Shown here: positions 1 through 64,000 of the stretch, in pieces
How the letters are laid out: the number at the start of each line of letters is the position of its first letter
Position numbering within the stretch: the stretch's first letter is position 1
Origin: Pegea sp. RAD2-039
Taxonomy: Eukaryota > Chordata > Thaliacea > Salpida > Salpidae
Direction of reading: 5' to 3'
Assembly (NCBI GenBank): GCA_034620365.1
Contig: JAQGEQ010000299.1
Location: 1,116,001 to 1,180,000 of the forward strand
Length of the DNA stretch: 64,000 nt
Translations under genes and position numbers: made by a program
The notes under the pieces: generated by a model
The model's database searches: none
Seen by the model: the letters and a program-made list of their open reading frames with translations, nothing else
Told to the model about the DNA's origin: nothing

Positions 1-1161
1 CAACGTACGATAACAGTTATTATGTAATATTATAAAACAAAATTGTAAACCCTTTAAACTAATTTATACAGTCTTATTATTTTATTGTTCAAACTTTTAT
101 TCTAAATAAAAGCAATTTTAAATACTCTTTTTCAAATCGGTTCATACATTTTTATGTAATTCTTATGGAAGAACTGCTAGGAAAAGCTGCCGAATTTTAA
201 TGCAGTTTACCTAAAAATTATTTCAAATATTCTCTGCAATTTGTTTTTAAACTTAAATTTCCATATTATACTATAAATAATAATTACAAAAGTATAACTC
301 AATTCTATATTTCTCTATTAAAACCGTTTAGTTTATTACTTGTGTACCTGATTGATTGTTAAGCGATCTAAAAAATTGTTTTTTAAGAATTGTAAACGAA
401 AGTTTTATTATAATCTGAATATGATGCATGAGTTAGTCAACCGAAACCGATGTGGTGTATAAATTCTGAAGAGCCAAACTTTAACTGCAAGAATTTTACA
501 AAACCTATAGTTCTATAAATAGTTTGTTAAACTTTACAAATGCGTCAAAATTATTTTTCTTATACATTTAGAAATTTATCAATGAATCATAAAGTTTAAC
601 TTTCGTTTTTTTGATATTAATTTAACTTGTCGATTTGTGATAAAAGAAATTCTTATTTACTTTATAACTATGCTTTTATCTGCATTCTATTAAGAGATTC
701 CTTTTAACACACATATACTGAATTAAATACTCTTTTAGCACCAAAGTATAAAACTAAATTGACTTACTTAAAATCTATATTTTCAATCTCTAACGTTTCA
801 TAATAAATGTCTTTGGCTTCAGAAAAGTTTAGACTTCCGCCAAGAATTTGTTTCCATGTAAACAAACCTATTCCAATAATGTCCAAAATCTCCACATGAG
901 TAATTGCCTTTTTTTCTATAAAATAGATTAGTGGATAAATATTTAAAGTTTTTGGCTCATTAACAATTTAGATTAGTATAAGGGTTTAAGAATAGCTGAT
1001 CCATACGAAAGTATAAACAAAAATATCATACTTGGAAATCTGTTCTTAATTTTAAACGAATTTTCTTTCTCCAAACGTGAAACAGTGCAATAAAATTGTG
1101 AAAGTAGAAATATAAGCCCAGTGTAACTTATCAAAAACAGAAGCTTGAAGTTTCTATCCAT
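1..1161 (-). CDS. RXYLT1: Ribitol xylosyltransferase 1 paralog A, 5' exons only (runs off left edge)
   Basis: First two coding exons of a type II Golgi membrane protein of the RXYLT1/TMEM5 family, which adds xylose to the ribitol-phosphate part of the alpha-dystroglycan O-mannosyl glycan. Exon 1 is 1032-1161 (130 nt): start at 1161, short N-terminus, one hydrophobic anchor at about residues 6-25. Exon 2 is 768-915 (148 nt) and carries the family signature IGIGLFTWKQILGG, which matches the vertebrate IGLYLWEHIFEG region. Both exons match the complete paralog at 13057-14748 in length and phase but differ clearly in sequence, so this is an older paralog. Positions 1-767 are intron 2; exons 3-5 must lie left of the window. 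A splice acceptor (cccaacag) sits 7 nt before the ATG. The exons visible here are intact, so the gene may be functional. Confidence 0.75.
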
Positions 1162-1354
1162 AGTAAAACTGTTGGGTTAACTAAAATTGGAACAAATAAT
1201 AATCAAAAGAAATGTTTTTATAAACTATTCAATAATCCTAACCTACTAGTTGTATCAAATTAACAAAACTTAACAACGTTTTCTTGAGAATGTACTGTAA
1301 GTAAAAAAGTAGGTTTATGAATTCTTTCATTTTAATGCTGACTAAAACTTAACC

Positions 1355-1441
1355 TTTCTCAGAAGAAAAAGAGCATTCTCAAAAATAACAAATATTACTG
1401 AATAGGAGCTAAAATAAACACTCACTGCAGACTACTATGAT
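1355..1441 (+). repeat. 87-bp direct repeat, left copy
   Basis: Matches 2136-2222 with about five mismatches over 87 bp. The two copies precisely flank the 694-bp inverted CHP segment. It is far too long for an ordinary transposon target-site duplication. Confidence 0.85.
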
Positions 1442-1721
1442 ATATTGAACCTGGTTCGAAGTCTTGTAAGCTGGTCTTTGGAAACTACAAATTTGACATT
1501 GAAATTGAGTGAATAAATTGAGTTGACTAGATATTTACTTTGTAGATTAAATAAGTATAACAAAGAATAAATTATATTTATTAATGCAAAATAACTACAA
1601 CTTTACATTTTATAGTGTAATAAAAATAAAACAGAAATAACTATAGCAAAATGAATGACTTACATCCAGTATCACGAAAACTCCTAAAATCTAATTTCTC
1701 TTTACTTCCAAAAATACCCAT
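1442..1721 (-). pseudogene. Truncated inverted copy of CHP exon 1 and part of exon 2
   Basis: Within the inverted arm, a 58-nt exon 1 equivalent (1664-1721) keeps the ATG and the splice donor and has one synonymous change. An exon 2 equivalent (1442-1484) is cut after 43 nt. No later CHP exons follow, so it cannot encode a calcium-binding protein. It was created by the inverted duplication, not by retroposition, because intron 1 and upstream DNA are included. Confidence 0.85.
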
Positions 1722-2135
1722 CATAAAAAATTAACTATTGTTTAGTAATAAATATTAATTAGGTTTGACATGCATCGATATAAACAAAATGGATTTTATT
1801 TGAATCTAATTTTGTTTTTAAATAAAAATTTTAATCAGAATCAATGGAGACATTATAAGCATAATTTTTGTAAAAAAAAATTTCTTTTATAAATTATTAT
1901 TAAAATTTTCGTTTAAATTTAACTATTTTAACTTATTATTACTTCGACTTTGAAATCAAGTAAATGCTGCTTTAATTATCTACAATATTTACAATTTTCT
2001 TAAAAATTACCCACAAGCATTTTTAACCATTACCAGGAGCATATCACAAAATGCAAAACTGTAGAGAACAAATAATTCACTTTACTTAATTATTCACATT
2101 AAGTCTCTAAACTATAAAATAAATGTTATTTTTTA
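1442..2135 (-). repeat. Inverted-repeat arm, reverse complement of about 3259-3952
   Basis: The segment is the reverse complement of the CHP copy 1 promoter, exon 1, intron 1 and part of exon 2, about 690 bp, with only scattered differences. The two arms are separated by about 1.1 kb (2136-3258). The arm stops abruptly inside CHP exon 2 at 1442, directly against the left 87-bp direct repeat. Confidence 0.9.
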
Positions 2136-2222
2136 TTTCTCAGAAGAAAGAGAGCATCCTCAAAAATAACAAATATTATTGAATAGGAACTAAGATAAAC
2201 ACTCACTGCAGACTACTATGAT
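2136..2222 (+). repeat. 87-bp direct repeat, right copy
   Basis: Second copy of the repeat at 1355-1441, lying at the inner edge of the inverted CHP arm. Confidence 0.85.
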
Positions 2223-3258
2223 CAGACTAAAGGCAGACTACAATGGTGATATCTATATTTCTAAAAACTTTTTTCTACCTATGGTTACTTTCTTAGGCTT
2301 CTTGATGGTTTGTAAAATTTCTAAAACCGAAAAGAAAAGTTATTTGCATAACATTGCTAAATAACTAGCATGTAAGTTACATATTAACTGTTAGGTGGCT
2401 AAATAACGGTTTCTTTTCATTTCTTTGAATTTTACTCTTTATATTTTAAAAATTGGTGAAACAAGCAATAGGAAACAATATTTCAGGAAAGCTAATTTAG
2501 AACTTAATGAAAACATTAGAATCGTACACATTAACTTCACATAAATTGCATTTTTGCTTTCAGTTGAAAATTAAACTTTTTAAAGGCTTTTCTGGATGTT
2601 TACAAAATAAAAAGTTTGAAATTTTCGAACGGACTCAATTCGTCGATTTTTTTCTATTGTACTTGTATAAAATTTTTTCTTCTAAACGTACATTTATTAA
2701 CTGTTTTCAACTTTTGTATATCTGACAAGCTTTTTTTCTAATTTACGCTTGTTTTTATCACTACACAAAACAAAAAACTTAGAAAGCTAACAGATACAAA
2801 CTAAAATTATTAATTTGCTTTTTACACTTTGCAGATGTTGATGAAAGCAATTAGACATTTTCAACATTAATTTTTTGCTAGCTAAACTTTGTAATCTGAA
2901 GTAGTAGTTTAAAAAAAATTGTTAGCCATAGTTCCGCTGTGATTTTAGTGGATTATAGCGTGCACTCAACTATCGCCATTTCTATATATCTGCTTATATA
3001 AGAAAGGATTAAAGCCTACGTGTTACTAAGGTAACCATCTAAACTGCTTGTCCATTGAAATCGTTGAACTTGGTAAATCATCATTAAAATTTGGTAAACT
3101 GGTACTTTTTTGATGAACAAAACCCAATAATAATCAATAACTGATATATCAACAATTACGATATAAATTTATTCACATAGATAAAACTATCATTACGCAG
3201 CATCTAAATAAATTTAGGATTATGTACAAATGTGTTTACAAAAGATACACATTTATTA
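2223..3258. other. Spacer between inverted arms, no gene seen
   Basis: AT-rich spacer between the inverted CHP fragment and the CHP gene. A 72-codon open frame at 2507-2725 has AT-driven composition and no recognisable motif. I see no exons here. Confidence 0.5.
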
Positions 3259-3672
3259 GAAAAAATAACATTTATTTTATAGTTTAGAGACTTAATGTGA
3301 ATAATTAAGTAAAGTGAATTATTTGTTCTCTACATTTTTGCATTTTGTGATATGCTCCTGGTAATGGTTAAAAATGCTAGTGGGTTATTTTTAAGAAAAT
3401 TGTAAATATTGTAGATAATTAAAGCAGCATTTACTTGATTTCAAAGTCGAAGTAATAATCAGTTAAAATAGTTAAATTTAAACGAAAATTTTAATAATAA
3501 TTTATAAAAAAATATTTTTTTTACAAAAATTATGCTTATAATGTCTCCATTGATTCTGATTAAAATTTTTATTTAAAAACAAAATTAGATTCAAATAAAA
3601 TCCATTTTGTTTATATCGATGTATGTCAAACCAAATTCATATTTATTACTAAACAATAGTTAATTTTTTATG

Positions 3673-6121
3673 ATGGGTATTTTTGGAAGCAAAGAGAAAT
3701 TAGATTTTAGGAGTTTTCGTGATACTGGATGTAAGTCATTCATTTTGCTATAGTTATTTCTGTTTTATTTTTATTACACTATAAATTGTAAAGTTGTAGT
3801 TATTTTGCATTAATAAATATAATTTATTCTTTGTTATACTTATTTAATCTACAAAGTAAATATCTAGTCAACTCAATTTATTCACTCAATTTCAATGTCA
3901 AATTTGTAGTTTCCAAAGACCAGCTTACAAGACTTCGAACCAGGTTCAATATGCTTAGCCACAACAATAATTTCTTAACGTCAGTTTTATTATTTCCTAA
4001 CCATTATAACTACTTTTTTCTGTGTCCAGAAGACTTATTAAGTATTTCTGAAACAAAATAATAATTGTACTTTTATAGTAAACGATATGAAAATCATAAA
4101 CAAACTTGTTGTGATTATTTGTATTTTTTATTAAAGAATATTTTTTAAAGATTTACTTTCAAATGACTATTTTTTATTTTTTTAGAACTTAAACTCATTT
4201 AGCTTGACTTCCTTATTTTTTTAAGTTATACAAAAGTTGTTTGATGTTTGATTTTTATAAAATTAGATTTGTTTAAAGTTTTTCTTTCACCATACTGTTT
4301 TTACTTCAGAAGAGAAGATTTTTTTTCCATACCAGGTTTGGCAATTAATCCGCTGGCTGATAAGATTGTAGAACAGTTTTTTCTGAACAAGTAATTTCTT
4401 TTTCCTTTGTCTTGAAAACTTTAAGATATTCATGAAATCTTGAATGTGAGGTTTCTCTCAGATATAGTAGCTTTGGTATTTTGTTGACTAAATTTATTTC
4501 GCAGAGAAGAAATTAATTTTGACGGTTTTGTAAAAGTGCTTTCAATTTTCAAGCAAAGTCATTCCTGTAATTCCAATGCTTTTGATGAGAACAAACTATT
4601 GAGACTGAAATGTATGCTGATTTGTAACATTTTTTAATATCTAAATTTTTAAACAATTATTTTGTTTAATGTTAGCTTATTCATAGTTATTACTATTATA
4701 TATATATATTTCCAACTTTTAAATAATATAATTTGCTTTGGCTAAAGCTTCTTCAGTTCATTATTAGCAGATGTTAATGTTCAGATTTAAAAAAATACTT
4801 TTACATCTGATAATCTGAATTGAAGTTATACTATATGTAAATTTAATTGATATTGAATAGATTAGTTTTTAAATTTATATCATACGTTAAGCTATTGTTT
4901 GATGGAAATATTGTTGAAAAGCAGCAATATTTTTATTATCTTCACTTATGCTAATCAGGTAAAAATAGTTTTTTATCCAATTCATTTCTCTCAATTTACA
5001 ATTGTTAGTGACAGCTAAAAGCTATAAAAGTATTTGATACTATTGCTTCTGTAAATGGCTCACTTGAAGCTGGTTTCAGAATAAATAAGATACTAATTAT
5101 GGTTTTAAAGTGTTTATTTTGAAAATATTACTAAGAAGCTTGTGACTTTAAGTTAAATTATTAACTTGATAGAAAAGTAGAAGTAAAAATTAATACTATT
5201 TGAATTCAAGTTACTTAATAAAATTAAAAATGTTACAAGACTTTCTGAAAAGTTATTAGAAAAAGCTTGAAAAGGCAGATGTATTAAAAGGTTACTCAAA
5301 TAGATTACTCTTGAATGATATCATTTTTTCATACAGTTTTATTTTCAATGATAGACAAAGATCAAAATGATATGATCAGCAAATGTGAGCTGGAAGAGGT
5401 TATTGGTTTGTTTTCCAAATAATGTTGAGCAATTTTAAACATTTTTTAGAATTTATCGAAATCTGCAAAAATGTTTGTTCTTAAAATTTTGAATAATCAA
5501 CTAATCAAGATACAATTTGAAGGTTTTTGAAAAACTTAACATAAAACTTTTGATTTATTAGATTTTGAGATTGATGCTTGGCTCAAATATTACTAATGAA
5601 CAAATTTCATTAATAGCTTATAGAACTATGTTGGAATCTGATAATACGCAAGATCAATATATGAGCTTTTCCAAGTATTCTGAGGTGAAATATACTTAAT
5701 TGAAATTAAGAATTTTGCAAAAGATTTGCTCCAACAAATTTGGTTTCACTTGATAGCTTTATTTATAAGAGAAGGCTTAATCATTTGTATCAAATTACTA
5801 ATGGTCTTATCACATTTTTCTTCAATTTATAGTAATGATTGTAACAATATATAAGCTAATATTATTTGATTTCATGATTTAAACTAATATGTACTTACTA
5901 TTTTCTGATTTCTATAGCTGTTCTAAAGACTAAAATCGAATAAGTTTTTTGAATTTACTCTTTTATAAGCTACATCTTATTTCTTAAGTTTATATTCAAT
6001 TTGTTCATTTAACTAAAAATCTTATAAAGAGGTATTTTTAGTTTCTAATCATTTTTTTTTATCTTAGATGATGCTAAGAAGTGACCTATTCGCTAAAATG
6101 TGTACTACTTTTAAAAATTGA
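3673..6121 (+). CDS. Calcineurin B homologous protein (CHP1-like EF-hand), copy 1
   Basis: Seven exons: 3673-3730, 3910-3979, 4310-4390, 4505-4611, 5337-5398, 5562-5684 and 6068-6121, giving 165 residues with consistent phases. Family members are N-myristoylated EF-hand proteins that bind and regulate Na+/H+ exchangers. The second of two adjacent ATGs (3673) gives MGIFGSKEK, a good N-myristoylation site (Gly2, Ser6), so I prefer it. Residues around exons 1-3 read TGFSKDQLTRL and EDFFSIPGLAINPL, close to vertebrate CHP1 (TGFSHSQITRL, EDFQRIPELAINPL). EF-hand 3 (residues 93-104, DKDQNDMISKCE) is canonical. The EF-4 loop (134-145) ends in Lys where Glu is expected, so it may not bind calcium. 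The C-terminus is about 30 residues shorter than vertebrate CHP1 (195). The TGA overlaps an AATAAA. Confidence 0.88.
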
Positions 6122-6304
6122 ATAAATTTTGCTTAAAATGTTTTTGAATGTTTCAATATAAAACGTCTGTAAAAGTACTTTCTTGTATTTTATACATCCA
6201 TTTTAGCGTTTAAGTATTAACATGTTTATTTTTTAAAAGTGATCACTATTACTTCAAAACTATTTTAACAAAAACTATAAAAAAAATTAAGGAAAAAAGT
6301 CATT

Positions 6305-6712
6305 TTTCTGGTCCGCTTAGTCCGTGAATGACCATGCATATTATATGTACCAGGGCAAAAGTTATGGATATCCAGTTTTTGGCCATTTAGCAGAATTCCA
6401 CTGTCCACGCCAGCCAGGTTATGCAGCGAAACAGACAGACTTGATGTAGCTACACCCGGCTGGCGTCACATGAGCTTTCACAAAGACACTGAGTACAGTA
6501 ACTAGCTGCCTAAGAGGCTCCAACTCCGGCTGTAAATTCGGAGTTTTGCATCTCCTAAAAGTATTGTCATCTTACCAAACTCACAGGACCCTTCTACCTG
6601 TTTTTCATATGACTTTCGCTTGTCACTAATGTGTCCACCTGGGATCGAGCCCGGTACCACCCTAGTAGGCAGCTTGTGGTAACCGCTTCGCCAACCAGAT
6701 GGACAGTTGTAA
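6305..6712 (-). mobile_element. tRNA-derived SINE, full-length copy
   Basis: About 400 bp of GC-richer sequence in an AT-rich neighbourhood. On the minus strand it begins near 6712 with a tRNA-like head containing a B-box-like segment (gggctcgatccc at 6643-6654) and an anticodon-arm-like stretch. A body of about 300 bp follows, ending in A/T-rich sequence near 6305. The same element is at 12036-12443 (copied with the tandem duplication) and, split in two, at 49600-49790 and 52063-52243. The 93-codon frame at 6502-6783 is incidental to the SINE. Confidence 0.75.
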
Positions 6713-7325
6713 CCAAAAAAATTTAAAGAAAAATCATAACGACGACACTCTGCGATTAAATAAATGACGAAGTCAATAAGCATAATTTTATACTAAATAA
6801 ATAAATTTTGTTGAATTTTATTTTTGACTTGAAGTTAGTTTTATTCATTTTGTTTAACTTTTGTTATTGTTAAAATTATAAAATTATTAAAATCATTTTT
6901 GATTTGAAGTCTAATTTAACAAAAAAAAATCATCAAGTAACTGGAATAGTTTAAAGAAATTTAAAAAAAAAACAGAAAAATAATAAAAACTTGATTTAAA
7001 AAAAACAGAAGTAACGAATAGAATATATTATTTAACAAATGTTCAGAAATTGTGACTAAACGAAAATTACTTTTAAGTTTACTTTGTGGAGAGTAAACCT
7101 GTAGCTAAGGACACAACATTTTTGAAAAATGAATAAATTCAATTTTTCTCCATTAAAATTTTACAAATTTAAGTTTACAAGTTTCATAAAAAAGCAACAA
7201 AAGTTTTTTTTACTAATTTTTAATCTGTAAGAAGATTAAAAAAAAACAAATAAAATGCATTTTACAAACAAAATTGTGTTATATTAAACATTTCTCACAA
7301 ATAATTTAAGTGTGTTCATCTAAAT

Positions 7326-8535
7326 CTATTTGAAAAGTGTTTTGATATCGTTGATAAATTTTCTACGAAGAGATAGTTTGAAATTGGAATACCATTCAGC
7401 AACCTTTAATCTTTCATTAATCTTCTCTTCAACAGGCAAGTTGTAGAACTTCTCAAAAATCTCTTTACTATCTTCTTTCCAACTTGTAACAAATTTTAAA
7501 GGTGCCTTATAAAGTTTCAACAACATATATGGAGATGTAATATTTTCATATCCAGGTATAAAAGAAGGTTTACAAGAATCCCTCACATTGTCATCTATTA
7601 CTGGAATTGATCCTAATTCTAAAGCTTCAAATGTCCGATAACATTCTGCAGCAGTGCCAAGAGGTGATAAAGTCAGATCACTATTTTCTAAAGCTGCAAG
7701 ATACGGATTAGTACCAAGAGTTTCTTTTTGGTTTTTCCACCTAGAAAAGTAAAAATTAAACTGAAATATTATTAAACTGAGATATTTACTCAAATTTTTT
7801 CAAAACCACGAAAATATTAGTCAGACTTTAAAAATCTGTCATTTAAAAGCCTTACTTAGAAGAAAATGAAAACAAGTTTTCTTCTTCTTTAATCAGGTCA
7901 GGATAAGACTGAATTGCTCTTAAAAAAGGATAACGAGACTCCCGGATTGCTCCGACAAAGGTAGCAGTATAATCTCTTGGTGCAGTCAAATCGACTTCTA
8001 TATCATTTGTTAGTTGTAAGTTTCGTCTGAGTTTGTGGTTGTCAGAACTGTAAGAAATTATTAAAATAATCGAAAGTAGGTTTGTTGACTCTAAGAAAAA
8101 TACATTTTTAACAGTCTAGTTAATTTCCGCTAACTTTATACAATAAGTCTATTACTAAACTTGGATTTTATATTAAAGTAATTATCAACCGACTGATTAA
8201 CTAAATGTATGGTAAAATTATTATCAACTTACTATTGAATTCCTAGTGGCCATAGAAACACACGTTTGTTGTCAACAAGATTTGATTCATGAGTGACATA
8301 CACAAATCTCAACTTGTCAAACTCCAATAAAGTATTCAAGTATTTATCATTACAGGCAAGATCAGAAAAGATAATCAAAGCAATGTTCTTGATTTTGTTA
8401 CTTTTTAGTAGGCGTGCGAGGATTTCCACAGCAGATCCACTTCCATCTCTTCCCCAGAAAGCAAGAATAACATTTTCTGATTGAAAAGAAATCTGTTGAT
8501 CAGTTGGTCTTGGATGACAGCAGTCAACACGAAAT
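7326..8535 (-). pseudogene. RXYLT1: RXYLT1 hybrid copy B lacking its first two exons
   Basis: Exons 3-5 are present and open: 8233-8535, 7856-8047 and 7326-7740 (stop). The C-terminal exon has the family core SDLTLSPLGTAAECYRTFEA. Exon 3 is a chimera: its C-terminal part, and everything downstream of it, is near-identical to copy C, whereas its N-terminal part (about 8350-8535) differs from C and is followed by the intron of paralog A (8566-8998 = 1-433). Exons 1-2, with start codon and membrane anchor, would lie within the deleted 434-3269 equivalent, and none are found before the CHP gene. With no start, signal-anchor or promoter this copy is probably dead, although its frames are still open, so the event looks recent. 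Confidence 0.8.
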
Positions 8536-9402
8536 CTGAAAATTTATAGTTTTGAAAGTTAGACTCAACGTACGATAACAGTTATTATGTAATATTATAA
8601 AACAAAATTGTAAACCCTTTAAACTAATTTATACAGTCTTATTATTTTATTGTTCAAACTTTTATTCTAAATAAAAGCAATTTTAAATACTCTTTTTCAA
8701 ATCGGTTCATACATTTTTATGTAATTCTTATGGAAGAACTGCTAGGAAAAGCTGCCGAATTTTAATGCAGTTTACGTAAAAATTATTTCAAATATTCTCT
8801 GCAATTTGTTTTTAAACTTAAATTTCCATATTATACTATAAATAATAATTACAAAAGTATAACTCAATTCTATATTTTTCTATTAAAACCGTTTAGTTTA
8901 TTACTTGTGTACCTGATTGATTGTTAAGCGATCTAAAAATTTGGTTTATAAGAATTGTAAACGAAAGTTTTATAATAATCTGAATATGATGCATGAGTTT
9001 TATTTATTTTATAGTTTAGAGACTTAATGTGAATATTTAAGTAAAGTGAATTATTTGTTCTCTACATTTTTGCATTTTGTGATATGCTCCTGGTAATGGT
9101 TAAAAATGCTAGTGGGTTATTTTAAGAAAATTGTAAATATTGTAGATAATTAAAGCAGCATTTACTTGATTTCAAAGTCGAAGTAACAATCAGTTAAAAT
9201 AGTTAAATTTAAACGAAAATTTTAATAATAATTTATAAAAAATTTTTTTTTTACAAAAATTATGCTTATAATGTCTCCATTGATTCTGATTAAAATTTTT
9301 ATTTAAAAACAAAATTAGATTCAAATAAAATCCATTTTGTTTATATCGATGTATGTCAAACCAAATTCATATTTATTACTAAACAATAGTTAATTTTCTA
9401 TG

Positions 9403-11852
9403 ATGGGTATTTTTGGAAGCAAAGAGAAATTAGATTTTAGGAGTTTTCGTGATACTGGATGTAAGTCATTCATTTTGCTATAGTTATTTCTGTTTTATTT
9501 TTATTACACTATAAATTGTAAAGTTGTAGTTATTTTGCATTAATAAATATAATTTATTCTTTGTTATACTTATTTAATCTACAAAGTAAATATCTAGTCA
9601 ACTCAATTTATTCACTCAATTTCAATGTCAAATTTGTAGTTTCCAAAGACCAGCTTACAAGACTTCGAACCAGGTTCAATATGCTTAGCCACAACAATAA
9701 TTTCTTAACGTCAGTTTTATTATTTCCTAACCATTATAACTACTTTTTTCTGTGTCCAGAAGACTTATTAAGTATTTCTGAAACAAAATAATAATTGTAC
9801 TTTTATAGTAAACGATATGAAAATCATAAACAAACTTGTTGTGATTATTTGTATTTTTTATTAAAGAATATTTTTTAAAGATTTACTTTCAAATGACTAT
9901 TTTTTATTTTTTTAGAACTTAAACTCATTTAGCGTGACTTCCTTATTTTTTTAAGTTATACAAAAGTTGTTTGATGTTTGATTTTTATAAAATTAGATTT
10001 GTTTAAAGTTTTTCTTTCACCATACTGTTTTTACTTCAGAAGAGAAGATTTTTTTTCCATACCAGGTTTGGCAATTAATCCGCTGGCTGATAAGATTGTA
10101 GAACAGTTTTTTCTGAACAAGTAATTTCTTTTTCCTTTCTCTTGAAAACTTTAAGATATTCATGAAATCTTGAATGTGAGGTTTCTCTCAGATATAGTAG
10201 CTTTGGTATTTTGTTGACTAAATTTATTTCGCAGAGAAGAAATTAATTTTGACGGTTTTGTAAAAGTGCTTTCAATTTTCAAGCAAAGTCATTCCTGTAA
10301 TTCCAATGCTTTTGATGAGAACAAACTATTGAGACTGAAATGTATGCTGATTTGTAACATTTTTTAATATCTAAATTTTTAAGCAATTATTTTGTTTAAT
10401 GTTAGCTTATTCATTGTTATTACTATTATATATATATATTTCCAACTTTTAAATAATATAATTTGCTTTGGCTAAAGCTTCTTCAGTTCATTATTAGCAG
10501 ATGTTAATGTTCAGATTTAAAAAAATACTTTTACATCTGATAATCTGAATTGAAGTTATACTATATGTAAATTTAATTGATATTGAATAGATTAGTTTTT
10601 AAATTTATATCATACGTTAAGCTATTGTTTGATGGAAATATTGTTGAAAAGCAGCAATATTTTTATTATCTTCACTTATGCTAATCAGGTAAAAATAGTT
10701 TTTTATCCAATTCATTTCTCTCAATTTACAATTGTTAGTGACAGCTAAAAGCTATAAAAGTATTTGATACTATTGCTTCTGTAAATGGCTCACTTGAAGC
10801 TGGTTTCAGAATAAATAAGATACTAATTATGGTTTTAAAGTGTTTATTTTGAAAATATTACTAAGAAGCTTGTGACTTTAAGTTAAATTATTAACTTGAT
10901 AGAAAAGTAGAAGTAAAAATTAATACTATTTGAATTCAAGTTACTTAATAAAATTAAAAATGTTACAAGACTTTCTGAAAAGTTATTAGAAAAAGCTTGA
11001 AAAAGGCAGATGTATTAAAAGGTTACTCAAATAGATTACTCTTGAATGATATCATTTTTTCATACAGTTTTATTTTCAATGATAGACAAAGATCAAAATG
11101 ATATGATCAGCAAATGTGAGCTGGAAGAGGTTATTGGTTTGTTTTCCAAATAATGTTGAGCAATTTTAAACATTTTTTAGAATTTATCGAAATCTGCAAA
11201 AATGTTTGTTCTTAAAATTTTGAATAATCAACTAATCAAGATACAATTTGAAGGTTTTTGAAAAACTTAACATAAAACTTTTGATTTATTAGATTTTGAG
11301 ATTGATGCTTGGCTCAAATATTACTAATGAACAAATTTCATTAATAGCTTATAGAACTATGTTGGAATCTGATAATACGCAAGATCAATATATGAGCTTT
11401 TCCAAGTATTCTGAGGTGAAATATACTTAATTGAAATTAAGAATTTTGCAAAAGATTTGCTCCAACAAATTTGGTTTCACTTGATAGCTTTATTTATAAG
11501 AGAAGGCTTAATCATTTGTATCAAATTACTAATGGTCTTATCACATTTTTCTTCAATTTATAGTAATGATTGTAACAATATATAAGCTAATATTATTTGA
11601 TTTCATGATTTAAACTAATATGTACTTACTATTTTCTGATTTCTATAGCTGTTCTAAAGACTAAAATCGAATAAGTTTTTTGAATTTACTCTTTTATAAG
11701 CTACATCTTATTTCTTAAGTTTATATTCAATTTGTTCATTTAACTAAAAATCTTATAAAGAGGTATTTTTAGTTTCTAATCATTTTTTTTTATCTTAGAT
11801 GATGCTAAGAAGTGACCTATTCGCTAAAATGTGTACTACTTTTAAAAATTGA
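9403..11852 (+). CDS. Calcineurin B homologous protein (CHP1-like), copy 2
   Basis: Exons 9403-9460, 9640-9709, 10040-10120, 10235-10341, 11068-11129, 11293-11415 and 11799-11852. By eye I found no difference from copy 1 in the coding exons; introns show a few substitutions and one-base indels. It therefore encodes the same 165-residue myristoylated EF-hand protein. Its upstream region differs: because of the deletion, RXYLT1-A intron sequence (8566-8999) is joined only about 400 bp before the start codon, so the upstream sequence beyond about 3270-equivalent is replaced. Expression may therefore differ from copy 1. Confidence 0.87.
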
Positions 11853-12035
11853 ATAAATTTTGCTTAAAATGTTTTTGAATGTTTCAATATAAAACGTCTG
11901 TAAAAGTACTTTCTTGTATTTTATACATCCATTTTAGCGTTTAAGTATTAACATGTTTATTTTTTAAAAGTGATCACTATTACTTCAAAACTATTTTAAC
12001 AAAAACTATAAAAAAAATTAAGGAAAAAAGTCATT

Positions 12036-12443
12036 TTTCTGGTCCGCTTAGTCCGTGAATGACCATGCATATTATATGTACCAGGGCAAAAGTTATGGAT
12101 ATCCAGTTTTTGGCCATTTAGCAGAATTCCACTGTCCACGCCAGCCAGGTTATGCAGCGAAACAGACAGACTTGATGTAGCTACACCCGGCTGGCGTCAC
12201 ATGAGCTTTCACAAAGACACTGAGTACAGTAACTAGCTGCCTAAGAGGCTCCAACTCCGGCTGTAAATTCGGAGTTTTGCATCTCCTAAAAGTATTGTCA
12301 TCTTACCAAACTCACAGGACCCTTCTACCTGTTTTTCATATGACTTTCGCTTGTCACTAATGTGTCCACCTGGGATCGAGCCCGGTACCACCCTAGTAGG
12401 CAGCTTGTGGTAACCGCTTCGCCAACCAGATGGACAGTTGTAA
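12036..12443 (-). mobile_element. tRNA-derived SINE, duplicated copy
   Basis: Same element as at 6305-6712, same position relative to CHP and RXYLT1, essentially identical. It arrived by the segmental duplication, not by a separate insertion. Confidence 0.75.
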
Positions 12444-13056
12444 CCAAAAAAATTTAAAGAAAAATCATAACGACGACACTCTGCGATTAAATAAATGACG
12501 AAGTCAATAAGCATAATTTTATACTAAATAAATAAATTTTGTTGAATTTTATTTTTGACTTGAAGTTAGTTTTATTCATTTTGTTTAACTTTTGTTATTG
12601 TTAAAATTATAAAATTATTAAAATCATTTTTGATTTGAAGTCTAATTTAACAAAAAAAAATCATCAAGTAACTGGAATAGTTTAAAGAAATTTAAAAAAA
12701 AAACAGAAAAATAATAAAAACTTGATTTAAAAAAAACAGAAGTAACGAATAGAATATATTATTTAACAAATGTTCAGAAATTGTGACTAAACGAAAATTA
12801 CTTTTAAGTTTACTTTGTGGAGAGTAAACCTGTAGCTAAGGACACAACATTTTTGAAAAATGAATAAATTCAATTTTTCTCCATTAAAATTTTACAAATT
12901 TAAGTTTACAAGTTTCATAAAAAAGCAACAAAAGTTTTTTTTACTAATTTTTAATCTGTAAGAAGATTAAAAAAAAACAAATAAAATGCATTTTACAAAC
13001 AAAATTGTGTTATATTAAACATTTCTCACAAATAATTTAAGTGTGTTCATCTAAAT

Positions 13057-14748
13057 CTATTTGAAAAGTGTTTTGATATCGTTGATAAATTTTCTACGAA
13101 GAGATAGTTTGAAATTGGAATACCATTCAGCAACCTTTAATCTTTCATTAATCTTCTCTTCAACAGGCAAGTTGTAGAACTTCTCAAAAATCTCTTTACT
13201 ATCTTCTTTCCAACTTGTAACAAATTTTAAAGGTGCCTTATAAAGTTTCAACAACATATATGGAGATGTAATATTTTCATATCCAGGTATAAAAGAAGGT
13301 TTACAAGAATCCCTCACATTGTCATCTATTACTGGAATTGATCCTAATTCTAAAGCTTCAAATGTCCGATAACATTCTGCAGCAGTGCCAAGAGGTGATA
13401 AAGTCAGATCACTATTTTCTAAAGCTGCAAGATACGGATTAGTACCAAGAGTTTCTTTTTGGTTTTTCCACCTAGAAAAGTAAAAATTAAACTGAAATAT
13501 TATTAAACTGAGATATTTACTCAAATTTTTTCAAAACCACGAAAATATTAGTCAGACTTTAAAAATCTGTCATTTAAAAGCCTTACTTAGAAGAAAATGA
13601 AAACAAGTTTTCTTCTTCTTTAATCAGGTCAGGATAAGACTGAATTGCTCTTAAAAAAGGATAACGAGACTCCCGGATTGCTCCGACAAAGGTAGCAGTA
13701 TAATCTCTTGGTGCAGTCAAATCGACTTCTATATCATTTGTTAGTTGTAAGTTTCGTCTGAGTTTGTGGTTGTCAGAACTGTAAGAAATTATTAAAATAA
13801 TCGAAAGTAGGTTTGTTGACTCTAAGAAAAATACATTTTTAACAGTCTAGTTAATTTCCGCTAACTTTATACAATAAGTCTATTACTAAACTTGGATTTT
13901 ATATTAAAGTAATTATCAACCGACTGATTAACTAAATGTATGGTAAAATTATTATCAACTTACTATTGAATTCCTAGTGGCCATAAAAACACACGTTTGT
14001 TGTCAACAAGATTTGATTCATGAGTGACATACACAAATCTCAACTTGTCAAACTCCAATAAAGGATTCAAGTATTTATCATTACAATCAAGATCAGAATA
14101 TACTATCAAACCCATATTCTTAATTTCATCTTTTTTCAGTAAACGATTAATAACATCGACTGCGAATTCTTTCCCATCTCTTCCCCAGAAAGCAAAAACA
14201 ACATTTTCTGATTGAAAAGAAATCTGTTTATCTGTTGGTCTTGGATGACAGCAGTCGACACGAAGTCTGAAAATTTATGCTTTAATTTATTTTTAGTAAC
14301 TAAATTGACTTACTTAAAATCTATATTTTCAATTTCTAACATTTCAGAATAAATCTCTTTGGACTCGTAAAAGTTTAGATTTCCGCCAAGAATTTGTTTC
14401 CATGTAAATAAACCTATTCCAATAATGTCCAAAAAATCCACTTCCATGTTACTCTTTTTTTCTGTGTTATTTTCTACATTAAGTAATTTTCAGTCAGCTT
14501 ATTGAAAGTTGTATAAAATGTTTTTAAACATAACTTTTAATAAGAATATTATAAATGTTTAACAAAACCATTACTTTAACAGAAACTAGATTATAGTTCG
14601 TAAATAAAAATCGTATACTTGGAAAAATTGTGGGTTTATTAAAGCAATTTAACCTTTCCAACTTTGCAGAAATGTAAAAAAGATGTATAATTAAAAAGGT
14701 AAGCCATATAAAACTTATTAAAAGAAATATCTTTGATTTTCTTCCCAT
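13057..14748 (-). CDS. RXYLT1: Ribitol xylosyltransferase 1, complete copy C
   Basis: Five exons: 14619-14748, 14314-14461, 13964-14266, 13587-13778 and 13057-13471; 395 residues (vertebrate about 443). Type II membrane topology: short basic N-terminus and a hydrophobic anchor at about residues 7-27, then a lumenal glycosyltransferase domain. Matches to the family include IGIGLFTWKQILGG (exon 2), RVFLWPLGIQY (exon 3, vertebrate FQWPLGVATY), ATFVGAIRES (exon 4) and SDLTLSPLGTAAECYRTFEA plus GSIPVIDD (exon 5, exostosin-like). The enzyme acts in the Golgi on alpha-dystroglycan. An acceptor (tttttacag) lies 19 nt before the ATG. The C-terminal part, up to mid exon 3, is near-identical to copy B; the rest is private to this paralog. 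This is the only complete RXYLT1 in the window. Confidence 0.88.
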
Positions 14749-15688
14749 AATTTATTAGTTAGAAGTTCTGTAAAAACAGTAAGTCTTGAATAAAATTGAT
14801 GTAAATAACTTCAAGAGTCATAAACACCAAGTGCTCTAAACTACTGAAAATATATTAGCTTCTCTGTATATCTGGTTCTTAACTGAGGTTATAAACGGTT
14901 CTAATGAGCTCTTTGAAAGTTTGTAATCTCTAACTAAAGAACTGATTAGTTATCGTTAGCAGACTTTTCGATTTTTTTATAACTTTTCAACACACATTTT
15001 ATAAGCGACCTGCCTAAAATAAATTCAACTCATAATTTTTAATGTTAGAAAAACCAGTTTACTAAAATGAAACTTCAGTAGTCAAGATAAAAAATATCAT
15101 TTTTGAAAATGTAGAACGAAAATACTTTTCGATTGTGAGCAGTAAATGTTCTATCATACATCCGTTACAGTTCAGTAATTCTTTAAAGGTATTTTAGTGA
15201 TTGAATGTCTTATATAGTCACTTAAATATATAATAACATAGAGATGTTTTATACACTTATTTACTTTTAGTAATTCAATTCTCCAAGTAATAATATTTTG
15301 AATATTATATATGTATATAAGCTCCTGATAATTTAACAACCTCTTACAATTATTTAAGCTCAACATAAGCGTAAAACAGATAACAGCTTATGTGATTGTA
15401 CCGTTTAAGAATTTTTCTCAATCCTAAATAGCAAAGATAATCTGTCATCTTTAAATTTTGAGAATATTGTTTGGAAACAGTCAAACTATTTATACGTAAT
15501 TTATTCTTAGTGATCACTTAACTATTTAAATTTTTATTAAATATTTAGAATATTGGAAAGAATTAGACATAACTAAATAAAACAATATAAATTTTTCAAT
15601 TTTGTTTATTAATCATTTTACAACTTACACTCATTACTTTCCATAGCACTTCTAAATTAGTTGCACAATTTTTTAATAAGATATTTGT
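14749..15688. other. Intergenic, no gene seen
   Basis: AT-rich DNA between RXYLT1-C and the CUB/EGF gene. An AATAAA on the minus strand at 15605-15610, about 80 bp past the stop at 15689, is a likely polyadenylation signal for the CUB/EGF gene. A 64-codon frame at 15172-15366 is AT-driven. Confidence 0.5.
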
Positions 15689-18278
15689 TTAAAGGGCAAG
15701 ACATTTAGGAAGCCGAGGGTTAAGTGATCCATCCTTAAGGCAACTTAATTTAGATGAACCAAACAACCAAAAACCATCTTGACATTTGATTTTTATCTTT
15801 TGTCCGTAACCAATATAAGAATATCCATCACTTGATTTGCTTGGTGCCTGTATAAAGAAACCATACAAGGGAGGTTCCGGTAATCTGCATCTAACTCCTG
15901 TTGAAATTATTTTGTGGTTTAACTTGAGGTATTATTAAAGCTTGAGTCTTAGTCAGGAAGTAACTATTTTCGTGGAAAATTGTTATGTAATCACATCATA
16001 TAATTGTTGAAATCATTTTTTTTTAGAAGTTATGTTTAAAAAAAAGTTATTTTTAAGATTAAGAAATCACCAAGAGAACTGAATTGAAACTTAAATCCAG
16101 ATCTTTCATTCGTTCCATCGGAAACAAATTTAATTCTCATCCAATCCGTAGCAGATTTAAAATTTTTTACAGCTCTTTGCCCACATAGTTTGTTTAAGCC
16201 TGATTGGTCTTCTACCTAGGTTAGCAGAAAAGAAAAAAAGAAAATTCATTATTACAACTCATCAAAGCATCTTTAAATACTTGTGTTCTTTCTAAACGTT
16301 ATCTTTTTAACTAACTAATTATTTTTTATTGTTAATTATTATATTAGTTATTTCCTGATATTTGTATCTAATAATTTATTGAACAATTTTTAGAAAATTA
16401 ATTTCAAAGCTTTAATAAATTATCAATGAAGGTTAAACCTCGACATAATCAAAGTCACAGTTGGTTGCTTCTTCCACGTCAAAGTCTGCCACTGAGGACA
16501 GATGAATATTCTCTCCCGGATTAGCCTAAAATCATCTAGCATTAAACTTTTTTTAAATAATGTTATCTGAAATAAAACTCTAAAAATGAAAATAAAAATC
16601 TTTTTTGCTACAAATCTTTAATTATGCAATCATATTTAGAAAAAATTATAATCTTATCATTAACAAATAAGACTATTTTATCTATTAGATTATTAGATCT
16701 TTTAAACTTACATATAAGCTCCAGGTGCAATTTGCAAATGGGGCGTATGCATTTCTAAACATTGGAGGAACAACATAACCAGAAGTGGAACCTTTTGGAA
16801 TTGACGGGCAACTTTTAGGGTTTACTAAGAGTTAAGAATAAATCGTATTCAATTTATGCTATGATAATTTACTAGTATTCTTACAGATGGTCTAATACTT
16901 GCATTTATTTTTGATCATTACTTACTTTCGCTTATTTAAATTTATTAATTGATTGATGTCTCCATTTATTTTATAATTAAAACGTAAGAACTGCTATGTA
17001 GTTTAGTAAGATGTTTTGTAATTTCTTAAACTATAATAAAAGTATTAAAATAAATTTAATATTCTATTCTTAATAATTAAACAGATAAAAAAAAACAATT
17101 TGATAAACATTACTAAATAGTAAATGATTAAATTACAATTATTTGAAATGAAACCATAAAAGCGTAACGATATACACTTTTTAATTGTAAATAACTTATC
17201 TGGAAACACTGGATTTTGATTAACTTACATTTACAAGTCATTCCATCTTCTGATAGCTGAAATCCTGGATAACATTCACAACTGAATGATCCGGCATAAT
17301 TGATGCAGACCTGCGAGCATCTTTTAATTGAGTTTGATTGTTCGTCCGAACCCAACATATTTTCTTCGCATTCATCAATATCTACATAAAAACACTTGAA
17401 ATATCATAATTGAAAAATTAAAGTGTTTTAATTTTTGATATCTTCAAAGTATCTTTATCTTACGACTTTAAAATCTCTTTAGCTCACAAAAGACTTTCTA
17501 AACAATACCTTCTGCATAATAATGAGCTTTGAATCCCATTAATTGGCCTTCCTCAGGTACTGGTTGGTTGTTAAAGTCAGTTACCATTCGAACTATCATA
17601 GTATTTCCAGTTGAAATGAATTTCTGAGTTCTTAGCACAGGTGAATATGGCCTAGTACATAACGTTTATAGTTTTTGTAGAAATTGTATTTCATTTAGAT
17701 TACATACGGTAAATAAATAGATAGAAGTTAAGTAAATGATAAATTACCTTGATAAGTAACTGTTACCGCACATCTTTGCCATTGATCTATTAGTTTTTCC
17801 ATCTATCAACTAAAACATTTTCTGTCTCACTCACCTGAACTATTCTTATAAATTCTAATAATTAATAATTTCTATAAACGACCATTTATGTAATTAATTT
17901 AATTCTATCAAAAATAAAATATATTTCTAACAAACTAATCTTAGATTTTCTAAATTCATACATCAAGAATATGAGATACTTCTCAACAAAAAGTTATAAT
18001 TAGAATCAAAGAATTTATACTCAGACACCCACTTCTACAAATTCTTTCCATATATCTCGATTTCCACCCGTTTCTTCGATACCAAAATCAATAAAGTAAA
18101 GTACAATTTTATAACCTTTTTTTACAATCAACTCTTGTTCCTCCTTTAAGTTATCCGGATAAAAGCCGTCTGAATAGTTTTGAGATGCAATAAATCCATG
18201 TGTAAGTGTTAATTTCGATTGGAACGCCTTAGAGCAGGTAAAAAAAAGGATTAAGACAAAAACAAAAAGTTTGCTCAT
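15689..18278 (-). CDS. Secreted CUB-EGF-CUB-CCP protein (MASP/C1r-type without protease)
   Basis: Eight exons: 18029-18278, 17748-17802, 17509-17651, 17229-17381, 16712-16824, 16439-16525, 16071-16215 and 15689-15897; 384 residues, all phases consistent. Order: signal peptide (residues 1 to about 18); CUB1 (GFIASQNYSDGFYPDN; CGNSYLS; GFKAHYYAE); calcium-binding EGF starting DIDEC with the hydroxylation pattern CINYAGSFSC; CUB2 (about 206-317); one sushi/CCP domain (GYGQKIKIKCQDGFW) ending in a stop soon after its last Cys. C1r, C1s and MASPs continue with CCP2 and a trypsin-like domain; none is found downstream. The layout and length resemble the vertebrate MASP1 splice form MAp44, a non-catalytic inhibitor. 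Here it is genomically fixed or a separate gene. An acceptor (tttttcag) is 19 nt before the ATG. Confidence 0.87.
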
Positions 18279-19665
18279 TCTTTGTTAGTTTATTGATCTG
18301 AAAAACAAAAACAGCTAAAGAAAAATAAATTTAACAATTAGCTTTTATGGAAGTTTTATCTGATATCTGAACTAAAATTTTCTTCACCAAAAACAATTAA
18401 TGATCAACTTTTGGTTTACATAAGTCTGTTATCAAATGTTTGTTTTGATTGCAAGTTAAAGATTTTTGAATTAATCCTCAAACTAAATCAAACTAATTAA
18501 TCGTCAACTTAGTTTTATGTAGCTCTCTATCTTTTCCTTTTCTTCATGCACTTGTTTTTTAAAATAAGTAATTAAATAACAATTGATGTAATAATTACTC
18601 TCAATAACTTATGCCAGTCTATTTCTGCTCTAAAATGACATCTAGCAAACAACATTGAATATATGTTTATTTGAGGTTCAAGGTTCGAACTAAAACAATT
18701 GTTTTGACCCAATTGATGATGACAAAAAAGCATATTTTCTTTCGAGGCAAATTATTTCCCTAAGACTACAAATTGTATAAAACATTATAAATGATTTTGT
18801 CAAACAAGATACTTTATTAATGTCAGATATGGTTAAATGATAATTCAACTTACGTCAATTAAAATTTCATTCCATTTTTCGGTATTTTCAAAACATTTGC
18901 AAAGACAAAATAACAATTTATTAAATTATAACTCATCATTAAAAAAATCGAACATCAAAATAAGACAATTATTAATGACTACAACTAAAGCTCTTGCTTA
19001 AAAAGCTTTAGAAGACAATAACATTTTCATCTTTATTTTTAGAATAGGAATCACAATTTGTGCAAGTTAAGAAAAATTGCATTACGAGCTTTTTTTTCGA
19101 TTGTTGAAGAAACCCACAAGGTGTTAAGCACACAAAAATAGAAATAAAACTTACTTGTACAGGCTGCCTGTAATTTCTGATTTTGGTAATCACCTTTTGA
19201 TCTTTTTTATTTGTTTCTTAAAGCTAAAAATTTGTCAATACAGATTTAATTCGACGCCATTTACATTGCAACCATGCAAAGAGCAATGCTGAAAGTTTTA
19301 CCACCGAGTTGTATTCTTAGCAAGAACTAGCTCAGTTGCCACAGACTTAGTAACTCAAAAATGTTGGTTTTATTTATAGATCTAATTTCTAGAGTGCATT
19401 TGAAGTAACTGACTTTTTGTAGATTAAAAAAGTTACTAATTTTTCCGGGCTCAGCAAAACTGTAATCATATTTGGCGATTTTATAAGGGAATCTATTAAG
19501 TTTTATCCGATTTAACTTCTCAAAAAGACAAAATATTTATATTAGTGGCAATATGTAATTTCGACTAAAACACTCATTCAATATACTTTGGTTAATAGTT
19601 ACAAGATTTTTAATATCGTGATTAGAATAAAAAAAAAGCTTAAAAAATAGTTCATTTGAATGTGG
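18279..19665. other. Intergenic, no supported gene
   Basis: AT-rich. A frame at 19008-19193 (minus) contains a donor-like gtaagt and some coding-like triplets, but I could not chain it into a gene. Confidence 0.4.
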
Positions 19666-19790
19666 TCATTTATTTGGTTGCAATTGATTTTGCAAAACCA
19701 GTTGTCTTTCCTGATTAAATTTCCGTTCATGTTCTGCGATTTTCTGTAGCTTAACCGCATTTTCATAAAGACAATTTGTTGACGGTTTAG
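19666..19790 (-). other. Orphan coding-like terminal exon
   Basis: A minus-strand frame after a good acceptor (ttactttctctag, before 19790) reads KPSTNCLYENAVKLQKIA and on to a TGA at 19666-19668, about 40 residues, charged and helix-prone. Composition is richer in non-AT codons than its surroundings. I found no upstream exons between here and 20530, where very T-rich DNA lies. It could be the last exon of a gene whose earlier exons lie beyond the sulfotransferase, or a relic. Family not recognised. Confidence 0.3.
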
Positions 19791-20530
19791 CTAGAGAAAG
19801 TAAATTGCAAGAGAAATGACCAAATTTTGATTTGTTATTCAACGTAATTTTGTGATAATTGTTTCATTTTTTTTTATTTACTTTTTCTTTATATTTTTTC
19901 TTCTTTTATTTATTGCTTAATTTTTGTTACACATTTTAAAATCTAAGAATTTATTAAGCTTTATTAGTATATAATTTACTTTTTGTTACTAGTTAATGTT
20001 CTATTTACTAATTTTATTCTTACAAATTAATTAATTTTGAAAAGTCATCACAAATTTGTCTTTTGTAAGAAATATGTTATAAATTTTTTATGAATTTATT
20101 TCTTTTTAAATTCTTTTTACAATACAGTTTTATAAATTTAATTTTAAAAATGCTTTGTTTAAAACATTTTTCAATATTTAATTTACAAAGTTTATATTTT
20201 TTTATTATAAGGCTAGAAACTATTTTGCAACAATTATTTTAACATCTCTTTTCTTTTTTATTATTTAGTACTCTGTATTTTTATTCTTAATTATTCTATT
20301 CATTGTTTTATTGTGTTTAACTCATAAAATATAAATTTAAAACTTTTGTTATAATATTTTTACAAATATTTTTCATTTTTTTTTTTAAGTTTTTTTTTTG
20401 TATATATTAGCTTCATTTTTTCATATATTTGAATATTATTAGCATAAACCATTTTGTTATTTGTAATTTATAGGTATTATTAATTGGACTATTTTGAACT
20501 TTGTATTTTGTATCCTTTGTGCACTGATGA
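19791..20530. other. T-rich upstream region of the sulfotransferase gene
   Basis: About 600 bp of extremely T-rich sequence on the plus strand, immediately before the 6-O-sulfotransferase start. It probably includes the 5' UTR and promoter. No specific site can be assigned. Confidence 0.4.
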
Positions 20531-23133
20531 ATGAATTTAGAGTCAAGAATGCTCCAAGGCTCAGAAAAGCAATCTGGTGACTCTAGATTTATCAAAACAA
20601 AAACAAGACACCTAGCTATTTTCATGCTAGTATTAACTTGTATGAGTATATTTTTTTACATATCTCGCTCACCAACTGAATTTGGATGGTCTTATTCAGA
20701 AGTCTTAAAAGATTTTGGCAGTTATTCTTTAGATATTCTCAAAACAAGTAATTCTTCAAGTAACTCAACAGAAAACAATTTTCATCTTATGTACAAAAAT
20801 GCTACTTTGGAAAATGTTAATTATAGAATCAATGGTACAGACGTGATGGTATTTCTACATATACAAAAAACAGGAGGCACAACATTTGGTTTGCATTTAG
20901 TTAAAGATTTACATTTGAAAAAGAAATGCATTAAGTCACAAAAGGATAAAAAATATAATTGTTTTCGTCCAAATACATCTTCTGAACATTGGTTGTTCAG
21001 CAGATATACTACAGGTATTTTGAACTTCTTTTCATTTGTATTTTACTCGCATGCTTCCTTTGAAGGGTGGAAATGTGGGTTACATGCTGGGTGGACCTCT
21101 TTAAATTTCTGTGTCCATGAATATTTTTCAGATCTTCAAATCAAGCGAAAGTAAATAAATACATATTGTTAGTTGACAATATTTTCTTATATTTTACTCA
21201 GGTATTTCTACTTCACTATACTCCGTGAGCCAATTGCAAGGTACTTAAGTGAGTTTGCCCATGTACGTCGAGGAGCTACGTGGAAAACTGCTTATATGAG
21301 ATGTAATGGGAATCGTTATCAGACTCCTCTATGCTTTGAAGGTAAGAAATGCCAAGAAATATTTGATTGCAAGTTTCTTTGTTATTTATTCTTGATATAT
21401 TTAGGTGAAGATTGGTGGGGTGTATCTCTCCAAGAATTTATGTCTTGCAAAAAGAGCTGGGCAACAAACAGACAGACGAGAATGATATCTGATCTGACAA
21501 CCATCAATTGCACTGGTGATGGGCTGGAACCTATGAAACGTGATCAGCTGATGTTGAAATCCGCAAAAGAAAATCTTCTTGTAAGTTTTAATTGTATCTA
21601 ACGCATGTCTACTCTTTTATTTCTATGATAAGCTGTGTAATAGACCCTTAAAATTACCTAGAAGTCTACCTATACCTGTGTCTACCTATATGCTTCTTAT
21701 AAGAATGCATGTAATCATGATTTAGTATCTAAGTTGCTTCTTCTGAAGATTATATAGTGTTTATTCAGATGCTTTGTATTTAAAAGTGAATAATGAACAA
21801 GTTCAAATGTCATCTAAAACAAGATTAGAAAGTATATTTCCTATTTATCTGATATAAGGCTTTGTAACTCTTTATTCACATTTCTATATTTTCAACAATT
21901 AGATCTTTAAAAAATTCAAGTTCATATCACAAACCAATCATCTATTAGAAGAAATACTTTGCATTTAACCAATCTAACTTAACCACAACATTTATAATAT
22001 GATTCATTTGACAACAATTCAGTTAGTTATATAACACCCATTAGTCCAAATTATTTAATTTCTATCAAATTTTTTTATAAAAACTTTTAGTGGTTATCTT
22101 TCTAGACAATACTCGTTTGTATTTGCAGCTTATTTTCCAACAAATGCGTACATAGCTTTGTATCACTTCCTTGTTATTGTTGATAGAAAAACAAATTCCA
22201 ATTCATTTTGAAATATCTTCTACATCTTTACAGAAAATGGCAGTGTTTGGATTGACTGAAGAGCAGGATAAGTCTCGTTTGATGTTTGAGTATGTCTTCG
22301 GTATGAAATTTAAAACTGAATTTGTTGAACATCAGAAGACGGTAGCTTCACAATTAAACATTGCCGATGAGGATAGAGAAGAGATTAAGAAATTGAACCA
22401 TCTTGTAAGTTTTTTTTTAACTTAATATTTCTTGATTCGTTTCATTAATTTGGGTAACTTTATCATTTTAATAATCCCTCAATCACTTGTAGTCGAGTTA
22501 TAAAGGAGATTAAATGAAAGATTGTAGCATTTGGACTACTTAGTTGTTGGCTTTGATAACTTTGCTAGTTTTGACCTTTTGATTCAAAAATGGTTATTAA
22601 ATGTAACCAACAGCTCAATCGAGTTGGGGAAATTAGAAACAAACCTCTTTACTTGTCTTTATGACTTCCGCCTGTTACTTCATTAAATTTGGGAATATGA
22701 ATAGTTATAATAAACTATTCGAACAGAAATCTGAAACATTGTTTTTATACAATGATGACAAATACAAACTTCAGGCTGACTCAAAAATAACTTTTCTGGA
22801 AAGCACGTCAACTTCCTGTTTCTATACCATTTAGTTGAACTTGGTTGTTTACTTATTTAGATTTTCATTTTTTTTTGTTTAAACTGAAAAAATTTCGTTT
22901 TGAAAAGTGTTTACATTACAGTTTTTTTTAAACGTATATAGTTTATTTATTTATTACAGTAAACGCGAAGGAGGGTGCTTGAAAAGAGCATCTCTCGCTA
23001 ACACACATTCTCACAAAAATTATTTTTTATCTAATTTCACTATTTACAGGATATTGAATTATACAAATTTGCAAAAGAACTGTTCTATAAGCGTTGGGAT
23101 TATTTAATCTCAACAGGATTAGTAAACAGATGA
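20531..23133 (+). CDS. HS6ST: Heparan-sulfate 6-O-sulfotransferase
   Basis: Six exons: 20531-21014, 21066-21150, 21202-21341, 21405-21580, 22234-22404 and 23050-23133; 379 residues. Type II Golgi enzyme that transfers sulfate from PAPS to the 6-O position of glucosamine in heparan sulfate. Membrane anchor at about residues 28-46 (HLAIFMLVLTCMSIFFYI). The 5'-phosphosulfate loop is HIQKTGGTTFG, with catalytic His and Lys as in the family. Further family landmarks are SSEHWLFSRYTTGWKCGLH, the 3'-phosphate site LREPIARYLSEF, RRGATWKT and MAVFGLTE. The C-terminus (KRWDYLISTGLVNR) is shorter than in vertebrate HS6ST1-3, which have a long basic tail. I used the first ATG in frame; Met7 is an alternative. 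The last intron carries a LINE tail close to the acceptor of exon 6. Confidence 0.93.
22941..23019 (-). mobile_element. 5'-truncated LINE 3' tail in sulfotransferase intron 5
   Basis: The reverse complement matches the 3' end of the LINE at 49791-52062 (about 51984-52062): shared gtgagaatgtgtgttagcga, a conserved cctcctt block, and a terminal taaataaataaa tract. Only about 80 bp is present, a typical dead-on-arrival insertion. It ends about 30 bp before the exon 6 acceptor at 23049. Confidence 0.85.
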
Positions 23134-24002
23134 ACTCAACTCTTATCTTCTAACTGCCCTCCTGAATTTATCAAAGCTACAATTGACTTAAGAATGATCA
23201 AAAGTTTCAGTACATTACAATTTCTAGTTAGTCGGATTTATCCACAGCAACAACTAAATGGTCAACAACTTTGTTAAGGTCCTGTGCCTTACTTATGTAG
23301 TACATCTGTTTATTTGATTAAAGTTTCTTTTTTTATCTTCAAACTTGAAAATGGTACTGCTTGACCTATGCATCTTTCATTTATGTTTCTTGATTTGTTA
23401 CAACCTACTAAATAAGCACAATATGAATACAACCTTCTTTCTGTATAAAAACCTTTTTGATTGAAAATCATCCTAAACTCTATAACATCGCCAAATGAAG
23501 ATAGAATCAAAAGATATCTGATCTTTCATTATCTCTTTTCAATTCTTTGAGATTTCAAAAGGCCTGATACTCATTTTAGCATTTATCGATCCTTATATTA
23601 CTAAACAGCATTCAGTGACGTTCGAAAGATTTTTTATTTCTACACTTTTGCTGATATTTCTAATATTTAAAAAATCTTGAGATTTTTAGCTTGATGGTAT
23701 ACAATAATATATCATTGTAACTTGTGCCTAGTTATAGCTATTGCTTCAAAGTCATCTTACTTTTCTATGATATTTACAACCTTCTAACATTTTTTTTACA
23801 TGAAACATCGCATTTATGTTACAAAATGTCAATTAATTTCATTAGATAGTACAATCAATACATTCTTTCTTAGATATTTTATGTGAACTGTTATTTACAC
23901 AACTTTCACTTTTTAAGCTTCAATTTATTACTACAATTGTTTCTTCTAACCATATCATCTTTTGAACTGATCAATTTATAATAAAAATCATTTTGTGTCC
24001 TT
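23134..24002. other. Downstream of sulfotransferase, probable 3' UTR then intergenic
   Basis: AT-rich sequence after the stop at 23133. The first few hundred bases are probably 3' UTR. A 66-codon minus frame at 23310-23510 has no support. Confidence 0.35.
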
Positions 24003-24622
24003 CTAAGTAAGCTTCTTCAGTCTCCTCATCATGAAATCCTGTCTTTTTTCATCTTCATATTTCAGTTTTGTCTTCCTTATTCGCTCATTTATTTCAATAA
24101 TAAAATCATCAAAAAATTTTTTTTTGAAAGAATATTGAAGTCTTCTAGGAGTTCAGTTCAAGGTTTGATTTATTTCTTACAAATATACAACTGTGCAATC
24201 TTAATATGATCTTATTGAGTCACAAATTGAAGTTATAAGCTTCCATTCTCCCCACACCGTATTTCCGCTCATATCCACTTTCCTTGTCACGTGATACCAT
24301 CATTTATATAGAAAATTTTTTAACAATTTACGATCTGCTGTCAAAAGATTATTATTTTTAAATTAACTTTTTTTGGTAGTTTTCTAAGATTTTCTTAACA
24401 AGTCTACATTTTGTGATTTATCCGAAGTTTTCAAAGCTTTTAATAATCTTTGTAAGCTTTTAGCGGTTTCATAAGTGAAACTATCCAATCTTACATTTGT
24501 AAATGACTCTCACGTTCATCCTGGTGATCCGTAATTCCGGTTTTCATTTCTAATTGCTTTTTGTAGTTTTGAGAAGTTTCACTTACTTTGTATCTAAGTT
24601 TAAAAACGGAGTTATTAACCAT
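24003..24622 (-). CDS. Candidate small multi-exon gene of unknown family
   Basis: On the minus strand the last exon, 24003-24144, reads 47 codons ending FMMRRLKKLT and stop, preceded by charged helical sequence (INERIRKTKLKYEDEKRQ). It joins in phase through an 80-bp GT..AG intron to an exon ending at 24224 that reads YERKYGVGRMEAYNFNL. Farther upstream, 24495-24622 is open from an ATG and ends at a gtaaga donor, with an acceptor (ccagctag) 10 nt before the ATG. A further open stretch lies at about 24385-24480. I could not connect all pieces without a stop, so this may be a real gene with exons I mis-set, or a decaying one. Identity unknown; a ciliary or coiled-coil protein is only a guess. 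Confidence 0.35.
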
Positions 24623-27600
24623 CTTTTTACAACTAGCTGGTTTTAAATTTATCGTCTCTATGTGTTTCTATCAGTAATTATATTTTAAGGTTTTTTATCA
24701 CACGGATTATTTTCATGAAAACTTTTAAAAACTATCAAAAGTAAATAGTCGATGTAAAGTTTTTACTGATAGTAAGTTTGTTTATTTAGATCTTTTATTC
24801 AACAAACTCTAAACCATATTATTATAACTGATCTAAATTGTAAATATATTTACAACTAAATTGGAAATAGTAAATATAAGGCTAGCGGTGTTTGTATCTG
24901 TAACCTACAATTTTTTAAGCTTTTATTGACCAATAAGGTAAAATTCTAACTCGAGATATAAATGTTGAAATTCCCTAAAACTGGAAAGAAACCATAAACA
25001 TAAGATGATTATCGATTACAGTTATTGATTTTTGGTAGTTTTTTAAGATAATTATTTTGACAAGTTGGTTGAAAAGTCAACTATTTAGTTTGATTAGTAG
25101 TAATAAAATATTCTAAAATAGTTGTTCTCTTTTTGTGTTTTACAAGCTTGTTTAGTTAAAAACTTTTAGTTTAAATCCATAAAATTGAACAAATTCTTTG
25201 AAAAAATAGTCATTTTTCAGTGAAAATGTTAACAATAACTCACTAAAGATCGATATTTATTGATTTACAAGAAATAGTAAAATCATTCATTTTGTTCAAA
25301 TGGTTTTCATTAAACATTTATGGTTAGCAGAAAAGTATCTTTATAAATCATACTATTTACAGTTAAACTGAGTATAAGACTTGTAAAACACAAGCTATTT
25401 AATTTGATTCAATTTACAGTCAAAATAATAACTTTTAAATTGCTTTGATTGGAGATTTATCTATCAATTGGTTTTCAATAAATTTTATGAAGTACTTACA
25501 ACTTTTAGATCAGTTTTAATCTTGTATAATGAAATCTAGAGTGATAATAACTGATACAACTAAGATAAACAATTAAGATAAACAAAAATAAATACAAATA
25601 GCTTTTATCAATACAATTAGTAATTGCTTATTATCTCAACTTAATATTGTTTACCAAACTTTTTATCCATTATGCAATTACAAATTAATTTCAAGCATAA
25701 TGGTGTTAAATTTGCATGAAATTGTACAAGCCTTAATATGCTAAACTATATTAACTGCTTTAATCAAAATTGTTTGTCTCTACTGCTATAAATCTATTAC
25801 TTCAATCAATTTTTAAGTTCTGTGATGTAAGTTTGTCTAAAACGTTTTAATAAAAAGCCCCATGTAACCCAGTAATAAATTATTTGTTATAAAAGTAAAG
25901 AATATTTCTAGGATACTTTAAATTAAAATACTTCAAGAATATCAGAGATAAGAAAAGCTTTTCTAATAATTTCAATGTTAACAGTGAAAATAATGTAAAC
26001 AATATTTTAAAATACTAATAAAGATAAATACAAGAGATTCTTAAAAATAGCTCGATTTACTCTTACTTAGTTTCATATATCATAGCATTTTAGGATAACA
26101 TTTTAGTAAAACTTATCTTTGAGCCTTAAAGTGAAGGATACTTTAAGAGAAATATGTAAAATCAATGAAAATCATTTTTACAATGAGCTTAAGGCTATAA
26201 ATGAATTACATTGTTTGTTATTATTTAAAATCAGCTACACATAATACGGCAACAAATTTCTAACCCTTTGAAGTAAACATACATGTGTCTTATCAGTTCA
26301 AGCAAACCGAAAGCAAATATCTACTGATAATTCTTATGTTACTTATACTAATAAAAGTATTTTTTTACAACTTTTAAGTTTCAAAACTCAATGTTTGAAT
26401 AAATCTATAATTCGATAGCAAATCAAGTACATTTTATATACAATCATATATATTTGTTCTTGTTATTTACATCATTTTGAAGTTTTTTGTTCCACCAGAT
26501 ATGTTTTACTATATTAACTATATATTACTTCAATGTAATACAATTTTCCTATATTTTTGGCATAAATTAACTTAAACTATCCAAATATAACTATCAGCAT
26601 TATTGCTTCTTAATTCTAGGTATGAAAGACTACATTCAAATTTTTCCAAATTACAATAAAACTTAAGTGTTTATTTATGTATCATATATCTCATTAGATT
26701 AGTATTATATCGCCTTTAATTGATATTAATAAAAAGTTTCAACTTTAAATGTTTGCTTTCTATCTATACATTTTGTAGCTGTAAATTTATTTATCTTATT
26801 ACAAATTGTAATTAAATTATCTAAAATATTTACGATAGGAAATACTTTGAAGTGAAATTTCAAATTTATTAAAACTTTGTTTATATTTCAATAGTAAAAA
26901 TCAATTTCAAACAAAAAATCCCATTAAAATAAATCCTTTATATTTTTATTTGGGGTTTCATCATCTGTGTTGGTTTATACTCTAAAAGAAAAATATTAGT
27001 AAACAAGATAATCCAAACTTCAAAACGAAAGTTGATAAATTATCAAATTTACTTTGAAAAAATATATTATAAGTTCTCAGCTAAGTTTGTTTTAATAAAT
27101 TATCAAAGTCATCAATTTTGTGCTTTTAACTCCTTTTTAATTAATGTTTCTTTCCAAAACTGACTCATCAAAAACTTAATACAATTCAGGTATCTTGGGA
27201 ACAAATCTCTTATTTAAAAATTATCCATGTAATGGAGACTTGCTTAAAACTAACATTTACTAAAAAAAGTTTCAGAAAAGTAGTATTTATTGTTCTTTTC
27301 ATTCTAATGCAGTGTTTCTAATATTCATAAATATTTTCAACTTTTAGTTAATTTTTAACTGATATTGTCTCATATCAATGGACAAATTAATTAAGGTTTA
27401 ACTGACATGATTTGATTTCAACTTTTCAATTTATAAAAGAATTATTGATGAATGCTTTTAAAAACTCTTTTTTAAACTACTACAGATGATATCTGATATA
27501 CAGATGTTGAAAATTATCCTAATGTCTTTATCATATAAGTTTTTTGATTCAATGATTTCTATTCCTTATAAATTACTTGATTAAAGCCTAATATTAAAAA

Positions 27601-29609
27601 GTCAATTTCAAACAAATATAAAAAACCAAATTGCCAGTTATTGTATTCTTTTTGATAATTGTATTTTTGGAAACTATGAAATCCAATTAGTTTTATAAAT
27701 AAGCATCAAATCAGAAATTGATTTTTGTATGAACTACAACAGTCACAAATGTGAGAAAGTTGAGTATTTGTATCTGAAGATGATTAAATCTTGATCATGT
27801 AATCTCGATTATGATTAAGCAAAGTTGAACGAATTCTTAAGACTTCAGATAACTTTTATCTTTTAATTTTTCTACATTTAAGCTTCATCTTTAATATTTT
27901 CAAACTTAATGATTGATATATTAAATTAAATATTACAATTCTGAGTATAAATAAAAATAGATCAAATAAAAAAACTGTTTAGTAAACAAACTGCCACCTA
28001 TTTTTGTAAAACGAAAATAACTAAAATATAAAATAAACAAAAAATGAAATGGTTGCTTAGAGCAAAAGAGAAGTGAACTGCATTTTTAAGCATTTAGCTA
28101 CAAAAACTGAATTGAAATAAAAGTTGAAACTTTTTAAAGATATTTTGCTTTTAACATCTACAGCTAAGTTTAGACTTTTCACATCAAACTTTTTTATCTT
28201 TCTCAAAAAGCAATTTTTTATTTTTCAAAGACAATTGCGTCTTAAAGAGTTGAAAAATATGACAGGTACAACATAAATGAAAATATTTACAAACAAATAA
28301 CAAAAGAAAAAGTTGGGGGTGAAAAAAGCGAAAGCCTCCTGTAAGTTAAGTAGCTCAGTTAGTTTCGCCAAATAGCTTGATATGTTGTAATCATCTTAAG
28401 CAATAAGATATTTATATAATATAATATGCATGGTAAAAATTAACATATGTTTGTTGGTGTTTGTGAGAATATTTCACTTTTTGATGGTTTAAATAGAAAA
28501 TCAATTTGCGCCATTTCTTATAAACCAAAAATAAATTCGACCAAAATGTCTCAGTCCAAAGTGAGGATATGGAGAGGATGAGAAAATCACAAAATGACAA
28601 ATTGGAAATTTTTGCACAAAAAATAAAAGTTTGAATGAAAAAGCAATAAATAAGTTTGTTTGACAAAAGCTTTTAGCATCTCAATTAGCAAATGCCTGGC
28701 ATACTTTTAATAAAATACAAATAGTAAGAAGATAAGTTTACAAGATGAGCTAATCACGAAGATAAACTCTTAAGAGATCCAAATAAAAAGCTACAAGGAA
28801 TTATTCAAGATGACAAATTGAAACAGAAATAAAAGAGTTTGAAGTTTACTTTTAGCATTTAAAAGATTTCTTAAAAAATATATAAAAAATTTGAGCTTTA
28901 AGAGATACAAAAATTAATACATTAAAATGGAAGTGGAGATTTGTGAAGGAGTACGTAGCTTGGAAGACGAGTGTGAACCACAATGTAAATCATTTACAAT
29001 TCTATCTTCTTGTTTAAAGATCTTTACATAGATAGCAAATTTATGCAAAATAAGTTACATGGACATTTTCACGATGATGACATTTGCATTGTGAACTAGA
29101 CATGAAAGATGAAAGTTATTGGGATATGAAAGGAAACATAGTTAGTTTAAAACATGCTAAAACTAAACAACAAATGAAAGAACTAGATGTAGGCAGCAAT
29201 CTGTTAGCCATAAACTTGGTTATCTTTGAAATTAAGAAACAGAAACAACATTGCAAACATACAGATGTAAGAATGTAGATAAATGTAATATATATGTTGA
29301 TGTAAGGGTGTTTCTACTGCAAACTTTTTACTCTTCCTGATATTATTGTGTTTATGCAGAGAGTTGTTCAGAATACACAAAGAGCAAAAAGCAATAATAA
29401 AGATAGAAAATGATGTAAAATTGAAAAGCCCGATTTCGAATATGGTTAGAACAAAAAGACAGAAAAAGCAAAATGACATCGATAATAAATTTTGAAGTAT
29501 CGATTTCATAAATCAAATATGAAAAAAATAAACAAGATTTACAAACTTCTAAAGTTGACCAGAAAGCAGCTTATACATAGTGTTGACCACCAACCAAATA
29601 CGCGAGTTG
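24623..29609. other. 5 kb AT-rich intergenic region, no supported gene
   Basis: Very AT-rich, with no recognisable exon. A coding-like stretch near 28927 (ATG GAA GTG GAG..., followed by a possible donor at 28984) and an open frame at 29084-29278 are not linked to any family. The part just below 29610 should include the NCK 3' UTR. Confidence 0.4.
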
Positions 29610-32600
29610 CTAACGGATCACTGGTATGGTAAGGAAAGCCTTGCCTTGCTCATTAGTGAATATCGGAGACTGTTTGTAATGTTCCAGAAGTAATTCCATC
29701 GAATCAAACTTCTTTTGTCCAATTTTAAAAGCTCCATCTGTGACGGTGACTTTAAAATGTCTGACTCTGTTCTCCATTTTCATCGAGATAGAAAAGTCTC
29801 CTTTCTAAATGCAAAAAACAAAATGTTAAGGTTTGATGACGTTTGCTGCTTTTACAGATAATTATTACTAAGCTAAGACGTAAGTTAATGATGTCACAAG
29901 TAAGTTGATACTAGTACTTCGAACATCTTGTTGGTTTAAATGAAATATGGAATTTGAGTGAAGTATGGAACGCAGCTGGTTGGCTAACTGGATAAAACGT
30001 GATGATGGTAAGATGTTGATGACACCAATTATTTTGAAGTTAATAATTTTGACTTTAAAAAGAATTTGTTTTTCTTTCAGTTTGAATTCTGAAAATAGTT
30101 TTGAGTCATTTAAACGTGAAAGTTTTTTGATGAAATGTAAAAGAGTGATGTTTTGTTGTTGCAAAAAATGTAAAAAAGAGATAAGCAACAGAAAAGTTGA
30201 AACAAATTAATCAATTCTATGAAAGATTTGGTAAGTTCTCGACAACAACAAGTGAACATTGTGCTAGAAACATAAGCACATGAAAATGTTGATACAAATT
30301 AAGAAGATTTAAAGAAATACTTGGATAAACATTTCTCCTTGTGAATAAAATCTCAAAAATATCTGTTTAGATAGCAAGAAAAACAACTAAATAATATCAC
30401 TACTGATGTTTCCTTCCTTCAATCACCTGTTACTACATTTTATTATATTAAAATAACAAATCGTTTTGATAATATTCTGAATAATAGAATGAAAGCAGTT
30501 AAATAATTAAGAGCTTGAATGTAAAGTACCAAAACCTGTTCCCAAGTAAATAGTAAATAAAAGCAAACCATTTGTATTGAGTTAGTTAGAAACTAAACGT
30601 TGAATTTAACTTCATCATTATTATAGAGATTCATTTTGCAAACATTTAAATACTCTGCAGCTTGAATACATCAGCAGAAATTTATGAAAGGAAATAAACG
30701 AGAGGTTACGTAACTTGGCAATTTCTGTTACACTGAAATTTGGTGGAAGTAAATAATCTAACCCAAAATTAGAACGATTAAATAATTGATGAAGTATTTG
30801 ATGCTCTTTAAATGGATAAACAAGTCTTCTTACCAAGTATGATGTTTATAAGCATATAACAATCAAAACTTATGATAAAACTAGAAAGGAAATGTTTGTG
30901 AAAGTTTCTAAATGCTACAAATATATTTCAAATGAAGTAGTAACATATGATGATAGAATTGAACAATTGCACAATGAAAGTATTGTTAGAACTTCAATAT
31001 CTCAACTACAAGATGAATCCGAATACTAGAAAGAGGAAATTATCGATCAAAACTACATCTATAGATTAGTTTGATGAATAAATTTTATAAGGTTCATCAT
31101 GCAACAAATCATTGAACAACTTTTTAAACTAAGAAAGGTTTATTTATTTAAAATTTCTAAGCTTTATTGGAACTAAAATTATCAATTACACGTAATAAGA
31201 CAAACTAATTTAAAATAAATAAATAGAATTTGAATCCAACTTACAGATGTTTCACTATTCCGAACTAAAAATTCGCCCGTGCTTGCTTTCAATTTCAACA
31301 AGTCTTCAGCATTTGCTCTTGTTAGCTTCCCGAAAAACCATTCCTCTTCATTCTATCAAATAGGTTTGAATGTTAGAAATAGATTCCAGCCACTAATTTA
31401 TCAGACTGAATAACAATCGATTAAGTAATTAATCAGTGAAGGAAAACTGGCTTCAAAGTGAAAGTTAAGTAAAAAATCGAGTTGTATTTGGTAGTTTCTT
31501 TGGAACTAGTCGAATTTTATGATGTTTGCTTTGATGACACGTCAGAACATGATCATCGTCACCTTAAACACACATTTCTATTTCGAAACTGATTATTTTA
31601 AAAACAATGCAATATAGAGATTGAAATACAACAGAAATGATGCCTGGAGGCTTCAAATGTTTAATACAACTAACACCATCACCACAAAAACTAAAGAAGA
31701 TAGAAGTTCTCAATTTTTAACAAGTTTCAAACATTCTCAGCACACTGATGAAGAAGTTAGTAGTCCTAAGTACTCACATTTCCACCTGCCCCGTTCTGGG
31801 GCACCGGGGGGATATTTGAAATTGTTGATTGCGGTGTGACAGGGTCGTAGTTGATTTCACGATTACTGGTTGCTGATTGGTTGTATGGAACCACCTCTAC
31901 GTAGTTCTTGGGTACAAGTCCAGTTTTGTTGTCTCGGTTTCTACAGACCCACCACTCTGGGTCGTTGACGGGATCTTCAATGACATCTAGGACTTCATCT
32001 TGTTTGAACGTTAATTCCTCTGGATTTGAAGGATTGAAAGCATACAAAGCACGAACCACACACACAACTTCAGTTGAAGTAGGTTGAGGAGGTTTAGGAG
32101 TAGGAACTGTTTTATTTGCCATCGTGTTTTGTTGAGTTAAAGTCTCTTTTACTACATAATTAGATGGAAACCATCCTTCAATTCCATTTGTATCAGCATC
32201 TTTACCATACCACCAGCCATCATTCTCCATTTGAAGGACTAGTACTCGCATGTTCTTTGTTAGTGATAGCTCATCACTTTTCGTTGCTTGAAAATTAAAA
32301 CGACTGACATAGCACTCGTTCAAAGCAGTCCCGGTCACTAAGTTAGCTTGGACAGCTGCCTGTCCACTAACTAACAGCTTTTGAGATCCAGGCTCAAATT
32401 GAAGCATGGTGTTGGCCGGTAGATTACTGTTCATTGTAGAATTATTCACTTTAACTTTTTTTCCAGAAACTTTGCTAGCTGAAAAATAAATAAATTCTAT
32501 CTTATCAAAAATGCAAAATAAAAAAATAAAAACTTTTCTTGAAAATATAATTCTAAGTTTAAATGGTGAAGATATAAAAACAATTATTTCATATCAAGCA

Positions 32601-33734
32601 CTTAAGTAGAGAAGTTAATCACTCATGACTTACAGTATTACTGTGTTCATGCAACATTTCAACATAAGCTTAAAAACATCATTACAACTTTATGAATCCA
32701 TAAATAAAGTAAAAAGCATGTTTTCCATTCATTACATTTATAAGTATTAATCCATCACTGACATTTGGTGACAAGTTTAACAAATTGAACTCAATAAAAG
32801 TGATTGATAACAGCAAAAGCAGCATGGAAACTTATCAATACTTTGTTCGACTAAAGATATCCTAAAGATAGACATAATCTTTAACAAAGATACAAATGAT
32901 GCTTATTAAATTAGGCTATCTATTCAAATGGTGTAAAAAAACAACACTATAATTTGACAAACTTTTTCTATCATATTACTCATCAATTAAAAGCAAGATC
33001 ATCTGTTTACACTAGTTATGACTTCAATGTTATTCAAGTTTATAAAAAACAGTTTTATAAATTCTAGGAAAATTAAAAAGACAAACATACTTATTTTCAA
33101 CCAAAATGATCACAACTACACTCTTAAAAAATTAGTGAATGTTAGTTTATATAAAAGTACATCTCTCACCAAATCTATTGATTAATGATTCAGGTTTTTT
33201 ATCTCTTCGTAGATAATTAGATGGAACTAACCCTACTTTGTTTGAACTATTTCTGACCTAAAATCACAAAAACTGGTCAATAACAAAAAAATGAAATACT
33301 AATAAAGCCACATATACATAATTCTTTAAATTATTTTATATATTCAGATATATTAGATTGCTTTTAAATAACAAAATGTAAGCAAATAGAAATAGTTGTC
33401 TTCTTATAAAACTTTTCATAATTTTTATGCTATAATCTTAAAAAATTGAATTCAAAAATAAACTATTATATAAACTGAAGCACACATAAAAAAAAGCTTT
33501 AAATATTAAACAGAAATTTTGAATATTTTAGATGAATCATAACAAAAATTTTGTTTAACCAACAAACTTGACTATTGTCTAAATGTTAACAACTGAAAGG
33601 TATTTACTTACTTTCCACCATGAGTTTTTAGCATCTAATAGAAACAATTGTTCATTCTTCTTTATTGAAAGTTCTTCTATATCATTTGCTGAATAATCAT
33701 ATAGAGCCGTTACCATTTCTTCAGAATTGCTCAT
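29610..33734 (-). CDS. NCK: NCK-type adaptor, SH3-SH3-SH3-SH2
   Basis: Five exons: 33612-33734, 33170-33257, 31778-32478, 31245-31352 and 29610-29804; 404 residues (vertebrate NCK1 377). Cytoplasmic adaptor that couples phosphotyrosine receptors through SH2 to proline-rich actin regulators (such as PAK, WASP/WIP) through SH3. SH3-1 spans exons 1-2 (ALYDYSANDIEELSIKKNE; GLVPSNYL). SH3-2 is at about residues 123-180 (NFQATKSDELSLTKN; GWWYGK; GWFPSNYV). SH3-3 is at about 210-270 (ALYAFNPSNPEELTFKQDE; EWWVCR; GLVPKNYV). SH2 is at about 305-400 (EWFFGKLTRANAE; GEFLVRNSE with the phosphotyrosine-binding Arg; HFKVTVTDGAFKIGQKKF; LLEHYKQSPIFT). Linkers are rich in Asn, Thr and Pro. The SH2 domain is split by a 1.4 kb intron. 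Confidence 0.95.
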
Positions 33735-36519
33735 TTTTCTCATAAAGTCACAATAAAGAAGAAATTATAAAGAAAAAATGTAAACTCTTAAAAATACTAG
33801 TTCCTGCAAAAAGTAAATTATACGACATAAAATAATTGATGTCACAAATATACAATGTTGAATAAACATCTTTCAAATGTATATGATAAATCATTGAAAA
33901 AAAATATAAAAAGTATTATCAATATTAAAATATAAGCTCTAGTCTAGTAAAATATAAGATAGTCTAGAAGATTTAGATTAATATAAACAATAATTTTATA
34001 TAAAAGCTATAAATAATTTCCATCTGGTAAAACTATCTTAGAAATGTGAAATCACATGTATTAACACTTATTTAACTAAAACCAGTTAACAAATAACTGA
34101 ACAATTAACTAATGTATCTAAAATTACAAGAATATACCCAGAGTGAACTATTTGGATTAAAGTAAAAACATTAAACAAATAATATTTAAGCAAACTTGTA
34201 AAGCTTGCTTATAAAAACTTTTAATAAAGAATAAACTTTGTTGTTAACTTTGAATAAATAGAAATTGTTAGGACAAAACTTTATAAGGATTTAAGACCAA
34301 AATACAAAAATTAATGTGAGTTTTAAACATTTTATATTTTAATTAATCAACTTTAGATTTATTTAAAATTTAACAACAAAAATATTGTTAGTTATATTTA
34401 TTATAGTCAATGATTAATTGGAAATTAATTACATACAAATATCATATGAAAAACATAAAATAAAGCTTACCAATTTTATAATTATATAAATAATTAATGA
34501 TAAATCGAGAAAATCAAAAAAAAATTTTTATGAAAGTTGTTGATAAATTTAAAAAGTATTATACTAATAATGAAGAAATCAAATTCATATTATTAAACTA
34601 AAATTGATACATATAATGATTATTTCTTATATAATCTATTAAATAAAAATATTTTTTATTTATTAATATATATTAAATGTTCATCAAGAAAGTTTTATAA
34701 ACAAATTATATATACAGAAATTAATAAAGTAAAAAAGTAAAGTTTATAAGGAGAATACTAACTAAATAAAATAATACTAACAAAGCTTCAAATTAAAATG
34801 CATTAAAATTAGCAACTAAGATAATTATATCACATACTGCATCTAAAACTGTTTTCTGTTACTACAAACGTAATAAAAATATTTTGTTTAAAATTCCAAT
34901 CTGAGCTTGGTTACTGCATTGTAAAAAATACTTTCAATAATATTAATAAATTTCCGATTATGTATTTTTAATGGTCAGTCTTACTGAAACAAAAATCAAA
35001 TTTACAATAAACTTTATCTGGTATCATAAATGAAACATTAATAAGGAAAGCGTGTTAATGAATAAGCACAAGAAATTCTTTATTCATGGGCGGATATATT
35101 AAATAGTAAAATAGAACTTAGCAAAATTTTACCCACACAAAAATCTACTTAATCTGGAAAAACTTTTTGTAATTTAAAAATTACTGTTATTTAGTGTAAA
35201 ACATTTTAAACTTAAATTAAAAAGATTAAATTAATATTAATCGTAATGCAGTAGAATTTAAATTATTAATACAATTTGTTGTGCCTATATGATAATACAA
35301 TTTTTTTGACTTTTATCAAATAAAAACTATAAGATTACATAAGAAAAATTTCGTGTTTAAATATAAAACGATGTAAAAAGAGTTTATAATCAAAACCAGC
35401 GTTAAAGAAAGATACTTTTGATTAGATTTATGTAGTTATGATTTGGGACATGATATACAATGCAACAAAACATATACATAACAAATTCTGCAATTTTTTT
35501 CAAAATAGAAAGATTACAGAACTAATAAAAACAAAACCTTATAACAAATTTTAAACTTGATATTAAAACTATTATACATAAGTAGTATATAACTTCAAAG
35601 CTTTAATTGTCTGATAAGCTCTAGTGATACAAGTGTAAAACTAGTTTCATAAATAATATAATTTTGAATATGACTTTGAGTATAAAGTGCATGAGATTAG
35701 TTTAAGAGCCTAATATTAAAGTAGATGCTATGCAGAGCACTGCTTGAAACGGGTGAACTTTAAAAACTCTAGAAGTCCAAAGCATACAATTTTTCTAAAA
35801 GACCAGTTTTATTACAACTAAAGAATTTCTTAAGTCAAGGTGCTAAAGCCAACGCAGCAGTCTTTTTCATAAATTGTTGTGCTCTGTTGTTCTACAAGAC
35901 TGCAAAAATTAGTGAGCCCAACAGCATTGTACTTTAACCAAATATGAGCCGTACCAGTTACTTCTGACTTACTCCTTATTTTTTTAAAGAATTTTGTAGT
36001 TTTTTATTAAAAATACTTTTTTTAATCTTTGTTAACAATGTTAGGATAAATTTTATAGTTTATTTAAGTTTTACGGTAAAATAAAATCTATTTAAAGAAA
36101 AAACAGTTAGAACATTTCATCTCTTTATAGTTTTGTAAAGGAAACTATTAAAAATAAATTGCAATTAAAGATAAAAAAATTTATGAAACCAATTTTTCTT
36201 TGGTTACTGCTTAGAAATATTTAAAAAATATTAAAAATAAAAATAAATTCAAAAACTAAAGATATCTGCACAAATTAATAATGTCTATAAAAAAGTTTGA
36301 TGTAATCACAAGTTATTTCAAGCGTAAACTTTCTATAAGAATAATGTGTTAGTTTGAAAACTTTTAAGTTTTAACAGATTTTTCAAAACTTTTTCACAGT
36401 CAATTTTATTAGAAACGTAATCAAAAAACGAATAACATAGAAATAACACAAAACATCTGTCAACATAGCACGATATATCTTACAACAGTTTATCCAATAA
36501 AAAACATTAAATCTTCTTA
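33735..36519. other. AT-rich region between NCK and the GPCR, no supported gene
   Basis: Extremely AT-rich. The right half should contain the GPCR 3' UTR, the left half the NCK promoter and 5' UTR. A 70-nt coding-like stretch at 35830-35899 (minus) after a good acceptor (tttttgcag) is noted but unplaced. Confidence 0.4.
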
Positions 36520-39500
36520 TCATAACTTAATATCTGAACTAGTTTTTTTACCTAGAAAAAACTTTTTTTGCTTCTTTCTTGAACCCTTACTTTTTAATTG
36601 TTTAGAAGAGCTGCTACTCCCTTTCAGTTTGAATTCTTGATTTAAACAAAACTGGTCTTTATCAGATTGAGTGTCACTTTTTCTTAGTATAATCAGTCTT
36701 TTCATACAGAAAGATTTTAAGAGAATATCAGATATACTAGAATACAAGACTGGATTAATGACAGAATTTATTGGCATTAACAAGCCACCAGTAATTTCGT
36801 ATACCTGAGGAAGGTGAATTCCAATTAATCGTATATATGAAATAAAAGATATAGGAACCCAAGTAATAAAGTTCGAAAGCACAATACGAAAACTTCTTTT
36901 TTGCATTAAAGCAGTTTCATGCGTACTAACTGATTTAACTTTAGTCGCTTTCCGGTAAATAAGTACATATGCAATTGCAATCAAAATGAAGAGAATCAAA
37001 TTAAAAGTTGAAATACACAAAGTGTATATCCATGCTGGTGAACCATATATAGCATACAAGCGTGGTAAACATACACTAGATTCACTATAATAACCAAAAG
37101 TACCTATGACTGGATAGTTCGGGAAAAGATGTTCTAACAAGGCTATAGAATCTTTTAAAGTTGTTGGCTTTTCTGATTGGGTATCATAGATAGCTGAATG
37201 TTGAGCTAGCTCTATGAACTTGTCTTTCGGAATCTCAAATGACCTCCTAAACAAATTTGGGTAATAAATAGAAAGTGTGAAAAAGGTGTTGCAAAACAAT
37301 GGAAAGATGGTCAACAATAACGATATAAACCAAGAAGCTAAGCAACAAAAAGCAATATATTTTGTTTTTATTTTTTCACTTGCAAACGGATAGTATAAAC
37401 CAATAACTCGATGGAAAGTCAAAATAAAGACATTAAAAATAGATGACTGGAAAGATAACGAAGCAATAGATCCTAATAATGTACAAGTCAAACTAGATCG
37501 CCATATCAAGTCAACTTCAAAATATGATCCAGATAATTCTATTGTCTTTATACTTATTGCTGCTAAATAGATACCCATCAAAAAATCAGAAACCCCTAAG
37601 CTTAACAACATTATTTTTTGACATTTTTGAACACGCCTAGTACGAGATTGAACAGTTGCAAGATATTTGCAATTGCTGAATATAACAAAACTGTTTCCAA
37701 TTATAGCTTCGATAGCCATAACCCAAAATATACTTTTGAGTGCGAAAGATCCAATCAAGTTACTTTTTGTAGCAAAAATCCTGCTAGCTTCATCACTACC
37801 ATCAGCACAATCCCAAACATTATCATCTTTATAAGCCATCCGAATTGCTGACTTTCCATTCTTACAATAAAATAGTTTTCCTTTGCACAATGTTTTGTTC
37901 TCATCTTCCCCTTTATCACAATCAGCTATTCCATTACAAGTAAGATCTTTATCAATACTAATTAAATCTCCACTTGTGCAATAAAATCTTGAAGTACAAT
38001 CTTCTGGTAGCTCTCTATCTCCACAAAAGTTATGTGGGTTTACATTAGGATCGCGGCGACCATCACAAAGACGAGCACTTAAAGGTGGACATCCACAGTA
38101 AGATGGCTGTTTGTGGCAACTAGAATTGCACTCATCAGCCAAATTTCCACATTCTGGGCGACCATCGCATTTTGCTGATAAAATATTATCACCATTTCTA
38201 GATTTACAGGTCTGAAATTCGTTGAAACGGCCGGTAACACCGCGACTACAAAATTTGATGTTGACATCATCAACACATTTTATATCAAAGTTACAAACTA
38301 CTGAAGTTATAAGCTCACATTTATTTCCACATAGAACTTTGCTGTCTCCACATTCAGTTGATGACTTCAGACTGCGACAAACTGTTTGATTTTCACAAAG
38401 ACATTCGTCTGAGAAATCATAACAATTAACCTTTCCATCACATAGCTGCTTTTTAGAGATGATCAACTTTTTGTCAAGACATTGAAAGCAATTAAAACTT
38501 CCATCTGGACCATAACAGATATCTGATCCGTCTTCACAATGAGACATATCATCGTTAAGATTCACTTGAGGTATAACACATTGCGCGTGAGGCTTATCAA
38601 GATATTTACATTTAAATCCAAAATCAATCTCATTTGTTTTTCTGTTGCAAGTCCATCGGCCATCACAAAAGATTGAGAAACTGTGAAAGATTCCATCTTC
38701 ACACTCAAAAACTAAATCAGACAAAAGAGAGTTGTATTCAGAAGTCATCCCCATATTTGAACAGAAGCGAAACACACACATGTAATATTGTTGCTCACAA
38801 GAATTTTGTTTGTTACAAGCAAATTTGTTGACTAGTTGACAGACTATTTGTTTGTTACGATTAACAGCTTGTAGCTTGTCACTGTCTTCCTTATTCATGC
38901 ATTTGTATACACGTGTGCTGCATCTATCATCAATATCTTCACCAACAATCACACAATTCAGACTTTCATCAGATCCTCCAGGGCAATCAACAACTCCATC
39001 AGCAACTAAAGAGGGGTGAATGCAAGAATTTGAAGATTCATCAGCACAACGATCATCAAACAAACAGTTACAACTCAGTGAGTTGCCATGGATACAGGGA
39101 CACGATCTTTCATCGTTCCAATCATCACAATCTCGATGTCCATTACATCGAATAGTAGATTTGTCAAGCAATGTTGAGTTTCGACATTCAACTGCTTTGC
39201 AGTTTATCTCATCACTCCAATCGCCACAGTCGTTAACACCATCGCAAACGCTGTCGTTACTTACACAGCCCCAAAGGTCACAAGTTATTTCACGACTGAA
39301 ACAGTGACATCTGTAATGATCATCAGGACACTGATAGTTACATCCTCTTTCATCGCTCCAGTCTTTGCAGTCATTAATGCCGTTACAGCGGTACTTGTTC
39401 GGGATGTTAGCTGTAAAATATATAAAACGATAAAGTTTTTCAGAAACTGTAACAAAAGTTAGTAATCTTGTAATTAGTTTTTATATTATATATTAGTACT

Positions 39501-39721
39501 TAAACCATGATTTTATTCAAGATGAAACTTATAATTTTGTAAAGCTAATCCAAAAACAAACAATAATGATATTTAAATCACAAATATGGAACGATATAAA
39601 ACTAACTGCTGCAGTTGTGTTGAATGACGCCAGAGTGTTGATTTTGTTCCTTAATGCGAAGAGCAACAAGTAGATGCAACGAAAAAGAAAGTAAACTAAA
39701 TCTAAAGATAAAAGTAATCAT
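36520..39721 (-). CDS. LDL-receptor-class-A repeat GPCR (GRL101/relaxin-receptor-like, no LRRs)
   Basis: Two exons: 39607-39721 (signal peptide) and 36520-39410 (everything else); 1001 residues, phase 1 junction. The extracellular part has about nine to eleven LDLa-type modules, e.g. NDCKDWSDERGC, NDCGDWSDEINC, RDCDDWNDERSC, VNCYDFSDEC, ADCDKGEDE, WDCADGSDE. A rhodopsin-like 7TM domain follows at about residues 590-930: GNSFVIF in TM1, LSLGVSDFLMG in TM2, FHRVIGLYYPF at the TM3 end (His replaces Asp/Glu of the DRY motif), TWVPI in TM6 and NPVLY in TM7. The tail is rich in Ser and Lys. Mollusc GRL101 and relaxin receptors carry leucine-rich repeats between LDLa and 7TM; I see none here. Ligand unknown. 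An acceptor (catacag) lies 16 nt before the ATG. Confidence 0.9.
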
Positions 39722-42044
39722 TGTAACCTTACAAAACCTGTATGACAAATAGGAAACTATTAAACAAAGTTACTAAGTATTTTATAACTTAGCTTTAAAA
39801 TTATATACCTAATACACTTTTAAAATGAAACTTTTAATGTTTTATCGAAAACATTAAAAACAAAATGAGTACATATCAACTATCTCACCAAAGTAGCTAA
39901 ATAATTAAAATACAATAAAAAATGAGTTATCTCAAAAAGTAAGATCTATATATTCAACTATTATAAAACAAAAGTAAACTAACCAAAATCATATGGCTAT
40001 TAACTAAATGTTCTTACTAGTATTGGTATCTGACGTTGTAGTCACATTATTTAGTCTTAAATCTTGTTCTATGATAACACAGATTATTTATTACAACTTT
40101 CACCCTAACGGCTATTCATCTAAGCTATTATAAAAATTAAAAAAGAAATAAAAAACTTTTAATTCAACCCTTACAGCCAACCAAGTTTGATCTTAATAAC
40201 CATCAAAGTTTTGTTTACAAAAGAAATCTTAACAAACTTCATTTGCTTTAACAGACTATAGAAAGACAGATTAGAAAAATACTCCTTTCATCTTTAAAAA
40301 AGAGGTTTTGGTATCTTACATACAGCTGATCAAAACTTTTTTATTTCGAGATATTATTTCAGAGATTTATTTTACTAAATTCCCAAACTAATTTAAATTG
40401 TGACCGTCAACTCTTCTGAATTTTAAAGACAACCTTTTAATATGGTTCTGCTTCATCACAGTTTAGATTTTTTCTTTAATAATTTATTTTCATTAGTTAT
40501 TCAGAAGTCTGTTTTTCACTAATCTATTTTTTATAAAAGTCTTGAGATGTTTTTTGAATTTCTTATTTTATTTTTCTCTATAAGTTAAACAAGCAAATTA
40601 TCTACTTTCTTCTAATTTTTAATTCAAGATGCTTCGATACTAGCAAGCTTTATATAAACCAATTATTTATTCATTATTATTTATTGTTATCTTTTTATTT
40701 CCTCACTTGTACTGTAGTCTAATGTTATCAACATTTATTTGAAAGTTAATAACTTTTATATTAATCTAACTTTGAATTCAGAGATAAAATTCAAAAATAA
40801 ATAGGAAGCAGTTCTTATATTTTATAGAATGTCTTCTTCTTTTTTAACTTTAAATATAAATAAAATCTTTTATGCATAATAATTAATTATTATTACTCAA
40901 TGAAAACAGGTTATTCAGTGTCATGTTTGATCAATTATAAACATTTGTATCTTGTAAATATATTATCCAATCTTGTGTTAGTAGTTAGGTATAAAAATAT
41001 TGATTTAAATGACATTTTTCATTAAAAAAATATTGATCAAATGCTAAAAGTCATTTCATTTTTTGTTTTCTAATAAAAGTTGAAACAAAAATTAATAACT
41101 CATATTGTTTCTGCGTTCATTATATGCACTATACTTTTTAAACTAAATTATTGATAGGTATCCTAAAAATTCAAATACGTCATTGTGAAAGTTTTTTATT
41201 AAGTATATTTCTTCTGATCTGATTTTGTAGAAAACGTTTAATTAAGCTGATTTTTAAACAACAAATAAATGCTAATAAATGTGTTAACAGTTAAATCAAT
41301 TTTGAAAGCAACTTTGAGTATATTTAGTAAAATAAAGTGCAACAAATTTTCAAGTACTAAACATAAACGTTTAGAAGGTATTGTGGTGATAGTAATCGAT
41401 AAAGCAACAAATAGTTCTTGTGTCATAATTTAATTACTGCATTTATCAATCTTATTTCAAAATTGCTCGCCAAATTTTAGCAAATAATCCTAATACTTGT
41501 TTAGTTCTTATTATAAAAATAAAACTGTACAAGATAAGAATGTTTTACACAGTCATCAAATCGAATCATTTCACCAAAATCGAGTTAACAATTCATAGAA
41601 TTTAATTATTCATAATCTACAAAATCCTTTTAAGAAGCATGTGAATTCTAACAATAAGAGAAGTTCCATTTCACGTAAAGCGTCTCATTAACATTTCATT
41701 AACTGGAATAAGAACTTTAATTAAGTGAAGCTTGTACCAATTACGGCTTATTTTAATGACAAGTACCAAGCCACTTAAGTTTGTTATCTCTCAACTCTAT
41801 ATTTGCATGATCGTTTGTCATCAGTATATTTATTGTACTTTTTGTGATGATAATAAGTCTTTTATTCTTTAAAAAAATACGCCTAACAAAACGAGTAAAC
41901 ACCTCACGGTAAACTCACATAAAAACCTCTAAACAGGAATGCGCAAGTAATGACATTTACCCATGCTGTAACATAAACTTCTCTGACATATTCAAAGTAT
42001 AACACATTCTTCCCTTTAATTAGATTAAAAACTATCAGCGCGAA
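39722..42044. other. AT-rich intergenic, no gene seen
   Basis: GPCR upstream region. No exon or repeat recognised; 41238-41426 (minus) is an unsupported open frame. Confidence 0.45.
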
Positions 42045-42860
42045 TTAGTACCACCCGTAGCGCTTTGGGGGTACACCCTTCGGATTAGGGCCTTCACGCT
42101 GCTGTTCATTAGCACTTGGGTATCTTGATAGACCCCTCAACAAACTGTTGGATTCTCTTCCATCCGGATAGCAAACGTACATTAAATTTGTCTCTAGCAG
42201 TTCAACCATTTTTGCGCTATCATCACTATTGACCTTTTTAGTCGTTTATTCTTATACAAAAAATGACAAATTCTTCTTGAGTAATAAAAAGCAAAGTTTC
42301 CATTGCTTCCTGTAAAGACTTTGCATTTATTAGAAACTGAAGCTTCATCAGAGGTTTCAGGCGTTCAGGGTTAAGCTGAGTTCTTTTCACACAATAACCC
42401 AGCAATCGAAGCTTTCCTACTCTACTGTTTTAGATTCGTTCAAGATCATTTTTCTGTCTCTATAAACTTTATAAACCTTTTAGAATGTATTTGTTACATT
42501 AAAATACTGAACCTTCATTTGAAACTAAACGGAATCACATCAAATTCTGGTAACTCACCTCCAGTCCCAAAAGCCGTAAACTTCTTGCCTGTTTCGGGTT
42601 ATTTAATGGTAAGCTCGTTTAATTCATAAGAAGCAAAAATGTACATTTAGCTAGCTTATTTACTTTATCTTGAATCAATAGGATCAGAAAAGCATCCCTT
42701 TTCTGTGCAGAGGTTTTTGTCTTGACTAGTCAATGACCATTCCTCCATCTTTAGCCTCAACAAATAAAGCTCTCCGTGAACTATTGCTGGACCTCACTGT
42801 GTCAACCTTATTCTATTTATCAAATGTCGCTTGAATTTCCTTCACATTATATTGATCGGA
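42045..42860 (-). mobile_element. Decayed Ty3/gypsy-type retrotransposon pol fragment
   Basis: GC-richer relic on the minus strand. In order from high to low coordinates it shows reverse-transcriptase-like pieces with stops and frameshifts: a VID-type segment near 42720-42780, a TAFGTGGELPEFDVIPF segment near 42530-42600 (family TAFE...F.RIPFG), and an open stretch at about 42245-42420 with LLGYCVKRTQLNPERLKPL (family LGY...PDPERL). RNase H and integrase core are missing. A pol C-terminus-like piece follows at 42045-42209 (YPDGRES ... KRYGWY, stop at 42045). No LTRs were found. It is inactive. Confidence 0.65.
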
Positions 42861-43685
42861 TGTAGTGTGTGCAGACACTAGCTTTAGCATCTGTACTGAT
42901 TAGCATCTACTACTAAGTCTTCTTGTGGATCTATCAACTAACTTGTTAGAACTTTTTATAAAACCCTCCTAGTAACATCTCAGCACAAAAAGCCTCGATG
43001 ACAAACTGCTTTTTATTTTTGCTTCTTTAACAGTTGGAGGTATGAAAGGGAATTATCATTAGCTGATGATTGTTCGGATTGACAACTTTTAATATTTTAT
43101 CATCATTAAAATCTTTTCAAAAAATTGGATTAACATTATACTCAATTGATTAAAAAGATGTTAATAAGTTAGAAAAATGTTAAAAGAGAATTTGCTAACC
43201 AAGAAGTTGCTTTAATGAACAAAGAAATTAATTTTTTTATTATTATGAAGAAACTACAAAGCTAGATCTTCATCGGTTGAGACATACTGATCATTGATGA
43301 GGATTCTCAATTTATAATCTTGAAGATCACAAAAGTTTAAGGAAATTTAGAAACATTTTGGAAACATTTGTTAATCAAAGATAACAAAATATATGGAAAA
43401 TTAGCAATTGAGTAATTAAAGATTTTGTTGTTGTTTAATTGGCGCAGAGTCATTACACCTAAAATTTAAGATTAAAAAGTTTAAATAGAAACAATTTGAA
43501 GACAAGATCTGTGTAAGTTTAAAAGAAAGTATCTTTAGACTGATGATGATTTGGTTGAGATTCAAATCTTACTATAGAGATTTAATTTATTAAATGATAA
43601 AGATTAACGATGTGATAAAAATGTAAAAAGCACTTCAATAGAAAACAAATTTCCTATTTTCTTCTAATGCTGTGTTTCAAAAACT
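42861..43685. other. Intergenic, mostly degenerate sequence
   Basis: The left part (to about 43060) may still be retroelement remnant. The rest is AT-rich and includes the PINX1 3' UTR. Confidence 0.4.
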
Positions 43686-46600
43686 TTAAAGATTTTTTTC
43701 ATTTTTCTTCTTTTTCTGTTTTTTAGATTTCTTTTTTTCTTCTTTATCCGATTTCTGCAGAAAAAATATAATCGATTTAATTCTGGAAATATTTGTAATA
43801 AATTCCGATGAAAGAATTTACAATTAAAATAAAGCAAGTTGACAAATGTTAAAAAGAGATAAAAGAAAATTGTTGGTTATTTTTTGAAGTGAAACTGTCA
43901 AAGCTGAAAGAGGAAATGATCTTCTTCTGATTAAGTTTAATCTTGAATCTTTTTATATTCCTAATATAACGTTATATTAATATCTATCATATAGTTTAAA
44001 ATGTTAAGTCCTTTGTTTTACTAACCACTTTTACATCTTCTAATTTCTTTTTTCTTTTCTTCTTTTTTGGATTAAGATTTTCAACTTCATCATTTTCAAT
44101 TTTCTTAAAAAAAATTTTAAATGTCAAAATCAAACTAACAAAGACACAAAATCACCTCAGTTTCACGTAATTCTTCTTCCTGAGGACTTTCATCAATTTC
44201 TAATCCACTTTTATTTGATATCTGTAATATAAGCGATTCTAAAATCATTTCTTGAAACTCATAAATAAAAATAAATATAAAACAGATCTTGTGTTGGTGG
44301 CTGATGGTACTAAACCTACTCCAACCAAATGATTTATTAATAGTTGTTCAGCTAGTGTTGAACTATCAAAAAAGTTTTAAGAAAATGTCAACACCAAGTA
44401 TTTTTACAAAATTTAAAAAACTTGAAAGAGATTTATTTAAAAGTTTAATTTGATTGCTAATTGGTTAGTAAGTTAATTTTTCGTGGCTAGAAGTTACAAT
44501 TTCAAACTTATTTTATGTGAGGTTTAAAGAAGATCAACAGCTGGAGCTCCACCAGTAGTAACTCGATTTATTTTTATGTCTTTTACAAAAGTAAGGGATG
44601 AAGATTCTACTCACCTCTTCATTCTGTTCTTCCTTCTTCTTTTTCTTCTTTCTTTTCTTCTTCTTCAAATCAGGACTTTCTACTTCTCGATTTTCAATTT
44701 TCTACAAAAAATAAAAACATCAACATCAATGAAACAAAGACACAAAATCACCTTATCTTCATCTACTTCTGCTTGTTGACTCTCATCAACTTTTATTTCA
44801 TTTTTCTTTGATATCTGTAATTTGAGTGATTATAAAATCATTTTTCAAAAACAAATCAGTTAAGATAGCAGCTTAAGAAGATTAAATAAAAAAATTGTTT
44901 GATAAAAATTCTCACCCAAACAGTGCCGTTGAGCAAGGCTGCTAATTTTTGCTCAAATTTTTTTGAGATAAAATAATCAACTGTGGTCTGATTTGAAGAA
45001 AGAAATTTGTCATCTTTTTCTTCCTTAACATGCTCTTCAGCCGAAGACAGTTTCCGCTTCTTCTTCTTTTTCTTCTTTAATAACAAATTTTAACTTAATT
45101 TACTGAAATATATGAAAGATTGTTTGATTCTAACAAGCTAGTGACCAGCAAATTTGTTGAAATGAAAGCAACTTAAAATATGATGAATAAAATCACATCA
45201 ATTTCAAATAAAAATGAATTCAATAAACAAAATCAATCGTCGTACTTTTGAAACTTCTAAATCCATCATTTCACAGTTCTTCTCTGTCATTGAATGTCCG
45301 AATATTGCCACCATGTCATCTCCTTTAATCGAAGATAAATCTTTGCCTAAAGTATAAAAAAGTGTAAATTTTTTTAAGTTTATCTTTTTGGAAGACACCT
45401 TTAGTTAGCTTGGAATAATTCTGCATGATTCCACAGTTTTCTGAGGGTACTTGTTGAACTGTTTCTGTAAAAGTATAAATTTAAGTAAATTATCAGAATT
45501 ATTTATGAAATTACAAGAAATCAGTTAAACTAGCTACTTGTAGGTGTATGGATAGGCTCCTCTTCAAATCCTTCGTCTTTTTTGTTTAAATTGTTTAAAA
45601 TTGCTTGAAAGTTGAACTGATGACTCAGCCATATGTCCTAAACACAAATAAATATCTGGATTAAATCAAATTATTCATCACAAACTCCTTATACAAGTTG
45701 GTTTAACTCTGGTGGTTGGTTTCAGTTTCAACTTATTTGTAAATCAATTTAAGATAAGATGTGTGTCATTAAGGTTTATGCCAGGTGATAGAAATTTTGA
45801 TTAATAAGCCAGCAACTGAGATGTAGATACTGCGTAAGGCACAACAATCTAATAAAGTCTCCTCTAAACTACTCGGCCAAAAATATTAAGTCAAGAAAAA
45901 CTTGAGTTAGATCAATTTGATAAAATCTCAAATCATACCTTAAAAAATATCGAAGTAGTTTTGAAATCTTATATCAAAGGTGGAAGTATTGGGTCAGGAA
46001 AGGTTTTCAAAATAATTTAAATCGATTGTAAATCTGTGATCTTCAGATACAAATTTATAATTGTAGAAAAATATCACTACGAAGACTCGTTGTAAGTTTA
46101 AACTAAACAAGAAATTGATTGAAAAGAAAAAATGTAGAAAAATGGTAGTGTGTGTGACTAGAAAACTATTGTGATGAAAACATCTGCACCAAACTACAAG
46201 AAGCAAGTGGATTTGAAGATCAATTGAAAGATTTGATAAATTACCAGAAGAGCATAAGCCGGCTAATCTTCTATTGGACCTGGCAACAAAACTCATAAAA
46301 ATTGCTGATTGGTCAAAACACAAGTAAATCCTACCGACAAGACACTGAAGATATAAGAAATTTAGTAAGATTACAATTTACAAGAAAGTTTTTCTACCTC
46401 GCCTGAAATCTCAGCCTTGCATAAAGCAAACAAATCAGTTCTAAAGAACATTATAAACAAATAAGATAAGAAACTGTTGATTAGAAGATTGGTTCAAATA
46501 AAAAGAAGTGTGAAAGTTTATAACATGCTAGAAACAAATACGCCTTTGTACGCCGAAGCAGTACATGGAAGGAAGTTGATCTGCGCATTAGCTTTGAATT

Positions 46601-47564
46601 TAGTTGAGTAGCGTACGCTGTAAAAAACTAAATAGAAACAACCATCGACACAGAAATTTTGCTGGCAGATATGTAGATCATGATACACTCACGTGGAAAG
46701 ATTTCAAAGAAGATAAAATCATAAATAGAACCATTAGAAGAGTCTAACAATCAAATAGTATATTGTAGTATTGATCAGGCATGGCAAGAAAGATCTTGTA
46801 TTTTAAATGATTTGTGAAAAAAGGAAATAGAAAAGTTAAGAACAAATCAGTTAATCAGAAAACTCATCAAAAACACCTCCGAGAATAATCAATATTTCTG
46901 ATAAAAAGGAAAACAAAGAATTAAAAAGATAGAAAGAGATAAAAGAATAATAAATACAGCTTCGATATTAGCAGCTACAGAAAATTAAATAAAATAATTA
47001 GAAAATATCTATAAGTTACAAGTTTCTTCATCTTGATGGTTTAAAGAAAAGTTATGAGAATTTCAACAAATAAGTTAGCAACTAAAAGATTCTTCAACCA
47101 AGTTGTTCTAAAGCTGCCCACATAAAGTAGAATTTAAACAAATAAATACATGAAAGACTCACATTATAACCTTCAGAACAACCTACTCCAAGCTTCCCAG
47201 TATTCCTAGCTTTGATGTTCTTCACCATTCCTGTCGCATTTGCACCTAGGCCCTAAATCAACAAGAATCTTGAATAAACAGAATTTCATAAAAAGCCAAG
47301 TTACTGATGTCTCATTAAAGAAAAGTAATTAACAAATTGATGGAAAATTTATAGATTTGTTATATGAGGAAAAAACAAACTTTTCCAGTTTCCCATCCCA
47401 TCTTCTTCATCAGTCTGACTGAATATCGGGAATCATCATTGAGCCAGGTTAGATTACGAGGGTCCCTTGCCCACTTTGGTTTTTTTCTTTCTGGTAAGAT
47501 AAAAAAGTTTTAATAAATAAAATTAAATAAGTTAAAAAATAGACTAACTTCTTTCAGCAAGCAT
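43686..47564 (-). CDS. PINX1: PINX1 (G-patch telomerase inhibitor / nucleolar protein)
   Basis: Twelve exons: 47549-47564, 47381-47490, 47163-47252, 45538-45637, 45399-45464, 45246-45346, 44916-45074, 44752-44814, 44615-44701, 44156-44221, 44029-44103 and 43686-43754; 333 residues (human 328). PINX1 binds TERT/TERF1, inhibits telomerase and takes part in rRNA maturation. The N-terminus MLAERKRKKPKWARDP and the G-patch (WLNDDSRYSVRLMKKMGW, then GKGLGANATG) match the family, followed by DIWLSHQFNFQAIL, TKGKDLSS and TVDYFISKKFEQKLAAL. The C-terminal third is a Lys-rich tail. Exons 8-9 and 10-11 are tandem duplicates of each other. The first coding exon is only 16 nt. The start is 144 bp below the RRP15 stop on the same strand, with an acceptor (ttttgcag) 33 nt before the ATG and no clear AATAAA between. 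Confidence 0.92.
44029..44221 (-). repeat. PINX1 exon pair 10-11, duplicate of exons 8-9
   Basis: Exon 10 (44156-44221, ISNKSGLEIDESPQ...) and exon 11 (44029-44103, KIENDEVENLNPKKKKRKKK) repeat exons 8 and 9 (ISKKNEIKVDESQQ..., KIENREVESPDLKKKKRKKK). The short intron between them and flanking intron bases (acaaagacacaaaatcacc) are also conserved. Spacing of the two pairs is about 595 bp, and both exons are phase 0, so the duplication keeps the frame. Confidence 0.88.
44615..44814 (-). repeat. PINX1 exon pair 8-9, duplicate partner
   Basis: Exons 44752-44814 and 44615-44701 with the intervening ~50-bp intron. Together with 44029-44221 they form an in-frame tandem duplication of a Lys-rich tail unit (about 47-50 residues each). 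Confidence 0.88.
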
Positions 47565-47708
47565 ATTTAAAAAAAATAAATATATTTTATAAAACTTCTG
47601 CAAAACAACAACAACGATTCAATGAAATATTGAAAATAATTTCATGAATAATTTTTAACATTTCTGTTAGAAAGTTGCAAACGAATTAAAATAATTATAA
47701 AATAAATC
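47565..47708 (-). promoter_or_regulatory. Compact RRP15-PINX1 intercistronic region with trans-splice-like acceptor
   Basis: Only 144 bp between the RRP15 stop and the PINX1 start. It contains a pyrimidine-rich acceptor (ttgttgttgttttgcag on the minus strand, ending at 47598), with no matching donor after the RRP15 frame and no canonical AATAAA. This is what an intercistronic region of a trans-spliced operon looks like. Alternatively it holds a tiny promoter with a 5' UTR intron. Confidence 0.45.
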
Positions 47709-48257
47709 TTAAGAACTGTCATTTTGTTCATCATCATCTTCTTTATCCCAATCTTTCATGGAAGGATTTTCCATCAAAGAATCTTTCACCACCTTCCAAT
47801 CTTTTTTCTTCTCTTTCTTTTTATCATCCAATAGATTTAAAAAGTCATTCTTTTTCACAGACTTCATAACCTTCTCTCGTTTTCCTTCAGTCTTTGCCTT
47901 CATCAACTTATTTTCAATTTCTTTCTGATGATTTTGAACAGCATTAAACAATTGGACCACCCCCTTTGTAGCTATTTTTCTTAAATTTTGCTCATAATCT
48001 TTGTCTAAAATATTCGGTTTAACCTTACACATTTCCTGCCATTTTCTTTTTTTCCGATTTTTTCGTTTCAACTTTTTCCGTTCTTCCTTTTTAGCTTCAG
48101 AATCTTCCTTATTCTTCACTTTACAAACTATAGTTGTTTCCAAGGCAGAAGATTTTCGGAAGATCTTTGAAACAGCATCAGCCCATCCTGCATCAACATC
48201 ATCTTTTTGTGTCTCCACACTATCCATCTTTTCTTCATCAATAACTGATTCTAACAT
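47709..48257 (-). CDS. RRP15: RRP15-like ribosomal RNA processing protein
   Basis: Single exon, 182 residues. RRP15 is a nucleolar factor for pre-60S (27S/32S) rRNA processing. Recognisable blocks: VDAGWADAVSKIFRK (family GWADAMAKVL), KWQEMCKVKPNI, EQNLRKIATKGVVQLFNAVQ (nearly invariant in the family), and near the C-terminus MENPSMKDWDKE. N-terminus shorter than in vertebrates (human about 280). Acceptor (aatttatag) 11 nt before the ATG. It lies directly upstream of PINX1 on the same strand; both products act in the nucleolus. Open frames on the opposite strand here are shadows. Confidence 0.95.
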   Translation of the reverse strand: MLESVIDEEKMDSVETQKDDVDAGWADAVSKIFRKSSALETTIVCKVKNKEDSEAKKEERKKLKRKNRKKRKWQEMCKVKPNILDKDYEQNLRKIATKGVVQLFNAVQNHQKEIENKLMKAKTEGKREKVMKSVKKNDFLNLLDDKKKEKKKDWKVVKDSLMENPSMKDWDKEDDDEQNDSS

Positions 48258-49599
48258 TATTATAGCTTCTATAAATTAAAACAAATTTATTAAAACCTGG
48301 AAAACAATTTCTATTTAAAACTTTTATCTCTTAATTGAAGCTTGTAAAATATAGAATTTCTAAAACAGCAATTATTATAAGAATAATAAAAAATAAAAAA
48401 ATAACATCAAATATTGACAAGATATAAAAAAAAAATCAAATTATTTAAAAATAAGCAATATAATTATATTTTTAAGTTTTATAACACGTGTTCATAATTA
48501 TTTTATGATAGTATATAATTTCCTATATAACAAATTAAAATAATATGGTTATTTTAAAAAATAAAGAATAATATAAATTTATTCTAACAACTTCAAACCA
48601 ATTTTAGAGATAATTTATAATTGAAGTATTATAACAAAATAGTATAGTTAGACGAAATAAATTTAAAATAACTCTAAATAATAACAAGGTTCTGATTTAA
48701 AGTGTTTGCAAAGATTATAAATAAATTATAATTTCAGAAAAGACACTAATTAGAAAATGTACATACTAATATTTATTCTGAAGAGACTTACTACAAAAAT
48801 AAGTTTAACAATGAATATCATTGAAATAATAAAACAACTCTTTAACTAAATCAATTAAATTAAAATATAGATGAAGCACTGAAACAGAATAGATATCGTA
48901 AAACATTCAGATGGCCCACGACGTTCTTTCTGAAATAAGTGAGGCTAGGTAAATCCCCAAATAAAATGGCTTTTTTAAATTTTTGTTTTAGTTCAGTCTG
49001 CTTAACAAAAAAGATGAGTGGAACTATTAAATTTGTATAAAACAGTTTTTAGCCAAAAACAAGCATTTAAATTCTTTTTAAACATTTTTGCTTCGATAAG
49101 ACATCAATCGGAACACCTTTTGTCACTATGAAAGTTTATGACGTCGATATTTCAAAAAACAAAAATATTTCAATGATTTATAGGTACTGGATTCAAAAGC
49201 TGCAAATTACTTTAAAAAATTAAATAAATTCTGTTTATTTTTGTTTAACTTGTATTGAGTTTATTAATCTTTTTATTCCTAATACCATCAAAAGTTATAC
49301 CATAGAAACCATACATGCTTTAACAAGTATAAATAAGAAATTAAACTGTAGTTAAAATTGATTTAGTATATAATGTAGTCTTTATTATATGCTATCTATC
49401 AAATTGTTCTTTTCGAATAAGTTTTATTTAATATATTTTTTAATAACTATAAAATAAATATACAGTCACAAATTTATAATATTTAAATTGAAATCTTTAT
49501 ATTTCTTAAACTCGTGCAGCTTTTAAAATACGTACTTGCTCTGGAAAAAACTTTCCTTAACAAAATGCATAAACTTAGTTCAGTTGGTATGTGCTTTGG
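48258..49599. other. Intergenic with one candidate first exon
   Basis: AT-rich. At 48911-48952 (plus) a short coding-like exon reads MAHDVLSEISEA. It follows directly after an acceptor-like cattcag and ends at a gtaaat donor; a possible second exon follows the acceptor gttttag near 48993. The resulting peptide ends after about 30 residues and is unrecognised. Confidence 0.3.
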
Positions 49600-49790
49600 C
49601 GAGAACCACCATGCATACATAAGCCATCGCAAAAATTATGCAAATTCTATGTTGCCTATACTGCATAATTCCACTCTCTACGCTTACAAGATTATGCAGC
49701 AGAACAAACAGATTGATGCAGCTGTGCCGTCGCAGAAGCTACCAGAAGGCCACTGAGTTACAAGCTGCTTACGGGGCTCCATTCTATTTG
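49600..49790 (-). mobile_element. Left half of a tRNA-derived SINE interrupted by a LINE
   Basis: Aligns with 6325-6520 of the intact SINE: ccatgcata, gcataattccact (intact gcagaattccact), gattatgcagcagaacaaac (intact ggttatgcagcgaaacagac), ending at ggggctcc. The remainder of the SINE resumes at 52063. Confidence 0.7.
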
Positions 49791-50143
49791 AATAAGGTTA
49801 TTCAGGTTATAGGTTATTAGGATAACAAATTTATTCTGATATTGCTTATAAGCTTTGTTAAAACTGTTTTCAGTAACGGATTTGTATATTTTTTGTGATT
49901 ATATCTGGATTAGAAATCAATTTGGACTTTTTATCATCTTCAATTTCTATATACTCTATTTGAATAACTGCTAATAAGCTGTGATTAACTTTTGTGGTGT
50001 ATTTATTTATATTTTTACTTATTATTATTTATTATATATTATTAACTTGGTATATTTATTTATATATTCATTTATATACATATCACATACATTTATCTGA
50101 CTTATAAATTTCATACTTTGGTGGGAGTTACTAAAAATCTATC

Positions 50144-51139
50144 ATGGAAACTATGGTAGATACAAATGACAGGACCTTGCGGTCAAAAGCTCCAAAAAAC
50201 CCAAGCAAACCAAGTTCTTCAAAACAAGCTTGCAATGGCAATTGCCAAGCTTGTAACAAAACTTGCTCTGGTGAAGATATGGCAATAGATTGCATCAAAT
50301 GCCTCTCTAGGTTTCACCTCACTTGTAGTGATGTGAGTAAAAAATTATATGATATATTTGAAAATAATAAAATGCAGCAAGTGGGATTTTGTTGGTTCTG
50401 CATTAAATGTAGATCTATGGACAAAACAACTACCTCGTCCAACACTAACAAAAGCCTATTGTCCGACATCAGCAACACCATATCCACTGAATTGGCCAAA
50501 TTAAAATCCGAAATTGGCAACGATGTTGCCAAAATCAATGAAAAGATTTCTATCTTATCCAAATCTATGGATGAACTGGATGCCTCCACAAAGAAGCCTC
50601 TCACATGGGCCTCAGTTGTTGGTAATTCTGGATCCGAAAAAAATACTAGCGTGGTGCAACTTCTTGCCAAGAAGGTTACTGAAACGCACAAGAAACTTAC
50701 TCTGGACCGGGAGGATAGAGAAAACAATGTCATCATCTTTGGTGTCTCTGAGACTGATAAAGACTATGACATCAAGACTTTTAATCAAATGTGCACTCAA
50801 AGCCTTGGTTTTGTGGACGCTCCAAAAGTTTCAATGACCAGACTCGGGGCAAAAAGATCAAATCATAAAAGACCGTTAAAAGTGTCCTTTCAGGAAAGAT
50901 GGGACAAACGTAAGTTTCTTGCTAGGCTGTATAAACTTAAGCAGGACGAAAAATTCCAGGGCATCAGAGTAGCACATGATATGTGTGAAGATGATCGCGT
51001 AGAAAATAAGCGTCTTCTAAAAGAGGCGTACAGCCGAAATCAGAAAGAGCAACCAACTGATTTCAAATACAAAGTTCGAGGTCCACCATGGGCTTTAAAG
51101 ATTGTGAAGGTCTTTTCAAAAAACGGAAGTGCAAAATAA
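50144..51139 (+). CDS. LINE ORF1 protein with PHD-like zinc finger
   Basis: 331-residue open frame. Residues about 31-90 form a Cys/His finger (CQACNKTC, CIKC, FHLTC, CWFC, IKC), as in ORF1 of CR1-clade elements. A helical segment (about 105-145) follows, and a C-terminal nucleic-acid-binding-like domain (LDREDRENNVIIFGV; KRPLKVSF; WDKRKFLARLYKL; HDMCEDDR) typical of LINE ORF1 chaperone domains. Intact start and stop although ORF2 is broken, suggesting a fairly young insertion. Confidence 0.8.
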   Translation: METMVDTNDRTLRSKAPKNPSKPSSSKQACNGNCQACNKTCSGEDMAIDCIKCLSRFHLTCSDVSKKLYDIFENNKMQQVGFCWFCIKCRSMDKTTTSSNTNKSLLSDISNTISTELAKLKSEIGNDVAKINEKISILSKSMDELDASTKKPLTWASVVGNSGSEKNTSVVQLLAKKVTETHKKLTLDREDRENNVIIFGVSETDKDYDIKTFNQMCTQSLGFVDAPKVSMTRLGAKRSNHKRPLKVSFQERWDKRKFLARLYKLKQDEKFQGIRVAHDMCEDDRVENKRLLKEAYSRNQKEQPTDFKYKVRGPPWALKIVKVFSKNGSAK

Positions 51140-51249
51140 CCACTGGACCCACATCATCCTTATTCAACCTCTCTTTGCACAAAATTATTAATACTATGCT
51201 TCCAGCCCAAGATACCAGTACACAGAAGCTTACCACCAAATCTTATAAG

Positions 51250-51537
51250 TGTCAAAAAGACAATTTTTCTATTATATTAGGTATGCTTTTCAACGCACGG
51301 TCAATTGTCAACAAAATTTTCGAATTGAAAGCTCTTTTGCTTTCTCAAAATTTTACATTTGTTGTCATTACCGAAACTTGGTTGAAACCCTTTTATCCTG
51401 ACTCCTTTCTGGATGACAGTGATCTTTTTCGTGCTTTGCGCTGTGACAGACTGTTTGATAGAGGCGGCGGTGTTTGTGTAATCTATAATCGAATCTGTTC
51501 AGGCAACATTAACGAGATTGGTTTGCAGGAAACTTAA
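51250..51537 (+). pseudogene. LINE ORF2 endonuclease N-terminal fragment
   Basis: Contains the AP-endonuclease-like motifs FNARSIVNK and VITETWL, then a GGGVCVIY segment, and stops where a deletion joins it to the end of ORF2. Catalytic residues further along are missing. Confidence 0.75.
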
Positions 51538-51901
51538 TATCAAATACGAGAGTTATAAGCATCGTCTCAGCTTCTTCAATCTGGATACTTTGGAAATCCG
51601 AAGAATTAAATACGACCTTATTCTGATTTTTAAAATTATTCACAACCTAATTGATCTTCAGTTTGATGACTTTTTCTCCATTAGTCCCTCCCTCAAGTTA
51701 TATCAACTTAGAAGACATAAATTACATCTTAATAAGCCCACTCCACCAGCTACGTTAACCAGATTAAGTTTTTTCTCATACCGCACAATCAGTACATGGA
51801 ACAATCTGCCATCAGAGATTGTCATGTCAAAATCACTTATGCTGTTCAAGAAAAAGCTGAATTGTTATAACATCGCCAAAATGTCCATTTCTAAACTGTG
51901 A
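51518..51901 (+). pseudogene. LINE ORF2 C-terminal fragment after the deletion
   Basis: In another frame: YESYKHRLSFFNL, IRRIKYDLILIFKIIHNL and FFSYRTISTWNNLPSEIV, matching the region after the RT domain in CR1/L2-type ORF2 (RL..L...RR...DL...YK; R..N.WN.LP). The RT core is absent. Confidence 0.75.
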
Positions 51902-52062
51902 ATTTTTCTCTTTTACAATACTATGATTCTGTGCAATTCTTCATTGTCATATGCTTTTTCGTTTACACGTCAAATAGATCTAATTTGTGAGAATGTGTGT
52001 TAGCGAGAGGTGCTCTCTTTAGGCACCCTCCTTCACATTTATTGTAATAAATAAATAAATAA

Positions 52063-52243
52063 ACTCTGACTTTAAATTCGGAGTTTTGCCTCTCCTAAAA
52101 ACGCTGTGATTAACTATATTACGTAAGCCCTTCCACCCGGGTTTTATTGACTTTTCTTTGTCGCAAATGTGTCCACCTGGGCTCGAACCCGAAACCTCCC
52201 GACTGGTAGGCGGGTGTGGTAGCCTTGACACCACACAGATGAA
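52063..52243 (-). mobile_element. Right half of interrupted SINE with tRNA-like head
   Basis: Matches 6533-6712 of the intact SINE (taaattcggagttttgc, ctcctaaaa, tgtccacctggg). On the minus strand it starts near 52243 with a tRNA-like head carrying an exact B box (gggttcgagccc) and an anticodon-arm-like stem around ctaccag. Pol III promoter elements are visible. Confidence 0.75.
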
Positions 52244-52923
52244 TCAGATTAATTTATTCACTCTTAGATAGTCTTTGAAATTGTTTGAACCTACTAATCG
52301 TCCCTATATATACCTAAGTTCCAAGCACTAATCATCTTATTTGTTGATGTTACCAACATTATTAGTAATATATAATTGTAACTTTCTAGTTTTTTACATT
52401 TAAAACTGAAGCAAGCTTATAAATTAAAATTACAAATTCATCTACTTAAAACCTTAATTTTGAGTGAACTAACTTCAAAAGGTTTTAAATAAGAGTATGA
52501 TAGAACAGATTATTTTCTAGTTGGAATAAACTGATTACCTAATTAAAAAAAATTAATTTTCTCGAATTTTGCTCATGACTTAACTAACAGGAGGCTTCAA
52601 GTCTTGATAAATTAAAAAAACTTTTTTTAGTTTGTATCAAAAAATAAGTACTAAGAAAAGAATATTTGGTAAACGACTGAATGTTGAAACTTTTCATAAA
52701 ATTATGAATTTAGAAAGTTTGATACTCAAATTGAAAAAAAAACATCAGTTTCTTATGTAAGGTTTATTTCAAATACACAAACAATACATAACATACAAAA
52801 AGAGCTAAAGAATTTTTATATTAATCAATTTAAGAAGTGAACAAATCAATCAATAAACCACGAAATAGAAGAAGAAAAAAGTTCTTTTTTCAACTCACTT
52901 TGAAATCACTCAAATGATATTGT
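52244..52923. other. Intergenic, EMC3 3' side
   Basis: AT-rich, presumably EMC3 3' UTR at the right end. Nothing else seen. Confidence 0.45.
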
Positions 52924-54693
52924 CTAAGTACTTGCCTGTATAGACGGGATCTTTTCAGTAGTATATTGATCTTCAGGTAGAGCATACATAGCAACCACAA
53001 TATTTTCAACATATTTCATCGAATCAGCATGCTTTGTAATTTGCAAGGCTTCCCATTCAGCCTGTGTAACAGCAAATAGATGAAGTAATCAATTTCATAG
53101 TTTAGCATCATCAACCTTAAATGCCTTTTGTGGGTCATTTTGCATAGCAAGAGCAGCACCTGACGCTTGATCTTGCATAATCTTGGTTTGATCAGCTGAG
53201 TTATTTTGACCAAGGATCAAAGAGTACATGCTTCGAAGTCCAAAGACATTGAGGAAGTACCATGAGGCAGATGAGACCCTTTAGACAATAGAAGGCAAGT
53301 CTTAAAACAAGGGTTAACTCATTTAACTGGATGTTGTATTGGTCAACAAGCTAATAAATGTCCGTGACAATATCACAATTTGATTATTATACTCACTGTA
53401 ATACTGACCAATACTTTGCGAAAAACTTTTTTAAATAAATTTGTAGAATAAAAGATGTGAGATAACTTACCATGAAGCATCGAGAGCTTCTAATTCAATT
53501 CCTCGCTGAAGCATTGGTTTGAATCTTATAGTGAGTGGAAAAGGTACTTTTGCTGTGAACAAAGTGCTAGAAGTTAAAATAGATTAGTACAAAGTTCAAT
53601 CATATATAAATGAAAAAAGCTCTTCTCATAATTATTACTCCTTGATGTATTATGTTACCTAAGACATTATCCAAATACTATAAATTAGATTAAAATAAAA
53701 GATTCTGAGACACTTATATATATAATTATGTATAAAAGTTGATTACTTGTAACAAATCCAGAAAAAGTCCATTGAATCCAACCACCGATGACGATCATAG
53801 GCAGGACGTTAAGAAGATTTCCTTTAATCATATCAGTCATCATGTTTGGGTCTGTCATAGGGTTACGAGTCTAAAAATAAAAAGTTCAAAGGTTGAAAAA
53901 GCTTGCTCTTTATATTTATTCTAAAATATTTTGAAAATATATAAAACTTTCATTTATTAGGTACTTTATAAAAAAACTATATAGATAAAGTATTTTTAAA
54001 TCTTGATAACTTCATCTTTAACATATTTGATCCTAAGAATAAATAAATAAATTCTAATTTAACAAGTATTAAAATACTTATTATGAGAATGCCCTGAATA
54101 AAGGAATATTTTGTTCCAAGAAAAGAGATAGAAAAATATTAATGGACAGCAAGATTGAAAATTAGATCTTATTTCAAGTTTATTTAATCATTTTAAAATC
54201 ATTTGAACTTTTTATTGACCTGACCAACTTTTTCCTTTCCTTTGGTAATTGTCCCTTCTTTTCTCAAAAGAAATTCCTTTCTAGCAAGGAATGCTTGCTT
54301 AGGAATATACTTTCCATTTTCTCTTAAATTTCGTGACTTCAGTAAAGCTTGACTTAAAACCAGGAAAAAAATAATTAAAATGAATTACTTATCACAAATA
54401 CATAAAAAATAAAAGTATTAAAAGTTATAAAAAAATTAATGCAAATAATGTATATGTATAACCTAATTTATATAAACTTAAACATGTAAAACTACAAGAT
54501 AATTTTTAGAATTATAAAATTTAAAACAACTATAATACCCATCTCTAACTTGATCCAAAGTAACCATAGACTCAGAAGCCATTAATAAAGACAAATAATG
54601 TCTAATTATGCCAAAGACAAATGTAATAAAAACAATAGGAAGAACTACCCAAGTTCTTATACTTGAATCCAGCAGTAATTCAGGTTCAGACAT
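52924..54693 (-). CDS. EMC3: ER membrane protein complex subunit 3
   Basis: Six exons: 54539-54693, 54220-54352, 53747-53870, 53471-53552, 53116-53278 and 52924-53061; 264 residues (human 261). EMC3 is the Oxa1/YidC-superfamily subunit of the EMC insertase, which places transmembrane segments into the ER membrane. Family blocks: [19 protein letters not shown] (TM1), [49 protein letters not shown] (TM2; the family has W(I/V)NMTFSGF), [20 protein letters not shown] and [20 protein letters not shown] (TM3). The C-terminus differs from human, ending KIPSIQAST. It lies 3 kb from, and head-to-head with, the first PARP. Confidence 0.95.
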
Positions 54694-55521
54694 ATTTATA
54701 GCTACACTATAGTTATAAAAAAATAGTTTTTTAACATAACTATAAAAAAAGAAAAATAATTGATATATAAAATACTATATTTTAAATTATCTTAAATATA
54801 AAATCAGGATTTCAAAACTCCTGTTTATAGTAATTTTTGTATTATAATTGCATTAAGAATAAACTAAAAATTATATAGATGTGAAAGAAAAATAAAATAA
54901 ATAAAAACAAGCAAAATTAGAATTTTAAAATGTGAAAAATGTAAAATTAAATTTTAAATAGATAAATATCAATTAGATAAAAAGTTTCAAAATTTATTTT
55001 CTTAAATAATCATATCAATATTGAACAACAAACCATAAGAAAATTTAAAAACAAAATTGTTAACTAATACATTCACAAATAAGAAAAATTAACTTTATTG
55101 GTTAATATTAAAATATAAATTGAATAGATGATACTAAACTTATAACAATCTTATCTCCTTGTCTAGATATAAGTGAAATAATTCAAGTAATTACAGAATC
55201 CTAGCCACTTATCAAGAAACTAAGTCAGTAACATAATGCAGTCTATAAAACATCTATAAAAACAACTTGAAAACCAAGAAATAAGTATAACGAAATACAA
55301 ACAATAGAAAAACAACAAAAACAGTATTTTATATTATAGAAAAAAATTAATTATTATGAGGAATGATGAACCTTCCTGATTAATACTCCCCTGATTCATA
55401 ACTAGATGAAAAAAAGAAAAATAAATAAAAGTTAAGGAAAATATTAAAAACATTTATTAATCAATATTAGTGACAATATGTGATGAAAACATTTTAGATA
55501 TATAACCCTATGCAGCATCAA
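54694..55521. other. Intergenic left of the PARP tandem units
   Basis: Very AT-rich EMC3 upstream region. No gene seen. Confidence 0.45.
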
Positions 55522-57764
55522 AGTAATCATTTCTATTGAAACTTGGCTAAAAGCCATTTTTTTCGACGCCTTCATCATTATTGCTGTAGCTTCCTATGTT
55601 TTGCACCTTTAGTGCAAAAGGGATTTTCCTTCCAGGCAAAGAAGTTCTACATAGATATTAATTATATTAAAGACTTCTTGTTATTCAAGTAGGTGATTGA
55701 TTAACATAAAAGTGAAACATAAAATAAACACAGATAAATGTGCTTATGCAGTTTTGATCATTTGTGTTTAAGTAAAACCTATTACTTAGTTTTTATATAA
55801 TGATTTTATTGTAGATAAAATGAAAAAAGCAAGGGAAGATAGCGACTTTTATTTATGATTAGGCTGTGCTGAAAGCTTTTAATTCTTTTGAGGATGATTT
55901 TATGTTATTTCTGAGTGAAATTTAGTGAAGGGGTAATTTTTTGTTCCTTGTTTGGTGTTTATTATAATAAATATGTAAATTTCCAGAATGATAGCAAAAC
56001 TAACTAAGTAAAATTATATTAACATCACAAATTTAAATTTTAAAAACTTACAAACTTTGCTTGAAATGATTTAATTTATAACTAGCAGAATCAGTGCTTA
56101 TTATTCTGGAAGTAAAAGAAAAAAGTAATAAACAATCTAAAATTATCTTGAAATTTCCCAAAGATTTTGTTTGTTTCGTTGCTTCATGGAGTTGCAGTTA
56201 TTAATTAGGGTAAACATACCAGATCAAGAAGCTTGTTTTTGTTGTAGTTAATTTTTGAAACTAATATTTGCTGTTCAGTCAATTTTCTTCAAATGCTAGA
56301 GTGGAAGTATATGTTTATGAAATGTCTACATAAAAATAGTTTAAAAAAGTATTTATCTTGATAATTTTAATGTTTATGTAATATAAATAATTTTAACTAT
56401 TTTTAAAGTTTTTTTGTTTAAAACTGTGTGCAAGTAGAGCAAATCCATACCCATTATCATCGCGCTTTTGTTTCCCCAATTTGATTACCTAATATTTTAT
56501 GTGTGTAGCTACTTTTTTCACCTAAGTCTGTTTCTTTAGTACTGCATTGCTAAAAGCTGCTTTAAGAGTTAATATTTTTTAATGGTTTGCAAATTCTTCT
56601 AAACTGATTTGATTGTAACTTACAACTTATTTATGTAAATTTGTTTAGTCTACCTTTGCCTTCAAAATATATAATTGTTTTCGCATACTTCTTTTTTTGA
56701 TTTTAGTATTTGATAAATTTAAATAATTTATTGATAATAATATACTTATTTTAGAGTAGTATTACTTGTTCAATCTGCTTTATCTAAATTGTTTACTTTG
56801 TACAAACTTTTTGTAACAAATTATGGTTTTACTTCGCAGTTATTATAAGGTTAGATTAAAAAAAATGTTCGAGAAATACTTAATTTCCTTTAAATTTGCC
56901 ACCATAAGTTTGAAAGTTGAATATATTTGAAATGATGTTTATTAGTAACATATTTTACCTCTTATCCTACTATTCGAAGCTCACGCTTAGGCTCATATGA
57001 AGTTTTTCAATTGCAAAATTCTCATAGTTTGTTAATAGCACTAGAAAAGTTTGTTGACCTATCAATTATTTAAATGATTTTTTTAATTTTAATAAGTTAA
57101 ATAAAATAAATAATAATTTAGTATTTAAATGGATCTTTAATTTACTGTTTACTTTCAAGAGACGACAAAAGTTTAAAGTGCACTTTAGTTTAAAAGAGCA
57201 TGCTGTAGGTAAAAAGGAATATCTGCTTGATCTATGTTTTAATTGCCTAAGTTTAGCAGTCATATCTGGTGGAGTTGCTGATTATATTATAATATTTACG
57301 TGTTTTCAGTATTCTAATTTTTTATTAGTGATCAAAAAGGTGTTTCCATATGGTTTGCTTTATGTATTCGATTACTTATTTAACTAGTTTTAATTTATAT
57401 TGAAATTTAGAACTGTTTACGTATAATGTTTGAAACATTTAATGATGTTTATTTTGTAACTCCTTTATTTGGCTACCTTAGTTACTTTTATTTATTTTGT
57501 AGATTGAAAGGTTTAAGAACAGCAAGATTTTGATGGAATTATAATTACTTTATATTAAAAGTAATTTTTCTATAGTTTAAATTTTTGATTGTTTTCTGTA
57601 TAAAATTATTGTTTCAATTAATAAGATGGTCTTCTTTCAACTTTGATACTAAATTAATAACTATAGTTGTACTTAGAGTCTCTTAGTTAATTTTAGCATT
57701 ATTCAAAAAATATTAGTCTGGTTAATAACTTATAATTCATTTTCAGTTTATTGGTTAAGAAAAT

Positions 57765-59411
57765 ATGGATAATATAAAAGTAGAACCGTTTGATAATTAT
57801 GAAGAAAAGCCTTTTCCGAGAGAAACAGATCCAAGAAATTTTGCTGTTCATAGCTTATCTTTTGATACTGATGAAAGAATTCCTTTAGAACTAGGAATCC
57901 GAGCACCTATAAATTCCATTAGTAACAAGAAACCAGAATTAAAACGAATAAGTTTTAATGGAGTAAAACCTATTGATAACCATTTATGGTTTTTAGCTAA
58001 AGAATATCAGTTATACATTGAGGATGATAAAGCTTTTTCAGCAGTTTTATTTAAAAATACACTTTCTGATGGTGATGAGGTCGTCAAATTACAGATACTC
58101 AAGCATGAAACCATGGCTAACTTTCTGTTTTGCCAAATGAAAGGTTGCCTGGAAGATAATTATAAAGAAAATTTTATAACAGAATTTGATAACCAAGCTT
58201 CTGCTGTTACTATTTTCTGTAATTATATAAAAGAATTGACAGGAGTAGACTGGAACTGTTATCCCCGTCAATTTTACCCAGGCAAGTATGCTTTTATTGA
58301 TTTTAACTACGGTGAAAGTCACAGAAGGCAGTTGTTTGATCAACTGAAGTTGATTCCATGTAATCTGGACCCTGCTGTGCAATCACTTATAAAAGTTTTG
58401 ATTTGCACTGATCTCAATAATGAGTTCACAACACATATATCTTATGATAAAACTTTTATGCCCCTTGGTGTCTTGTCTGATAATCAGTTTAATCTGGGTC
58501 AAACAGCACTGACTGATATTGGTAGACTTTTCTATAATGACAGATTTGATTCATCAGCCTTCTATGATAAGCTGCAAAATTTTTGTACACTGTTACCATT
58601 TAAAATGGATGTTTTCAGCTCGCTAACAGCTTTTGAATTTTATCAAGAGCTTCAACTGCTTTTTATGCGTTGTAAAAACTATGAACCCTATATACAACTT
58701 TCTGAAAGAAATGAACGTTTGAAACAGCAGAATATTGTCGAAATTAAATACCAAGATCTACAGTGTTCATTGGAAAATTTAAATCGAACTAATCGAGATT
58801 ATGAATTAATTGAAACTTATGTTCAAAATACAATGTCTTCTATTCATCCTTTCGAGTTGAACATCGTGAATATTTTCAAGATCCAAAAAGAACAACCTGA
58901 CTTTAAAGGGTACATTGGAAATCGGCGTCTTTTATGGCATGGAACAACTACAAATAAAGTTGCCGATATTTTGAAGAAAGGTCTTCTTATAAACCCATTC
59001 AATGTTGAATATGAACGAATGTTTGGAAATGGTATTTATTTTACTGATGTTGTGACAAAAGCAGCGCAGTATTGTAGATCTAGTTTAGAAGTGCCAAAAG
59101 GCTTTCTACTTTTGTGTGAAGTTGCCTTGGGTCGAAGCGAGGTAAAGTATAGGCCAGATCCTCAAGCACATCAGCTGATTAATAGAAGTGATAGCATTAC
59201 TGGGGTTGGAAGATTTCCTACAACCTTAAAACTGGTGGCTCAAGATGATGGCTCAATAGCCATTCACTCTTATATAGATTTGGATTCACAAAACTCGTTT
59301 GATGACTTGATGTTGTATCATAATGAATACATCATATTTGATGAAAAGCAAGTACGTCCACTTTATCTGGTACAAGTGAACTTTGTTTGGAATGAAATGG
59401 GAGAAGGTTAA
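57765..59411 (+). CDS. PARP2/3-like poly/mono(ADP-ribose) polymerase, tandem copy 1
   Basis: Single-exon 548-residue protein. Order: acidic N-terminus without zinc fingers; WGR-type domain (about 70-180; the core W-G-R triplet is not preserved, FCQMKG instead); helical regulatory domain (about 195-305; LDPAVQSLIKVL, MPLGVLS); ADP-ribosyltransferase catalytic domain (about 330-548). The H-Y-E triad is present: His392 in LWHGTTT, Tyr425 in GNGIYF, Glu521 in HNEYIIFD. The residue aligned with PARP1 Ser904 (nicotinamide contact) is Ala433. Members use NAD+ to modify proteins at DNA breaks. An acceptor (ttttcag) ends 18 nt before the ATG, so the 5' UTR is spliced or trans-spliced although the coding region has no intron. 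AATAAA at 59430. Confidence 0.93.
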   Translation: MDNIKVEPFDNYEEKPFPRETDPRNFAVHSLSFDTDERIPLELGIRAPINSISNKKPELKRISFNGVKPIDNHLWFLAKEYQLYIEDDKAFSAVLFKNTLSDGDEVVKLQILKHETMANFLFCQMKGCLEDNYKENFITEFDNQASAVTIFCNYIKELTGVDWNCYPRQFYPGKYAFIDFNYGESHRRQLFDQLKLIPCNLDPAVQSLIKVLICTDLNNEFTTHISYDKTFMPLGVLSDNQFNLGQTALTDIGRLFYNDRFDSSAFYDKLQNFCTLLPFKMDVFSSLTAFEFYQELQLLFMRCKNYEPYIQLSERNERLKQQNIVEIKYQDLQCSLENLNRTNRDYELIETYVQNTMSSIHPFELNIVNIFKIQKEQPDFKGYIGNRRLLWHGTTTNKVADILKKGLLINPFNVEYERMFGNGIYFTDVVTKAAQYCRSSLEVPKGFLLLCEVALGRSEVKYRPDPQAHQLINRSDSITGVGRFPTTLKLVAQDDGSIAIHSYIDLDSQNSFDDLMLYHNEYIIFDEKQVRPLYLVQVNFVWNEMGEG

Positions 59412-62055
59412 AAAAGAGGAAGAGCATAAAATAAATTTATTCAGTTGACTGTGGTAATTATCGAAAGTGTTCTTTTCAACTTGCCTTTTATGTAAGCTGT
59501 TGGAAGTTGAGTATTTATATACACTTTTTAAGTATTTTAAATATGTGAAATGTTATGTTTGGTATTAATGCTAAACACTTTAGCTTCAATTTAACATTTC
59601 CTCTTTTATATTGATGAATTTAAAAATTTCGCTTCTTATTTACTTGAATATTCTATCGTAGAATTTTAAGATACTCGTTTGTTTATTTAGATGCAACTTT
59701 ATCATGTTTATCAATTATCTTTATCATTGATAATTTCTTTACGTAATATTCTATATTGAAAATCTTGTGTTTCTTTATAGTAATTAATTCCTTTGAAACT
59801 TGATTTTATAAGCCATTTTCTTCATCACCTGTTTAGTAGTTGATGTGACTCTACTTCTTATTTGTGTTTGCACCTTTGATACTAAAGGAGCTTCTCTTCG
59901 AAGCAGTAAAGTTCTACATAGATACTTTTTTTTTATTAAAACTTCTCGCCATTCCCGTCGGTGATTGATTAATAAAACAGTGAAAAATAAAATAAATACA
60001 GATGAATGTGATGATTCAGTTTTGATCATTTGTGTTTAAGTAAAACCTATTACTTAGTTTTTATATAATGATTTTATTGTAGATAAAATGAAAAAAGCAA
60101 GGGAAGATAGCGACTTTTATTTATGATTAGGCTGTGCTGAAAGCTTTTAATTGTTTTGAGGATGATTTTATGTTATTTCTGAGTGAAATTTAGTGAAGGG
60201 CAATTTTTAGTTCCTTGTTTGGTGTTTATTATAATAAATATGTAAATTTCCAGAATGATAGCAAAACTAACTAAGTAAAATTATATTAACATCACAAATT
60301 TAAATTTTAAAAACTTACAAACTTTGCTTGAAATGATTTAATTTATAACAAGCAGAATCAGTGCTTATTATTCTGGTAGTAAAAGAAGAAAGTAATAAAA
60401 CAATCTAAAACTATTTTAAAATTTCCCAAAGATTTTGTTTGTTTCGTTGCTTCATGGAGTTGCAGTTATTAATTAGGGTAAACATACCAGATCAAGAAGC
60501 TTGTTTTTGTTGTAGTTAATTTTTGAAACTAATATTTGCTGTTCAGTCAATTTTCTTCAAATGCTATAGTGGAAGTATATGTTTATGAAATGTCTACATA
60601 AAAATAGTTTAAAAAAGTATTAATCTTGATAATTTTAATGTTTATGTAATATAAATAATTTTAACTATCTTTAAAGTTTTTTTGTTTAAAACTGTGTGAA
60701 AGTAGAGCAAATCCATACCCATTATCATCGCGCTTTTGTTTCCCCAATTTGATTACCTAATATTTTATGTGTGTAGCTACTTTTTTCACCTAAGTCTGTT
60801 TCTTTAGTACTGTATTGCTAAAAGCTGCTTTAAGAGTTAATATTTTTTAATGGTTTGCAAATTCTTCTAAATTGATTTGATTGTAACTTACAACTTATTT
60901 ATGTAAATTTGTTTAGTCTACCTTTGCCTTCAAAATATATAATTGTTTTCGCATACTTCTTTTTTTGATTTTAGTATTTGATAAATTTAAATAATTTATT
61001 GATAATAATATACTTATTTTAGAGTAGTATTACTTGTTCAATCTGATTTATCTAAATTGTTTACTTTGTACAAATTATGGTTTTAGTTGGCAGTTATTAT
61101 AAGGTTAGATTAAAAAAATGTTCGAGAAATACTTAATTTCCTTTAAATTTGCTACCATAAGTTTGAAAGTTGAATATATTTGAAATGATGTTTATTTGTA
61201 ACATATTTTAACTCTTATCCTACTATTCGCAGCTCAGGCTTAGGCTCATATGAAGTTTTTCAATTGCAAAATTCTCATAGTTTGTTAATAGCACCAGAAA
61301 AGTTTGTTGACCTATCAATTATTTAAATGATTTTTTTCATTTTAATAAGTTAAATAAAATAAATAATAATTTAGTATTTAAATGGATCTTTAATTTACTG
61401 TTTACTTTCAAGAGACGACAAAAGTTTAAAGTGCACTTTAGTTTAAAAGAGCATGCTGTAGGTAAAAAGGAATATCTGCTTGATGTATGTTTTAATTGCC
61501 TAAGTTTAGCAGTCATATCTGGTGGAGTTGCTGATTATATTATAATATTTACGTGTTTTCAGTATTCCAATTTTTTATTAGTGATCAAAACTTATATATT
61601 TAATCATTTTATTATATATTACAAAAAAGTGTTTCCATAAGGGTTTACTTTATGTATTCGATTACTTATTTAACTAGTTTTATTTTATATTGAAATTTAG
61701 AACTGTTTACGTATAATGTTTGAAACATTTAATGATGTTTATTTTGTAACTCCTTTATTTGGCTACCTTAGTTACTTTTATTTATTTTGTAGATTGAAAG
61801 GTTTAAGCAACAGCAAAATTTTGATGGAATTATAATTACTTTATATTAAAAGTAATTTTTCTATAGTTTAAATTTTTGATTGTTTTCTGTATAAAATTAT
61901 TGTTTCAATTAATAAGATGGTCTTCTTTCAACTTTGATACTAAATTAATAACTATAGTTGTACTTAGAGTCTCTTAGTTAATTTTAGCATTATTCAAAAA
62001 ATATTAGTCTGGTTAATAACTTATAATTCATTTTCAGTTTATTGGTTAAGAAAAT
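59412..62055. other. Region between the two PARP genes
   Basis: Copy 1 3' UTR, then the start of unit 2 near 59781 and its upstream DNA. A frame at 61431-61640 equals that at 57178-57387 in unit 1 but has no ATG start and ends differently because of the 30-bp insertion. It is not supported as a gene. Confidence 0.5.
59430..59435 (+). terminator. PARP copy 1 polyadenylation signal
   Basis: AATAAA 18 nt past the stop codon, conserved after copy 2 (63721-63726). It is very close to the stop, giving a short 3' UTR. Confidence 0.5.
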
Positions 62056-64000
62056 ATGGATAATATAAAAGTAGAACCGTTTGATAATTATGAAGAAAAG
62101 CCTTTTCCGAGAGAAACAGATCCAAGAAATTTTGCTGTTCATAGCTTATCTTTTGATACTGATGAAAGAATTCCTTTAGAACTAGGAATCCGAGCACCTA
62201 TAAATTCCATTAGTAACAAGAAACCAGAATTAAAACGAATAAGTTTTAATGGAGTAAAACCTATTGATAACCATTTATGGTTTTTAGCTAAAGAATATCA
62301 GTTATACATTGAGGATGATAAAGCTTTTTCAGCAGTTTTATTTAAAAATACACTTTCTGATGGTGATGAGGTCGTCAAATTACAGATACTCAAACATGAA
62401 ACCATGGCTAACTTTCTGTTTTGCCAAATGAAAGGTTGCCTGGAAGATAATTATAAAGAAAATTTTATAACAGAATTTGATAACCAAGCTTCTGCTGTTA
62501 CTATTTTCTGTAATTATATAAAAGAATTGACAGGAGTAGACTGGAACTGTTATCCCCGTCAATTTTACCCAGGCAAGTATGCTTTTATTGATTTTAACTA
62601 CGGTGAAAGTCATAGAAGGCAGTTGTTTGATCAACTGAAGTTGATTCCATGTAATCTGGACCCTGCTGTGCAATCACTTATAAAAGTTTTGATTTGCACT
62701 GACCTCAATAATGAGTTCACAACACATATATCTTATGATAAAACTTTTATGCCCCTTGGTGTCTTGTCTGATAATCAGTTTAATCTGGGTCAAACAGCAC
62801 TGACTGATATTGGTAGACTTTTCTATAATGGCAGATTTGATTCATCAGCCTTCTATGATAAGCTGCAGGATTTTTGTACACTGATACCATTTAAAATGGA
62901 TGTTTTCAGCTCGCTAACAGCTTTTGAAATTTATCAAGAGCTTCAACTGCTTTTTATGCGTTGTAAAAACTATGAACCCTATATACAACTTTCTGAAAGA
63001 AATGAACGTTTGAAACAGCAGAATATTGTCGAAATTAAATACCAAGATCTACAGTGTTCATTGGAAAATTTAAATCGAACTAATAGAGATTATGAATTAA
63101 TTGAAACTTATGTTCAAAATACAATGTCTTCTATTCATCCTTTCGAGTTGAACATCGTGAATATTTTCAAGATCCAAAAAGAACAACCTGACTTTAAAGG
63201 GCACATTGGAAATCGGCGTCTTTTATGGCATGGAACAACTACAAATAAAGTTGCCGATATTTTGAAGAAAGGTCTTCTTATAAACCCATTCAATGTTGAA
63301 TATGAACGAATGTTTGGAAATGGTATTTATTTTACTGATGTTGTGACAAAAGCAGCGCAGTATTGTAGATCTAGTTTAGAAGTGCCAAAAGGCTTTCTAC
63401 TTTTGTGTGAAGTTGCCTTGGGTCGAAGCGAGGTAAAGTATAGGCCAGATCCTCAAGCACATCAGCTGATTAATAGAAGTGATAGCATTACTGGGGTTGG
63501 AAGATTTCCTACAACCTTAAAACTGGTGGCTCAAGATGATGGCTCAATAGCCATTCACTCTTATATAGATTTGGATTCACAAAACTCGTTTGATGACTTG
63601 ATGTTGTATCATAATGAATACATCATATTTGATGAAAAGCAAGTACGTCCACTTTATCTGGTACAAGTGAACTTTGTTTGGAATGAAATGGGAGAAGGTT
63701 AAAAAAGAGGAAGAACATAAAATAAATTTATTCAGTTGACTGTGGTAATTATCGAAAGTGTTCTTTTCAACTTGCCTTTTATGTAAGCTGTTGGAAGTTG
63801 AGTATTTATATACACTTTTTAAGTATTTTAAATATGTGAAATGTTATGTTTGGTATTAATGCTAAACACTTTAGCTTCAATTTAACATTTCCTCTTTTAT
63901 ATTGATGAATTTAAAAATTTCGCTTCTTATTTACTTGAATATTCTATCGTAGAATTTTAAGATACTCGTTTGTTTATTTAGATGCAACTTTATCATGTTT
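59781..64000. repeat. PARP tandem unit 2 (runs off right edge)
   Basis: Second unit. Sequence after its PARP stop (63703-64000) still matches that after the first PARP (59412-59709), so the homology reaches the window end and further units may follow. Confidence 0.9.
62056..63702 (+). CDS. PARP2/3-like ADP-ribose polymerase, tandem copy 2
   Basis: Same length and architecture as copy 1, with five residue differences: D259G, N272D, L277I, F292I and Y383H. The first four cluster in the helical regulatory domain (the autoinhibitory helices) and one lies just before the catalytic core. Triad His392/Tyr425/Glu521 intact. Ala433 replaces the usual Ser. Same acceptor 18 nt upstream of the ATG and same AATAAA after the stop. 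Both copies are open and apparently functional. Confidence 0.93.
   Translation: MDNIKVEPFDNYEEKPFPRETDPRNFAVHSLSFDTDERIPLELGIRAPINSISNKKPELKRISFNGVKPIDNHLWFLAKEYQLYIEDDKAFSAVLFKNTLSDGDEVVKLQILKHETMANFLFCQMKGCLEDNYKENFITEFDNQASAVTIFCNYIKELTGVDWNCYPRQFYPGKYAFIDFNYGESHRRQLFDQLKLIPCNLDPAVQSLIKVLICTDLNNEFTTHISYDKTFMPLGVLSDNQFNLGQTALTDIGRLFYNGRFDSSAFYDKLQDFCTLIPFKMDVFSSLTAFEIYQELQLLFMRCKNYEPYIQLSERNERLKQQNIVEIKYQDLQCSLENLNRTNRDYELIETYVQNTMSSIHPFELNIVNIFKIQKEQPDFKGHIGNRRLLWHGTTTNKVADILKKGLLINPFNVEYERMFGNGIYFTDVVTKAAQYCRSSLEVPKGFLLLCEVALGRSEVKYRPDPQAHQLINRSDSITGVGRFPTTLKLVAQDDGSIAIHSYIDLDSQNSFDDLMLYHNEYIIFDEKQVRPLYLVQVNFVWNEMGEG

Follow-up and report, generated by a model that had tools for sequence, protein, structure and literature searches.

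Probable origin of a hybrid RXYLT1 exon by unequal crossing-over in a tandem RXYLT1-CHP array of Pegea sp. RAD2-039

How may a gene copy arise that follows one neighbour in one half of an exon and its other neighbour in the remaining half? This question is raised by a stretch of 64,000 nucleotides of the Pegea sp. RAD2-039 genome (contig JAQGEQ010000299.1), referred to below as the window, where copies of RXYLT1 alternate with copies of a gene for a calcineurin B homologous protein (CHP). The order from left to right is D (a broken RXYLT1 relic), A, CHP1, B, CHP2 and C, with the RXYLT1 copies on the minus strand and the CHP copies on the plus strand. Coordinates below 1 lie to the left of the window, and position p corresponds to C249:1116000+p. 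The genome comprises 105.7 Mb in 387 contigs, and the G+C content of the window, calculated from base counts, is 27.5%. A protein search of the genome placed RXYLT1 matches at this locus only (at least 11 matches, D not being reported among them), and all probes searched in the genome matched at the array locus only, the match counts being lower bounds. The first candidate profile, PF13439 (glycosyltransferase family), gave one match on another contig and was uninformative on the array. Two 20-base guide targets of the rotifer Brachionus manjavacas (PMC10395877) had no match at up to 2 mismatches, and a COX1 search, whose control was positive in 8 of 14 genomes, found no COX1. A putative minus-strand gene at 15690-18280 resembles, by eye, a CUB/EGF-domain protein.

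By domain content, A and C are predicted to be RXYLT1 (ribitol xylosyltransferase 1) genes acting in xylosyl transfer to ribitol phosphate. Each encodes 395 aa in five exons of equal length in the two genes (130, 148, 303, 192 and 415 bp). The exon models of A are located at 1032-1161, 768-915, -332..-30, -822..-631 and -1352..-938 for exons 1 to 5, the last three being left of the window, and those of C at 14619-14748, 14314-14461, 13964-14266, 13587-13778 and 13057-13471. Both proteins carry the domains PF24785 RXYLT1_C (130.9 bits in A and 130.8 bits in C; cut-off 27) and PF24786 RXYLT1_N (72.9 and 61.5 bits; cut-off 25). The dS between A and C is about 0.57 over 153 codons (exon 1 to mid-exon 3), about 0.04 over 39 codons of the 3' part of exon 3 and 0 over 189 codons of exons 4-5. 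The first of these values suggests that A and C are old paralogs and, both being intact, they suit the role of parents that the initial annotation had given them. Such uneven dS also points to gene conversion and to a homologous patch at which the two genes might pair.

The copy between them, B, retains open exons 3 (8233-8535), 4 (7856-8047) and 5 with the stop codon (7326-7740), which together encode 302 aa. Its parent was scored at informative substitution sites of a three-way A/B/C alignment. In 7176-8221, 83 sites join B with C (BC|A) and none joins it with A (AB|C), whereas in 8222-8547 the respective counts are 0 and 41 (Fisher P about 9e-34); when intron 3, which aligns poorly, is left out, the counts are 15:0 versus 0:41 (P about 6e-14). 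There is a single clean switch, with no wrong-side AB|C or BC|A site on either flank, and the mosaic nature proposed for exon 3 of B is thus borne out. The switch from C-like to A-like sequence is bracketed by 133 bp that comprise part of B exon 3 and the final bases of intron 3 (8222-8354, minus strand), where A, B and C are identical except at 8255 (AB|C) and 8333 (AC|B). The latter fits neither side and is read as a private change of B; if 8255 is counted as informative, the bracket shrinks to 8222-8254. The switch had been placed near 8350, which is correct in that it falls inside exon 3, although 8350 is merely the outer edge of the bracket. Exon 3 of B consists of a 5' part of the A type and a shared 3' end, followed by an intron 3 of the C type, and the join is in register, as shown by an equal exon length of 303 bp in all three copies.

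The A-like side of B extends through intron 2 to 8999, with 7 differences in 778 positions (-343..434 against 8222-8999, 99.1%). Exon 3 of A does match the N-terminal half of B, as the proposed hybrid origin demanded, and the match noted previously between 8566-8998 and 1-433 was recovered (8566-8999 against 1-434, 98.6%) and continues left into exon 3 of A. The C-like side extends leftward into the CHP unit, and the evidence for it comes from the 3' flank, from intron 3 and from the opening codons of exon 4. Exon 4 is of the C type at its 5' end and then identical in A, B and C, and exon 5 is identical in all three. The downstream exons had been assigned to C as a whole; this stands for the 3' flank, intron 3 and the start of exon 4, but 7258-8009 is identical in A too. 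The near-identity of B and C stops, as reported, at about 14085 within exon 3 of C (boundary 14085/14086). Only one novel junction, that in B, is visible, and not both junctions as had been stated; A and C show the parents.

The hybrid exon is best explained by an ectopic unequal crossover of the anti-Lepore type, with exon 3 of A recombining with that of C; this would have built the A-CHP-B-CHP-C arrangement (probability about 0.74). In the one assembly analysed, A and C are intact on either side of B, the switch is single and in register, and the segment between the parents is duplicated. Unrelated break points would rarely meet at matching places of two exons, so that a homology-guided exchange is the simple reading. 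The ancestral array would have been D-A-CHP-C, with A and C already old paralogs, and pairing would have taken place between C exon 3 on one chromatid or homolog and A exon 3 on the other. A homologous crossover in the 133-bp near-identical patch may then have given B its 3' side from C and its 5' side from A. This patch, situated between the diverged intron 3 and the diverged 5' part of exon 3, was probably the pairing site and is perhaps itself an older conversion. Against this account, the exons are otherwise diverged, with 40 of 193 sites different in the 5' part, and for ectopic pairing of such exons the patch is short; a nearby tract of 752 identical bp would have served better, unless it is of later origin.

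Replication-based template switching, in register through exon 3, could produce the same hybrid exon in place of a meiotic crossover while needing little homology, and a deletion in B, described below, demonstrates that repair without clear homology acted at this locus; no base was gained or lost at the switch, as a homologous crossover predicts, and even though this discriminates weakly, template switching seems very unlikely. It is highly improbable that the duplication had other end points and that the A-like half of B was pasted later by conversion from A: conversion seems active in the array, to judge from the 752-bp tract, but the A-like side of B is no patch, since it continues through intron 2 and, past the deletion, directly into the CHP unit. 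Moreover, the searches found no further copy of C exons 1-2 and the right flank beside B, and this history requires more events.

The duplicated units, both in plus orientation, are 3270-8354, with CHP1 and the 3' part of B, and 9002-14085, with CHP2 and the 3' part of C. An 8.6 kb tandem duplication had been described, and this length (about 8.6 kb) applies on the left, whereas the right unit is about 5.73 kb because of the deletion in B. Relative to A, B is missing 435-3269 (2,835 bp) and with it exons 1 and 2. At the deletion junction of the right unit (8999-9002), A-type sequence 1-434 is joined to sequence that starts at 3270 in the left unit; the join carries about two additional T, and microhomology is not evident there. 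The product of the crossover, as the earlier proposal held, did gain a second CHP and a hybrid exon, but the hybrid RXYLT1 is incomplete, and its fit to the RXYLT1_N profile is limited to positions 52-140. By eye, the retained upstream sequence has no start codon reading in frame into exon 3, and exons 3-4 contain no Met. Both absences rule against a functional B, although there may be an unseen upstream exon. With exons 1-2 deleted and no start codon into exon 3, the sequence of B suggests that it is probably a young pseudogene. The crossover would thus have been followed by a 2.8-kb deletion, sealed without clear homology, that took exons 1 and 2 of B and left the remainder facing CHP2.

Relic D, spanning -4766..-1806 to the left of the window, is a further RXYLT1 remnant of the array. 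Its 3' end (-4766..-4301) is 86% identical to the 3' flank of A, and a second piece (-2232..-2052, 74%) resembles intron 2 of A together with the beginning of its exon 3; between the two pieces lies reverse-transcriptase sequence (RVT_1, 38.8 bits; cut-off 29.6). The presence of D indicates that the array probably expanded at least once before.

The 752-bp tract is located at -1420..-669 in A, 7258-8009 in B and 12989-13740 in C. All 752 of its 752 columns are identical, and it covers part of exon 4, intron 4 and exon 5, nearly coinciding with RXYLT1_C (residues 202-394). Being identical in all three copies, it cannot separate the parents of B. Its flanks diverge, with 6 substitutions and 3 gap columns in 83 on the left and 9 substitutions in 49 columns on the right. 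On the alignment, the tract is read as a gene conversion tract, since protein constraint would not hold an intron and synonymous sites identical; conversion between the copies would have evened out the exon 4-5 block across all three. When D was used to look for the direction of conversion, the flank gave 9 DA|C and 0 AC|D sites, the tract 11 AC|D and 0 DA|C, and the stretch between them a mixture (10 AC|D, 4 DA|C, 2 DC|A), a pattern that both directions of conversion fit. That the crossover took place in a short patch instead of in the 752-bp tract suggests that the tract is younger. Another reading, considered quite unlikely, is that ectopic conversion recurs in the RXYLT1_C block alone; A and C would then be kept as a pair of enzymes that share one C-terminal half while their N-terminal halves diverge freely (dS 0 against 0.57), and the duplication would be a by-product of this exchange.

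The CHP1 exons that match calcineurin B homologous protein are located at 4311-6120, with a putative first exon at 3674, and their CHP2 counterpart at about 10041-11851. Among solved structures, each of the five top matches (best E 5.2e-24) is calcium-binding protein p22 or calcineurin B homologous protein 1 or 2. Both copies (3674-6120 and 9404-11851) are seemingly without an exon for the first EF-hand, none being seen by eye in the reading frames. A search of the genome with CHP DNA (4300-6200) found only the two array copies, while more distant protein matches were obtained on contigs C4 (40% identity), C1 (33%) and C278. The CHP-like match on C4 (417581-417997) has a long open frame. Each duplicated unit also contains a short repeat (6522-6653 and 12253-12384) that is 76% alike to 52062-52191 and that, by eye, resembles a tRNA-derived SINE.

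The 5' region of CHP, including the putative exon 1, has an inverted copy on the minus strand at 1442-2134, which is 98.4% identical to 3260-3952 and separated from it by a spacer of 1.1 kb. Direct repeats of 87 bp (1355-1441 and 2136-2222, 94%) bound the left arm, a layout that insertion at a break with widely staggered ends could give. A dispersed transposon was considered as the origin of the arms and rejected, as 1355-2222 matched this locus only (3 places). The inner edge of the right arm, 3260, is within 10 bp of 3270, the end point of the deletion in the other unit. The inverted copying is placed first in the order of events, before the crossover, the B deletion and homogenisation, because the arms are 98.4% alike, whereas the right arms of the two units differ by 4 substitutions over about 683 bp.

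Ten substitutions and three one-base indels separate the left and right units over about 5.08 kb of this assembly, and they are unevenly placed. No substitution occurs in 4686-8254 (3,569 bp), the right unit having one extra A in this stretch, near 11000; a run of this length was not reached in 20,000 random placements of 10 sites, and divergence outside it is about 0.6-0.9%. With no divergence over 3.57 kb and this level elsewhere, a single clock-like event is insufficient, and conversion or recent haplotype identity would have left this part of the CHP units substitution-free. The differences are densest beside the deletion in B, where 6 of 7 A-B differences fall within 223 bp; on its other side, 3 of the 8 substitutions of 3270-4685 fall within 250 bp. 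None of 20,000 simulations reached the clustering seen over the whole unit, and the diverged zone alone gave P 0.008 in a post hoc test, which was chosen after seeing the data and used a 16-entry list in which 8333 appeared twice (once as -232) while 8255 and the three indels were missing. Polarised by the left inverted arm, the right unit is derived at 3 substitutions and one indel and the left at 1 substitution, with 1 site ambiguous. Repair at the deletion may have been mutagenic, or conversion may have removed the differences elsewhere and halted at the large heterology. If haplotypes that differed were joined by the crossover, old heterozygosity could likewise account for the patchy divergence.

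The same pattern bears on whether the array is an assembly artefact, in which two haplotypes with one CHP unit each, one of them lacking the region of A exons 1-2, were joined in tandem through a patch shared by A and C. A substitution-free 3,569 bp with few differences elsewhere is what two haplotypes might show, and an assembler could be misled by what A and C have in common, an identical stretch of 752 bp and a near-identical one of 133 bp. Nevertheless, the window and the 20 kb to its left contain no N, the contig is 1.79 Mb long, and the genome search found no second-haplotype contig for the probes 4300-6200, 14100-16100 and 400-2135. The right unit, moreover, has its own deletion with a distinct join, and the shared patch through which a false join would have to run is only 133 bp long. 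An artefact is therefore regarded as unlikely. The unequal crossover between A and C, as initially proposed, is still the most economical history, being in agreement with the in-register exon, the parents and the flanks, but the proposal had missed the loss of B exons 1-2, the 752-bp tract, the 3.57-kb substitution-free stretch, relic D and the inverted copy of the 5' region of CHP.

The locus offers a compact, readable record of how a tandem array changes: the hybrid exon marks crossover, the intron-crossing tract marks conversion and the deletion marks decay. One published source, whose main text does not contain the words rotifer or Lophotrochozoa, places RXYLT1 in the dystroglycan pathway across animals (PMC8478517). 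For dystroglycan glycosylation, the array contributes an animal genome in which two RXYLT1 genes are intact and two further copies broken. The general view of gene duplication is unchanged, and the array clearly illustrates a process that is already well known, without adding a new kind of event.

In anti-Lepore haemoglobin hybrids, the 5' part comes from the downstream gene and the 3' part from the upstream gene. The Pegea array resembles them, as they are generally described, in that both parents flank the hybrid, the 5' and 3' parentage is the same and the segment between the parents is duplicated; it differs in that the duplicated segment holds an unrelated gene (CHP), the hybrid is without its first two exons and the array is partly homogenised. 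The identical intron-spanning tract amid strongly differing paralog flanks is similar to concerted evolution by partial gene conversion in tandem genes, with the difference that the tract nearly matches one protein domain, RXYLT1_C. Another parallel is the CYP11B1/CYP11B2 chimera of glucocorticoid-remediable aldosteronism, likewise a chimeric gene, reported to be formed by unequal crossing-over between two similar genes; that chimera causes disease, whereas B is truncated and probably silent (PMC8750845).
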